From assembly GCA_020073485.1 (NCBI GenBank), contig JAIQFB010000033.1:1-48435 (forward strand): DNA of 48,435 nt. Direction: 5' to 3'. Below, piece by piece: positions 1 through 48,435 of the stretch. Source of the stretch: Terriglobia bacterium. GTDB taxonomy: Bacteria > Acidobacteriota > Terriglobia > Acidiferrales > UBA7541. The position numbers were made by a program, and so were the translations under genes. The notes beneath the pieces are model-generated. The model made no database searches. It was not told where the DNA came from and saw only the letters and a program-made list of their open reading frames with translations. The stretch's first letter is position 1; each line of letters opens with the position of its first letter.

Positions 1-70
1 CAGCGCCCTTATCGACCAATGGATTCAGGAGTCTTCCGAGGCCATGCTGGCGCGGTGGATGCTCGATTAA
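1..70 (+). CDS. 3' end of a small duplicated gene (partial)
   Basis: The window opens inside a reading frame (first full codon at base 2) that ends at TAA 68-70. It is 67/70 identical to bases 38001-38070, which lie inside the complete small gene at 37885-38268. The mismatches are base 55 and two bases of the final codon: TAA here is CAG in the downstream copy, so that copy reads on for another 66 codons. The encoded end is ALIDQWIQESSEAMLARWML plus D. Function is unknown. The rest of the gene lies before the window. Confidence 0.6.
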   Translation, partial: SALIDQWIQESSEAMLARWMLD

Positions 71-140
71 CGCAGGCCCACTCAATATGGTCGCGAACCT
101 TTCCCCCCCGCCCGAGCATCAAATGATTTGCAAGTGGGAA

Positions 141-186
141 CAAGTCGAATCCAGAAAATTCCCCGACTTGCATCTTGTGGTACAAT
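141..186 (+). promoter_or_regulatory. Inverted repeat and -10 element before the Fe-S carrier gene
   Basis: CAAGTCG (141-147) and CGACTTG (164-170) form a 7-base inverted repeat. A near-consensus -10 box TACAAT lies at 181-186, about 50 bases before the start codon at 236. No good -35 box is seen at the right spacing, which would fit an activated or operator-controlled promoter. Assignment is by inspection only. Confidence 0.35.
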
Positions 187-235
187 AAATTTGTAAGAAA
201 TCTCGCCTTAACCGGCAGGGAGCGTAAATACTGAA

Positions 236-559
236 ATGATTACTGTTACTCCAGTGGCGACCAGCAAAGTAAAAGAGATTATGAGCCAGCAGAATCCCTC
301 GCCCATCGCCTTGCGCGTCGCGGTCGTTGGCGGAGGCTGCTCCGGCTTCAGTTACCACATGGCTTTTGAGAATTCGGAGAATCCCACCGACAACATCTAC
401 GAGTTCGACGGCCTGAAGGTCCTGGTCGACCAGATGAGCGAAATGTATCTCGAGGGCGTTTCCATCGACTACATCGAGACGCTCGAAGGCGCCGGCTTCA
501 AGTTCAACAACCCGAACGTCAAGAGCACCTGCGGCTGCGGCAGCTCGTTCAGCGTCTAA
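236..559 (+). CDS. A-type iron-sulfur cluster carrier (IscA/ErpA family)
   Basis: A 107-residue protein spanning the whole HesB/IscA/ErpA fold. The three cluster-binding cysteines are present: C35 in GGGCSGFSY, and C99 and C101 in the C-terminal CGCG motif. Proteins of this family receive [2Fe-2S] or [4Fe-4S] clusters from the assembly scaffold and pass them to apo-enzymes in the cytoplasm. No isc or suf genes are adjacent, so whether it is the ErpA, IscA or SufA equivalent cannot be decided. It is monocistronic: a hairpin terminator follows 37 bases after the stop, and a possible operator precedes it. Confidence 0.9.
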   Translation: MITVTPVATSKVKEIMSQQNPSPIALRVAVVGGGCSGFSYHMAFENSENPTDNIYEFDGLKVLVDQMSEMYLEGVSIDYIETLEGAGFKFNNPNVKSTCGCGSSFSV

Positions 560-595
560 CCACGCGCCGATCCCGCTCAAATTACCAAGCTTGCC

Positions 596-634
596 AAATG
601 GGCCTTCGCGATCAACCGCGCAGGCCCATTTTTA
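596..634 (+). terminator. Rho-independent terminator after the Fe-S carrier gene
   Basis: AAATGGGCCT (596-605) pairs with AGGCCCATTT (622-631) around a 16-base loop, and the right arm runs into a short T tract. This is a classic intrinsic terminator that ends the 236-559 transcript. Confidence 0.75.
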
Positions 635-689
635 TACATCCTGACCTGAAAAGCATCGTGGACCGGCTCTATCCTGACCTGAGCTAGCT

Positions 690-752
690 TTGTGGGTCGC
701 CGCTTTAGCCGCGACATGTACCACCCTCAAAGAACAGGGCTTTAGCCCCTGA
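690..752. repeat. Degenerate GCTTTAGCC-type palindromic repeat
   Basis: Two short palindromic cores (GCTTTAGCC and GGCTTTAGCCCC) in the gap between the Fe-S carrier gene and nadE. They resemble the GCTTCAGCC repeats that occupy many gaps further right, so this repeat family also exists outside the prophage. Confidence 0.5.
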
Positions 753-818
753 CTTCTGGCGTTGAAGACGTGGCCTCATTGCAATACACGCACATGACCC
801 GTATTCTATAGGCCGCCC

Positions 819-2456
819 ATGAAAATCGCGCTCGCGCAATTAAATCCCACCGTCGGCGACTTCGCCGGAAACTCCGCCAAAATTTTGGATTTTGCGCAAC
901 GCGCCCAGCAGCGCGGCGCCGACTTGGCCGTTTTTTCCGAACTCTGCCTGTGCGGATATTTGCCGCTCGACCTGATCGAGCGTCCCCAATTCATCGAACG
1001 AAACGAAAGGGAACTGGCCTGCCTCGCGAGCCGCCTGCCCATCCCCGCCATCGTCGGCTACGCCGCCCGCGCCACCGGGCCCACAGGCAAGGGCGCGGCC
1101 AACGCCGCCGCTCTGCTCGCGGGCGGCGCCGTCCAATTCGTTCAGCACAAAATGCTCCTGCCCACTTACGATGTCTTTGACGAGTCCCGCTATTTTCAGC
1201 CCGCCGCTTCCCAGGACATTTTCTTGTTCCAAGGCCGCAACCTGGGCATCACCATCTGTGAGGATATCTGGAACGATAAAACGTTCTGGGCCAACCCGCT
1301 CTACGAACGCGACCCCGTGGCCGAACTCGTCTCCAAGGGCGCGTCGCTGCTCATCAATATTTCAGGGTCCCCTTACACGTTGGATAAGCGCTCCCTGCGC
1401 CTCGATATGCTCCGCGCCCTGGCGAAGAATTACGCCCGCCCCGTGATCTACGTCAATCAGGTTGGCGGCAACGATAGCCTCGTCTTCGACGGCGACAGCG
1501 TGGTCGTCCTCCCCGACGGCCGCATCGCCGCCCAGGCCGGCTCATTTACCGAGGACTTGGTAATTTTCGATACCGAATCGAACACTGGGGATTTACATCA
1601 GGAGTCTACCGACGAACTCGCCCTCGCCCTCCAGGCCCTCGTCTGCGGCACGCGCGATTACGTGCGCAAATCTGGATTTCAAAAAGTTGTCGTGGGATTA
1701 AGCGGCGGAATCGATTCTTCCGTCGTGGCTGCCATCGCCGTCGCCGCTCTGGGCCGCGAAAATGTCCTGGGCGTATCCATGCCCGGCCCGTACTCCTCGC
1801 CAGGCAGCCGAACGGACGCAAAGCAGTTGGCCGAAAATCTGGGAATCGAATTTCTCACTTTGCCCATCACGCAGGTTTTCGAGTCTTACAAATCCGCTTT
1901 GGCCGAGGCCTTTCGCGGCCGCCCCCAGGACGTTACGGAAGAAAATCTCCAGGCCCGAGTCCGCGGAAATTTCCTCATGGCACTGTCCAATAAATTCGGA
2001 TCCATGGTCCTGAGCACCGGAAACAAATCCGAAATGGCCGTTGGTTATTGCACGTTGTACGGCGACATGGCTGGCGGCTTGGCCTTGCTGTCCGACGTTC
2101 CCAAGATCATGGTCTACGCCATCGCCGATTTGATCAATCGCGAAAGGGAACTGATCCCCGCCGCGTCCATCACCAAACCGCCCTCCGCCGAACTCCGCCC
2201 CAATCAAACCGACCAGGATTCCCTCCCGCCCTACGAGGTCTTAGACCGCATCCTGAAGGCCTATATTGAAGACGTGAAGAGTCCTGCTGAAATTGCGGAC
2301 CTCTATGGCTACAATCTCGACTTGGTCCGCTCCATAGCTCGCAAAGTCGATCAAAACGAATACAAGCGCCGCCAGGCCCCGCCAGGACTAAAAATAACGT
2401 CCCGCGCGTTCGGCCTGGGTCGCCCGTTCCCGATCGTACAAAAATTCGCACCTTGA
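819..2456 (+). CDS. nadE: Glutamine-dependent NAD+ synthetase
   Basis: A 545-residue two-domain enzyme that makes NAD+ from nicotinic acid adenine dinucleotide, ATP and glutamine, the last step of cytoplasmic NAD synthesis. The N-terminal nitrilase-like domain supplies ammonia; its catalytic triad is visible as E41 (FSELCLCGY), K111 (HKMLLPTYDVF) and C147 (ITICEDIWND). The C-terminal synthetase domain has the ATP pyrophosphatase loop SGGIDS at 295-300, then STGNKSE and the terminal K-R-R-Q-A-P-P-G segment typical of the family. Length matches glutamine-dependent NadE, not the short ammonia-dependent form. A DsbA-like gene follows after 13 bases and is probably cotranscribed. Confidence 0.96.
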   Translation: MKIALAQLNPTVGDFAGNSAKILDFAQRAQQRGADLAVFSELCLCGYLPLDLIERPQFIERNERELACLASRLPIPAIVGYAARATGPTGKGAANAAALLAGGAVQFVQHKMLLPTYDVFDESRYFQPAASQDIFLFQGRNLGITICEDIWNDKTFWANPLYERDPVAELVSKGASLLINISGSPYTLDKRSLRLDMLRALAKNYARPVIYVNQVGGNDSLVFDGDSVVVLPDGRIAAQAGSFTEDLVIFDTESNTGDLHQESTDELALALQALVCGTRDYVRKSGFQKVVVGLSGGIDSSVVAAIAVAALGRENVLGVSMPGPYSSPGSRTDAKQLAENLGIEFLTLPITQVFESYKSALAEAFRGRPQDVTEENLQARVRGNFLMALSNKFGSMVLSTGNKSEMAVGYCTLYGDMAGGLALLSDVPKIMVYAIADLINRERELIPAASITKPPSAELRPNQTDQDSLPPYEVLDRILKAYIEDVKSPAEIADLYGYNLDLVRSIARKVDQNEYKRRQAPPGLKITSRAFGLGRPFPIVQKFAP

Positions 2457-2469
2457 GAGGAGTTCCGGC

Positions 2470-3378
2470 GTGCTCGCTAAACGAACTTTCGCAATGGTCC
2501 TTTTCCTGTTCCTGACAAGTTTCGCGCATCGCACCGCGGCGCAAACCACCCCGGGAAAAGAGCCCACCAATCCCCCCAAGCCGGCCGTTTCCACCGCGCC
2601 CAAGCCGGATTCCATCGAGGCCCGCCTGGAGAGTTACCTCAGAAATCTCTACGCCTGGGGACCTTCTTTCGAGATAAAGATAGGAACCCCGAAGCCCTCC
2701 CTGATCCCCGACCTACTCGAGATCCCCGTAACGGTCGGCACCGGAGGCCAATCCGACACCGCCACCGTCTACGTCGACAAATCCGGAAAATTCCTCGTCC
2801 GCGGCGAGCTCACCGACATGACGGTCGATCCCTTCGCCGACATCCGCTCCAAACTTCACCCCGGCAATTCGCCCTCCATCGGCCCCGAAAACGCCAAAAT
2901 CACCCTAATCGAATTCGCCGACTTCGAATGCCCCTCCTGCCGCGCCCTGGACCAAATCCTCCGCGATTTCATCACCGCCAACCCCGACGTCCGCCTGGTC
3001 TACAAAAATTTCCCCCTAACCGACCTCCACCCCTGGGCCATGACAGCCGCCATCGCCGCCCAGTGCACCTACCAACAAAACCCCGCCGCCTTCTGGAAAA
3101 TACACAACTCCATCTTCGACGCTCAAGACGTAATCAGCCCCTCAAATGTTTGGGATAAAATGACCGACTTGGCCGTTCAATTAGGCCTGAACATGGACAC
3201 GTTCCGAACCTGCATAGCCAACCCCGCAACGAAAACCCAGGTAGAAGCCACAATAAACGAAGGACACACCCTGAACATCACAGCCACACCCACAACCTTC
3301 ATAAACGGCCGCCGCGTAGTAGGCCCCGACCAAGCCCTCTTCCAACAATACGTGCAATTTGCTCGATCTAAAAACTAA
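2470..3378 (+). CDS. Secreted DsbA-family thiol:disulfide oxidoreductase
   Basis: A 302-residue protein beginning at GTG 2470, preceded by GAGAGGAG. An N-terminal signal peptide (basic start, hydrophobic core LFLFLTSF, cleavage near TAAQ) sends it to the periplasm. After a proline-rich linker comes a poorly defined domain of about 85 residues, then a thioredoxin-fold DsbA/Thioredoxin_4 domain with active site C154-P-S-C157 in the setting EFADFECPSCRALD. A cis-proline loop is recognisable in NITATPTTFINGRRV. Such proteins oxidise or isomerise disulfides in exported proteins. The start lies 13 bases after nadE, so cotranscription is likely although no functional link is evident. Confidence 0.9.
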   Translation: MLAKRTFAMVLFLFLTSFAHRTAAQTTPGKEPTNPPKPAVSTAPKPDSIEARLESYLRNLYAWGPSFEIKIGTPKPSLIPDLLEIPVTVGTGGQSDTATVYVDKSGKFLVRGELTDMTVDPFADIRSKLHPGNSPSIGPENAKITLIEFADFECPSCRALDQILRDFITANPDVRLVYKNFPLTDLHPWAMTAAIAAQCTYQQNPAAFWKIHNSIFDAQDVISPSNVWDKMTDLAVQLGLNMDTFRTCIANPATKTQVEATINEGHTLNITATPTTFINGRRVVGPDQALFQQYVQFARSKN

Positions 3379-4010
3379 ACATAATATAGCTTATCTGACA
3401 TTGCATGTCAAGATGTTTTAACGCTTTGATCGAGCTTTGGTGCCTGTCGAGGCGGTTGACGGCCTCGAGAAATGGGGCCGGGGTATTTCACGTCGTATTG
3501 ATTCCATGTGTTTGATACCAAATGTTTACCCTCTCGTTTGTGCAAGAGAGGGTGTCTGCAAAAGCGTAGGGGTTGCGTTTCGCCGCATGGAACAGGGTTT
3601 GAGGATGGTGAAGGACGTGTCGCCAATCAGTATTTGAGTTAATCAAGACCTTCCCGTCTCGAAATTCATGTGACGGAGAGGGCTCCACAAAATCGCAACA
3701 TCATGGCTTAGGTGATTTTGAACGGGCACCGGTTTTGGTGCAGCGGTTATTCGTAGGAATTGGGATTCAAATTGAACTGTGCCCGCGGAGTCGGCATATC
3801 GAGTTTTCATTTTCGAGACGGGGATTTCGCCCGAAAAGCCTGGAATTTATTGGCTGGCGGGAAATATCTTTCTCTTAACTTTCGGATTGATGAGGCCGTA
3901 TTCCTAGGTGTTTCGGGTAGCACATGGAAAGGGGCGAGTGAACTGAATCGGTTGTTTGGGCAGCTGTCGCCATGTGTGGCGGGGCCAGCGACGTGCCTAG
4001 TTCGGACGGA
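3379..4010. other. Gap between host genes and the prophage left end
   Basis: 632 bases with no convincing gene on either strand; the open frames lack ribosome binding sites and family resemblance. A hairpin ACCCTCTC/GAGAGGGT lies at 3528-3553. This is where a left attachment site would be expected, but no clear direct repeat was matched by eye between here and the right flank. Confidence 0.4.
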
Positions 4011-4613
4011 TTAGCGATGGGCGGCGGCTGTTGCGGCGGCACCGACGGCAATGCCAATGGCGAACCACTTGGCCTCGCGTTTCAGGCGTACCCAGAATGT
4101 GCCGCCACGGGCTGCGTTTATGGCGGCATCTCGTTGTTTGGTAAGTGCCAATGTGCGGAGCTTTTCGTCTTCCAGGTCTTTTTGCGTAACGGAGTTTTGC
4201 AGAGAGGCGGCGCGGCAATCCTGCAGGTCGTCATAGAGGGGCTTCAGGTCGGGTTGCGGAATGGAAACACTTGCGGGGAGATCGTCGGCCGGTTTGGCGG
4301 AGGGCGAGAGATTGGGAATGCGAATGGTAATGGGAAGCGGGAGTGGGGGCAGGACGGATGGAATCGCGGCAGAGGCTTGTTGCGGAGTTTGCACTTTGCG
4401 CTTCTGCGCGGCGATGGCGGCTAGCGCGGCGGCGAGTTGCGTGTCGCGTTGTTTTTCGCGGTCGGCAGACTGCTGAAAAGCCGCCTTTTGAGAGGCCAAC
4501 GTGGTGGCGAGTTGCGCGGAATCATGGCGCGCAGTACGCCAAGCATCGGCGAGCAGGGCGATGGCCAGCAGGGCGGCGGCGAATAGAATGCGATCCAGCG
4601 TGGTAGTTGGCAT
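4011..4613 (-). CDS. Spanin-like membrane protein with coiled coil (Rz-type candidate)
   Basis: A 200-residue protein with an N-terminal membrane segment (LFAAALLAIALLADAW), then a long Ala/Gln/Lys-rich stretch that reads as coiled coil (about 28-75), a proline-rich linker, a second charged helix, and a C-terminal hydrophobic segment (FAIGIAVGAAATAAA). The first part matches the layout of phage i-spanins, which anchor in the inner membrane and help disrupt the outer membrane at lysis; the second membrane segment is unusual for Rz. It lies directly downstream of the lytic transglycosylase, where Rz genes normally sit. The function is inferred from architecture and position. Confidence 0.55.
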   Translation of the reverse strand: MPTTTLDRILFAAALLAIALLADAWRTARHDSAQLATTLASQKAAFQQSADREKQRDTQLAAALAAIAAQKRKVQTPQQASAAIPSVLPPLPLPITIRIPNLSPSAKPADDLPASVSIPQPDLKPLYDDLQDCRAASLQNSVTQKDLEDEKLRTLALTKQRDAAINAARGGTFWVRLKREAKWFAIGIAVGAAATAAAHR

Positions 4614-4669
4614 GGCGTGCGATCGGCAGGGCAGTTCCCTGCTTCTTGCGGGTTCGCGGAGGGCGGCGA

Positions 4670-4735
4670 CTTTCAGATTTACAATTTCAAACTTAAGATG
4701 TCAGATTTGAAATTTGAAATGACAGACTTGAATTG
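4670..4735. repeat. AT-rich ATTTGAAATTTCAAATC-type repeat
   Basis: Several overlapping copies of CAGATTT/AAATTTGAAAT words in both orientations, a GC-poor island in the gap between the spanin-like and lysozyme-like genes. Similar islands lie at 11277-11300, 32919-32951, 33898-33927, 35527-35575, 36346-36381 and 45654-45683. Confidence 0.6.
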
Positions 4736-4802
4736 CAGGATCTCGCCCTAAAACGTCAGATTATAGATAACCGGGGCATGGATTTTTGTGGGCCTCGATG
4801 TA

Positions 4803-5267
4803 CTAGACAACTGGTTTAGAGGAGTAGTTGCGGGTGCGCGCCAGGACTTCGGCGGAGTAATTTGCGTCGGCGCCGCCGTTCCAGGCTTGCAGCGCGGCGG
4901 AAACGTCGCCCTTGGACCGCGCCAGGCGCTTGGCGAGTATTTTGCAGCCGAAATCGATCCCGGTTACGGGGTCGCAGAGCTCGGCCAGCGAGGCCTCATC
5001 GAATCCGGATTCGCGCGCCACCTGGCCCATTACCTGCATCAAGCCCCAGGACATGGCGCGTGTGTATGCCTCGGTGGCGCTGAATTTTCCGGCCGTATAC
5101 AGCGGCGCGATGTAGCGCGAGAGGAATCCCGGTTCGTAGCGCACGGCCCAGGGGTTCCAGGCGGATTCCTGCTCGATCACGGCGCAGACCAGTTGCGGGT
5201 CGATGCCGTGAGAGGCGGCGATGCGCCGGGCGAGTTCAATGAGTTCGGGCTGGACGATGTCGGGCAT
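4803..5267 (-). CDS. Lytic transglycosylase (SLT domain), probable phage endolysin
   Basis: A 154-residue soluble protein that is essentially one SLT/goose-lysozyme-like domain. The catalytic glutamate is E34 in the family ES motif (VIEQESAWNPWA). The other signatures follow: SWGLMQVMG (G-L-M-Q) and ALQAWNGG (A-W-N-G-G). These enzymes cleave the MurNAc-GlcNAc bond of peptidoglycan with formation of the 1,6-anhydro product. There is no signal peptide, so export would need a holin or similar. Its position before the spanin-like gene at the end of the late region makes it the likely lysis enzyme; a virion-associated role is also possible. Confidence 0.85.
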   Translation of the reverse strand: MPDIVQPELIELARRIAASHGIDPQLVCAVIEQESAWNPWAVRYEPGFLSRYIAPLYTAGKFSATEAYTRAMSWGLMQVMGQVARESGFDEASLAELCDPVTGIDFGCKILAKRLARSKGDVSAALQAWNGGADANYSAEVLARTRNYSSKPVV

Positions 5268-5334
5268 GGGGAGATGAAACGTGACTGGTGATTAGTTGCC
5301 GGTGACTAATGAAAAAGAAATACTCTGGAATCAG

Positions 5335-5460
5335 CCACGGATGGAAAAAGACAGACACGGATGAAGACAAGTCAGAAGCGGCACAATCTTCTTAACCTGT
5401 TTTCGGCATCCCTTCAACATTTCCGGGTTTATCAGTGTTTATCCGTGTTCATCCGTGATT
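5335..5460. repeat. CCACGGATG-type long inverted repeat
   Basis: CCACGGATG plus GACACGGATGA words on the left are answered by TTATCCGTGTTCATCCGTG on the right, about 70 bases apart. First of six such pairs in the prophage gaps. Confidence 0.7.
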
Positions 5461-5484
5461 TTCATGCCTTTGACGCAACTCGGC

Positions 5485-5730
5485 TTACCTTCGCCGTTCC
5501 TGGCCATTGAGTTCCAGGAACTGCACGGGCGGCGGCTCCTTGAGTTCCAGGCCGAGGCGGCCGGCGATCTGCCGCAGGGCGTGGTAAAGATGGGGCAAAT
5601 GGTTGATGGCCATGTCGCGGATGAAGGCGCGGCGGATTTCGTCGTCGCGGGTGCGGCGATGGAGCCAGCGGAGGAAAATGAAGAACTGAACGCAGGTGGA
5701 GAAGGCGACAACGATCCAGTAGGGGTTCAT
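5485..5730 (-). CDS. Small membrane-anchored protein of the prophage
   Basis: Starting at MNPYWIVVAF the protein has 81 residues: one N-terminal membrane helix (about 4-20), then a basic and acidic helix with arginine-rich segments and a proline-containing end. The longer upstream frame would read through a palindromic repeat and is rejected. No family is recognised. It lies between the internal-protein candidate and the lysis genes, so a role in lysis or DNA ejection is possible but unsupported by any motif. Confidence 0.6.
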   Translation of the reverse strand: MNPYWIVVAFSTCVQFFIFLRWLHRRTRDDEIRRAFIRDMAINHLPHLYHALRQIAGRLGLELKEPPPVQFLELNGQERRR

Positions 5731-5754
5731 GATTGTGGGCGATGCATGGAATTT

Positions 5755-5831
5755 AGGACAGGCGCTCTTGCCTGTCCGGTTTAGATTTACTTTGTCGATC
5801 ACCAAAGCGGACAGGCAAGAGTGCCTGTCCT
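5755..5831. repeat. GACAGGC inverted-repeat pair
   Basis: Arms 5755-5777 and 5809-5831 are near-perfect reverse complements, and each is itself a small palindrome around CTCTTGCC or GGCAAGAG. It belongs to the GCTTCAGCC repeat class by layout. Confidence 0.75.
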
Positions 5832-5840
5832 ACGCGGGCG

Positions 5841-6386
5841 TTATCCATTGAAACCGAAAGAAAGCCCTCCGGGACCGAATCCGATCTGCATGTTATTGGA
5901 CCTTGAATTTTGCACTTGCGCGTTCAGCAGCGACGCCGGAATGCCGAGCGTCCTGCCCAGCAGCGAAGTGTCCGTGCCGTACAAGCCGGAAAGGCCGGAG
6001 AGGCCGGAGAGAGTGTCCGAGCGGGCGGCGTTGCCGAAGGCGATCTGATTCTGCTGGGCGAGGTTGGCCTGCTGCTGGCCTTGCGTGCGCGCAAGGGAGT
6101 CGATCAATTCGCCGTAGCCGGCGGAGTTGCGCGTGCGTGCGGCGCGCGTGGCGGCGTTTTGCGCCAACGCGTTGAACGCGGACGACAGCGCGGATTGCGA
6201 AGCATTGGTGATGGCCGATTTTTCGGCGTCCGTGTAACCGGGGTTAGCCGCCAAATTCTGATAGCCGGCCGCGGCCTGCGACCCAAGGCCCTGGCTGGTG
6301 GAATAGAGTTGCTGGTTCATCGCGTTTTGTTGCGCGAGTTGCTGATCGATCTGCGCTTGCGTTTGTGCCTGTGCGCCGCGTCCCAT
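5841..6386 (-). CDS. Gln/Ala-rich prophage protein, possible internal or ejection protein
   Basis: A 181-residue protein with a good ribosome site (CCGGAGGTGTCCC before ATG). The first 130 residues are rich in Gln, Ala, Asn and Ser with long predicted helices (AQTQAQIDQQLAQQNAMNQQ), and the end is Gly-rich (GFGPGGLSFGFNG). No membrane segment and no known enzyme motif. The composition recalls internal core or ejection proteins of short-tailed phages, and its place among late genes agrees, but this is an inference from composition only. Confidence 0.6.
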   Translation of the reverse strand: MGRGAQAQTQAQIDQQLAQQNAMNQQLYSTSQGLGSQAAAGYQNLAANPGYTDAEKSAITNASQSALSSAFNALAQNAATRAARTRNSAGYGELIDSLARTQGQQQANLAQQNQIAFGNAARSDTLSGLSGLSGLYGTDTSLLGRTLGIPASLLNAQVQNSRSNNMQIGFGPGGLSFGFNG

Positions 6387-6402
6387 GGGACACCTCCGGA
6401 GA

Positions 6403-6560
6403 GTAATTCGTGATTTGTGACTGATGATTGGTGATTGGTGAAGCCCGCCGAAGGCGGGTGATCCGTGATTTGCTATCCGTGAAAAGCGGCAATCTCGAGC
6501 AGTCTAAGCCCGGCTATGGATCTGATTTTCACCAGTCACTAGCCACCGGTCACTAATCAT
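6403..6560. repeat. GTGATTTGTGACTGATGATTGG-type repeat cluster
   Basis: GTGATTTGTGACTGATGATTG-like words at 6410-6442 are answered by CACCAGTCACTAGCCACCGG and CACTAATCATCG at 6530-6560, with a small GCCCGCCGAAGGCGGG hairpin at 6443-6458. Related pairs lie at 11757-11866 and 32303-32394. Confidence 0.6.
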
Positions 6561-6573
6561 CGATGTCTTTTTA

Positions 6574-7125
6574 CTACACGCGCCGCGAAAAGCACGGCCA
6601 CGGATCTCGCGTCCAGCCGAGGCGCGCCAGGCGGCGGCCGAAGGAGCGCGCGATTTGCGGCGGGAGAAACGCCTGGGCGTCGTCCAGGCCTCGCCGGGCG
6701 GCGTCGCGCAAGGCCGCGGCATGAAGGGCCAGAAAATTCTGCCAGCGCTGCCGCGGGGTTCCGGCGGCGGGATCGTGGAGCAAATAGGTTTCCGCCGTGA
6801 GCCTTTGCAGGATGGCCATGGTGACTCGAGAGGATTTCGCGTCGCAAACGAGCGGGAGTGAGCGCGGGCGCGCGGAAGATTCCGGCGGGGAATCGCCGCA
6901 GGCGACTTCCCTGCCGATCAATTCCCTGCTGCCTATTTCCCTGCCGTCTCCCTCGCGCGCCTCTTCGAGGTCGTCTGTCTCGATATCATCGGCATCTTCT
7001 TCGAGGACTAGCCGGGACACAAACATCGGGTTTTCCAGATCCGGAAGCGGATAGCCGAAGCCTTGCGCCGCGTGCATCCGCCGCAGCGCCTGAAAATCAT
7101 TCGATGTGTATTCGCGGATGCGCAT
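6574..7125 (-). CDS. GNAT-like acetyltransferase fold protein of the prophage, with internal insertion
   Basis: A 183-residue protein starting at MRIREYTSND. Its N-terminus (I-R-E-Y-T-S-N-D-F-Q-A-L-R-R-M) and the later VTMAILQRLTAETYLLHDP match the first and central strands of GNAT folds. Between them, residues about 47-95 form a Glu/Arg/Gly-rich stretch that does not fit the fold; at DNA level it contains three repeats of TTCCCTGCC or a close variant on the plus strand. The C-terminal part (ILPP-like QAFLPPQIARSFGRRLARLG) is basic. No clear acetyl-CoA loop is seen, so activity is doubtful. Similar GNAT-like proteins occur among phage structural genes. Confidence 0.55.
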   Translation of the reverse strand: MRIREYTSNDFQALRRMHAAQGFGYPLPDLENPMFVSRLVLEEDADDIETDDLEEAREGDGREIGSRELIGREVACGDSPPESSARPRSLPLVCDAKSSRVTMAILQRLTAETYLLHDPAAGTPRQRWQNFLALHAAALRDAARRGLDDAQAFLPPQIARSFGRRLARLGWTRDPWPCFSRRV

Positions 7126-7142
7126 CTGAGATTTTGTGAGAC

Positions 7143-7217
7143 GTGGCACAGGCTTCAGCCTGTGCGGGGTTGATTTTCTCGAGTCCGGGACAGCGCACAG
7201 GCTGAAGCCCGTGCCAC
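7143..7217. repeat. GCTTCAGCC palindromic pair
   Basis: Arms 7143-7166 and 7194-7217 are reverse complements apart from one base, forming a large hairpin around a 27-base spacer. Typical full unit of the family. Confidence 0.85.
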
Positions 7218-7251
7218 TAACGGCAAGCCGTTCCATCGTTCAGCAATCGTG

Positions 7252-7791
7252 CTACCGCAAAATTACCGGCCCGGAAGCGCTCCGTGTGGCGTGTCCAAAA
7301 CCGGATCCGCCTTCGCCGCCGGACGCGGTGCCGCTGCCCTGCGAGGCCTGCAACTGCGGCCCCGTGGCCGTGCCGCCGCCGGCAACCGGCGTCGCCGGAG
7401 TGCCGAACGTGACCGGCGCGGACGGGTCCGACCCGAGGTACTGCGAATACGCGCGCCAATAAAGCGTCTGGTTGCCCATGGCCACGCGCAGGTTGCGCGA
7501 GCTGCCGAGAAAATGCACGTAGGGCCTGTTGAACGCGGGCGTAGTATCGGATTCGGCAAAATAAAATATTCCCCGGCGCACCGCGGAATTGTCCGTGATG
7601 GCCAGATCGAAAATGCCGTCCGCGGCGAGCACCTTCAGGCTGCCGATAGGCGCGGGCGTATCAATCGAACCCGAGGGATCGACGCCCGTGGCCAGGCCCA
7701 CGGCGTTCACGCCGTTCACCAACTGCCTGAGCGCTTCATATACGTACGGCGATTCGCTCTTGATCTGCGCGAGTTGTCCGATTTTGAGCAT
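7252..7791 (-). CDS. Prophage protein of unknown function
   Basis: A 179-residue protein with a helical start (MLKIGQLAQIKSESPYVYEA), a middle of short beta-like stretches (NRPYVHFLGSSRNLRVAMG; QTLYWRAYSQY) and a low-complexity Gly/Ser/Thr-rich tail. No signal peptide or membrane segment. It follows the large nozzle-like gene in the late region, separated by an orphan TonB-domain gene on the other strand. Probably a virion component; I do not recognise a family. Confidence 0.65.
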   Translation of the reverse strand: MLKIGQLAQIKSESPYVYEALRQLVNGVNAVGLATGVDPSGSIDTPAPIGSLKVLAADGIFDLAITDNSAVRRGIFYFAESDTTPAFNRPYVHFLGSSRNLRVAMGNQTLYWRAYSQYLGSDPSAPVTFGTPATPVAGGGTATGPQLQASQGSGTASGGEGGSGFGHATRSASGPVILR

Positions 7792-7795
7792 TTCA

Positions 7796-7896
7796 TGTAG
7801 CGTAGACTTCAGTCTGCGCGGTTTAAATTTTTGTCAGGCGGGAACAATTGTGCTCCGCATTAAGAAAAAAGCGCGCAGACTGAAGCCTACGCTACA
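7796..7896. repeat. GTAGCGTAGACTTCAGTCTG palindromic pair
   Basis: Arms 7796-7820 and 7872-7896 are reverse complements except for two bases, separated by about 50 bases. Subtype of the GCTTCAGCC family with GTAGCGTAGAC in place of GTGGCACAGGC. Confidence 0.85.
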
Positions 7897-8000
7897 AGAA
7901 ACTAGTTCCTGCCGAGCGGAAGTAGGCCCGCGGGTCACTTGGTGTATCATTCCCACTAACGCAACTATGTCGACATCTTGCAGTTCCCTGGAGGTGAGTC

Positions 8001-8421
8001 ATGGCCGGGCGGACCTTGCTGCTGGCGCTTATTGTTGACCGTATCTCCGCAGACCCAACCACGACTCCCGATACACGTTGAGGTCCTCATTTATCCCCAA
8101 CTCGCTCGCCAAGCGCAAATTCAAGGTGACGTGGAGGTAGGAGCCCAGATCGATTCCGAGGGTCACGTCCATGCCCCAATCGCGGAGACGGGACCTAGAA
8201 TTCTGCAACTAGCGGCCGAAGTGAATCTAAGAACCTGGCGGTTCCAGAGGGGCGAAGATCAAGAATTGAAGGTCGTTTATCACTTCATCCTCAAAGAAGG
8301 ACGTGAATCCTATCCCCAATCGGAATGTACATTTGATTTTCCAGATTCCGTAGTAATTTCCTCTCACCCACCTCCCGCAATCCTTGACAATGTGCCCTTA
8401 GGGAAGTCATCGCACCACTAA
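8001..8421 (+). pseudogene. TonB C-terminal domain protein, apparent frameshift
   Basis: ATG 8001 has a strong ribosome site (GGAGGTGAGTC) and begins a signal-like peptide (MAGRTLLLALIV), but that frame stops at about 8080. The neighbouring frame, open from 7978 to 8421, encodes from LLLTVSPQTQ onward a TonB C-terminal domain: hydrophobic strand IHVEVLIYP, then ARQAQIQGDVEVGAQIDSEG, GPRILQLAAEVNLRTWRF and ELKVVYHFILK. Joining the frames near 8025-8035 would give one secreted protein of about 140 residues. The domain normally contacts outer-membrane TonB-dependent receptors, but here there is no ExbB/ExbD and the usual Pro-rich spacer is missing. It is on the strand opposite to the late genes and may be a broken cargo gene, or a read error may explain the shift. 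Confidence 0.6.
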
Positions 8422-8434
8422 AGGTCGAACAGGT

Positions 8435-8529
8435 TTTTGTGGCGCAGGCTTCAGCCTGTGGAATTTTGGAGGAGCAAGATCAACCTTGCTCCCACCAACC
8501 CCCACAGGCTAAAGCCTGCGCCACAAAAA
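8435..8529. repeat. TGGCGCAGGCTTCAGCCTG palindromic pair
   Basis: Arms 8435-8461 and 8502-8529 are reverse complements with one mismatch. They sit just downstream of both the TonB-domain gene (plus) and the nozzle-like gene (minus), so the hairpin could end both convergent transcripts. Confidence 0.85.
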
Positions 8530-8554
8530 CCCGAGAGGTTGAAGCCTGTCCTAC

Positions 8555-11266
8555 TTAATTCCCTCCGCGCACCGGCGCCCAGGGATCGGGCAACAGCGAC
8601 GGGACAAACCGCTCGAGCTTGAACCACGCGCCCGCCACGTTCGTGCCCACCTGGAACGCCACGCGTTCCCCCAGCAGATTGATCGGCAACTCCAGATCCT
8701 TCGGCGCGGGCGACGACAGCGGCAGCGGCACCAGCGATGCGGGATACGCTTCGTTGTCGACAAACGCCGACAGATTCAGGTTCCCCGCCCCTTCGGCGTA
8801 CAGGGAGAGATACGCGAATAGTTTGCGGTGCGCGCGCACCTGGTAGGACTGCTCCAGATCGTTGCTCAGGAAAAAGTACGTCGTGTAGTAGGAATTGATG
8901 GGCGCGCCGTCGTCGGAAAATTGCGTGTCCGAGAGCTGGTAGATTTTCCCGTTGCCGGCGCCGCTCACGCCGCCATTGCCCAGAAATACCTGCGCCGTGC
9001 CGTCCGAGCGTTCGGCCAGCGCGCAGGAATTCGCCGTGATATTCCACGGGCACCACTTGCGCGAGCGGCCCACGGCGTACAGTTTGCCGGAGAGCGTCGA
9101 GAACAGCACCGAGCCGAGCGACGCGATTTCGCTGGCGTCGGACAGGCTGCGGTAATCCATCAACAGCACGCGGTTGGGCGAAGTGGCCGCGCCCAGCGGC
9201 ACGCCGCACAGGATACGCCTGTTGCGCGTATCCACGCGCACCCAGATCGTTTTTCCCGCCGCCCAATTGATCTGGTCCCACAGCGGCTGAATTTCCTGAG
9301 AAATCTTGATCGGCTCGCCGCCGGCGTAGATGTACATTCCGGAACGTCCGGCGATCACCGCCCAGTCTTCTCCCGTGTCCACGCCCTGCACCGATGGCGT
9401 GCCCACGGTCACCGACACTTCGTTGATGGCCCACGACGCCGGCTCGTTCACGCCGTCGTCGGAGGTGACGTAGATCGACCGGTCCTTCACCAGATACAGA
9501 TTTTCGCGCAGCAGGAACGCCGCGCGCACCGCCTGGCCGTCGCTTTCCGACACACTCATGAGTCCGCTGACGCCGTCGTAGCTCTCCGGATCCTCGGCGA
9601 ACGACGCCCGCACCAGGGAGGTGTTGTAGGGCGTAGCCGTCGGAAAAATTTCGATGTTTTCGATCAGGAATCCCACGGCGCTGGTCGGCGTGCCGTCGGC
9701 ATAGACGCGCAGCACCAGGTCGGGCGGAATCGATGCCAGCGCGCCGGGCGGCGTGATGGGCGCGATGAATTCGGTCCACGCGCCCTGCGAAATTTGCGCG
9801 GCGGGCACGGCGACGCCCGTTGTGGAAAGAGAGATCGATGCGGCGAACAGATGGACGTGCAGGGTTCCCTGCGTAAGTGCGCCGGTCATGCGCACGCGCA
9901 CGCGCGCCGAGTACGGCGTGTTCGGCAGCAAGCGCGGCGCTCCGCTGGAATCGGCCACGGCCGACTGCGTGATCAGCCCGCGCGTGGGCGTCACGCCGTC
10001 GCCCAGAACCGAATAGGCGCCGCCCCAGATCGCGCTGCCGGTCGAGTCCGCCCCGCCGCCGGCGAAATACGTAGCGTCCGGCGTCCATCCCAACGGCGCG
10101 TTACTGGCTGGTGGCGAAACAAAGCCGCCGTCAAACGTGAGATTGTCCCAATTATTCTGCTTGTTTCTTTCGCCCCACCAGAACAGGCGATCCGCATACC
10201 CGATCACGCCGGCGCATTCGCCGAGCTCGACCAAATTAAACAGAGGGTCCGCGGGAATTCCCGCCAGCAGCGCGGTGTCCGAGAAATCCACGACAAAGGA
10301 CGATACCGAATTATCGTCCACCTGCATCTGTGGCGCGCCGTTTAATCCCGTGGTGTAGAAAAAGTTGTCCCCGCCCGCGCCGGTAAACGCCAGGATGCGC
10401 GCCACCACGTTCGGCAGCGTCGCCACCGAGGGAATCCCCGTCACGTTCGCCCGGCAATTCCCCGCCGAAGTCCACGATGCCGGCGCCGATGGCCGCGTCA
10501 GATATCCCTGCCGCGTCACGAAAATCACGGCGCACTGGTGCACGCCCGCCGAGAGCGATCCCACCGGCGCGGCCGTCCCGCCGCTGGACGTTGCATTGAC
10601 GTTGGTCTGGACGTAGGTGAAGTGCAGCGAATCGATGATCGACGCGATGGCAAACGTGCCGTTGAAACTCGTGTCGGTAACTCCCGCGATCGTGACTTGA
10701 TCGGTGGAAAGTATTCCCGTTGGCGCGCTCGTCGTAACCGTCACCACGTTGGACGTCCGCGAAATCGCCGAAATCGGCACGATGATGTCCGTTACGGCCG
10801 TGACTCCCGCGCCCGGCCCGCACTGGCTCACGCGATCGAAATGCGTTCCGTCGTACTGCCGCGGCACGTCCGCGCCGAAGTTGCCGTCGTGCACCGCCAT
10901 GTACTCCCTCCCGAACAGCGATGCGGAACTCGCCTCGGAATTCGGGACCATTCCCGAGGCAATTTGCGACAGCACGCCCGGCGATGTTTCTCCCCACAGC
11001 GTCCCCGAGGAATCCAGCGCCAGCAGCGTCTGCGCGAGGTTCGGCTGCGTGTAGGTTTTCAGGTAGTTGACGGTGGGATTGCCGGCGCCGGAAACGATCG
11101 GCGAAAACACCGCCGCAAGCCCCGGCCGCGTCTTCACTCCGCCCGGAAGAAACGCCACGTCCTGGCAATCGGGCGAGACGCCCTGCGGCAAATCCGCCGC
11201 CGCCATATCCGTCACCAGCCCGCCGAACAAGTCCAGCGGCGCATCAATTGTGCCTGCAATGCTCAT
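8555..11266 (-). CDS. Large virion protein, tail-nozzle-like
   Basis: A 903-residue protein, the second largest of the prophage. Its N-terminus (DLFGGLVTDMAAADLPQGVS then LPGGVKTRPGLAAVF) has the form seen in tail tubular/nozzle proteins of T7- and P22-like phages, where a start region describing observed points and limits is followed by repeated beta-rich blades. Later segments such as GREYMAVHDG, RVDTRNRRILCG and VLLMDYRSL look like beta-propeller strands. No signal peptide. It follows the head-tail adaptor and decoration-like genes, as expected for a tail component. Assignment to the nozzle is an inference; structural prediction would decide. Confidence 0.6.
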   Translation of the reverse strand: MSIAGTIDAPLDLFGGLVTDMAAADLPQGVSPDCQDVAFLPGGVKTRPGLAAVFSPIVSGAGNPTVNYLKTYTQPNLAQTLLALDSSGTLWGETSPGVLSQIASGMVPNSEASSASLFGREYMAVHDGNFGADVPRQYDGTHFDRVSQCGPGAGVTAVTDIIVPISAISRTSNVVTVTTSAPTGILSTDQVTIAGVTDTSFNGTFAIASIIDSLHFTYVQTNVNATSSGGTAAPVGSLSAGVHQCAVIFVTRQGYLTRPSAPASWTSAGNCRANVTGIPSVATLPNVVARILAFTGAGGDNFFYTTGLNGAPQMQVDDNSVSSFVVDFSDTALLAGIPADPLFNLVELGECAGVIGYADRLFWWGERNKQNNWDNLTFDGGFVSPPASNAPLGWTPDATYFAGGGADSTGSAIWGGAYSVLGDGVTPTRGLITQSAVADSSGAPRLLPNTPYSARVRVRMTGALTQGTLHVHLFAASISLSTTGVAVPAAQISQGAWTEFIAPITPPGALASIPPDLVLRVYADGTPTSAVGFLIENIEIFPTATPYNTSLVRASFAEDPESYDGVSGLMSVSESDGQAVRAAFLLRENLYLVKDRSIYVTSDDGVNEPASWAINEVSVTVGTPSVQGVDTGEDWAVIAGRSGMYIYAGGEPIKISQEIQPLWDQINWAAGKTIWVRVDTRNRRILCGVPLGAATSPNRVLLMDYRSLSDASEIASLGSVLFSTLSGKLYAVGRSRKWCPWNITANSCALAERSDGTAQVFLGNGGVSGAGNGKIYQLSDTQFSDDGAPINSYYTTYFFLSNDLEQSYQVRAHRKLFAYLSLYAEGAGNLNLSAFVDNEAYPASLVPLPLSSPAPKDLELPINLLGERVAFQVGTNVAGAWFKLERFVPSLLPDPWAPVRGGN

Positions 11267-11397
11267 AGGAGATTTTCAAAAGTGAAATTTGAGATTTGAA
11301 ATAGGAAGTGCGGGGGTTGAACGTCGAAAGTGGAAAGTCGGAAGTACAAATCAAACGAGGCTCACTTTTAACTCTAGACTGTGAACTGTCAACGGCC

Positions 11398-11736
11398 TTA
11401 AATCAGCTTATTGAACACCGCTTCAAACTGAATGCTCGCGTCCCCGGTAATGCGCGCCGGATACGCCCCGGAGGCAAGCTCCGTGTTGGACGCCGTGTTG
11501 ACCTTCACTTTCTGATTGTTGAGCGAAGCACCCTTAATCCACGAGTACGCGTCTCCGGTCGATCCTCCGACCCAGATCTGCACCGGCGCCTGGCTGGCGG
11601 GAATCTGCGACGCGACGGTCGTGAAATCCAGCGTGTCCCCGCCGGTCGAATAACTTCCTGACGCCGTAAGCGTCCCGAACACGTAAACGTTGTTCGCGGC
11701 CGCGTCGATATCAACGATGGTAATTGCGAGTGGCAT
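11398..11736 (-). CDS. Small beta-rich virion protein, decoration-like
   Basis: A 112-residue protein with a strong ribosome site (GGGAGGAAACC before ATG). It is made of short beta strands (ITIVDIDAAANNVYVFGTLT; FTTVASQIPASQAPVQIWVG; IQFEAVFNKLI) and has no Cys, no membrane segment and few charged residues. Such small all-beta proteins between adaptor and tail genes usually decorate the capsid or form a tail collar. No specific family is recognised. Confidence 0.65.
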   Translation of the reverse strand: MPLAITIVDIDAAANNVYVFGTLTASGSYSTGGDTLDFTTVASQIPASQAPVQIWVGGSTGDAYSWIKGASLNNQKVKVNTASNTELASGAYPARITGDASIQFEAVFNKLI

Positions 11737-11756
11737 GGTTTCCTCCCGAAGAATGT

Positions 11757-11866
11757 GACTGGTGATTGGTGACTATCTTTCAGCGAATATCTGGACCGGT
11801 ATTGCAAGGCGGTTCCGGTCACTGGTTTTCAGCAGTCACTGTTCACCAGTCACCCGTCACGCCTTT
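11757..11866. repeat. GTGACTGGTGATTGGTGACT-type inverted repeat
   Basis: GTGACTGGTGATTGGTGACT at 11756-11775 is answered by CACTGTTCACCAGTCACCCG (11839-11858), with CGGTCACTGG between. Same family as 6403-6560. Confidence 0.65.
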
Positions 11867-11868
11867 TC

Positions 11869-12594
11869 TCAACTCAGTGGAGCAAATCCAGCGCGCGAAG
11901 AAAACGGGCGGCGCCGCCGGCCGGTCTGCTGCTCGCGCTGCGTGGCGCGCACGATCAAATCCTCGAGCGCGTCGGCCGCCGCCGCGTCCCAGCGTTCGGC
12001 CTGAGGAGCGCCGCGCGCGGCTCCGGCCATGGCCGTGGCCGCGTAGGCCAGCGCTTCCTGCGCGTTGCGGATCAGCACGGGGCTGGTCGCGTCGGTCAGA
12101 TCGGGATAGGACTTCTGATAGCGCAGGCGGATCTGCGTGTCCTGCGTCGCGCCCAGGAAATACAATCCGTCGGCGCGCCATTCCCAGTAGCTGAGCGTTT
12201 GCGCCTGCGGCAACGATGGCAAACCGTCGTGATCGGTCAAGTCCGTCATCTCAATGAAATCGTCAGAGCTGAGATTGGCGCGCTCCCACAATTTCACCGG
12301 CACCAGCAGGTCCGGCGGCAACTGGTTGGGCGGCGCGGTCGCGTCCGTGATCGAAACCTGCGCCGACGCATCGACCACCGTCACCGCGGGCACCACCAGC
12401 AGCACGTTGTCGGTCAGAAACGATCCCGACTGGATATTCGCCAGCGCGCGCTGCGCCTTGCGATACCCCGAATTCACGTACGGCAGCAGCACCGCATCGG
12501 TGAACAGATTCCCCGCCGCATCGTTCAGCAGCGAACGCACCAGCGCCGTGATTTGCCCGGCAGTGTTATAAGCGGTTGTTCCAACAACTGGCAT
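11869..12594 (-). CDS. Head-to-tail adaptor-like protein
   Basis: A 241-residue protein with a clear ribosome site (GAGGAGCTGCC before ATG). The N-terminal part is helical and includes the pattern LVRSLLNDAAGNLFTDAVLL then PYVNSGYRKAQRALA, which resembles adaptor proteins that dock below the portal (T7 gp11/P22 gp4-type): one helix, a loop, a second helix with conserved N-x-G-Y. A beta-rich middle and a long C-terminal helix (NAQEALAYAATAMAGAAR) follow. Its place between the holin-like and decoration-like genes and the nozzle candidate agrees with a connector role. Family assignment is by pattern only. Confidence 0.6.
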   Translation of the reverse strand: MPVVGTTAYNTAGQITALVRSLLNDAAGNLFTDAVLLPYVNSGYRKAQRALANIQSGSFLTDNVLLVVPAVTVVDASAQVSITDATAPPNQLPPDLLVPVKLWERANLSSDDFIEMTDLTDHDGLPSLPQAQTLSYWEWRADGLYFLGATQDTQIRLRYQKSYPDLTDATSPVLIRNAQEALAYAATAMAGAARGAPQAERWDAAAADALEDLIVRATQREQQTGRRRRPFSSRAGFAPLS

Positions 12595-12637
12595 GGCAGC
12601 TCCTCGTGATTTGTGAAGCGTGAGTGGAGAAAGGCGG

Positions 12638-12797
12638 AATCCACAGATGAATACAGATAGACACTGATGAAACCCTGAAGCGAGGAAAAAAGAATGGACA
12701 GAGACTGAAGAAAGCTGAGAGGTGCGGGAAATTGAAAAAGAAGTTCCCTCTCTTTCCGATTAGCTTTTATCGGTGTTTATCTGCGTCCATCCGTGGA
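12638..12797. repeat. CCACAGATG-type long inverted repeat
   Basis: AATCCACAGATGAATACAGA on the left and GTTTATCTGCGTCCATCCGTGG on the right (two overlapping units), about 100 bases apart. One of six pairs of this family in the prophage. Confidence 0.7.
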
Positions 12798-12825
12798 CAA
12801 TTCTGAAGTTCTTGTTCTTCGCGAA

Positions 12826-13053
12826 TCATGGTTCACCCGGCAGCGGCGACTGCTTCAAATACGCCGCCACGCCGATAATCGCCGACATCGCGGCGCTCAC
12901 CCCGGCAATGGCCAGCGTGGGATGCAGCCCGGCTTGCAAATTAAAATGCGCGGGATCGATCCCCACCGCCGCAAACCCCGTGATCACGCCGTTGGCGCCG
13001 CCCGCGATTCCGGCTGCGGCAATTCCCTTCAACCAGGCTTCCCAGATGGACAT
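12826..13053 (-). CDS. Small hydrophobic protein, holin candidate
   Basis: A 75-residue protein with a ribosome site (CCGGAGTAACT before ATG). It holds two hydrophobic segments, about 8-28 (GIAAAGIAGGANGVITGFAA) and 45-66 (LAIAGVSAAMSAIIGVAAYL), with a short polar loop and a short soluble tail. Size and layout fit class II holins, which form lesions that release the endolysin. It is far from the lysozyme gene, and a second small two-helix protein lies at 27263-27439, so which, if either, is the holin is uncertain. Confidence 0.6.
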   Translation of the reverse strand: MSIWEAWLKGIAAAGIAGGANGVITGFAAVGIDPAHFNLQAGLHPTLAIAGVSAAMSAIIGVAAYLKQSPLPGEP

Positions 13054-13095
13054 AGTTACTCCGGTGCTTCAAGGGATTATTGTGGAGCAAATCTT

Positions 13096-13185
13096 GGTGG
13101 CACAGACTTCTGCCCGTGCCACTGGACCGCACGGCCGCCGCGCTGGGCGATATGATTTGTAGGGCACGGCTTCAGCCGTGCCCTA
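13096..13185. repeat. Two GCTTCAGCC-type palindromes
   Basis: A degenerate unit (GGTGGCACAGACTTCTGCCC at 13096-13115) and a compact perfect one, GGGCACGGCTTCAGCCGTGC plus CC at 13162-13183. Both lie between the holin-like gene and the end of the fibre gene. Confidence 0.7.
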
Positions 13186-13315
13186 AAGCCCACACCATAG
13201 AAACGGCTCTAGCCGCTGGCCTGCTGGAACTGACAAAATTCAAGGAACCCGGGCAATAATCGCGCAGGCCGCCTTTCGTTTCACTGAATGTAAAAAGCCT
13301 GCGCGGCTAGAATCC

Positions 13316-16300
13316 TCATGGCGCCAGCAACTCGGTCACAAAACTCAGCGGCGTAATAAAGTCCGTGGCCGCCACGTTGAACTGCACGTTCACCACCACC
13401 GCATTCGCCGTATTCACCGCCGCCGTGTTGTACTTGATCGAGTTCGTTCCCCCGGCGCTGTCCTGTCCCACCGTGACGATATTCTGCGAATTCTGCACCC
13501 CGGCCGCGTTGTGAACGGTAAACGTGATGACTTCCAATTGATTGGCCGCTCCCGAAGGCGCCGCCGCCGTGGTCGTCGTTCCGCCGAAGGATAAATTGTA
13601 GGAGACGCTCGCCGTGCCGGTCGTGTGTTGCGACGTCACCGTAAACCGCACCCCCGCTCCGGCCGCCAGCGCTCCCGCCGGAATCGTGCAGGTGTAGTAC
13701 ACCGCGGCCGCGCCTGTCCCTTGAACCGCCGATGCCGGCCCCTGGTACGCGCAAGCCGTCGATCCCGCCAGTGCCGGCGGGCCGCCTGCATCCACCAAAT
13801 TCAAGTTTGCGTCCGCCTTGACGGCATTTCCATTCACCAGCGTGCCGCCAATGCCGCCCACCAGCGCAGCCGTGCCGTTATTGTTGATCATCTTCCAGCG
13901 GTGCGCCGTCGAGTCCGCATACAGCAGATCGACGCCAGCAACGCCCGACGGCGCCGAGCCCTCGCTCGCCTGATATTGGGTACCCACGCGAATTCCCAGC
14001 TTGGTGAAAATGTTGAGGCCTACGTTCGATGCCGGAACCATCCCGAACCCGATGGGATACTCGTCGGAGTGGCTGGTTGTGCAATAGAAACAGGATGGGA
14101 AGGGATCGTCGTAATCCCATGCCATCCATGAGAGATAGGCCTTGGCCTGGGTGTTCGCGCTGCCTGCCGATCCTATCGCGCTGGTGAGCGTATAAGACGC
14201 TGGAGTACCGACACCCGTGATCCCGGTGATGACCGTGTTCGGCGTGCAGTTCGGGCCGGTGTTGCAGTAGTAGAAGTCGTAGCTGGAGGACGTGTAGAAC
14301 GCGCTCTCGAACCATTGCCAGACGATTGAGCTCGAAGCGCCGACCGCTTGGCAGACGATTGGCGTGGGAAGGGTTTTCTGGCCGCGTGCGTCCACGGCGT
14401 CTACTTGCGCACAATAATTTGCAGCGGGGAGAGAGCCGGAGCCCGTGCTTTGAACCGAGAATGTGGTCACGGGTGGGAGCAGTTGCCCCCAGGCAGCTGA
14501 CCGACCGCCGCGCGAGACGTCTACAAATTGAAGCGGCGCGCGGGAAACATTCGCGCCGGGTGTGCCGCCCTGAATCTCCAGTCCGCTTCCGCCAGAAGCA
14601 AAACGCCCTGGCAGCGGAGGGCCGCCCGCTGAAAAATATCCAGGTATATTAATGCTGTCCGAGTTGCAAACAACGGAGCCATTCACGCACTGAGCCACTA
14701 TTTGCGGTCCTGCGATGTTGAATAGAGTCACGCCGTTAAGGCTTCCCGTTCCGAATCCGGAGAACACGAACACGGAATTGCCCGACGTGTCCGAATCGTT
14801 CAGGTTGTCGATGCGGATGTCGCTCAACGCCTCAAAGGAAGACGGCGCTCCCGGCGCATTCGGACCGGCATCCATGGTGATGTCTCCGTTATCGCTGGGC
14901 GCCAGATTTTCCTGCAGCCAGTTGGAAAAGAAAAAACTGTTCATGCCGCCGCCGGCCGTTCCATTCCCGCCCGGCCCGCTGACCTCGATCCCATGATTGT
15001 AGGTAATGAGGTTGTTAATGTAGACGCAGCAGACCGAAGCCCCCGAATACGGCGTGACTGAAAACAGAATCGACGCCAGTCCGCCGTTGACGGCTTCGGC
15101 ATACAGGGAGTCGTTGTTCATGTGCAGCCCCAGAATGCCGCTATCGGCCACGACAGGCGCGCCCGCCGACCCAGTGGTCTGTTCCGCGATCGTGTCATTA
15201 TCAAGCGTGACCGCCGCTCCCCCAACCACATAAATGCCGTGCCCGAACAACGTCCCCAGGCTGAATCCGGAAAACTCCGCGGGGCTTGCATTGATCACCA
15301 CCGCCGCGGCCACCGACGGAGCCACCTGCATTCCCACTCCAATTTTCGATTGGAACGACTGGGGGCCAGGGCCTCCTCCCATTCCTTTCACCGAGTAACC
15401 GGGCTTGGTGATGAACCAGGGAATGGTGTGGAAAATTGTTTTTCCGGCCACGTAAATTCCAACGCTCTGGTTGGTGTTCGACACTGTCGCCGTTGGCAAC
15501 ATTCCGTTGAACCACCAGGTTCCCGCCGGCACATAGCAACCATATTCATTTCCAGGGTTGTTCGCCGGAATGCTTTGAAAAGCGACGACATCGCTCACGC
15601 AGGAAGCCAGGAAACTCGATTCGTCGTGATACACGTTCTGCGACGTAACCGGACTGGTCGCCGTGGCCGCCAGCGTGAGTGTCGTCGAGCCGCCTCCGTT
15701 CACGATTGTGGTGTTCAGCGTTTGGGCTCCCGCGCTTGCAGGTGGCGTGGCCGGCGCGAACACCGGGCACGGCATGGGCAGGCCTCTGTCGGAATACCCG
15801 TTAGTGAACGCCGTTCCCACGCAGCTGTACGCCCCGCCCAGCCCCTGGTCGCTATAAATCACATATTCGTACGCGCCTGTGACCAGCGGCCACATCACGT
15901 GGTTGTAGTTGTATTTCGTGAGCGTTGCATTGGCGGCCGTCACCGTGACCGGCGTCGTGGACGCCGCCGAGGTTCCCATGTTCGAGTCGACCGCAACGAT
16001 CTTGTAGTGATACGTCGACGAGCCGCCCGTGCCGTGCGCGTATCCGAAACTCGTCGTGACCGTGCAGCCGGTCGGAGAATCAGTCGCGCTACCACCGGAG
16101 GTATAAGTAAAGTGCGTCGAATCCACGACCGTTTGAATCGGGAACGTGCCGTTGTAGGCGGAGATCGAGCAGCCCGACACCTGCACTCCCTGATTCATGC
16201 CCGTGCCCGATCCCACCACCAGGCCGTGCGAACCGCTGCTCACAACCGTCACGGTCGGAGATCCGCTGCGGCTGATAGACGAAATGGAAATCGCCGACGG

Positions 16301-17047
16301 CGGCGTATTCAGCGTGGCTACCGGCCCGGCATGCAGCACGGCGATGCCGCATCCGTTCTTGAAGTCCGATGCCCCGGCCAGAAGCAGCGTCGCGGATCCG
16401 CCGTTGATCGTGCCGGTCGTATTCGCTCCGGGGTCGGTCGCTGTGGACGAGCATCCACCCGCCGGCATGTACGCCGTAAAATCGCGCCACGGAATAGGTC
16501 CCTTGAACCGCTGCGACTGCGACCACTGATTGTCCCCGGTCGCCGAAGGCACTGGCGCGCCGCCCACCGTCAGCGTGCCGGCAACCGACGCCGATCCACT
16601 CACCGTCAGGTTCCCCGTCAGTGAAAGAGAAAACGCGGAAATCCCGCTGGTCGTGGTGACCGTGGTGAACGTCGGCGTGCTCGGATCGCTCGGCAGGATC
16701 ACGTTGGGCAGTTGTTTGGTGATAATGCCCGGCCCGCTGATCTCGATTTCGTAGCGTCCCGGCGCGGCGTAGAACGAATAGTTTCCCAGGCCATCGGCCG
16801 ACAGCGGATTCGCCAGCGCCTGCGTGAGCGCCGCGTCCGAGTAAATCAGCGCGAGCGGCGAGCATGGCTGCCCGGTCGCCGTGGACGTGCACACGCGCAC
16901 ACTTGCGCCCGCCATCGGCCTCCCCTGCGCGTTGAACACAATATCGTCCTTGCGCGAACCTTGCGCGAACGCTTCGCCCGAAAAGAGCGTGGCCGCAATC
17001 CAGGCCAATACCACGAACCAGAGAAATCGTTTTGTGTGTCTGCACAT
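13316..17047 (-). CDS. Large secreted, beta-rich fibre or tailspike-like protein
   Basis: About 1,243 residues from MCRHTKRF; upstream in-frame sequence is repeat-derived and rejected. A signal peptide (LWFVVLAWIAATLFSGEAFA) is followed by a carboxypeptidase-regulatory-like beta domain (QGRPMAGASVRVCT to GRYEIEISGPG), a domain start often seen in acidobacterial and phage fibre genes. A long Gly/Ser/Thr-rich region follows, with beta-helix-like repeats at about 500-850 (IVNGGGSTTLTL; VTLDNDTIAEQ; DIRIDNLNDS), then a beta-rich C-terminus (VSYNLSFGGTTTTAA). It sits among late virion genes, so tail fibre or spike is likely. A signal peptide on a virion protein is odd and would send it to the periplasm. 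Confidence 0.65.
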   Translation of the reverse strand: MCRHTKRFLWFVVLAWIAATLFSGEAFAQGSRKDDIVFNAQGRPMAGASVRVCTSTATGQPCSPLALIYSDAALTQALANPLSADGLGNYSFYAAPGRYEIEISGPGIITKQLPNVILPSDPSTPTFTTVTTTSGISAFSLSLTGNLTVSGSASVAGTLTVGGAPVPSATGDNQWSQSQRFKGPIPWRDFTAYMPAGGCSSTATDPGANTTGTINGGSATLLLAGASDFKNGCGIAVLHAGPVATLNTPPSAISISSISRSGSPTVTVVSSGSHGLVVGSGTGMNQGVQVSGCSISAYNGTFPIQTVVDSTHFTYTSGGSATDSPTGCTVTTSFGYAHGTGGSSTYHYKIVAVDSNMGTSAASTTPVTVTAANATLTKYNYNHVMWPLVTGAYEYVIYSDQGLGGAYSCVGTAFTNGYSDRGLPMPCPVFAPATPPASAGAQTLNTTIVNGGGSTTLTLAATATSPVTSQNVYHDESSFLASCVSDVVAFQSIPANNPGNEYGCYVPAGTWWFNGMLPTATVSNTNQSVGIYVAGKTIFHTIPWFITKPGYSVKGMGGGPGPQSFQSKIGVGMQVAPSVAAAVVINASPAEFSGFSLGTLFGHGIYVVGGAAVTLDNDTIAEQTTGSAGAPVVADSGILGLHMNNDSLYAEAVNGGLASILFSVTPYSGASVCCVYINNLITYNHGIEVSGPGGNGTAGGGMNSFFFSNWLQENLAPSDNGDITMDAGPNAPGAPSSFEALSDIRIDNLNDSDTSGNSVFVFSGFGTGSLNGVTLFNIAGPQIVAQCVNGSVVCNSDSINIPGYFSAGGPPLPGRFASGGSGLEIQGGTPGANVSRAPLQFVDVSRGGRSAAWGQLLPPVTTFSVQSTGSGSLPAANYCAQVDAVDARGQKTLPTPIVCQAVGASSSIVWQWFESAFYTSSSYDFYYCNTGPNCTPNTVITGITGVGTPASYTLTSAIGSAGSANTQAKAYLSWMAWDYDDPFPSCFYCTTSHSDEYPIGFGMVPASNVGLNIFTKLGIRVGTQYQASEGSAPSGVAGVDLLYADSTAHRWKMINNNGTAALVGGIGGTLVNGNAVKADANLNLVDAGGPPALAGSTACAYQGPASAVQGTGAAAVYYTCTIPAGALAAGAGVRFTVTSQHTTGTASVSYNLSFGGTTTTAAAPSGAANQLEVITFTVHNAAGVQNSQNIVTVGQDSAGGTNSIKYNTAAVNTANAVVVNVQFNVAATDFITPLSFVTELLAP

Positions 17048-17243
17048 TTCCATCATTCCCTCAAAGAGTCTTCGATTATTTCGATAGCAAACCACAGCGC
17101 TGCACCAGTAGCGTGGGCTTTTCACCCTAATTAAAATGAAGGGCAGTCTGCGCGCCTTCCTTCCGAGCACCCACAAAAACCTCGCGCGGGCTACAGAGTA
17201 CGATGCTTCAACCCCTCCGCCCGCGTGCCTTTGAATGATTCTT

Positions 17244-17321
17244 GGTGGCACAGGCTTCAGCCTGTGCGATTTTGATTTTCTTGCATCGAATAAGCGCACG
17301 GTCTAAAGGCGATGCCACCAG
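17244..17321. repeat. GCTTCAGCC palindromic pair upstream of the fibre gene
   Basis: Left arm 17244-17268 is a perfect unit; right arm 17294-17321 is partly degenerate (GCGCACGGTCTAAAGGCGAT). The fibre gene's open frame continues through it, which explains its false longer start. Confidence 0.75.
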
Positions 17322-17410
17322 ACCTTGCAAATGGCGCACCCTGGTGCCGCTCCGGGAATCGCGCGAATGATGGCTCACGAAGGTTCTTGGAAGTGGAAGC
17401 AAAACCGCCC

Positions 17411-18046
17411 CTACCCGCGCTTCCCCGTCAGCGGCCGCTCCACTCTCGCATCGCTATTCCCCGGCCCAGGCACCGGCTGAATTAATCCCAGCGCGAGTGC
17501 CTTATCCCTGTCCAAAACCGCGTGACACACGCGGCAGACCGCCACGCCCGGCTTTACACGTTCTCCGCACCCGGGACACTCAGCCGCAGGCCCCGGGGTC
17601 GTCGTGAACCATTCCTTCTCCAGCCCCAGGCTAGCCGCCGCGCGCCGCTGCAAATCGTTGATGAACAGATACGAGTGCGAACGTTCCCACTCGCGGTCCG
17701 CCGCGGCCACCAGCGCGCGGTAAAATTGGTCGAGCTTTTCCCGCGCCGCGCCCAACTCCTGCTCGGTGGGCGCGCTCCCCGCGCACACAAAAACTCCCAG
17801 GAAACTCCGCTCGCCCGCGTCGGAATTAATTTCCCGGCAAAGGTCGTCGGCAATTTCCCGCGCCGTGACCGCCAGCGGCAGCGTACGCTTGTCTCCGTAG
17901 TCCATCACCGCCGTACGCGGAGTGACCTGCGTCAGCGCGCAACCTTCTCCCTTAGCGCACCCCGCCACCTGAAACGTCCCGTAGGTCCGATGCGCGGCAT
18001 AGCATTGCTCGGTGATATTTGCGATCACCGCGAGTTCACTGTTCAT
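17411..18046 (-). CDS. Prophage protein with a C-terminal zinc ribbon
   Basis: A 211-residue protein starting at MNSELAVIAN (AGGAG lies ten bases upstream). The N-terminal 150 residues have mixed helix and strand; the C-terminal region has two CxxC pairs, C-P-G-C at about 170 and C-R-V-C at about 184, with a CHAVLDRD extension, forming a four-cysteine zinc ribbon. Another cysteine cluster (CAKGEGC) is near the N-terminus. No enzymatic motif is recognised. It lies between the frameshifted gene and the fibre, and may be a DNA- or RNA-binding or assembly factor. Confidence 0.65.
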   Translation of the reverse strand: MNSELAVIANITEQCYAAHRTYGTFQVAGCAKGEGCALTQVTPRTAVMDYGDKRTLPLAVTAREIADDLCREINSDAGERSFLGVFVCAGSAPTEQELGAAREKLDQFYRALVAAADREWERSHSYLFINDLQRRAAASLGLEKEWFTTTPGPAAECPGCGERVKPGVAVCRVCHAVLDRDKALALGLIQPVPGPGNSDARVERPLTGKRG

Positions 18047-18076
18047 TTCGATCTTCTCCTGTTTTATTCCAAACTT

Positions 18077-18198
18077 ATCCACGGATGCACACAGATGAAC
18101 ACGAATAAAGAAAAGGCAGAGAGGACTTATGATCCGTGCCTCGCTCCTATCTTTTCCTTCCTGTTTTTATCGGTGTTGATCCGTGTTCATCTGTGGAT
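18077..18198. repeat. CCACGGATG-type long inverted repeat
   Basis: ATCCACGGATGCACACAGAT on the left and TTGATCCGTGTTCATCTGTG plus GAT on the right, about 75 bases apart. Confidence 0.75.
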
Positions 18199-18214
18199 TC
18201 CAGAGTTTCCTTGA

Positions 18215-18758
18215 TCATGACAACACCGCCTCGGCGTACGCGTCGTATTCGCGCTCCTCCCGCCGCGTCCGCTCATCGAGCGCTTCCCTGCTCCTGGCGC
18301 GCGAAACCCCGCGGCTCGCTTCGATCGCCCGCGCAATATGCCGCGCCGCCGCCCTCGTCAATTGCACGAATTCCCCGCGCGGCCCCTGCAGCGTGAAGCA
18401 GTGCTCGTAATCCCCGCGCGAAGGATATGGTCCCAGCGCCGCAACGCTGCGCCCATCCGCAATTTCCAACGTTTCCGCGTGCCAAATTTCCGGCGAACCA
18501 TAACTCTCCGGAGGCATCCACTTCTCGATGTGCCACCGGTCGTGCGGCAAATATTTGGGCTCCCGCCGCAGCTCCACCACTTCCCGCAGCAGCGTCCCAT
18601 CCGCCCCGCGATCCTCCCACTTCCCCCCAATCCAGCCGCGACCATCCCCAAACCGCCCGGTAATTCGCGTCCCCAAACCGGTTCACCCCACCAGCGAGCA
18701 ATAGTTCCCGCGCGACCTCCGCAGGCGCTTCGTGTGTTTCTCGGATGACTAAAATCAT
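18215..18758 (-). pseudogene. Prophage gene split by a frameshift
   Basis: The first frame starts at MILVIRETHE (18758) and reads to ANYRAVWGWSRLDWG; the sense then continues in another frame at WIGGKWEDRG and runs to the stop at 18215. The switch lies near 18620 at a run of six G. The joined product is about 180 residues with a Trp-rich middle (DRWHIEKWMPPESYG) and a charged helical end (REALDERTRREEREYDAYAE). No family is recognised. Either the gene is inactivated, the G run is a sequence error, or the run is a programmed slip site; the smooth sense on both sides argues for a single recent event. Confidence 0.6.
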
Positions 18759-18793
18759 TGATTTGAGAAAAATGTGCAGAGATACTGCCGTTC

Positions 18794-19162
18794 ATGGCAT
18801 TCGGTCGCGGTCGGTACAATAAGTGCGATCTTCCCGGCAATGGCAAATGTGCAGGCTGCCGCGGAAGAGGAAAACTGTTGAGTGGCCAGTGCTCCCGCTG
18901 TGCCGGCACCGGCCGATGCGCTAATTGCCAGGGCTCCGGCCGCCGACCGAAAACGTCCGCTTTCCCTAGCGTGAAAGAACTGTATCGCCGGTTGAGTCAA
19001 CTTTTTCAGCCTCACCGCTGTTTGGAGTGCGACGAACCGGGAAACGGCAAGTGCGCAACATGCCACGGACTCGGTATGACGCTAACTGGGAATTGCTCCG
19101 TTTGCGGTGCAACGGGACAATGTGCAATCTGCAAAGGAACGGGAAAGTTGTCTCAAAGATGA
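18794..19162 (+). CDS. Free-standing DnaJ-type zinc-finger protein, internally duplicated
   Basis: A 122-residue protein made of two similar halves. Each holds PGNGKCAxCxGxG, then a CxxCxxTGxC, then CxxCxGxG; four CxxC pairs per protein half-set are visible (CAGCRGRG, CSRCAGTG, CANCQGSG; CATCHGLG, CSVCGATG, CAICKGTG). These are the cysteine-rich zinc-binding repeats of DnaJ, but there is no J domain and no substrate-binding domain, so it cannot be a full co-chaperone. Small proteins of this kind can aid folding or bind RNA. It is on the plus strand in a gap of the minus-strand late genes, between the split gene and the major capsid gene. Confidence 0.7.
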   Translation: MAFGRGRYNKCDLPGNGKCAGCRGRGKLLSGQCSRCAGTGRCANCQGSGRRPKTSAFPSVKELYRRLSQLFQPHRCLECDEPGNGKCATCHGLGMTLTGNCSVCGATGQCAICKGTGKLSQR

Positions 19163-19204
19163 GGGCTGGGGATGCACCGCAGTGCACCCCCAAGCTCGTC
19201 ATGC

Positions 19205-20476
19205 TTAGTACCCGCTCGGCCGCGCCAATGCATCAATGTAGCTGCCGCTGCGCGGAGAGTCATTCCACACCTGGAATCCGGTGTCGAAATAGAAAATGAA
19301 CGACGCCGCAATGCCGCCGCTCGCGCCATAGATCGGGAACACGGTCTGTCCGCCGACCTCGAAGTAGTCGATGTCCTTCATCACCGCGCGTCCCCAGTGC
19401 GACAGATCGAGGAAATCCACGCGGGTCTGATCGGCGTTCACCGAAGACTTGATCGGGATGCCGGACATCGTTTTCTTGCCCGAGAACAGCAGGTCGAGGT
19501 CGTTGGCACGGCTTCCCGCGCCTTCCTTGATCACCTGGCTGATCGTGATGCCCAGATTTTCCCAGGCGTGTTCCTGCTCGACGCTGGTGTAGGCGATGAG
19601 TTTGCCGAGCTGGTTGATGCCCAACGCTTTGCGCACCTTGTTGATCGCCAATCGCACGTGGCCGGGAACCAATGCGGAGTTCGCGGCGTTGACGCGCGGC
19701 GTTTGCAATTGTTGTGGATAGGTGGCCCGGTTCAGGTTCAGCCAGGTTCCGGTGGTGGCGTTGTTCTGGTGGTACTTGATCCCGAACAGCGAGACGGGAT
19801 TGGCGCCTGTCAAACCGTCGTGCACGATCAAGTCGTTGACGGCGGTGCCGCTCGGCACGTTGTCCACCGTGATGGTTTGCGTCGAGGAAATCGGATCGGC
19901 CGCGGTCACGCTGGACACCACGCTGGCCGCGACGTTGCGGTTCGTGGTCAGCGTCGGATCGTAGATCTGGATCGTCTGCCCCACGTACACCAGCGCCGCG
20001 CCCGAGGGAATGGTCATCGTGAACGTATTGCTGTTGATCGCGCTGATCGTTCCCAGCACGCCGTTTCCGCCCGTCTGAATTACTTTGTCGAGGAACGATC
20101 GGAACTGCCGCATGCCGCTGGCGATCTCGCGCTTCACGGCGTTTTCGACGGCCTTTTCCCGGGCATTCGAGGCGTATTCCACGAGCTTCGTGATTTCCAC
20201 CGCGAACCGGAAGAAGATCGGCGAAACCTGTGCGACGTCGTACGTCGAGCCCGTTCCGCGCCCCAGATCGCCGCCATCGGCGCTGTAGCTTCCGGCCTTT
20301 CCGCCGGGAATTAATTGCAAAGGCAGCCGCATATTGCGCGAACTGACCTTTTCCACATCACCGCGTGCCTGGATCATGCTGAGCAGAACATCGTCGCGCT
20401 CGTAGAGCAGGGGCACTTTGTCGCGCACCTTCTCCAGTTGCAACGCGATGGTCTGCGCGTTGTTTTGTGCTGCCAT
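19205..20476 (-). CDS. Major capsid protein
   Basis: A 423-residue protein with a strong ribosome site (AAGGAGCAATC before ATG). Its layout fits an HK97-fold major capsid protein of about P22 size: a helical N-terminus, an extended E-loop-like region (GSYSADGGDLGRGTGSTYD), long axial-domain segments and a C-terminus ending in beta strands. Residues about 138-215 (starting GTISAINSNTFTMTIPSG) form a beta-rich insertion like the I-domain of P22-type coat proteins. The segment SFIFYFDTGFQVWNDSPRSG near the end is characteristic of coat proteins. It follows the scaffold-like gene directly in transcription, the expected order. Identity as coat is confident; the sub-family is inferred. Confidence 0.85.
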   Translation of the reverse strand: MAAQNNAQTIALQLEKVRDKVPLLYERDDVLLSMIQARGDVEKVSSRNMRLPLQLIPGGKAGSYSADGGDLGRGTGSTYDVAQVSPIFFRFAVEITKLVEYASNAREKAVENAVKREIASGMRQFRSFLDKVIQTGGNGVLGTISAINSNTFTMTIPSGAALVYVGQTIQIYDPTLTTNRNVAASVVSSVTAADPISSTQTITVDNVPSGTAVNDLIVHDGLTGANPVSLFGIKYHQNNATTGTWLNLNRATYPQQLQTPRVNAANSALVPGHVRLAINKVRKALGINQLGKLIAYTSVEQEHAWENLGITISQVIKEGAGSRANDLDLLFSGKKTMSGIPIKSSVNADQTRVDFLDLSHWGRAVMKDIDYFEVGGQTVFPIYGASGGIAASFIFYFDTGFQVWNDSPRSGSYIDALARPSGY

Positions 20477-20620
20477 GATTGCTCCTTATGAATGCATGTA
20501 TGAATTGAAATAAAAACCCGCCGCAGTCCGCCATCTTTTTGGCGAACGAAGGCGGGTAACTGCAGGTAGAAAATCGTGACGGGTGGTTCGTGACAGATGA
20601 AAATCGAAATCGCCGGAACG

Positions 20621-20735
20621 ATCCACGGATGCGCACAGATGACCACGACTAAAGGCTGATCGGGACAACACCAAATCAACAACTTCATTTTGTGGTTCTA
20701 GGTTTTATCCGTGTTTATCCGTGTGCATCCGTGGT
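20621..20735. repeat. CCACGGATG-type long inverted repeat
   Basis: ATCCACGGATGCGCACAGAT on the left and TTTATCCGTGTGCATCCGTG on the right. It separates the scaffold-like gene from the capsid gene. Confidence 0.8.
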
Positions 20736-20760
20736 TCCACAATTCTTTTCCGCCAGCGAA

Positions 20761-22146
20761 TCACATCCCTAAAATCTCATCGTCGCTCATCGCCGCGTAA
20801 TTCACCTCGCGCGGAGACATCGCCCGCAGCGGCATCGAATCCAGCGATCCGCCTGGCGCCGCAATATCCACGCGCGCCGCAGCCGCCGCTTGCCGAGCCG
20901 CCTTGTTCCGCGCTGTCCCCAGCACCGAGCTGGTCCATTCCCCAATCACGCGCCGCGCCACGCTGGGCACAAGCTGCTTCGCGCGCCCCGCCAGCAGCGC
21001 AGCCACGCGCTCTTGCTCGCCGCTCCCGAATCGCCGCTCGCGTAACACTTCCCCCACTTGCTCGGAGAGCGAGCGGTCCGCGGCCAGCGCGCGATGCACT
21101 TCGTTGAAAATATCCTCGCCAATGCGCCGCGCCGCTCCGTCAGCCACTCCCTCCGGCAGTACACGAGCCAGCGTCTCGCCGATCGACCCGCGCACGTCTC
21201 GCGCCACCACCTCGTTGGTCGACCGCTCGAAAGACGCATAGGCGGCGGGATCGAACGTCGGTGACTGGCCTGCCCTGAGCCCGCTCTGGGTGGAAGATTG
21301 GTTCTGGTTTTGAATTTGGTTCTGGGTACCTGCCGTCAAGTTATCTCTGCCTACTCCGTCGAAAGTTCCGTTTCTCTGCCCACTGCCTCCTGCTTCCCTG
21401 CCTCCAGAATCCATCCCCGCCAGCACCTTCGCAGCTTCCGCAAACATCGACCGAAACGCCGCCGGATTCGCACGCGCCATCTCCGCCACCACTTCTGATT
21501 GCGCCCGCGCATCCCCCAAAAAAATTGCCGCGTCAATCCGGTCCACCGACTGCGCCGCTTCCTGCATTGACGCCGCACTCTGCCGCAGCGAATCCACTTC
21601 CTGCGCGATTTGCCGCAGCGAACTAACTTCCTGCGCCGCTTCCCGCAGCGCGAGTACCTCCTGCGCGCCCCCCGGCAACAATTCCTTCATCGCCTGCGCC
21701 TCTTCCGCCGAAGAAAACGCCGCGCGAAACGCCTGATGCTCCTGCCAAAGCTGCTGCGCCTCCGCAGCATGTTTCGGATCCGCCGCCACCGCCTGCATCC
21801 AGGCAGGCATCGCGGCACTCGCCGCGGTTTCTTGATCGATCCCCTTAACGTTGTCATTCCGAGGGCGGTCTTTGCCCGAGGAATCCCTCTGCTCGTCCGA
21901 GTTCTCCAGGCCATCGATCGAAGAGAGACTCCTCGCTTCGCTCGGAATGACAACGCGTGAAGGGCTGATCAAATCCCCCACCGAGTCCATCCCCAGAATT
22001 TCCTCATCCGTCATCTGCGACGACGTCGCGCCCGCGCCATTCTCAACGCGCGCAGCCCCAGGCACTTTCGCCGGCACTTCCGGTGCGCCACTTTGCCCCG
22101 CATCCATCCCCGCCCAATCCAAATCCACTTGTGTTCCGCTGCTCAT
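20761..22146 (-). CDS. Scaffold-like protein with terminal repeat motifs
   Basis: A 461-residue protein between portal and capsid genes, where scaffolds usually lie; ribosome site AGGAGTGAAGCA. It is rich in Ala, Gln and Glu with long predicted helices in the middle (AAQEVSSLRQIAQEVDSLRQ). A nine-residue motif occurs twice: MTDEEILGM at 45-53 and MSDDEILGM at the extreme C-terminus; a third copy opens the portal protein. Residues about 63-99 are encoded by an inserted palindromic repeat (21853-21955) and add a charged, Ser/Asp/Arg-rich peptide. A Gly/Asn/Gln low-complexity part lies around 245-290. Scaffolding is inferred from place and helical make-up. Confidence 0.65.
   Translation of the reverse strand: MSSGTQVDLDWAGMDAGQSGAPEVPAKVPGAARVENGAGATSSQMTDEEILGMDSVGDLISPSRVVIPSEARSLSSIDGLENSDEQRDSSGKDRPRNDNVKGIDQETAASAAMPAWMQAVAADPKHAAEAQQLWQEHQAFRAAFSSAEEAQAMKELLPGGAQEVLALREAAQEVSSLRQIAQEVDSLRQSAASMQEAAQSVDRIDAAIFLGDARAQSEVVAEMARANPAAFRSMFAEAAKVLAGMDSGGREAGGSGQRNGTFDGVGRDNLTAGTQNQIQNQNQSSTQSGLRAGQSPTFDPAAYASFERSTNEVVARDVRGSIGETLARVLPEGVADGAARRIGEDIFNEVHRALAADRSLSEQVGEVLRERRFGSGEQERVAALLAGRAKQLVPSVARRVIGEWTSSVLGTARNKAARQAAAAARVDIAAPGGSLDSMPLRAMSPREVNYAAMSDDEILGM
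21853..21955. repeat. CATTCCGAG/GGAATGAC palindromic repeat inside a coding gene
   Basis: CATTCCGAGGGCGGTCTTTG on the left and CTCGCTTCGCTCGGAATGAC on the right frame about 60 bases rich in GAGGAATCCCTC. This unit closely resembles an interspersed repeat known from many environmental genomes (GTCATTCCGAGCGAAGCGAG). Here it lies within the scaffold-like gene without breaking its frame. Confidence 0.75.
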
Positions 22147-22247
22147 TGCTTCACTCCTGGCTACGTAGCATAGAATTCAGTCAGCACCTTTTGTCGCTAG
22201 GAAGATCGACTCCACACAGCCGAACCCCAGACAGGCTGAAGCCCGTC

Positions 22248-24812
22248 CTACTCAGGCTCCGTCGCTTCGACTTTCGACGCAGGCGACGCCTTCGCGCTTG
22301 CAGCAGGAGGCGCCAGCGATTTCGCCGTCGCCAACCCAATCGCCCGCAAATGCGCCTCCGCATGAGCGCGCACATAGGCAAACCCAGCCGGATTTTCCAG
22401 ATGCGCCACCTGCCCCGCATCCGAATTCGCCCACCGACGGCACTCCTCCAATTCCACCACGTGATTGTCAAACAGCAAATCAATCGGAACGGAAGGTTGC
22501 AGGCTGTACGCGTCAGGTTGCAGATTTTCCCCTGCCTCCTGCCTCGTGCCTCCTGCCTCCGCTTTCGTCACAACCGGCGCGCCATGCAGCAGCAAGTCAA
22601 TCTCCCGCAGCTGCTTGTTCCGCGAATCCTCCCCCGGCACCACCAGATCGGAAAGCCCCAGCAGCGATTTCACAAACCCGACATTCGCCGGATCGGAGAG
22701 CGCCTGCTGAATCAGCGGATCGGACGACGCCATTAACTGCTGTATCACCGCGCGCTGCTGCGATTTCAACCGCGGAAACGTCTCATCGCTTTCTGGGTAC
22801 GCCTGAATGTTGCCCTTCAAATCCGCCAATCGGATCCAGCGCGACTCGAATTCTCCGCCCGGCCCCAGCACCGGAATCTCCGCGTCCTCGGGACGATTTT
22901 TCCGGAAGCAATCGACCGACAGCAGCATCACGTCCGCATAAAACGTTTTCAATCGCCGCCACACCAGGCCCAGCCGGCCCAGCGCCTGGTCACGCGCCAT
23001 CGCGTAACCCGACGCCGTCTTCACATTTTCCATTTCTCCGCCAAACACGGCCGGAAAAAGCCCGGTCAAGAATTGCGACACCGGCCCCATCAATTCCTGC
23101 TGGTGCCGCACCAGATCCGGAGGCACCTGCGCCGGAGCGGGCTGAAAAAATCCCGCGGCCAACGGCTGCCCGGGCCGTGAGCGCGCCGGATAATGCGCGG
23201 CCGGCTCAGCGGTTTGATTGGCCAGCGCGTCGAAATCGAGCACTTGCGGATCGGCGTAAATCGGCGGGATGCCGTACTCGTAGGTTTCCGCCTGAATGTT
23301 CGAGAGCGTGTTGTAGCGCTCCTGAATCTGCACCAGCGAATCGCCCACCGACGGCCGGTTCTGCCCGTCGCCCGGCAGCGCATGCATCACGCGCCAGCGG
23401 TCGTCCATCGATTCGTTGCGCGATTCGCAATACGTGTCGCCGGCAAACGCCACGTAGCAGCCGTCGGGAAACAGCGCCAGTAGCGCGTCGCGCACGGATT
23501 TGTCCTCGATCGCGTAAAACGCCCACGGGCGAATCCACGTCCGCGAAAACGTGATCAAATTAAACAGCGCGTCTCCCGGATGCGTCGTCGGCAAACCCTG
23601 CGAGACCGCCACGCGCGTCGCCCGCGCATAAACCTCGTCGGCCGATTGCGGCCCGCCCATTTGAATCTTGTCCGCCGCCAGCGGATAACTCGCCTTCAAC
23701 TTCGCGCGGTGCACCTCCATCGACCACTGGAGATACGGATACTCGTGCATCTCGTTGGCCCACACCGGCGTATTCAGCTCGAGCCCGCCCACCACGGAAA
23801 TCACTTCCTGCCCGTTGGCCACGCGCCTTACACCCGTCACCACCGGCACCGCCACGCGCTCGGCAGGCTTGAAATGTTCCGGCCCCAGCGCGGCGCCGCA
23901 GTTCTTGCACAGCACCGGCGGAAGCAAGCTCGGGGTGACAGGCTTGCCCTGAGCGCCAGCGAAGGTTGATCCGTCCACACCAGCTCCCGGCGCAGCCGGA
24001 TTATTGTAGCTCGGATATCCTGCCTCTTTGCCTCCGGCCTCCGTGCCTCCCGCCTCACTCCCTACTTCCTGCTCCGCCCCGCACTCCGGGCACTTGTACG
24101 CGTCCTCGCCCAACGGCACGTAATGCTCCACAATCACCGGCTCGTCGTGCGAACCAAATCTCTGCGAGTCAGCCACATACCTCACGTACCCGCCGATTTT
24201 TCCGTCCGTCCACAAATAAAACGCCACGCCGGTCAGCAAATGCTGCACGCGATTATTCTGCTCGACGAGTTCGGACACCTGCGAAGCCGCGCGCGCCGTG
24301 GTGATGTCCCCGATCGACTGCGCCGACTGCGGATAAAATCGCGTCGCCGGAACGTCCTGGCTGAGCAGCGAAATAAACGACAGCCCGAACGCCTGGTACA
24401 GATTAGTGACAAACTGGTACCGTGGCATTTCCGCCGCGGCGCTGTCGTCGTAAATTTTCGATTCATACGGCAAATGCCAGGTCATGTCCTGCGGATTCCA
24501 CCAGGCGTACTGCAACCCTTGCCAGAACAGCCGCGCCTGCCGAATCCGCCGGATTTCGTTTCGCCGCGCGACAATCCCCTCTTGCCGGTACTGCACTTCC
24601 AACTCGCGCAGCGCGTTCACCAGGTCCGGCCGCAACTCTTCCAGCCGCTCGTTGTTCGGCCCCAAATTGAGGTGTCGCAGCGTTTCCGCCAGCCCCTCGG
24701 GAATCGCCGGCCGGTTACCATCCTGCGGCGCCACACGCCCGTCGTTCGGCGCCTCCGCCGGTGCAACGCCCAGGATCGCTTCGTCGCTCATATCTGTCCG
24801 CTGATTTGTCAT
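22248..24812 (-). CDS. Portal protein with split zinc ribbon
   Basis: An 854-residue protein, long for a portal and in the range of P22/T7-like ones. The N-terminal 240 residues match portals of short-tailed phages: a helical wing start, the W-rich segment FWQGLQYAWWNPQDMTWHLP and SFISLLSQDVPATRFYPQ. C241-P-E-C244 and C302-K-N-C305 form a zinc ribbon, interrupted by 57 residues of Gly/Glu/Ala/Pro-rich sequence with repeated EAGG. A second EAGG segment lies near residue 750. The portal ring is the dodecameric vertex through which DNA is packed and ejected. The start may be MTNQRTD or the downstream MSDEAIL; neither has a good ribosome site. The gene lies between the 87-residue protein gene and the scaffold gene. 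Confidence 0.8.
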   Translation of the reverse strand: MTNQRTDMSDEAILGVAPAEAPNDGRVAPQDGNRPAIPEGLAETLRHLNLGPNNERLEELRPDLVNALRELEVQYRQEGIVARRNEIRRIRQARLFWQGLQYAWWNPQDMTWHLPYESKIYDDSAAAEMPRYQFVTNLYQAFGLSFISLLSQDVPATRFYPQSAQSIGDITTARAASQVSELVEQNNRVQHLLTGVAFYLWTDGKIGGYVRYVADSQRFGSHDEPVIVEHYVPLGEDAYKCPECGAEQEVGSEAGGTEAGGKEAGYPSYNNPAAPGAGVDGSTFAGAQGKPVTPSLLPPVLCKNCGAALGPEHFKPAERVAVPVVTGVRRVANGQEVISVVGGLELNTPVWANEMHEYPYLQWSMEVHRAKLKASYPLAADKIQMGGPQSADEVYARATRVAVSQGLPTTHPGDALFNLITFSRTWIRPWAFYAIEDKSVRDALLALFPDGCYVAFAGDTYCESRNESMDDRWRVMHALPGDGQNRPSVGDSLVQIQERYNTLSNIQAETYEYGIPPIYADPQVLDFDALANQTAEPAAHYPARSRPGQPLAAGFFQPAPAQVPPDLVRHQQELMGPVSQFLTGLFPAVFGGEMENVKTASGYAMARDQALGRLGLVWRRLKTFYADVMLLSVDCFRKNRPEDAEIPVLGPGGEFESRWIRLADLKGNIQAYPESDETFPRLKSQQRAVIQQLMASSDPLIQQALSDPANVGFVKSLLGLSDLVVPGEDSRNKQLREIDLLLHGAPVVTKAEAGGTRQEAGENLQPDAYSLQPSVPIDLLFDNHVVELEECRRWANSDAGQVAHLENPAGFAYVRAHAEAHLRAIGLATAKSLAPPAASAKASPASKVEATEPE

Positions 24813-24821
24813 GGTTTTTCA

Positions 24822-24848
24822 GTAGGACAGGCTTCAGCCTGTCTGGTT
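24822..24848. repeat. Single GCTTCAGCC unit before the portal gene
   Basis: AGTAGGACAGGCTTCAGCCT plus GTCTGG; a lone arm, with the matching arm at 22229-22251 on the far side of the portal gene (CAGACAGGCTGAAGCC...). The two arms therefore bracket the portal gene. Confidence 0.65.
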
Positions 24849-24931
24849 TTCTGCTTGCTAGGAAAAAAGCTCATCCGGAGCGGAATGTTGTTGAATTTGT
24901 GTTACTGTACGCCGCAAAGGAGGCCCTCCCC

Positions 24932-25180
24932 ATGCATGGAATAATCTGGTGGATCGTAGTAGGCCTGATCGCCGGCTGGCTGGCCGGAAAAGTAATGAAG
25001 GGCGGCGGCTTCGGCGTGCTGATGGACATCGTCCTCGGCATCGTCGGAGCGATCGTCGGAGGATGGGTGTTCGGCCTGCTCGGGATGTTCCAGGGTGCCG
25101 GGCTGATCGGCTCCATCTTCGTCGCATTCGTCGGAGCCGTGATTTTGTTGTGGCTGGTACGGCTGGTCAAGAAGGCTTAG
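24932..25180 (+). CDS. GlsB/YeaQ/YmgE family small membrane protein
   Basis: An 82-residue protein with three membrane helices: IIWWIVVGLIAGWLAGKVM, then VLMDIVLGIVGAIVGGWVF, then GLIGSIFVAFVGAVILLWLV, ending in basic residues. The glycine-rich first helix and the G-x-x-x-D-I-V-L-G-I-V-G-A core are the signature of the family once called transglycosylase-associated proteins. A strong ribosome site (AAAGGAGG) precedes ATG 24932. The family is general-stress linked in many bacteria; its biochemical role is not known. It is on the opposite strand to the late genes and lies in the gap before the portal gene, as a cargo gene would. Confidence 0.9.
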   Translation: MHGIIWWIVVGLIAGWLAGKVMKGGGFGVLMDIVLGIVGAIVGGWVFGLLGMFQGAGLIGSIFVAFVGAVILLWLVRLVKKA

Positions 25181-25312
25181 CGGCAAAAAATACAAAATAG
25201 ATTCCCGCGCCCTATCGGGGCGGATAAAGATCGCAAGTCAGAAGTCGACGACGATACTCTTTGCAGACCCTCTTCGCGCCGGCTGCAGACTCGCGGTGGA
25301 CGTTGAGTTGTG

Positions 25313-25576
25313 CTATTTCTCTCCCGCGGCTTTCCCCGCCGCGATTTCCCTCTCCCGCGCAATCTGCGTCCAGGTGCGCCGCCGCACCGCCGTCATGGCC
25401 ACGCCGCCGCGCCGCGCATCCTCGTCCATCGAAAGCGGAGGAAACCCCGCCGTCCCCAGCAGCGAATTCACCAGCGCGCGATTCTCCGTCCTCAACCGCT
25501 CGACATCCTGCTCCAGCGCCCGCACATACCGGCTCCGCAAATGCAGCGCAAGCCACGAGATCAATTTTTCCCACAT
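25313..25576 (-). CDS. Small coiled-coil prophage protein
   Basis: An 87-residue protein. The first half is amphipathic helix and coiled coil (WLALHLRSRY then LEQDVERLRTENRALVNSL), the second is basic (RRGGVAMTAVRRRTWTQIAR). It lies between the large terminase and the portal. A small terminase subunit is normally upstream of TerL and larger, so I do not assign it; the leucine-rich heptads suggest oligomerisation. Confidence 0.6.
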   Translation of the reverse strand: MWEKLISWLALHLRSRYVRALEQDVERLRTENRALVNSLLGTAGFPPLSMDEDARRGGVAMTAVRRRTWTQIAREREIAAGKAAGEK

Positions 25577-25639
25577 AATATTTGTTTTGTCTCATTCCGA
25601 GATGCTTTTCGCCGGAAGCGCAAACTAAAGTCTGTCCCA

Positions 25640-27121
25640 CTACCACCCCTGCGGCCGCCATCTCCGCGGCAGCACCGGCGCCACCCTCCGCGTCTCCTCC
25701 GCCGAAAATTTCTTCATCCAGATCGCTCGCGAAGTCGGATCGACGGCCGTCACGCGTTCGGCGGCCACCACATCGGCGGGCGCGCGCCCCGGATCGAGCG
25801 CCGACTTCAAGCCGTAGCGCGCGGCATCGGACGGATCGTCCCCATCGCACTTCAGCGTATCTTCCACGTTCGCGGGATCGCGCGTCAGCGTCGGCAGATT
25901 CTCGATCAGCCGCGTGCAGTTGTCCGCGATCACCCAGTGATCCGCTTCCAGCGCCTGGTACATCAGCATCCAGCCGCCCACGCGATCGTTGTCGGCCGGC
26001 GTCGGACGCGGCAAGCCGGCGGCCGCCAGCCCGTCGCCCAGTTGCTCGGCGATCGAAGCGTCGGCCGAGCGCTGCGCAAACGCGTCGGGAGAAAGAAAAA
26101 CGTCGCGAATGCGTTCGGTCGCGCCCAGGCGATCCACACTGCGTTCGGCGATGGCCGCGGCCAGCATGCGCGGCGAAAGATGGTTCTGCACAAACTCGCG
26201 ATAGGTCACCACGCTGCCGTCGGCGCGCGTCGCGTGCCAGTAGACCGCGCTGGGATGCTCGAATCCCCAGTCGATCGAAATCCACCGTGGCGTCCACGGC
26301 TCCAGCTGCACCTGCTCGGCGCGCACCGTGTGCCGTTCTGGCTTGAACACATCGAAGTACTGCCCCGCGTAAACATCCCACTCGCCGTCCAGAAACGCGC
26401 GCCGCAGCGCCTCGGGCAGTTGCCCCAGCGTCTTGCGGTACTGCGTGTCCTTATCGAACAGCGGATTGTCCGCGATCGTCGCGTGAATAAATTCGTAGTC
26501 GCCCGAATCGTACTGATCGGGACGGTCCATCCCCGGGGCCGGCGCGCGATCCACCCACAGCGCCTTCACCCAGGCGTGGCCAATGTTCCCCGGATTGGTC
26601 GCGCCGGCCATGCACGGACGCGCGCCCTTGATGTGGCAGCGATTCCGGCTGGTCAGAAACTGCCACTGCTTCAGCGTGAAATGCGTCAGTTCATCGACGC
26701 CGATAAAAAGATATTCAGCGCCCTGGTAGCGGTACACATCATTCTCGGTGTCGCAATACGCAAAGCGCGTGGTCGACCCGTTCAGCCAGGTCACGATGTG
26801 CTTGGATTCGTTATATTTTTCGTACAGTTCGCGCGGAACATCCCGCCGGAAATACGTGATCAGCGAAGCTTCCAGCTCCGGAAACGTCCTCCGCAGCAGC
26901 AGCGTATCGACGCCCGGATGCAGGTGCGCCTGGTAGATGGCCTCGTACAGCAGCGCCTTTGTCTTCCCCGGCCCTGCCGCCCCGCCGAACAACCGGTATT
27001 TCGCGTCGGACTCGTGAAACTCTTTCTGACGGTCAAAAGGCTCGTACCGGAATTTCTTGCAGAATTTGTCAAAGTTGCGAATGCAATTCTTCGCCTTTGA
27101 TTTGTCGGGTTTCTTCCCCAT
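25640..27121 (-). CDS. Large terminase subunit (TerL)
   Basis: A 493-residue protein, starting at ATG 27121 rather than the repeat-derived GTG 15 bases upstream. It is the ATPase-nuclease motor that packs phage DNA. The ATPase domain has Walker A GGAAGPGKT at 46-54, a coupling-like L-L-R-R-T motif after it, and Walker B in EYLFIGVDELTHF. The RNase H-like nuclease domain begins near WISIDWGFEHPSAV, whose aspartate is a metal ligand, and has further acidic positions downstream. Length and layout are normal, so the gene looks functional. No small subunit gene was found. It lies before the portal gene with one small gene and a cargo gene between. Confidence 0.95.
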   Translation of the reverse strand: MGKKPDKSKAKNCIRNFDKFCKKFRYEPFDRQKEFHESDAKYRLFGGAAGPGKTKALLYEAIYQAHLHPGVDTLLLRRTFPELEASLITYFRRDVPRELYEKYNESKHIVTWLNGSTTRFAYCDTENDVYRYQGAEYLFIGVDELTHFTLKQWQFLTSRNRCHIKGARPCMAGATNPGNIGHAWVKALWVDRAPAPGMDRPDQYDSGDYEFIHATIADNPLFDKDTQYRKTLGQLPEALRRAFLDGEWDVYAGQYFDVFKPERHTVRAEQVQLEPWTPRWISIDWGFEHPSAVYWHATRADGSVVTYREFVQNHLSPRMLAAAIAERSVDRLGATERIRDVFLSPDAFAQRSADASIAEQLGDGLAAAGLPRPTPADNDRVGGWMLMYQALEADHWVIADNCTRLIENLPTLTRDPANVEDTLKCDGDDPSDAARYGLKSALDPGRAPADVVAAERVTAVDPTSRAIWMKKFSAEETRRVAPVLPRRWRPQGW

Positions 27122-27129
27122 GGTCGTGG

Positions 27130-27250
27130 AATCCACAGATGAACGCAGATAAACACTGATAAAACCAGATCAAAGAACCAAGAGCCTAACCATGAGGACT
27201 TATTTGGTTGTTTTGCCTTTATCCGTGTCCATTCGTGTGCATCTGTGGAT
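27130..27250. repeat. CCACAGATG-type long inverted repeat
   Basis: ATCCACAGATGAACGCAGAT on the left, GTGTCCATTCGTGTGCATCT plus GTGGAT on the right. It fills the gap before the terminase gene and reaches to within nine bases of its start codon. Confidence 0.75.
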
Positions 27251-27262
27251 TGCTCTTCGCCT

Positions 27263-27439
27263 TCAGGCTCCACGCATTTTCTTTCCGATATAAAAAGCGG
27301 CCGCCCCGCCGATGATGCACAACCCGATCGCATAGTGATGCACGCTGAGAATTGCCCCGGCGATGAGCGCGCCCATCCCCGCGAGCTGCACGTACTGCCC
27401 CAGCGCCTGCATCTGCGGCGTCCCCGGTGTCGTTGCCAT
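27263..27439 (-). CDS. Small two-helix membrane protein, second holin candidate
   Basis: A 58-residue protein starting at MATTPGTPQM with a strong ribosome site (GGAGGAATC). It has a Gln-rich soluble start, then two closely spaced hydrophobic segments (MGALIAGAILSVHHYAIGLC, IIGGAAAFYIGKKM) and a basic tail. Such proteins may be holins or membrane-anchored virion components. It lies just upstream of the terminase, far from the lysozyme gene. Confidence 0.6.
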   Translation of the reverse strand: MATTPGTPQMQALGQYVQLAGMGALIAGAILSVHHYAIGLCIIGGAAAFYIGKKMRGA

Positions 27440-27496
27440 GATTCCTCCCATAGTCCATCCTGAAATTAATTTAAAGAAAATGAGTCACTGCCCTTC

Positions 27497-27644
27497 AGTG
27501 GCGCAGGCTTCAGCCTGTGGAAGTTGGTTAAGGCGATAATTTTTGAATTTGGAGCCTGTTATCAGTGAGGAGTTTCTCGGGGAGATTGCCAAGACGGATC
27601 GTGGTGTGCCCCGACTAACTTCCACAGGCTGAAGCCTGCGCCAC
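27497..27644. repeat. TGGCGCAGGCTTCAGCCTG palindromic pair
   Basis: Arms 27497-27523 and 27618-27644 are perfect reverse complements over about 26 bases, 94 bases apart. The best matched pair of the family in the window. Confidence 0.85.
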
Positions 27645-27648
27645 AAAA

Positions 27649-29853
27649 TCAATCGCAGCACCCCATCAGCCCCAGCGTGCTCGCCCCGGCGCGAAACACA
27701 TACGCGCCCATTTCCCATCCCCCGCCGGTATTCTGATTGAACAGCCCCACGCTCCCTGGCCACAAATCCCCGGCAAAAAGCCCCATCTGATACGTGGACC
27801 CGAGATTCACGCCCGAATCGATCGCCGGCGACCCCGTAAGCAGCGTGTAATCCCCGCCCGCAGAAAACGATGCGCCATTTGTCAGCGCTGGATTAGAAGT
27901 CAGAGAATGCGCATCCTGCGAACTCGCCGTCTTCCAATTCGCAAAGTTGTACGCCGTCCCGCCCCAGTTAAATGGCGTGCCCGACGCCGAAAAATAATCG
28001 TTGTAGTCGTAGGCCGTGCTGGTCTCCGAGGACGCGTCGACCGAAGCGTACCCGCCGGTCCAGAAAATATTATTTTTCACCAGCGTGCCCGTCGAAGTGG
28101 ACGCCTGCGTCACCACCGGATTCGCTACGCCAGGCCCGTACACCGTATTGTTGTAAATGACGCTGCCCGCGCTCCCGGTCAGCAGAAAACCTTCTCCTCC
28201 GGTCGTGCTCGAACTCGACGCCGAAATATCCAGCAGGTTGCTCCAGAACGCGATGGACGCGCCCGTGCCCAGCCCCGAATTTCCCCCGCTGCCCACGTCC
28301 ACGCCCCACTCGAAATTTCCGTAGATATAGCTGTGCGACACCGTCAGCGACGTCCCCGAATCCCCCACCAGCACGCCGTACCCATGCCCGTTGAACGTAT
28401 TCGACCGGAACGGCCCGGCGGTGCTGTAAATCAGGCAGCTGTCTATCGTGTTGTTCGCCGCGCCGCCGTGCGCCACCACCACGCTCCACACGCTGCCCGT
28501 AAACACGTAGGCCTCGCGCATGTACGTGTCGTTATAGAACGTGGAATTCTGAATGAGGTTCCCCGAATTCCCGGCGCCGTAAATGCACAGCGGCGATGTT
28601 CCGTACGAGTTGTAGGCGACGATGTTGGAAACAAGGTTGCTGGTCGCGCCCGTGTAGACACACACCGGATGCCGGTAGGTGTCATGAAACGCGGCATTGC
28701 GCACAATCGAGTGGCTGCCGGTCAAATAAATCCCGCCGAGCGTGGTGCTCGACGTGTTGTAGGTCTCGGCCTGGTCGAGTGAATCGAAAATTAACCAGGA
28801 CTGCCCGTTGTCCCAGGTCGTGAAGCTCGGGCTCGAAGCGGTCACGTACGAATACGTTTTGCCTTTGGTCGCAACATTCGAGTTGTCCGACGCGTGGATG
28901 TACAAAAACGTCCCGTCGTAGAACCACGATCCCGGCGTCTGGTCCACCGATAGCGGATTCAGCACCAGTTGCAGCAGATTGCCGTTTTCCCAAGCCGCCA
29001 CCGGCGCCGATCCCAGAGCCTGGTAATACGTGTACTGCGTGGTGTTGATCGCGACGATATTCTTGATGACGATGTTGCCGCCGGTCGAATACCCGCTCAC
29101 CGTGGTGCTCTGCGACTGGTCCGGCCCCGAAAAATTCGACCACAGCGTTTCGTGGTTGTTGGTGTAGTACTCGACGTTTCGCGCCGTGGTGTAGATCGTC
29201 ACCATCTGGTCGACGGTGTTATCCAGGCTGTACGAAAGCTGGTCCGATGTCACCGTGGTTCCGGCCGGCACGGTCACGCCATTGTTTCCGCCGCCCCAGG
29301 TAATGCGCGTGATCGAGCTTGTGTTCGGAGCGGTCGTCGCCGGGCCGATCCCCGCACCCGTAATGTTCAGCGCGGCGGTGGGCGATGCTGTAACGCTGAT
29401 GGTAATCAGCGACGCGGCATTGGTGATGTCCAGATGCGAAACCTGCTCGCGCCAGTTGCGCGTGGCGCTGTCCGTGCTCGATGTCAGCGAATCGGGCGGC
29501 GTAAAGATCGACGTCGTCGTATTCGGTGCCAGCGTATACCCGCTGGTATTGAGCAGCGTCGAACCTTTCACAATCGGATTGGCCCCGCTGCCGTACGCGC
29601 CAAACGTGATGGGCGATCCGCTCGCCCCGCTCGACGGCGCAACCAGCGAAGTCCCGTACCAGGCGTCGCCGCGATTAAACAAAACCGCATCGCCCGCCGA
29701 AAACGTCGACGCATTCACTTTCGCGATCGTCTGCCACGGCGCGCTTGGCGACGTCCCGCTGTTGGCATCGCTCCCGGCTGCCGCAACATAGTAAGTAGTA
29801 GCCCGAGCGGAAACAGCGGCAAGCATCACCATCAAGGTGGTGAGCCGGAACAC
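27649..29853 (-). CDS. Secreted right-handed beta-helix protein (pectate-lyase-like fold)
   Basis: With start GTG 29853 the product has 734 residues; the longer frame to 30135 reads through a repeat. Signal peptide FRLTTLMVMLAAVSARA is followed by TTYYVAAAGSDANSGTSPSA and PWQTIAKVN, the typical opening of beta-helix polysaccharide-binding or lyase proteins. Repeated short strands follow (SIVRNAAFHDTYRHPVCVYT; NLIQNSTFYNDTYMR; NTIDSCLIYSTAGPF; LTVSHSYIYGNFEWGVDVG), each a turn of the helix. No catalytic residues are assigned. It may be a tailspike-like protein that binds surface sugars, or a cell-exported carbohydrate-active protein; the signal peptide argues for the periplasm. Confidence 0.75.
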   Translation of the reverse strand: MFRLTTLMVMLAAVSARATTYYVAAAGSDANSGTSPSAPWQTIAKVNASTFSAGDAVLFNRGDAWYGTSLVAPSSGASGSPITFGAYGSGANPIVKGSTLLNTSGYTLAPNTTTSIFTPPDSLTSSTDSATRNWREQVSHLDITNAASLITISVTASPTAALNITGAGIGPATTAPNTSSITRITWGGGNNGVTVPAGTTVTSDQLSYSLDNTVDQMVTIYTTARNVEYYTNNHETLWSNFSGPDQSQSTTVSGYSTGGNIVIKNIVAINTTQYTYYQALGSAPVAAWENGNLLQLVLNPLSVDQTPGSWFYDGTFLYIHASDNSNVATKGKTYSYVTASSPSFTTWDNGQSWLIFDSLDQAETYNTSSTTLGGIYLTGSHSIVRNAAFHDTYRHPVCVYTGATSNLVSNIVAYNSYGTSPLCIYGAGNSGNLIQNSTFYNDTYMREAYVFTGSVWSVVVAHGGAANNTIDSCLIYSTAGPFRSNTFNGHGYGVLVGDSGTSLTVSHSYIYGNFEWGVDVGSGGNSGLGTGASIAFWSNLLDISASSSSTTGGEGFLLTGSAGSVIYNNTVYGPGVANPVVTQASTSTGTLVKNNIFWTGGYASVDASSETSTAYDYNDYFSASGTPFNWGGTAYNFANWKTASSQDAHSLTSNPALTNGASFSAGGDYTLLTGSPAIDSGVNLGSTYQMGLFAGDLWPGSVGLFNQNTGGGWEMGAYVFRAGASTLGLMGCCD

Positions 29854-29882
29854 CTTAAGCCCGAAATTGGTGGCGCGGGCTT

Positions 29883-29959
29883 TGGTAGCACAGGCTTCAG
29901 CCTGTGCGGTTTTAGGTTGCCGGGGCGCAAAGGCGCGCAGGCTAAAGCCCGTGCCACCA
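29883..29959. repeat. GCTTCAGCC palindromic pair
   Basis: Arms 29883-29908 and 29933-29959 are near reverse complements. The pair lies just upstream of the beta-helix gene start. Confidence 0.75.
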
Positions 29960-29965
29960 AGAATC

Positions 29966-31567
29966 TCACTGCACCACATAGCTGATGCCGCCCGATACCT
30001 GCCCGGATCCGGAATTGAACAGGCAAAGATTGTCCGCGCTGGTTCCCTCGGCGCCCACGGCCGCGGCACCGCTGCCCAGGGCAATGCCGCCGTTGGCCAT
30101 AAAACTCCATCCCGTCGCCGCGGTCGCGCCGCCAAACCCGCTCACACCCGCCGTGCCGGTGCCGCAAACCGTTCCGGTTCCTTCCACCAGCGCCACGCTG
30201 GTCGCCGCCGCTACCACCACGTGAATCGAGCAAATATAAATTTTCTTCGACGAAGTCCCTGCTACCAGCTGCGTGTTCGCCGTCTGATTAATGCTGACAA
30301 ACGATTTCGTTTGCGCCTGACACGGATCCAACGAGCTCGCACCGGCTTGCCCGGTGGCAAATTGCCCCTGAGCCGCAGCCGCAACCGCTGCTGCATGCCC
30401 CGCCGCGGGCCGCGCCAACCCGCGAAGGCTGAAGTCGAAAATGTCGGGACCTACGTTACTGTTCTCCCAACTCAACTGCTCGGATGGCCGCGATTTAGTA
30501 GCGTAGACTTCAATCTGCGCGCCCTTCGTATTCGTCGCCCCGTTCCCACTCGGAGACGCATCGAGCGCCGCGCCGAACAGCGCCAGCGTAACCGCCGCCA
30601 GCACGGTCCCAAAAATCCACCACTTGCTCTTGCCCCCGCGCGCCTCGGCCGATTTCCTGGCTGTGCCCGAATTACTGCCAGCCGCCGTTGCACTCAACTC
30701 TCCCCGCGAAGGCCTCCGCGTCAAATCCAGCAGCCCGCGCAGCACGCCAAATTCCACCGCCACTGCCGCCGCTTCATCCGCGCGCGCATCGCCCGTCACC
30801 GGCAACACAATCCGCAGCTCGCGCTCGGAATGCACCACACCGCCCGGACGGTCCACCATCACCGGAGCCGCCGCGAGTTGCGTCACGTGCCGCAAAATCG
30901 CCGCCTCCAGGTCCCCGTCCACCGAATCAAAATGAATATTCCCAGTAGGACAGGTCCCGACAGGGCCGGGATTTTCGACTTCAGCCTGTTTGCCTTTCGC
31001 ATCCCCGGCAAGAATCTGTCCGCCATCCTCATGTCCAGCGTCACCCAATCCGCATCGCTCGCCTGCGGCATCCTCCCCTTCCGAAAAAGAGGCGAGAGAG
31101 GAAGCGCCGCCAAACGAAGGCGACGCCTCCCCGCGATCCGCAGGTTGGCCGTGCGTGGACGAATCCGGCTGTGAGGCGGGCGCCCCCTCCGGAGTTCCCG
31201 CTTTTGGAGCGAGGGAGGGAGTCAGGGGTTGAGGAGCCGGGGCAAGACGGGTGTGGGCTGTACTTGCAGCCCACAAATCAGAAGTCTGGGCCGCTTTTGC
31301 TTGTCCTGACGAAGGACGCGCAACCCGCGAAATCGATGTCACACCTTCACTGAATGCCCGCGTCATCGAGGGCGCAGCGTTGCTTTCCGTTCCCGGCGCA
31401 ACAATACTCGCGGGTGAAGAGGTTTCAATCGCAACCGCATATCCCGAATGTGGCGCTTGCGTCACCACTTCGGCCGGCAGGAATTCCGTCACCGCAAATC
31501 CCGCCAGGCGCAGCAAGTGCCGCGTCGCCCGCGCGCAATTATTTTCGCCGATAATCTTGATTCGCAT
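29966..31567 (-). CDS. Composite prophage structural protein with internal membrane segment
   Basis: With start ATG 31567 (GCGGGAAAAT upstream) the product has 533 residues. Part one (about 1-260) starts MRIKIIGENNCARATRHLLR and includes a Pro/Ser-rich linker. Then comes a membrane segment (KSKWWIFGTVLAAVTLALFG) that looks like the signal peptide of a second protein. Part two ends in a beta domain (LDPCQAQTKSFVSINQTANT; KKIYICSIHVVVAAATSVAL; GSGQVSGGISYVV) often found alone in phage and environmental structural proteins. Two stretches (30945-30995 and 30424-30515) are repeat-derived in-frame sequence. It could be a fusion of two genes or an anchored virion protein. The beta domain likely forms the virion part. 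Confidence 0.65.
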   Translation of the reverse strand: MRIKIIGENNCARATRHLLRLAGFAVTEFLPAEVVTQAPHSGYAVAIETSSPASIVAPGTESNAAPSMTRAFSEGVTSISRVARPSSGQAKAAQTSDLWAASTAHTRLAPAPQPLTPSLAPKAGTPEGAPASQPDSSTHGQPADRGEASPSFGGASSLASFSEGEDAAGERCGLGDAGHEDGGQILAGDAKGKQAEVENPGPVGTCPTGNIHFDSVDGDLEAAILRHVTQLAAAPVMVDRPGGVVHSERELRIVLPVTGDARADEAAAVAVEFGVLRGLLDLTRRPSRGELSATAAGSNSGTARKSAEARGGKSKWWIFGTVLAAVTLALFGAALDASPSGNGATNTKGAQIEVYATKSRPSEQLSWENSNVGPDIFDFSLRGLARPAAGHAAAVAAAAQGQFATGQAGASSLDPCQAQTKSFVSINQTANTQLVAGTSSKKIYICSIHVVVAAATSVALVEGTGTVCGTGTAGVSGFGGATAATGWSFMANGGIALGSGAAAVGAEGTSADNLCLFNSGSGQVSGGISYVVQ

Positions 31568-31606
31568 ATTTTCCCGCATAAGAAAAAGTAAAAACAAGAA
31601 ATGGGG

Positions 31607-31735
31607 ACCACGGATGCACACGGAGGAACACGGATAAAGGAAAAATCTGAAAAGAATAGAAACGGCAATTGATCTAGCTATTCCAGAAATTGGCCTTTGA
31701 TCTTATCCGTGTCAATCCGTGTGCATCCGTGGTTC
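31607..31735. repeat. CCACGGATG-type long inverted repeat
   Basis: ACCACGGATGCACACGGAGG on the left and GTCAATCCGTGTGCATCCGT plus GGTT on the right, about 80 bases apart. The pair overlaps the false upstream start of the composite gene. Confidence 0.8.
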
Positions 31736-31752
31736 CAAAGCTCGCCGGTGTG

Positions 31753-32073
31753 TTAACGGACGAAGGTGAGCTGCGCGGGGCCGGTGCCGCTGGCGGCTTG
31801 TAGATAGGCGATGGTGTCGCCCGCGAAGAACCGCGTTCCCGATCCGGCGTCCTGCACGCCGGCGGAATGCCGCGGCACGGAAATCGTCTCGATGCTCCCA
31901 GCCGGGATGGTGTCCTGCGTGGTCGCGTCCCCGGAATCGGTACGGATCAAGAGATTCACCGGCGCCGAATTCTTAATGGCCACGCCCATGCAGTCGATCG
32001 GCGCGACAATCGCGGTCCACGACACCGTGTCCACCGTCAGTTGCTTCTTCACGTAATTTGGATTCGAGGTCAT
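31753..32073 (-). CDS. Small beta-rich prophage protein
   Basis: A 106-residue protein with alternating strands (QLTVDTVSWTAIVAPIDCMG; VAIKNSAPVNLLIRTD; IETISVPRHS; TIAYLQAASGTGPAQLTFVR) and no membrane segment. The last strand pattern, ending in an Arg, is typical of small phage head or tail proteins that form beta sandwiches. No known family is recognised. Confidence 0.65.
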   Translation of the reverse strand: MTSNPNYVKKQLTVDTVSWTAIVAPIDCMGVAIKNSAPVNLLIRTDSGDATTQDTIPAGSIETISVPRHSAGVQDAGSGTRFFAGDTIAYLQAASGTGPAQLTFVR

Positions 32074-32146
32074 GGCGGCAAAGTGATCCCCATCACAGAC
32101 GTGCGCCTATCGTTTGTTTATTGTGGTGTTTAAGCAGGAGGCCCGC

Positions 32147-32296
32147 ATGAAAGACAAGCCCGACAAATCCGTATTCATAGGCAATCTCGAGCATCGCGGC
32201 GGCAAAAAGCTTTCACAACACGGCGTCGAGTTCTCCCACAAGATCCGCGAAGTGCGCAAGCACCCCACAGCCGGCTTCCGCGGAAGGAAGGGATGA
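32147..32296 (+). CDS. Small basic protein of unknown function
   Basis: A 49-residue protein on the plus strand with a perfect ribosome site (AGGAGG, 5 bases before ATG). It is Lys/Arg/His/Gly-rich (NLEHRGGKKLSQHGVEFSHK; RKHPTAGFRGRKG) and has no Cys and no membrane segment. The charge suggests nucleic acid binding, but nothing proves it. It lies between two minus-strand structural genes, in the same gap pattern as the other plus-strand cargo genes. Confidence 0.6.
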   Translation: MKDKPDKSVFIGNLEHRGGKKLSQHGVEFSHKIREVRKHPTAGFRGRKG

Positions 32297-32302
32297 GAAG
32301 AT

Positions 32303-32394
32303 GTGATTCCCGCCGAAGGCGGGTGATTCGCAACTCGTGAAAATAGCAGCCAGTAACGTGGTGTCGTTTTCATGAATCACAAATCACGAGTTAC
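32303..32394. repeat. GTGATT/AATCAC repeat with small hairpin
   Basis: GTGATTCCCGCCGAAGGCGG contains a short GCCGAAGGC hairpin; later ATGAATCACAAATCACGAGT matches in reverse. Related to the 6403-6560 cluster. Confidence 0.6.
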
Positions 32395-32399
32395 GGTTC

Positions 32400-32771
32400 T
32401 TACGGCAGCATCTTCGCCGTCAACGAAGCTCCGCCAGTCGAGGTTACCAGCTTGATGCGCAGGAACTTCGCGCGGACTCCGGTTACCGTGCGCGCTTCTC
32501 CGGCGGTCGCCGTAGATGTGTCCAGGTCGCTGTACTCGGCGTCCACGTCCGCCGACGCTCCCTGCAGGCGGATGTTGATGGCCGACGGCGCGGTGCCGAA
32601 AATGGTTTGCCAGCGCACGGCGTGCGTCTGGTCGGCCAGGCCGCTGGGCTCGGGAATTGCGAATTGCGCGCCGGCCGTGTTGGCCGAGGGAAATGCCTCG
32701 GCGTTGAAACTGTATCCGACGTCGCCGGGAAACAGCGAAAGCGGCGGCATGGCGTTGCTATAGGCGGGCAT
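32400..32771 (-). CDS. Small prophage structural protein
   Basis: A 123-residue protein starting MPAYSNAMPP, chosen because CAGGAGG lies 5 bases upstream; the longer frame would add a hydrophobic stretch encoded by intergenic sequence. It is Ala/Pro/Ser-rich with strands at TVTGVRAKFLRIKLVTS, and no Cys. Probably a virion or decoration protein. Confidence 0.65.
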   Translation of the reverse strand: MPAYSNAMPPLSLFPGDVGYSFNAEAFPSANTAGAQFAIPEPSGLADQTHAVRWQTIFGTAPSAINIRLQGASADVDAEYSDLDTSTATAGEARTVTGVRAKFLRIKLVTSTGGASLTAKMLP

Positions 32772-32918
32772 GAGGCCTCCTGAAGATTTTGCGATGACAA
32801 TAAATACGGTAAGAGAGATGATCAGTGACAGCGTAAATCGTGGAGTTGCAATGCGTGGATCGACTGCAGGCACAGACGCAAGGCCAACATACCCAGTCCA
32901 GGTCGTGGGGTCTGCCGT

Positions 32919-32951
32919 TTCAAATCTCAGATTTGGAATTTCAAATCTGAC
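32919..32951. repeat. AT-rich TTTCAAATCTCAGATTTG-type repeat
   Basis: TTTCAAATCTCAGATTTGGA and ATTTCAAATCTG in tandem, a near-palindromic AT island. Same class as 4670-4735. Confidence 0.65.
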
Positions 32952-33118
32952 GCGCCCCCGCCTATGCCCCCAAAAACACCAACGCCCGCCACAAAACGCT
33001 GGGCGGGCTGAATTAATTCCGGATCAGACTGTACTTCTGCAAGAAAGAGAGTACCATAAACCGTTTTTATTTGTCAATACTTTTCTATAAATATTTTTTA
33101 GAACTCAAGGAGATCGTC

Positions 33119-33553
33119 ATGAGAACCAAACTGCATCTTGCCGCACTGCTCTTCGGCTCCCTGTTCCTTCTCGCCGGGGCCAATCCCCGGACCACCCAAA
33201 AGATTGACAAGGACCAACTTCCGCCCGAATTCGTGCCCACCGGCAAGCAAATGTTCACGGAATACTGCGCCGCCTGCCACGGCGCCGACGCCAAGGGCAA
33301 CGGCCCCGCACGCGCTTCCCTCAAGGTCCCCGCGGCCAATCTCACCACCCTGGCCAAGCGCCACGGCGGTACTTTTCCTTATGACTACGTCACTAAGGTC
33401 CTGCAATTCGGCCCCGGTTTCGCCACGCACGGCTCTTCCGACATGCCCACCTGGGGTCCGATCTTCCGGTACATGGACAACTACAACAATGCCGCGGTGC
33501 AGAAGCGCATCAAGAACCTGTGCGACTATTTGAACTCCCTGCAGGAAAAGTGA
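33119..33553 (+). CDS. Secreted class I cytochrome c
   Basis: A 144-residue protein; ATG 33119 has a strong ribosome site (CAAGGAGATCGTC). A signal peptide (LHLAALLFGSLFLLAGA) precedes one c-type haem site C50-A-A-C53-H54, in the setting TEYCAACHGADAKGNGPA. The distal methionine ligand is in SSDMPTWGPIFRYMDN. The family carries electrons in the periplasm. An AT-rich promoter-like stretch (TTGTCA at 33071, TATAAA at 33086 and TATTTT at 33092) lies upstream, and an inverted repeat follows. It sits on the plus strand inside the prophage between minus-strand genes, so it may be a cargo (moron) gene. No haem-lyase or oxidase gene is near. Similar small cytochromes are common in acidobacteria. Confidence 0.9.
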   Translation: MRTKLHLAALLFGSLFLLAGANPRTTQKIDKDQLPPEFVPTGKQMFTEYCAACHGADAKGNGPARASLKVPAANLTTLAKRHGGTFPYDYVTKVLQFGPGFATHGSSDMPTWGPIFRYMDNYNNAAVQKRIKNLCDYLNSLQEK

Positions 33554-33745
33554 TTCCCGCGATTCGGGCGCATTTTGTATCTCGGCCTACCTGATGCTTC
33601 CATGTCAGGCTGGCCGGATTGGAAAACCGATGGACCCGGACTCGTAGCGTTTGCGCCCGCACTCAGATTCCTCTTTGATTTTACATCCGGACTCATATTA
33701 AACTCTGCCCGCCGGTGTCGCGCCCCGCATGCGCGAGATGCCGGT

Positions 33746-33787
33746 GCGCCGTGCCGGCGAGTCGGAGCGCAATATCCGGCACGGCGC
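33746..33787. repeat. Perfect GC-rich inverted repeat
   Basis: GCGCCGTGCCGG (33746-33757) and CCGGCACGGCGC (33776-33787) are exact reverse complements around an 18-base loop. No T run follows, so it is probably a repeat or mRNA-stability hairpin rather than a terminator. Confidence 0.6.
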
Positions 33788-33951
33788 GTTCCATGCTTCT
33801 CCACGCACTCGAACGCAAAATGGCAAACGTCTCACCCGGCCGAATCGCGCCTCGTAACTATTCGCTTTGTGCACTCATCGCTCTGGCCGGCCCGTCGTAT
33901 TTCAAATTCTAACTTCAAATTTGAAGTGCTCCGTTTCCCGCTGCGCCATCG

Positions 33952-34506
33952 CTACGACGCCTTTTCCGACATCTCGCGAAAATATTTCGATGGCGGAAAC
34001 ACGCCCGATTTCGCCAGCTCGCGTCCCACGCTCGTGCGAATCTCTTCCGCCCAGTCCGCCCAGGTCAGCTCGCTGATTCCCAGGTGCCTCCGCGCAGCTT
34101 GATAATCCGCGCCCCCCAGGTAGTACACGCGGAACATCGCCATCCGGCTTGCCCTGAGCGCATTTTGTGAAGGGCTTGCCCTGCGGGTCTCCGTAGGGCG
34201 TGCTCTTATGGTGAGCGCTTGCGAATCTTCAGCCTGTCGTTCTTCGCAACGCGCGCCAATTGCCCCGTCGCGCAACCCGGAGAAACGTCCGCGCTCTTGT
34301 TTCCGCTGGCCCGTCCCGCCCCCCAGCGCTCTCTCCCCCGCACGCGCAAAGTCCGCCACATACTCCGCCAGTCGCGGCATGCGATCCGGGTGCCACAAAT
34401 ACTTCCCGGAAGATTCCATGCTCAGCGTCGGGATTTTCGTGTCAATCACTTCCCGCGCCGCCTGGTAAACATCATGACAGACATCGAATGCAAACGTCGC
34501 TAGCAT
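33952..34506 (-). CDS. Prophage protein with C-terminal helix-turn-helix-like region
   Basis: A 184-residue protein starting MLATFAFDVC; GGAGGAG lies 6 bases upstream. The C-terminal half contains ALRASRMAMFRVYYLGGADY then AARRHLGISELTWADWAEEI, which reads as a helix-turn-helix of the sigma-70 region 4 or transposase-binding type. Many acidobacterial prophages have such a last early gene; its role may be late-gene regulation. The middle is repeat-like basic sequence. Its place next to the replication-type gene and before the late genes agrees with a control role, but there is no direct evidence. Confidence 0.6.
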   Translation of the reverse strand: MLATFAFDVCHDVYQAAREVIDTKIPTLSMESSGKYLWHPDRMPRLAEYVADFARAGERALGGGTGQRKQERGRFSGLRDGAIGARCEERQAEDSQALTIRARPTETRRASPSQNALRASRMAMFRVYYLGGADYQAARRHLGISELTWADWAEEIRTSVGRELAKSGVFPPSKYFREMSEKAS

Positions 34507-34601
34507 GGTCTCTCCTCCATACTTCTTGACGTGCACTTCCGCAGCCAGATGGAATATTGTCAAAAGAAAAACAGGAGGCAGCTTTCGCGCGCCGCACCGC
34601 C

Positions 34602-36119
34602 TCAAGGCGATCGCGAGCCATCCCTACCCGCGTTCCGCAGCCGGATTCGCTCCAGCGCCTCCGGCTTCACGCGCACCGGCCCCAGTGACGACGGCCCCTG
34701 CCCTACACGTAGTTCGCGCGCCAGCAACTCGACTTTGTCACGATACGCATTCCCACTCGGCGCGTACGCCGCCGCGCTTCTCGCCCCACCCCATTCCGTT
34801 TTGCTCCCACCCTTCGACTCCGCGCCGTTTGCCTTGTCCCTGGCCGTCGATTCCGCGATATCGTTTCCCGGTTTCCGACATTCGCTCACCGGTCCGAAGC
34901 GCCCATCCTCCCCCAAATTCGCCGCCGCAACGGAATTCACATTCGCCGCCGATTCCCTGTTTTCGCTCCAGTGTGCGCGCACGTTAGGGTCCTTCGAGCA
35001 ACCCGAACTCCCATTTTCATCCGTAAGTGCCGCTGCATTTACATTCGTTGTTCCGTTTTCAATGGACTTTTCATATATCCTGGAAGTGATGTTTTCCGGC
35101 GAATTTGAATCTAAAAGGGCTTTTGCATTTGGTATTGCGGTTGCTCTCGCATTTGCATTTTGTTCGGCAGCCGCACTCATAGTGGCAGTCGCTTTTGCAT
35201 TGGAAATTATTTTGGAATTCAAATCTGAAAAAAGATTTGGTGGAACATCAGCCGCATCCGCCGCCTGTCCCGCCGTTGCATCCCCGCCGCCCCCAACCCT
35301 CTTCCCATTCCGTTCCCAATTCCATTCCAAACCCAAATCCTGTGCGTGAGCCTCCTCAACCCCGTCCTTGAGCCCGCTCCACTCGCCGCTGCATCTGCCC
35401 CTCCTCTGCCCCGCCGCTCCGTCGATTTCCCCCGGCCCGTCGACAACCCTGCAATCCCCACCCGCGGCTCCATCCCATCTGCCAACGCCATCAAACGACA
35501 CGGTGTTGACGCCGGTCCGCTCGTCACGTCTCAAATTTGAAATTCCAGATCTCAATTTATTTTGAAATTGACCTTCCGTAGCCGGATTTGCCGGCCCGCG
35601 CAAGTGCTCGCTCCCCGCGTCCATCGCAACGGCCGGAGAGGCGCATTTCAAATTTGAACTTTTGGATTTGCAATCTTCTTCCTCCCGCCCTCCCGCCAAA
35701 AATCCCCCGCCCGGTGACGAGGCGCGCCCCCGCGCAAACCGGGACATATATTCCGCCAGCAACTGTTTCGGCACCGGAGGCGCGAGCCGTTCCAGCCGCA
35801 TTCGCCAGGACGGCGGAGGCAACCTCCCCGGAACATCGCTCCCGGTCCAGTGCCCATAGCGCTTCCCGTCCTGCTCCCACACAAACAGCAATCCCTTGTC
35901 CTGAAACTCACCGAAGACTTGCTCGAGCCGCTCGATCGTAAGGTTGCGCCGAATCGCCGCCACGCGGCCCCAGATCACTCGCAAATTGGTCAGCTCGAAG
36001 CACCCCGACGGATCCGCCAGGCCGTATAGCCACGCGTATTCCGTCTGCGCCCACTCCGCGCACGCCGCGATCTTGTCCGACCCCCACATCGCATCGAAAT
36101 CAATCACCCGCTTCGGCAT
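34602..36119 (-). CDS. Probable phage replication or replisome-organiser protein
   Basis: A 505-residue protein with a ribosome site GGAGGCGCAAT. The first 130 residues form a winged-helix-like domain (VIDFDAMWGSDKIAACAEWA; EYAWLYGLADPSGCFELTN; RRNLTIERLEQVFGEFQDKG; YGHWTGSDVPGRLPPPS) of the type found in phage replication-organiser proteins. The rest is long, low-complexity Gly/Asn/Ala/Glu sequence that would be disordered, and includes AT-rich repeat islands (TTTGAAATTC words) read in frame. It ends in a short conserved region (KVELLARELRVGQGPSS and LERIRLRNAGRDG). Role inferred from domain and place. Confidence 0.6.
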   Translation of the reverse strand: MPKRVIDFDAMWGSDKIAACAEWAQTEYAWLYGLADPSGCFELTNLRVIWGRVAAIRRNLTIERLEQVFGEFQDKGLLFVWEQDGKRYGHWTGSDVPGRLPPPSWRMRLERLAPPVPKQLLAEYMSRFARGRASSPGGGFLAGGREEEDCKSKSSNLKCASPAVAMDAGSEHLRGPANPATEGQFQNKLRSGISNLRRDERTGVNTVSFDGVGRWDGAAGGDCRVVDGPGEIDGAAGQRRGRCSGEWSGLKDGVEEAHAQDLGLEWNWERNGKRVGGGGDATAGQAADAADVPPNLFSDLNSKIISNAKATATMSAAAEQNANARATAIPNAKALLDSNSPENITSRIYEKSIENGTTNVNAAALTDENGSSGCSKDPNVRAHWSENRESAANVNSVAAANLGEDGRFGPVSECRKPGNDIAESTARDKANGAESKGGSKTEWGGARSAAAYAPSGNAYRDKVELLARELRVGQGPSSLGPVRVKPEALERIRLRNAGRDGSRSP

Positions 36120-36345
36120 ATTGCGCCTCCGATCGGCCGCCTGTCTTCGCTCTCACTCCAATACTCTCTCTCCCGTCCGATTTCCACTCGCGCCGATTTA
36201 CTCACAACGCGCCGCCTCAATCCTTTTTGAGCCCGCCTATTGAGTCGCACGCGCGCCGAATCCCACACACGCCGACGACTCGCCCGTGCATAATCTCAAT
36301 CATCCGCGGAGCGGCCATCCATGCCCGCGAGGCCTGCATTCGCCC

Positions 36346-36381
36346 ATTTCAAATCTCGAATTTCAAATCTCGAATTTCAAA
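36346..36381. repeat. AT-rich TTTCAAATCTCGAATTTCAA tandem repeat
   Basis: ATTTCAAATCTCGAATTTCA occurs twice in tandem, before a run of six A. It lies between the replication-type gene and the first prophage gene. Confidence 0.65.
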
Positions 36382-36471
36382 AAAACATTGTCAGCCCAAC
36401 CCAGCGTCTCCCCCGCACCAGGAAAACCCCGACCGGAAACACAATCCAGGGCCAACCCCGGACGAGAACGG

Positions 36472-36975
36472 TTAACGCAGGATGTTCAAATCTCCACCTG
36501 CAGCGTCCCATCTCTCTCGCCGGATGAACACGCAAGCCCCGGCGCGCTTTCCTCGATCCATGCGATACTCCCAAACGCATTCGCCGCGTCCGTCCGCGCA
36601 GGATCGCGCCGTCGTCGCGCCTTCGCGGTGCCGTTTGGCCACGTCGTACCCTCCATTTTCACATTTGCGCAAGTGCCGCAGTTGCGCCGAAATCGACGCC
36701 TCTCCGTACCGTGTCAATGCCCGCAGTTCTCCCAGCGTCAGCCACGTGTCGCAGTCCGCCGCGGCCAGCATCACATCCCGAATAATCTCTCGCTGCGAAC
36801 GCAGCCGCCGCGCATCGTATTCCCCGCTTTTCGCGCCTGCGCTCGCGCAAACTTTTTCCGGCAACCGCAATGCCAATCCAGGCGCGGCGCTCGACGTGCC
36901 ATCCAAGCCGGCCTGCCTCCCCGAAGCATTTTCTTTCCTCGAGCTGCATTGTGAAACTCTGGCTTCTGCTTCCAT
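36472..36975 (-). CDS. Winged-helix-like early prophage protein
   Basis: A 167-residue protein with a perfect ribosome site AAGGAGG, 5 bases before ATG. A central helical region (RRLRSQREIIRDVMLAAADC; WLTLGELRALTRYGEASISA; QLRHLRKCENGGYDVAKRH) is a winged-helix DNA-binding fold, typical of phage proteins that act on replication or gene control. The N-terminal 50 residues are basic and low complexity; the C-terminus has scattered Cys (CADGRGECVW). It lies first in the minus-strand prophage run, consistent with an early regulator. Confidence 0.6.
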   Translation of the reverse strand: MEAEARVSQCSSRKENASGRQAGLDGTSSAAPGLALRLPEKVCASAGAKSGEYDARRLRSQREIIRDVMLAAADCDTWLTLGELRALTRYGEASISAQLRHLRKCENGGYDVAKRHREGATTARSCADGRGECVWEYRMDRGKRAGACVFIRRERWDAAGGDLNILR

Positions 36976-37800
36976 CGTTTCCTCCTTCGCACCATCTCTC
37001 GACCTTGCTCTATTCTGTTATGCTTGGAGCCGTCCTACTGGGGCCGCGTAGTTCGTGGCATTTCAGAATTTTCTCGCGCGCGCCGGCGCTTCTTCCGGGC
37101 ATGCCGTGCCGTCCGGCTGGCCATGCACTCTGGCGAAAACGTCCGCGCGCGCGGGAAAATTCTGCGGCCCAGGCCGCACGTCACTACTTCCGTACATGTC
37201 CGATAATGTCGTCCCGTTTTTTCCCGCCCTCCAAATTTCCTCGGTCCGAAGCTCCCAATGCCGCATTCTGTTTAGTTACACGCCGCGCTCTTCTTCCGAT
37301 TTCATGTTGGCGTGCTCACAGGCCCGAATTCCGGGCCGTTTCCGATTCTCTGCCCATCGAGCGCATCCTTCCTGCCTCGTCTCATAATGTCGTGCCCTGC
37401 TCCCCACACTCGATCTCCCCGTTTTTTTCGGAAGATGTGAATTTATCGGTCCTTCCCTTTTTGTTCGCAAAACCCCGCATCCTCACCAACATCCGCAATC
37501 TCACAATTCTCATTTGCAGGATTCCACGTCGTTGCATCCGCAACTTTCCAGCTTGAAATTTTCAATCCCGGACGATCTCGTCATTCCCGCCAGCCATCCC
37601 CTTGCCTGGCAGTCACATGCCCCCGGATGTGGCGTAATCTCCCCGCTTTCCAGCCCATTTCTACTTCAATCGGGCTTCTTCCCTCCTGCCTGCCCTCCGG
37701 CGTGCAATGCCCGCTCCACATCGGGCACCAAATTCGCCGATTTTGTTTTCACACCGCTCCCAGCAGACAGTTGATTGTGCCGGGTAAAAAAAACACTAGA
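36976..37800. other. Right-hand gap of the prophage with small unassigned frames
   Basis: About 825 bases with no firm gene. Two small minus-strand frames exist: 37063-37266 (67 residues, MRHWELRTEE, no good ribosome site) and 37276-37470 (64 residues). The word ATAATGTCGT occurs twice, at 37203 and 37384, and might mark operator sites. An integrase or repressor would be expected here but none is seen. Confidence 0.4.
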
Positions 37801-37837
37801 CACGAAACGTGACACTTGGTTAAAGTGCACTTATAAA
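37801..37837 (+). promoter_or_regulatory. Sigma-70-type promoter with palindromic operator
   Basis: -35 box GTGACA at 37809-37814 and -10 box TATAAA at 37832-37837, spaced 17 bases, each five of six to consensus. CACG-AAA-CGTG (37801-37811) is a palindrome overlapping the -35 box, and CACTT/AAGTG arms flank the spacer. The first codon of the downstream gene is 47 bases away. This arrangement is strongly suggestive of a regulated promoter. Confidence 0.65.
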
Positions 37838-37884
37838 CATACGGGCCAGCCTTTTCCGCCCAGTCTCAGTACCGGAGCAAAACT

Positions 37885-38268
37885 ATGGCCTTACCCAGAA
37901 TCGTTCCTCCGCTGGAGTACCTTCGACAAGCATCGCCCGCATCCCTGCAAAGTTTCGAGCTCAGCCGGCTCAATCACGCTGCGAATCTGCGTCGCGAAAT
38001 CAGCGCCCTTATCGACCAATGGATTCAGGAGTCTTCCGAGGCCATGCTGGCGCGCTGGATGCTCGATCAGCGCAATTCCCTCCACGAACCCCAAATTCCC
38101 GCATCCGATCTTTTTCAATCGTTCCTCGATACGGCATCTACCGCCCCATCCAGCGCCCCGGAGATTTCCACGGAAATCGTCCCCGCCCCGCCGCGATTTG
38201 CCGATTCGCGCCATCCCATCAACAATTCCTTGGAAAACAAACCCCAAAAACGCCGGTCCACCGCCTGA
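37885..38268 (+). CDS. Small gene of unknown function (full copy of the duplicated gene)
   Basis: A 127-residue protein starting MALPRIVPPLEYLRQ, with GGAG 8 bases upstream and a clear promoter before that. The first 60 residues are helical (ASLQSFELSRLNHAANLRRE; IDQWIQESSEAMLARWML); after that the protein is Pro/Ser-rich and likely disordered. The shared segment, residues about 39-61, is the part that is duplicated at the window start, where a stop codon ends the protein. The family is not recognised. It is on the opposite strand to the prophage genes and borders the prophage, so it could be a host gene or a prophage control gene. Confidence 0.7.
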   Translation: MALPRIVPPLEYLRQASPASLQSFELSRLNHAANLRREISALIDQWIQESSEAMLARWMLDQRNSLHEPQIPASDLFQSFLDTASTAPSSAPEISTEIVPAPPRFADSRHPINNSLENKPQKRRSTA

Positions 38269-39683
38269 CCTGCTCCCATGCATTCCTTCGCCTCCACGCC
38301 ACTTCCGCCCCTGAATAGTTCCCCGCGCCAATCAACGCTGGCCCTCGAGATTTCCCCAGACGCGCCCCTTAGCCTTCCCGATCTATCGCCCCAGCCGTGA
38401 CCCGCAATCCCATCCGTGGCCCATCTTCCTCGCGTCCGGAACATTCCATGTCCCTTGCAGTCGCCCATCCAGCCCCTAAAAACCCGACTCCGGAAACTCC
38501 CCGTCACCACCCCATCCCCCTCGCGTTCGAGGCATGCTCTAATCACTTTTCCCAATCAACCCCATCTCCACACCTCCAACGCCGATCCGACAACAAGCCC
38601 CCTTCAAGTCAACAATCCGCCTGCTCCGCCCGCCCCATGCCAACATGCCCAAATATGACCATCGTAGACACCCCCTTCACTCCACCATGTGTATTATGTA
38701 CATACGTAATGCTATCGCCCTTACTTAATACGCCGTCACTTCTATGTCGCACTCCTTCTATATAGCTTATTGGTCATTACGTATACGGTATACTATAAGC
38801 CTCGTCTATTAAACTAGTTTAATATTATTTGCATTAGTAATATCCGCTTTATTTGATGGCCTCGAATATATAAGTGAAGGCACATGAAACGCCCGTAATC
38901 AGAACAAGGGCTTGATGGAGGTGCGGGAGGGAGATCGGTCGGAGTTGTTGGTTCGCGGTGGGCGTGAAATTGCCTGACATCAAGAATACTGAGACTTCGC
39001 GCACTCAATGTCTCTGCGAGAGGAAAGGAATGCTTTGGTGTAGCACTCCCTCGAGAAATTGAGAATCGCTTGATGGACGAACAGCGCGCCGACGCGGGGA
39101 AGGGGGCCTGATTAGCCGAAAGGGGTGGATCTCACCTACTGGATATTGGCAACCGAAAAGGCGAAGCGGAGTGAAGGAGGATATGACGCACATGCATTGC
39201 TTGAAGTAATTGCGCTGCGGACGGCCTCAGGGCATGGTCGGATCTGCTGATTTGGATCAACAGACATGCGGGTTTTGCCATCGGGCAGTTCTTCGTGGCG
39301 GTTAAGTTTATCTACGAGAAATTCGAGGAGTCGGCAAGGCAAGGTGAAAACACCGCAAACGGCTAAGTTATGCTTCGGGATTCCATTGCAAGCCAATGCG
39401 CAGAGTTCAAATCTCAATGTTCGGTTTCCGAGGATGCGGCTATGAGAAAGGCCGGCGGACTTAACGCCGCGGCGGGCCGCCGGAGAATGCGCGAGCGTTC
39501 AAGATCGGTGCAAATGAATAAAATCCCCCGATCGGATTTTAATAGCGAATTGATTTGCGGGGCGATCAAAATGCTGAATTGGCGGGCGTCGACCTAATCC
39601 ATCGGATTGTTTGGCGCTCGCGATCAATCATTTGAGAATATCCATGCGAACGCGCGGCAAGAAGACGGGCGTGGAGTCAAGAA
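38269..39683. other. Long gap with a GC-poor palindromic segment
   Basis: About 1.4 kb without a convincing gene. Small plus-strand frames follow the 37885 gene closely (38278-38400, 40 residues; 38397-38765, overlapping it by GTGA), with Pro/Ser-rich products and no recognisable domain. Bases 38690-38870 are GC-poor and rich in palindromes, including an 18-base perfect one at 38807-38824. A minus-strand frame at 39136-39417 (CRLLEFLVDKLNRHEELPDG) may be a gene remnant. The prophage right end might lie in this stretch. Confidence 0.4.
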
Positions 39684-40145
39684 TTAAGTAGCGGGCGTGA
39701 TTTTTTCCAAGAGCTTTTCCTTGCGATAGATCAATGCATTAATGTTGGAAGTGGCGAGCTCGAAGCCATGGCCGTGCGTGATGGCATCGGTGGGACACGC
39801 CTCCACACAATAGCCGCAAAAAATACATCGCGAATAATCGATATTGTAAACGCGGGCGTAGCGCTCTCCGGCGGAGATGCGTTGCGTATCAATGTTTTCG
39901 GCAGCCTCGATGTAAATACAGCGAGCGGGACATGCTGCCGCGCACAGGAAGCAGCCGACACACTTTTCCAGGCCATTTTCGTCTCTGTGCAGCACGTGAA
40001 TGCCGCGGTAGCGAGCCTGAAAATGGACCGGCTCTTCCGGATAGTTTTCGGTGACGGTTTTCCGCAGCATGTTGCGGAACGTCACGCTAAAACCCTTCAC
40101 CAGGGTAACGAATGTTTCGCCAGCTTCCTTAATCATCGAAGACAT
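39684..40145 (-). CDS. nuoI: NADH-quinone oxidoreductase subunit I (NuoI-like ferredoxin)
   Basis: A 153-residue protein starting MSSMIKEAGET. Two 4Fe-4S ferredoxin motifs are present: CVGCFLCAAACPARC and CIFCGYCVEACPTDA. The flanking MLRKTVTENYPEEPVHFQAR and RYARVYNIDYSRC segments are characteristic of NuoI, which passes electrons from the NADH arm to quinone in complex I. No other nuo genes are near, so it is a stand-alone copy. The YpdA-like flavoprotein gene lies upstream on the same strand. The role may be an extra complex I copy or another ferredoxin-dependent system. Confidence 0.9.
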   Translation of the reverse strand: MSSMIKEAGETFVTLVKGFSVTFRNMLRKTVTENYPEEPVHFQARYRGIHVLHRDENGLEKCVGCFLCAAACPARCIYIEAAENIDTQRISAGERYARVYNIDYSRCIFCGYCVEACPTDAITHGHGFELATSNINALIYRKEKLLEKITPAT

Positions 40146-40354
40146 CGGCTGCCAGTCTAACAAAGTCGGGGTTTCGCGGCAAATCGGACGAATCAGGAGA
40201 GTAACTTCGATCGCTGAGGCTGGTAGTACCGCATGCCTGTCACGGAGCAACGAGGAAATTCTATGCGCTCATTCTGAGTCAGCCGAACAGGGGCTGACAT
40301 TCCGGGGACAGGCATCCATCGCGGCGGAAGCAGGTTCTGCCACATCCAAAGCTG

Positions 40355-41350
40355 CTAAACGACGTCGCCCTGCATTCTTCCGCCAGTGATCGCGGCGATG
40401 ATCTGCTTGCCGTGGAAGCGTCCATTTTCGATGAAGATCTCGCTGGTATGATTTCCGCCGATCACCACTCCCGCCAGATAAATTCCGGGAACATTGCTTT
40501 CGTGAGTTTGTGGATTCATATGCGGCTTATTGGTCTCCGGATCCAGGGAAATGCCCATGGAACGCAGGAATTCGAAATCTGGATGGTAACCGGTGAGGGC
40601 AAACACCTGGTCGGCCGGCAGGGCCTTTTCACCCGTATGATTGGAGACTATGACGCGCCCGGGTTCAAACCGTTTGACTTCGGTATTGAAGAGCGCATGA
40701 ATCTGGCCGGCCTTGATGCGATTCTCAATATCGGGCCGCACCCAATACTTGATCGTGGACCCAAGTTCATTCTTGCGGACGACCATGGTGACGTTCACTC
40801 CGGTGCGGTACATGTCCAGAGCCGCCTCCGCTGCGGAGTTTTTCCCGCCAATGACCACCACGTTCCGCCTCCAGAAGGGATGCGGCTCGGTGTAGTAATG
40901 AGAAACATGCGGCAAATCCTCGCCCGGAACGCCGATGCGGTTGGGCAAGTCGTAGTAGCCGGTGGCCACGGCGATCTTCTTCGCGGCGAATTGCGTCACG
41001 ATTCCCTGCTCATCGCGGGTGTGCACGATAAAACGTCTGTCGGAACCCTCGACGCTCTCGACGCGATGGCCCAGGCGCAAGTCCAGCCCATAGTGCTCGA
41101 CGCACTTGCGGTAATACTTCAGGGCGTCGGTGCGCGTCGGTTTCTCGGTGGCGCAGGTCAGCGGCAAGTCGCCGATTTCCAGCAACTCCGGAGTCGTGAA
41201 AAAGACCATATTGACGGGATAATGATAAAGAGAGTTGCACAGGCAGCCCTTGTCGATAACCAAAGGCCGCAGGCCGGCGCGTTTGGCTTCGATGGCGCAA
41301 GCCAGCCCCGTGGGTCCAGCGCCGATGCAAATCAGATCGTAGGTGCTCAC
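40355..41350 (-). CDS. YpdA-like FAD/NAD(P)-binding disulfide reductase
   Basis: A 331-residue protein starting at GTG 41350 (VSTYDLICIG). The N-terminal FAD-binding motif is C-I-G-A-G-P-T-G-L-A. An NADPH-binding motif V-V-I-G-G-K-N-S-A-A-E lies near the middle, and the C-terminal FAD segment (GIYLAGVVIGGNHTSEIFIE) is present. This is the YpdA/BdrA family, known as bacillithiol-disulfide reductase in Firmicutes. The Firmicute enzymes have a Cys at residue 14 in G-G-G-P-C-G; here it is Thr14. A CXXC pair as in thioredoxin reductase is absent. The sense of the active site is therefore open. It lies on the minus strand upstream of nuoI and divergent from the kinase operon. Confidence 0.85.
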   Translation of the reverse strand: MSTYDLICIGAGPTGLACAIEAKRAGLRPLVIDKGCLCNSLYHYPVNMVFFTTPELLEIGDLPLTCATEKPTRTDALKYYRKCVEHYGLDLRLGHRVESVEGSDRRFIVHTRDEQGIVTQFAAKKIAVATGYYDLPNRIGVPGEDLPHVSHYYTEPHPFWRRNVVVIGGKNSAAEAALDMYRTGVNVTMVVRKNELGSTIKYWVRPDIENRIKAGQIHALFNTEVKRFEPGRVIVSNHTGEKALPADQVFALTGYHPDFEFLRSMGISLDPETNKPHMNPQTHESNVPGIYLAGVVIGGNHTSEIFIENGRFHGKQIIAAITGGRMQGDVV

Positions 41351-41420
41351 GAGAAGAGTTTGCCTTGGGATAAATGCTTTTGCAACTCCGCGGGCGGGCA
41401 TTCACCACGGCCTCACGAGG

Positions 41421-41454
41421 TTGTAACCAAATTTTTACAATGTGCGCGTATAAT
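41421..41454 (+). promoter_or_regulatory. Divergent promoter region of the kinase operon
   Basis: A perfect -10 box TATAAT lies at 41449-41454, 20 bases before the start codon at 41475. TTGTAA (41421-41426) and TTACAA (41435-41440) form an inverted repeat inside the 124-base gap to the YpdA-like gene. No good -35 box is at 17 bases; TTGTAA at 22 bases is the nearest. Confidence 0.45.
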
Positions 41455-41474
41455 CTTTTGCGGGAGAAACCCAC

Positions 41475-42245
41475 GTGGCCACGCGTACGGTACCGGCGAC
41501 AGACCCCATCTCGATCGAGCCGGGGGAGGCTCCCGGGGAAAATTCGCAGCTTCTGGAGCCCGCGCGAGCGTATCCGGGGGCGCTGATCGTCGTGGAAGGC
41601 ATCGATGGCTCCGGCAAGAGTACCCAGCTGTACCTGCTGAAGCGCTGGCTGGAAATCGGCGGTTATCGCCTGCACTTCACGGAATGGAATTCCTCTCCCC
41701 TGGTCAAATCGGCGACGCGGCGCGGGAAGCAGCGCCGGTTGCTCACGCCAACGACATTTTCGCTCCTGCACGCCGCCGATTTTGCTGACCGCTGCGAGCG
41801 CCAGATCCTGCCGCTGCTTCACAGCGGCTACCTGGTGCTGGCCGACCGTTACATTTACACCGCGTTTGCGCGCGATGTCGCGCGCAATTGTTCCCCGCGC
41901 TGGCTGCGCAATCTCTACCGCTTTGCCCCAATTCCAGACATTACTTTCTATTTCCGCGCGCCGCTCGACGTGGCCGTCAACCGCATCATGAGCGGCCGCC
42001 CCAAGCTCAAACACTACGAAGCCGGCATGGACCTGAATCTGTCGCTCGACCGCGCCGAAAGCTTCCGCATTTTCCAGGGACGCATCCTCGCGCAATACGA
42101 CGAGATGATCGAGTCCGACCATTTCGTGGTAATGGACGGAACGCTGCCCGTGAACAAGTTGCAGAAACAGATGCGGCAATTCGTGAAGTCGCGTATCGAT
42201 CTTTCGCGATTCGCTCCCAAGAAGGCCGCTCGGAGGGCTCGATGA
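41475..42245 (+). CDS. Thymidylate-kinase-like P-loop kinase, first of a tandem pair
   Basis: A 256-residue protein starting at GTG 41475 (GGGAGAAACCCAC upstream). After a 36-residue non-conserved start, the nucleotide kinase begins: Walker A GIDGSGKST at 42-50 with K48, then the DR motif LADRYIYTAFA where the Tmk family has DRY. The C-terminal half (FYFRAPLDVAVNRIMSGRP; YEAGMDLNLSLDRAESFRIF) contains a Y-E-A-G-M-D-L motif that is not typical of dTMP kinase. Tmk makes dTDP from dTMP and ATP; here the substrate is uncertain because of these deviations and the partners. Its stop overlaps the ATG of the next gene (ATGA), so the two are translationally coupled. Confidence 0.85.
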   Translation: MATRTVPATDPISIEPGEAPGENSQLLEPARAYPGALIVVEGIDGSGKSTQLYLLKRWLEIGGYRLHFTEWNSSPLVKSATRRGKQRRLLTPTTFSLLHAADFADRCERQILPLLHSGYLVLADRYIYTAFARDVARNCSPRWLRNLYRFAPIPDITFYFRAPLDVAVNRIMSGRPKLKHYEAGMDLNLSLDRAESFRIFQGRILAQYDEMIESDHFVVMDGTLPVNKLQKQMRQFVKSRIDLSRFAPKKAARRAR

Positions 42246-43039
42246 GCGCGGCAAAAAACGGCAAGAAAAAGGACCGCGCCAAGCTCGGCGTCGCCCCCGC
42301 TGGTGCTTCTTCCCGCAATTACGGGTTGCCCCTGCCGGGATTGAACGGCGAGGAATTCGGCGGCTCGCTTATCGTGATCGAAGGCATGGACGGCTCGGGA
42401 CGCTCGACGCAGATCTCCCTGCTCACTGAGTGGCTGGAGTCGGAAGGTTTTGCGGTCGAAACCATGGGCCTGCGCCGCTCGGGCTTGGTGGCGAAAGACA
42501 TTGACGCCCTGCTGGCCGAAAACACGATCACCCGGATGACCCTCACGCTGATGTACGCGACCGATTTTTACGACCAGCTCGAGCACCGCATCATTCCCGC
42601 TCTGCGCTCGGATTTTGTTGTTCTGGCCGACCGATACTTTTATACTCTGATTGCCCGGGCGGCCGTGCGCGGCATCGAGCGCGATTACCTGCACGGGCTC
42701 TACGAGATGGCTTTGCGGCCCGATCTCACGTTCTGGCTCAACGTCCGCCCGGAGGCGGCGTTTGAACGCGAATTTCGCAAGTCGCACGCCATCAGCTATT
42801 GGGAATCGGGACGCGATCTGTCCCTTTCCGACGATTTATACCAGTCTTTCATCATGTATCAGGCCAAGATCAAGAAGGAATTCGAATCGCTCGCCGAACG
42901 CCAGGGTTTCCTGGCGATGGATGGCGAAGCCAGTGTCGCCGCTGTGAACTCGGAATTGCGCAAACGCATCGCGGCGCATTTGGGTATTCAACGAACTCAT
43001 TACCGGCCATCCGCTGCGTTGGCCCCACTGTGGCGCTGA
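42242..43039 (+). CDS. Thymidylate-kinase-like protein with an altered P-loop, second of the pair
   Basis: A 265-residue protein, paralogous to the preceding one; ATG 42242 overlaps its stop. A basic, disordered start (KNGKKKDRAKLG) precedes the kinase fold. Walker A reads GMDGSGRST at 48-56, with Arg54 where all active family members have Lys. The DR motif is LADRYFYTLIARA. The later motif YWESGRDLSLSDD matches the first protein's YEAGMDLNLSLD, so the two share a sub-family feature. The altered lysine suggests a weak or inactive partner, perhaps forming a heterodimer with the first kinase. The gene overlaps the next by GTGGCGCTGA. Confidence 0.85.
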   Translation: MSAAKNGKKKDRAKLGVAPAGASSRNYGLPLPGLNGEEFGGSLIVIEGMDGSGRSTQISLLTEWLESEGFAVETMGLRRSGLVAKDIDALLAENTITRMTLTLMYATDFYDQLEHRIIPALRSDFVVLADRYFYTLIARAAVRGIERDYLHGLYEMALRPDLTFWLNVRPEAAFEREFRKSHAISYWESGRDLSLSDDLYQSFIMYQAKIKKEFESLAERQGFLAMDGEASVAAVNSELRKRIAAHLGIQRTHYRPSAALAPLWR

Positions 43040-44607
43040 GACTATCCCAACCCATCCACTTGGCCGCAATCGACGCCGGCTCCAACGCCTTCCGGTTAAT
43101 TATCGCCAGAGTCCGCTCCACCGACGAATGGGAAATCGTCGAGTCCGTGCGCGCCCCCGTGCGCCTGGGGCACTCCGCGTTTACTGCCGGAAAATTCGAT
43201 CGCAAGACCTTGCGCGACGCCACCGAAGCCTTTCGCGACTTTCGCCGGCGCATGGACCGTCACGGTGTGATCGCCTACCGCGCCGTGGCCACCAGTGCCG
43301 CGCGGGAAGCCCGCAACCGCCACGTCCTCGTCGAACGCGTCCGCCATCAAGCCAGAATCAATCTGGAAATCATCTCCGGCGACGAAGAGGCACGCCTTGT
43401 GCGCCTCGCCACCCTACGCGCCCTGCGCAACTTCGACGCGCCACGCTTCATCCTCGATCTGGGCGGCGGCAGCCTGGAGCTGAATGAATTGCATCACGGC
43501 GCTCTGCGAAAAACCGTCGGACTCCCGTTGGGAACGGTTCGGTTGATGGAGACTTTTCACGCCCAAGGCGTCATCCCGGAACACATCGCGAACGATATCC
43601 GCCTCCATGTCTTGTCCGTGCTCCAGAGCGCCATGCAAAGCCGCCCGGGCATGGCAACCTCCCTCGCCGTCGCATGCGGAGGCAATGCGGAGACCCTCGC
43701 CGTTCTGGCTTCCGGGCCAAAAGCCGGTGGGCTCCCGACCCTGAATCTGCGGCTGCTGCGGGACCGCGTCCAGCAGATTCTTCAGCTCGACGTCGAAGGC
43801 CGAATGAAGGCGTTCGGCGTTCGCCGCGACCGAGCCGAGGTCATGGGCGTCGCGGGGGTGGTTCTGGTGACCGTGGCCCGTTGGCTGCGCCTGCGCCAAA
43901 TGATCATCCCGCGCGTCGGCGTGCGCGAAGGATTGCTCTACGAACTTGCCGCCGCGCAAATGGCCCAGTCCCTGCCCTCGGCTGAGCAAAGAACGCAGGC
44001 GCAAGTCATGCTGGCCGGAGCCGAATCCTTCGCCTGCAGGCTCCGCTGCGACCTCAAGCACGGCGAGCAGGTTCGCCTCCTGGCTCTGCAGCTGTTCGAC
44101 AAGCTCTGGCCCTACCATCGTCTGGATTTTGAATCGCGCACGATTCTCGAAGCGGCCGCCATCCTGCACGATTCCGGCGAACTCATCAACCGCAAGGGGC
44201 ACCATCGCCACGGCGAATATCTGGTGTGGAACGCCAAAATCCCCGGGCTTCGCGGCTGGGCCAAAAATATGACCGCGTGTTTGGTGCGCTATCACAACAA
44301 GAAATCCGAACCCAGCGCGAAACACAAAGTCTTCGCCTCGCTCGACCCGAAACATCGCAAGACGGCGCGCATCCTTTCCGGATTGCTGCGCCTGGCCGAG
44401 CGCCTGGAAAGCGATCACCGCCAGGCCATCGCCCGCCTCAGCCTCGAGGGCGGCCCGCGCGAGGTCCGCCTCCACGTCGAATTGCGCGACAATTCCCGCC
44501 TGAACCTCGCCGGCATCGAGCGCAAGGCCCGCCTGCTGGAAAAGGAACTGAACCTGCGCCTGACGTTTCACCGCGTCCTGGTCGTCGAAAAAGCGAGGGT
44601 GGCGTAA
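43030..44607 (+). CDS. Ppx/GppA-type phosphatase with C-terminal HD domain
   Basis: A 525-residue protein starting at GTG 43030. The N-terminal actin-like domain has AAIDAGSNAFRLIIARV, the EISGDEEARL segment and ILDLGGGSLEL, the three signature regions of exopolyphosphatases and pppGpp phosphatases (Ppx/GppA). The C-terminal part has an HD domain (AAILHDSGELINRKGHHRHG; H380-D381) and ends in the conserved VRLHVELRDNSRLNLAGIER segment. Such two-domain proteins hydrolyse polyphosphate chain ends or pppGpp. The start overlaps the preceding kinase gene by 10 bases, and sixA overlaps the stop, so all four genes form one transcript. Confidence 0.9.
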   Translation: MALRLSQPIHLAAIDAGSNAFRLIIARVRSTDEWEIVESVRAPVRLGHSAFTAGKFDRKTLRDATEAFRDFRRRMDRHGVIAYRAVATSAAREARNRHVLVERVRHQARINLEIISGDEEARLVRLATLRALRNFDAPRFILDLGGGSLELNELHHGALRKTVGLPLGTVRLMETFHAQGVIPEHIANDIRLHVLSVLQSAMQSRPGMATSLAVACGGNAETLAVLASGPKAGGLPTLNLRLLRDRVQQILQLDVEGRMKAFGVRRDRAEVMGVAGVVLVTVARWLRLRQMIIPRVGVREGLLYELAAAQMAQSLPSAEQRTQAQVMLAGAESFACRLRCDLKHGEQVRLLALQLFDKLWPYHRLDFESRTILEAAAILHDSGELINRKGHHRHGEYLVWNAKIPGLRGWAKNMTACLVRYHNKKSEPSAKHKVFASLDPKHRKTARILSGLLRLAERLESDHRQAIARLSLEGGPREVRLHVELRDNSRLNLAGIERKARLLEKELNLRLTFHRVLVVEKARVA

Positions 44608-45107
44608 TGATGCATGTCTATCTGGTCCGCCACGGCATTGCCATGGACCGCGAGGACCCCAAATGCCCTCCCGACACCGAGCGTCCCCTGACGCCCAAGG
44701 GAATGAAGCGTTCTCACGCTGCGGCGCTCGGCCTGCGCGCCCTGAAAGTCCGTCCCGACGCGATGCTCACCAGCCCGTGGTTGCGCGCCGTGCAAACCGC
44801 CGAGATTTTTTCCGAGGTCATGGGCTTCTCCTCAAAAAAAATCGTCCAGGTGGACGCCCTGAAAGGCACCAGCACCCCCGCCGAACTGTTTCGTGAATTG
44901 GGCAAACTGCGGGCAAGAACGGTCCTGTGCTTCGGCCACGAACCGCATCTGCACCTGGTCATCGGCCAGGTCCTGCACACCGCGGCGAAAATTACGGAGC
45001 TGAAAAAAGCCGGCGTCGCCTGCCTGGACCTGGAACGAATTTCCCCGCCGCAAGGTCAGCTGATCGCCCTCTACCCGCCGGCCACGCTGCGCCTGCTGGG
45101 AAGTTAG
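44607..45107 (+). CDS. sixA: SixA-type phosphohistidine phosphatase (histidine phosphatase family)
   Basis: A 166-residue protein of the branch-2/SixA type of the histidine phosphatase superfamily. The catalytic RHG motif is at R8-H9-G10 (YLVRHGIAMD), and the second histidine lies in LCFGHEPHLHLVIG. The substrate sense of SixA is phosphohistidine on regulatory proteins. The ATG is the last base of the Ppx stop (TAATG overlap), so it is the fourth gene of the coupled operon. CHAD proteins are common beside such genes in other genomes, but none is seen here. Confidence 0.9.
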   Translation: MMHVYLVRHGIAMDREDPKCPPDTERPLTPKGMKRSHAAALGLRALKVRPDAMLTSPWLRAVQTAEIFSEVMGFSSKKIVQVDALKGTSTPAELFRELGKLRARTVLCFGHEPHLHLVIGQVLHTAAKITELKKAGVACLDLERISPPQGQLIALYPPATLRLLGS

Positions 45108-45210
45108 ACCATCCCCCGCACGAACCCCTCCCAAGAGTTAGCCTGCGCATCTTGAAAGGGATTTTTTCCGAGTCGCGATGCAATGTGGCGCGAAATTCCA
45201 CCGAGATTCC

Positions 45211-45284
45211 GTGGCGCCGGCGTCTCGCCGGCGGGTGCTAGTTATATGTGAGTGTCAAAATCACCGGCAGGATGCCGGCGCCAC
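45211..45284. repeat. GTGGCGCCGGCGTCTCGCCG palindromic pair
   Basis: Arms 45211-45237 and 45262-45284 are approximate reverse complements (GCCGGCG with CGCCGGC cores) and lie after the sixA stop. It may work as the operon's terminator hairpin, but it also belongs to the repeat style of the window. Confidence 0.6.
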
Positions 45285-45306
45285 GGTGAGTCTCGAAGCT
45301 GGTCAT

Positions 45307-45636
45307 TCACAAACGTGGTTCGAGAAGCATTTTCAGCTCCCCGACAAACCCGTCCAATTCCAAAACGCGCTCGCTCGTCGCTTCCACCCGCAGCTTCTTC
45401 CACACAAACCAGGATTTCCCCTGATGGGCGATCCGCACCGTCAGATTCCCCTCCAGCAGAACGCACGGCTCGCCGTATACCCGAAAACTGCCCCCGGACA
45501 CAGGATCCAGCAGCGCCGCGCAGCCCCCCTTCCGCACCCCCACCATGGCGGCATAAAGCGGAAACGCCACGGGAATAAACCCCTGCGCCAGCAGCCGCTC
45601 CAGAATTTCAATCTGCTGCCGAGTCAGTTCTTCCAT
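45307..45636 (-). CDS. Small conserved-looking protein of unknown function
   Basis: A 109-residue protein starting MEELTRQQIE. A helical start is followed by a beta-rich middle (FIPVAFPLYAAMVGVRKGG; CAALLDPVSGGSFRVYGEPC; VLLEGNLTVRIAHQGKSWFV) and an amphipathic end. It contains two Cys but no metal-binding pattern. The family is not recognised. It is convergent with the kinase operon and lies downstream of parB on the same strand, but is separated from it by two repeats. Confidence 0.7.
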   Translation of the reverse strand: MEELTRQQIEILERLLAQGFIPVAFPLYAAMVGVRKGGCAALLDPVSGGSFRVYGEPCVLLEGNLTVRIAHQGKSWFVWKKLRVEATSERVLELDGFVGELKMLLEPRL

Positions 45637-45653
45637 GAAGTTCCGAATTCCAT

Positions 45654-45683
45654 TCTCAAATTTCAAATCTGAAATTTCAAATC
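45654..45683. repeat. AT-rich TTTCAAATCTGAAATTTC-type repeat
   Basis: TCTCAAATTTCAAATCTGAA followed by ATTTCAAATC: the same near-palindrome as inside the prophage, here in host sequence. Confidence 0.7.
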
Positions 45684-45770
45684 AGCCCCAAGACACAGCG
45701 CGAGCGCGCCATGCCCTCATACCACAATCGCCTTTCCACCTATGCAGGGATTGAAATTCGCAGGATAGTT

Positions 45771-45865
45771 CAAGTAGGACAGGCCTTTTACCCTGGGTGC
45801 ACGAAGGGCAGCCTGTCTGCCTTTGACTTCTCGATCCTCACTAAGAATCACAGCTGACAGGCTGA
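45771..45865. repeat. Degenerate GCTTCAGCC-type repeat before the parB end
   Basis: AGTAGGACAGGCCTTTTACC and AGCCTGTCTGCC, then CTGACAGGCTGAAGCACACC. Several broken arms of the family lie between the 45307 gene and the end of parB. Confidence 0.6.
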
Positions 45866-45873
45866 AGCACACC

Positions 45874-46749
45874 TCAAGCGACCGCGGGCTTGCTAGCCCC
45901 CGGCCCGGAAGAGGCGCTTTCTTCCTGCTCCAGCGATTCGATCAGGCTGCGCAACGTGTCGATCAACTCATGCCGCGAAACATTGCTCTTGCGGAACTGG
46001 ATCCGCAGCCGGAACGCCTCGTTCTCCGGCCGGAAATTGAAGATAAAAGGCTGCGGCCGCGGCCCGGCGTTCTTCTCTTCCTGCCGTTCGCGCCGTGCTT
46101 CGTCCCGCGTCAGCCCCGCCTGCGCGATGCGCTGGATGGCCTCCAGCATCTTTTTCTCGTTGGGCTGCCGCGCGATCTGCAACAGCAGCGACTTCGACAC
46201 GATCCCGCTCTCGATGCACAGCTTGCGCAGCGCATCGGGAATCACCCGCAGCGACATCGTTTCCGTCACCGACGACCGCGCCTTGGCGATTTTCTTCGAA
46301 ATGTCGTCGTGCGTGTAGTCGAAATGCTCGGCCAGCCGCTGCAGCCCGTCGGCTTCTTCAAACGGCGTCAGGTCCTTGCGCTGCAAATTCTCGATCAGCG
46401 CAAGTTCCAGCGTCTCGGCGTCGTCCGCGATCTTCTCGATGCACGGCACCTCGCGCAGTCCCGCCGCCCTCGAGGCATGATACCGCCGCTCGCCCGAAAT
46501 AATGTGGTAGCAGTCGTCGTGCGGCACAAACCGCACCAGCAGCGGTTCGAGCACGCCCTTCTCTTTGATGGAGTCGGTCAACTCCTTCAATTCGCCAAAG
46601 GTCTTCCGGGGCTGGTCGGGGTTGGGCCTGATCTTGTCGACCGGAATCATGCGCCCCACCGCGGCGCCGCTGAAACTGGTCAGTTGTTCTACGTAGTGCG
46701 CGTCATGCCGCATCTTCAGCGTGACGGGCAATCCGATCCTCTTCGACAC
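45874..46749 (-). CDS. parB: Chromosome partitioning protein ParB
   Basis: A 291-residue protein starting at GTG 46749 (GGAGG about 9 bases upstream). The N-terminal ParB/Srx domain shows VDKIRPNPDQPRKTF and the CTP-binding box GERRYHASRAAGLREVPCI. A helix-turn-helix follows (LQRLAEHFDYTHDDISKKIA). The C-terminal part is helical and charged. ParB binds parS sites, loads as a CTP-dependent clamp and spreads on DNA. No parS box (TGTTTCACGTGAAACA type) was seen in the window. The start overlaps the parA end by 47 bases. Confidence 0.92.
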   Translation of the reverse strand: MSKRIGLPVTLKMRHDAHYVEQLTSFSGAAVGRMIPVDKIRPNPDQPRKTFGELKELTDSIKEKGVLEPLLVRFVPHDDCYHIISGERRYHASRAAGLREVPCIEKIADDAETLELALIENLQRKDLTPFEEADGLQRLAEHFDYTHDDISKKIAKARSSVTETMSLRVIPDALRKLCIESGIVSKSLLLQIARQPNEKKMLEAIQRIAQAGLTRDEARRERQEEKNAGPRPQPFIFNFRPENEAFRLRIQFRKSNVSRHELIDTLRSLIESLEQEESASSGPGASKPAVA

Positions 46750-47503
46750 GTTGGATAACCTCCAGGGCGAGCTTGCCGTAATCCCTCGCGCCCGGTGACT
46801 TCGGCGCGAAGGTCATGATTGTTTCCTTGTAGGCTGGGCTCTCCTCCAGGCGCACGTTCTTGCCGATGCGCGTCTTAAACAGCACCGAGCCGAATACCGA
46901 ACGAATCTGCTCGTGCGTGTCGCGGGAGATGTTTGTTCGCTTGTCGTACAGCGTGATCACCACGCCCAGCACCTTGAGCGCGGGATTGGGCCGCGCGCGG
47001 ATCCGCTCGTACGTCTCCAGCAGATCGTCGGTGCCCTCGATCGCGAAGTAGGCCGCCTGAATCGGCACCAGCAGGTGCGTGGACGCCACCATCGCGTTCA
47101 CCGTCAGTATCCCCAGCGCAGGCGGCGTATCGATCACAATATAGTCGTAATCCTTCAGCACGGGCGCCAGCGCATCCTTCAGCTTGAACGGCGCGTCAAA
47201 CTGCCCCGATAGCTGCTGCTCCAGCTTCGCCAGCGCCAGCCTCGCCGGCGCCACAAACAGAAACGGATCCTTGGTCGGCTTGATCACACCCGCCATCTCG
47301 GCGCGATGATCCCCCAGCACGTCGAACATCGACGCCTGCACGTCGGCCAGATCGAAAAACGTGATGCTCGTATTCGATTGCGGATCCAGATCGATGAGAA
47401 GCGTCTTCTTCTTGCGTTGGGCGATAGCGGCAGCAAGATTAATGGCGGTGGTGGTTTTTCCCACGCCGCCCTTCTGATTGGCGATGGTCAGGATGGCGGT
47501 CAT
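46703..47503 (-). CDS. parA: Chromosome partitioning ATPase ParA
   Basis: A 266-residue protein starting MTAILTIANQ. The deviant Walker A motif NQKGGVGKTTTAIN is present, as are the Walker B region (YDYIVIDTPPALG) and the DNA-binding C-terminal features of the Soj family. ParA forms ATP-dependent dimers on nucleoid DNA and, with ParB, moves chromosome origins. It is upstream of parB, the usual order. The rsmG/gidB gene that often precedes it is not seen. Confidence 0.95.
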   Translation of the reverse strand: MTAILTIANQKGGVGKTTTAINLAAAIAQRKKKTLLIDLDPQSNTSITFFDLADVQASMFDVLGDHRAEMAGVIKPTKDPFLFVAPARLALAKLEQQLSGQFDAPFKLKDALAPVLKDYDYIVIDTPPALGILTVNAMVASTHLLVPIQAAYFAIEGTDDLLETYERIRARPNPALKVLGVVITLYDKRTNISRDTHEQIRSVFGSVLFKTRIGKNVRLEESPAYKETIMTFAPKSPGARDYGKLALEVIQRVEEDRIARHAEDAA

Positions 47504-48258
47504 AAACTGCCCGGCCGCAGCCGGGCACAATTCCTCCCTGGGCGGCAACGTCTCCCCATAAAAATGTGGATTTGCCCCCAGTCCTCAGCGCACGCCCAAA
47601 TCTACTCGCCCTGTCGAATGAGTGCAAGGAAAAAAGCGGTTTCCGGCTGTGGATAGGATTCCGGGGCAGTTCCAAACCAGGCGCGACACAAAAGTTACGA
47701 GGCCGCAAACCAATTGCGCCGCTCGACGAACGCCAGAGGCTCATAGGCTTGCGGGTGCTCCACCCCTTGTGATCTTCAAAGGGTGGGAGGTTTAGATCAG
47801 ACGATAACCGAAATCCTATGAGGAAAGGTCGAGAATCCCAACCCAAACCGCCGCAATTGCAAGCTCTGGCCAAACTCCTCCCTGAGCGGTAGCGGGAAGT
47901 GGGTCATTTTGAAATTTCTAGCCGTTCAATAAAGACAGGTTTCCTTTAGTACATTTCGCCGTCCCGCTACCCCTACCTTTTCTGTCCTTCAGAACAGGCG
48001 ACCCCGCTTGAATGCCCATGCGATAAATGCGGACATGTGGCACCCACCCGCCATATTGCTCGAAGTCGTTCGACCCCTCGCTCTCTGGTTCTGGAACGAG
48101 AGAAAAGACATCTTTGATCGAAATTTGATAGAACCACCTATCACCCTAAACCGCCGCAAAGGGACTAATGCGGGTCGAGGACGCGGCTTCAGGAGACAAC
48201 CTGACCCCAATCCCAACCAATTCCGGAAATTTGTTGCAATCATGCCGCACTTCATGAA
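47504..48258. other. Gap right of parA with no firm gene
   Basis: About 750 bases. Frames such as 48008-48262 (plus, 84 residues) and 47989-48255 (minus, 88 residues) overlap each other and lack clear ribosome sites or domains. No repeat family seen elsewhere was recognised here. Confidence 0.4.
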
Positions 48259-48420
48259 TTAGCCAGAATTTTTCTGTATCCCAACCAGTTCAGGGTGCTC
48301 TCGTAGGTGTGAAAATACCCAATCATCCATCACAAAAACGTGGTGCCCGCGAACACTCATTGTCGGAGTCTCTGCTAAAAGGTGTAATTGCGTGAGATGC
48401 CTCGCAACGGCCAAATTCAT
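48259..48420 (-). CDS. Possible small gene of 53 residues
   Basis: A short frame starting at ATG 48420 with a good ribosome site (AGGAG, 6 bases upstream), coding MNLAVARHLTQLHLLAETPT and VMDDWVFSHLREHPELVGIQ. The text is balanced and polar enough to be real. Just past its stop, another minus-strand frame holds IHEVRHD, a possible HExxH metal site, so the two may be parts of one shifted gene. Evidence is weak. Confidence 0.35.
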   Translation of the reverse strand: MNLAVARHLTQLHLLAETPTMSVRGHHVFVMDDWVFSHLREHPELVGIQKNSG

Positions 48421-48435
48421 CGCGAACTCCTGTGT

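Follow-up and report, generated by a model that had tools for sequence, protein, structure and literature searches.

We propose that the four overlapping genes at positions 41475–45107 of the window (the whole 48,435-nt stretch of DNA that was analysed) form a polyphosphate module, in which two Tmk-like proteins, TmkA and TmkB, make up a two-subunit polyphosphate kinase of thymidylate-kinase fold; we put the probability of this reading at roughly 77%. Polyphosphate is a store of energy and phosphate. Current annotation gives genomes with the pair several thymidylate kinases and, if they lack PPK1, no dedicated polyphosphate synthase. If our reading is true, both labels mislead for many Acidobacteriota (referred to below as the phylum) and for Nitrososphaeria-like and Sulfolobales-like archaea, and surveys of polyphosphate storage that use PPK1 as a marker overlook the genomes with the pair.

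Table 1. Genes and selected sequence features of the operon (positions in the window)
Feature	Position	Strand	Details
TmkA	41475..42245	+	GTG start, 256 aa; intact Walker A GIDGSGKST; PF02223 72.9 bits
TmkB	42242..43039	+	265 aa; altered Walker A GMDGSGRST; PF02223 73.6 bits
Ppx/GppA with C-terminal HD-type domain	43030..44607	+	GTG start, 525 aa; PF02541 141.8 bits
SixA-like histidine phosphatase	44607..45107	+	166 aa; PF00300 42 bits
ATGA, tmkA stop/tmkB start (4-base overlap)	42242..42245	+	GGAGGG directly upstream; seen in the sequence
Walker-A lysine codon AAG, K48 of TmkA	41616..41618	+	K in 118/118 TmkA
Codon CGC, R54 of TmkB, at the Walker-A lysine position of kinases	42401..42403	+	R in 112/116 TmkB

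As seen in Table 1, all four genes named in a preliminary description of this DNA (two Tmk-like proteins, a Ppx/GppA-HD protein and a SixA-like protein) are present on the plus strand, with the overlaps it gave: in addition to the ATGA, tmkB and ppx overlap by 10 bases (GTGGCGCTGA; the start of ppx lies inside tmkB), and ppx and the sixA-like gene by 1 base (TAATG). The only Pfam domain matched in either kinase is Thymidylate_kin (PF02223), for which both exceed the cut-off of 27 bits. The third protein is a Ppx/GppA protein by its Ppx-GppA match (PF02541, cut-off 27) and also matches domain III (PF21447, 83.4 bits), with an HD domain at 20.1 bits, slightly under the Pfam cut-off of 22, and a score of 209 bits against the exo_poly_only model, under the cut-off of 307 bits. 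The fourth belongs to His_Phos_1 (PF00300) and is called SixA-like because its score against the TIGR00249 sixA model (68.9 bits) is under the cut-off of 74.5. No CHAD gene was detected within the window.

The two kinases share a motif (YEAGMDLNLS in TmkA, WESGRDLSLS in TmkB), whose core E[AS]G.[DG] is found in 118/118 TmkA and 108/116 TmkB and in one of the 17 control Tmk, confirming the earlier remark that it is atypical of dTMP kinase. The Walker-A lysine is kept in every TmkA counted, and arginine stands at its position in almost all TmkB (Table 1), a replacement that the preliminary description missed. The four TmkB that keep the lysine (4/116) are all Sulfolobales-like, and their DRY motif reads DGY; DGY is seen in 6/116 TmkB, and two of the six Sulfolobales-like TmkB have arginine at Walker A as well. 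By this conserved loss of an essential kinase residue, TmkB can be classed as a catalytically altered subunit. In the tree, TmkB forms one fully supported group that includes the Sulfolobales-like TmkB, and the grouping of TmkA is weak (43/21). The best solved relative of TmkA is ST1543 of S. tokodaii (2plr; profile E 2e-77), which also matches TmkB (E 4e-56). The AF2 model of TmkA has a pLDDT of 91.6 and a Z score of 27.9 to 5h70, and the fold of TmkB matches ST1543 with a Z score of 27.8.

Of the 149 genomes of the phylum, 27, from 12 families, have the pair, which also occurs in other phyla of bacteria and in Nitrososphaeria-like and Sulfolobales-like archaea; the 14 further genomes sampled from the class of the source genome, which all belong to a single family, lack it. 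TmkA and TmkB are adjacent on the same strand in 28/28 loci of the phylum, 78/80 loci of the wider scan and 10/10 archaeal loci (TmkB adjoins TmkA in 116/118 loci of the three sets together); the loci were all chosen for encoding TmkA, so that these counts show pairing and not gene frequency. The preliminary description had proposed checking whether the four genes stay together. The kinase pair does so within the phylum and well outside it, often accompanied by Ppx and SixA, but the exact four-gene order of the window is seen only in near relatives and varies elsewhere.

One or more of Ppx, CHAD, SixA, PPK1 and PPK2 are encoded no more than 6 kb from the pair in 23/28 loci of the phylum, 43/78 of the wider scan and 9/10 of the archaea; these are raw counts, not set against a chance level, and come from neighbour models built on the phylum loci themselves. 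In the remaining 35/78 wider-scan loci none of the five was found within 6 kb, partly through contig ends. CHAD genes adjoin the pair in relatives, and Pfam searches of example neighbours placed 11/13 CHAD proteins over the cut-off and confirmed 3/3 Ppx and 2/2 SixA-like proteins. The order SixA-Ppx-TmkA-TmkB is found in 6/6 loci of Sulfolobales-like archaea, three of which have, after TmkB, a gene with a weak CHAD match (Pfam 25.7, 23.3 and 19.6 bits; cut-off 25.6). Metallophosphoesterases are also common beside the pair (14/28 loci of the phylum; one confirmed by Pfam).

PPK1 is seldom found together with the pair in the phylum: it is present in 2/27 genomes with the pair vs 67/122 others (Fisher 3e-6) and, at the genus level, in 2/20 vs 42/78 (3.5e-4), statistics that ignore shared ancestry. 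The source genome, which is 97% complete, has no PPK1 at E 1e-10. PPK2 is present in 22/27 genomes of the phylum with the pair, and the pair occurs in 20 of the 26 genomes of the phylum that have PPK2 without PPK1 (six lack it) vs 2 of the 61 that have both enzymes. Among archaea with the pair, 0/15 have PPK1 and 2/15 have PPK2, and neither was found in the six Sulfolobales-like genomes sampled. PPK1 and the pair do occur together in 11/18 Verrucomicrobia, 3/12 Acidobacteria of the wider scan and 2/15 other bacteria, and at two loci (L141 and L154) PPK1 is encoded within the pair cluster itself; the pair is thus not simply a PPK1 substitute everywhere.

Neither kinase matches PF02503 (PPK1) or PF03976 (PPK2); the likeness to PPK1 lies in the proposed cellular role. 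A comparison of a pair protein with the genome's own PPK2 by hhalign gave a probability of 1.5%, the similarity being limited to the P-loop stretch. PPK2 nevertheless has a thymidylate-kinase-like fold, and the two-domain class II PPK2 of P. aeruginosa (PA3455), which consists of an inactive and an active half according to the available part of PMC8776046, offers a precedent for the pair, although TmkA and TmkB are encoded by separate genes, with no fusion. When a PPK2 structure was submitted to Dali, Tmk structures, led by ST1543, came directly after three PPK2s (excerpt of PMC4748334); by profile, ST1543 is a relative of TmkA.

The same polyphosphate neighbours would be expected if the pair mainly ran in reverse, as a polyphosphate-driven nucleotide kinase that regenerates NTPs like PPK2, with polyphosphate made by something else. 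PPK1 in Verrucomicrobia with the pair, and beside the pair at two loci, is consistent with such a direction, as is the preference for polyphosphate use among most PPK2 enzymes described in the available part of PMC8776046. We consider it unlikely, since PPK1 is missing in 25/27 genomes of the phylum and 15/15 archaeal genomes with the pair, which leaves no known synthase but PPK2, and since PPK2 is already there for the reverse job in most pair genomes of the phylum. Less probable still is a nucleotide kinase or phosphotransferase that shares the phosphatases but acts on some other small phosphorylated molecule, such as a phosphohistidine or inositol-phosphate signal: SixA names a phosphohistidine phosphatase family and metallophosphoesterases are frequent beside the pair, but the association with CHAD and Ppx and the PPK1/PPK2 pattern indicate polyphosphate.

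It is also very unlikely, in our view, that the pair acts as a dTMP kinase (or a broad dNMP kinase) whose subunit has been duplicated, and that the gene cluster mirrors phosphate or nucleotide metabolism in general. Both proteins do score narrowly above the cut-off of the TIGR00041 dTMP kinase model (85.0 and 88.2 bits against 83.25) and also pass PF02223, ST1543 was deposited as a dTMP kinase, and in a Tmk search of 30 genomes (27 with the pair and three with a third type) no other convincing Tmk was found in 5/27 pair genomes (G005, G018, G032, G109 and G136). However, the arginine in the column after YxAx, which we take to be the thymine-site arginine (R70 in S. aureus), is present in 17/17 control Tmk and replaced by F or L in 118/118 TmkA and 116/116 TmkB, and the YQ motif of 14/17 controls is found in 0/118 and 0/116, respectively. 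The pair thus resembles canonical Tmk in fold, P-loop and DRY motif, but lacks these two features and the PGG loop (13/17 controls). A long branch (100/99) sets the pair and the third type apart from the Tmk sampled, ordinary and archaeal alike. Another Tmk is present in the source genome and in 21 further pair genomes; that of the source genome (C4:117496-118071) carries dTMP-kinase motifs, and fits the separate canonical tmk for which the preliminary description had suggested a search. As for ST1543 (2plr, 4nzy, 4rzx, 5h70), the window proteins share its family by profile and its fold, but have a dedicated partner and a bacterial context, and none of its four listed entries is titled as TMP-bound, the titles being plain, type-2, type-3 or ADP-bound. 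Together with the retention of the kinase pair, the separate Tmk supports, at the level of sequence, the earlier suggestion of a polyphosphate or phospho-nucleotide module whose kinases would have a substrate other than dTMP. The link to polyphosphate, then drawn from neighbours, gains from the CHAD neighbours in relatives, the near-exclusion of PPK1 in the phylum and the Sulfolobales-like clusters without PPK1 or PPK2.

In the two-subunit polyphosphate kinase that we favour, TmkA, in which Walker A and DRY are both intact, would be the catalytic subunit with the working ATP site, and TmkB, which keeps the fold, would probably be incapable of normal ATP-driven transfer because of its Walker-A arginine (or, in Sulfolobales-like archaea, the loss of the DRY arginine); TmkB may serve to hold the polyphosphate chain, to complete the active site or to regulate it. 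The two proteins would form a complex and move phosphate between nucleotide and polyphosphate, presumably with net synthesis over use. Ppx would hydrolyse the chain, SixA may act on a phosphate product or on phosphohistidine, and CHAD, where present, would bind the polymer. The pair would replace PPK1 in most of the sampled pair genomes of the phylum, and would feed PPK2. More tentatively, and at somewhat less than even odds, the pair could be an obligate heteromeric polyphosphate kinase (an active and a Walker-A-arginine subunit) that goes back to one ancient duplication of a thymidylate-kinase-like ancestor, reached many phyla of bacteria and two lineages of archaea, and displaced PPK1 as the synthase in much of Acidobacteriota; the fixed arginine of TmkB would then have a function, binding phosphate and guiding the chain, rather than be a sign of decay. 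If our reading holds, this natural pair of an active and an altered kinase, conserved across two domains of life, would offer a direct test of the role of the Walker-A arginine.

A crenarchaeal polyphosphate kinase, from Sulfolobus acidocaldarius, has reportedly been described by Hofmann et al. (bioRxiv 2024, 'archaeal family 3 polyphosphate kinase'; J Biol Chem 2026, 302:111283). The Sulfolobales TmkA is probably this crenarchaeal enzyme, which is known to us through citing papers, and TmkA-TmkB and the crenarchaeal polyphosphate kinase are probably the same family; the bacterial pair would then add a bacterial member to a kind of enzyme that has been recognised only lately. The pair falls into one family with the Tmk-like genes in the SixA-Ppx cluster of Sulfolobales (profile matches of 247-269 bits in six Sulfolobales-like genomes, with the same neighbours), and it is these genomes, without PPK1 and PPK2, that carry TmkA-TmkB in that cluster. 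In the excerpts available, polyphosphate synthesis in Crenarchaeota was formerly unexplained (PMC6864096; PMC7831078) and is now ascribed to a distinct PPK-type enzyme of S. acidocaldarius (PMC11677633; PMC13318637). A similar cluster of SixA, PPX, 'dTMP kinase' and CHAD genes has been described in biomining archaea (PMC10892726), where the available text labels the kinase dTMP kinase, gives it no polyphosphate role, and treats Acidithiobacillus as the bacteria. The bacterial and Sulfolobales-like TmkB differ in the residue altered: the bacterial TmkB counted have the Walker-A lysine changed to arginine, whereas the Sulfolobales-like ones have DRY changed to DGY.

The four genes of the operon in the window (listed in the table) include two adjoining thymidylate-kinase-like proteins, TmkA and TmkB (the pair), which most likely make up a two-subunit polyphosphate kinase; complex formation, polyphosphate as the substrate, the direction of the reaction and the role of TmkB in the pair are inferred. 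The overlaps of 1 to 10 bases reported in the preliminary description were confirmed, with all four genes on the plus strand. Its gene names agree with Pfam and NCBIfam, except that two matches fall just below their cut-offs: the SixA-like protein (68.9 bits, curated NCBIfam cut-off of 74.5) and the HD match of the ppx/gppA-HD product (Pfam). GGAGGG lies directly 5' of the tmkB ATG.

Features of the operon and its surroundings in the window
Feature	Position	Strand	Basis or remark
tmkA	41475-42245	+	sequence, Pfam/NCBIfam
tmkB	42242-43039	+	4-base overlap with tmkA
ppx/gppA-HD	43030-44607	+	10-base overlap with tmkB
sixA-like gene	44607-45107	+	1-base overlap with ppx/gppA-HD
YpdA-type bacillithiol-disulfide-reductase-like gene	40355-41401		divergent from operon, upstream of tmkA; Pfam/NCBIfam
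NuoI-like ferredoxin gene	39684-40250		divergent from operon; Pfam/NCBIfam
Beta-helix protein	27652-30135	-	likely prophage
Terminase large subunit	25643-27136	-	likely prophage
SU10-type adaptor	11872-12594	-	likely prophage

The genes were found to stay together beyond this strain: near relatives of the window keep the order TmkA-TmkB-Ppx-SixA, and TmkA and TmkB are adjacent in 27 of the 149 sampled Acidobacteriota genomes (12 families; two copies in one genome), with the pair absent from all 14 other sampled genomes of the window's class, a single family. In a wider scan with one genome per species, at least 594 stretches matched; at least 571 of them code for a relative at E 1e-3, and ordinary Tmk may be among these. 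Judged by their titles, the best 80 of these at least 594 stretches, nearly all from metagenome bins, come from Nitrososphaeria-type archaea and from bacteria (Acidobacteria, Verrucomicrobia, Sumerlaeota, Neomarinimicrobiota, Coriobacteriia, Ignavibacteria, Anaerolineae, Chthonomonadales, Geobacter, Mahella and Lindowbacteria); TmkB is present in 79 of the 80, and the remaining locus ends at a contig end. The archaeal phylum of G149 was sampled with 151 genomes, of which 67 matched at E 1e-20; 56 of the 67 have a single, weaker match, which was taken for ordinary archaeal Tmk and left out of the pair count. The pair is found in 11 (5 Nitrososphaeria-like and 6 Sulfolobales-like, the latter putatively assigned to Sulfolobales from their closeness to ST1543, a S. 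tokodaii protein deposited as dTMP kinase). A second-phylum sample did not reproduce the pattern: in 145 genomes assigned to the phylum of G157 (by title a Verrucomicrobia bin), the matches listed at E 1e-40 place the pair in G157 alone, and PPK1 is in 112 of the 145, although many Verrucomicrobia contigs of the wider scan have the pair. This scarcity may stem from the choice of genomes, from the group assignment or from a ceiling on the matches listed, and the sample does not count as support.

Neighboring CHAD, Ppx, SixA and phosphoesterase genes were named from motifs and our own models (the phylum loci and the window supplied the sequences for the Ppx, CHAD and SixA models), and examples were then tested with Pfam, where 11 of the 13 CHAD neighbors tested exceed the cut-off. 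The pair has one or more of Ppx, CHAD, SixA, PPK1 and PPK2 within 6 kb in 23/28 phylum loci, 43/78 wider-scan loci and 9/10 archaeal loci (raw counts). The window contains no CHAD gene according to the CHAD profile model built for this analysis; in four of its near relatives (L097, L098, L100 and L101), a CHAD gene directly follows SixA on the opposite strand (confirmed by Pfam in L097, 103 bits). Other phylum loci (e.g. L112 and L172) have a co-directional series of Ppx-TmkA-TmkB, a small basic protein, a metallophosphoesterase and CHAD. The small basic protein, which carries a conserved KVKPKKGRVKDLARIEAL-like stretch, directly follows TmkB in many loci; it is found by profile in 16/28 phylum loci, nine loci form a cluster (L046-L051, L054, L055 and L058), and the one scanned, from L050, has no Pfam match. 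The order is SixA-Ppx-TmkA-TmkB in all six Sulfolobales-like loci, and in three of these the gene after TmkB has a weak CHAD match, which exceeds the Pfam cut-off in one of the three. According to PMC6537752, polyphosphate is the specific ligand of CHAD domains.

For motif comparison, we aligned 118 TmkA and 116 TmkB rows, including repeated or near-identical ones (e.g. L046/L112 and L162/L206), with 17 ordinary thymidylate kinases (control Tmk) from 17 loci of the sampled genomes. The Walker-A lysine is found in 118/118 TmkA and 17/17 control Tmk, and 112 of the 116 TmkB carry arginine at this position. Lysine loss as a universal rule for TmkB is ruled out by the four TmkB that retain the lysine, all of which are Sulfolobales-like; DGY replaces DRY in six Sulfolobales-like TmkB and in no other of the 116. 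Given Walker-A arginine or DGY for DRY, TmkB is thus altered at a catalytic residue in 116/116 rows, by two routes. An arginine found (by column) in 17/17 control Tmk is missing in both TmkA and TmkB, as are the YQ motif (14/17) and the PGG loop (13/17); the pattern YxA(D/E/A/S/N)R occurs in 16/17 control Tmk. Thymine is bound by that arginine and glutamine in S. aureus and E. coli Tmk. In place of these motifs, all 118 TmkA have WNSS. In a tree of 140 rows, for which the bootstrap had not settled, TmkB forms one group (100/100), TmkA is placed beside TmkB with weak support (43/21), and the sampled ordinary and archaeal Tmk lie beyond a long branch (100/99).

A third pair type, distant from the pair and excluded from the pair counts and (as four A' rows) from the motif counts, was found in four loci (L071, L073, L074 and L072). 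It consists of a TmkA-like protein (A') with GSGK and an intact P-loop, followed in three of the four loci by a partner in which no P-loop is recognisable; this suggests that the second subunit decayed or changed more than once.

The predicted models of TmkA (pLDDT 91.6) and TmkB (pLDDT 88.9) both have ST1543 as their best structural match (Z 27.9 and 27.8), with other Tmk among the structure matches listed reaching at most 24.9 for TmkA and 23.6 for TmkB. The sequence profiles agree (262 bits for TmkA and 193 bits for TmkB; at most 74.1 bits for other solved Tmk among the profile matches listed). The four ST1543 structure entries carry the name dTMP kinase in their titles (plain, type-2, type-3 or with ADP), and TMP as such appears in none of these titles. 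A published Dali comparison places ST1543 directly after three PPK2s (PMC4748334). PPK2 is not among the 50 matches listed in our fold comparison, which has no bearing either way; by sequence, membership of the pair in PPK2 was ruled out by hhalign profile comparison.

The window's genome contains a third Tmk-like gene (C4:117496-118071) with FPRY, AGDR and LAHQ motifs, which we take to be those expected of an archaeal/eukaryotic-type dTMP kinase; this bears out the preliminary description, which proposed a substrate other than dTMP for the pair. A search of 30 genomes, 27 of which have the pair and three the third type only, found another Tmk match of at least 80 bits in 25. No other convincing Tmk (PF02223, at least 80 bits) was found in pair genomes G005, G018, G032, G109 and G136, perhaps because of gaps in the assemblies, because a divergent enzyme was missed or because the pair itself has a dTMP role. 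Weak PF02223 matches in three genomes (L092-L094, of which L092 and L093 are the weak third matches of G018 and G032) are presumably deoxynucleoside-kinase-like and not Tmk.

Turning to known polyphosphate kinases, the window's genome (97% complete) has PPK2, and PPK1 was not found in it. In this and the wider set below, many genomes are incomplete bins and the counts ignore kinship. Across the 149-genome sample, PPK1 is found in 2/27 pair genomes versus 67/122 others, PPK2 in 22/27 versus 65/122, and the pair in 20 of 26 genomes with PPK2 and no PPK1 versus 2 of 61 with both. The two genomes having both the pair and PPK1 belong to families f7 and f17; in family f32, PPK1 is missing from two pair genomes and present in two others that lack the pair. 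We also searched a wider set of 60 pair genomes, comprising 50 of the best-80 loci (by title, 32/32 non-Verrucomicrobia and 18/48 Verrucomicrobia) and 10 archaeal genomes. Its 12 Acidobacteria include two or more (L112 and L172) that apparently repeat G018 and G118 of the 149-genome sample. PPK1 is present in 16/60 (Verrucomicrobia 11/18, Acidobacteria 3/12, archaea 0/15, others 2/15), which rules out the pair as a universal PPK1 replacement, and PPK2 in 26/60 (archaea 2/15). In L141 and L154, PPK1 is inside the same cluster as the pair.

Among known systems, the pair comes closest to the crenarchaeal polyphosphate kinase of Hofmann et al., which is cited as characterised in S. acidocaldarius (PMC11677633, PMC13318637). 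That enzyme probably belongs to the TmkA/TmkB family, since neither PPK1 nor PPK2 was found in the six Sulfolobales-like genomes but TmkA and TmkB are encoded there in a SixA-Ppx cluster. Because of this probable shared family, we class the window's operon with this recently recognised kind, as a putatively new bacterial case. The titles, abstract openings and passages searched yielded no description of the bacterial pair; a figure legend in PMC10892726 shows an archaeal cluster of SixA, PPX, 'dTMP kinase' and CHAD.

As for the surroundings of the operon, a likely prophage occupies approximately positions 5000-38000 on the minus strand, flanked by NAD synthase/DsbA-like genes on one side and the YpdA/NuoI-like genes on the other, and includes several long reading frames without a Pfam match. 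Downstream of the operon, on the opposite strand, are ParB and ParA genes (Pfam/NCBIfam).
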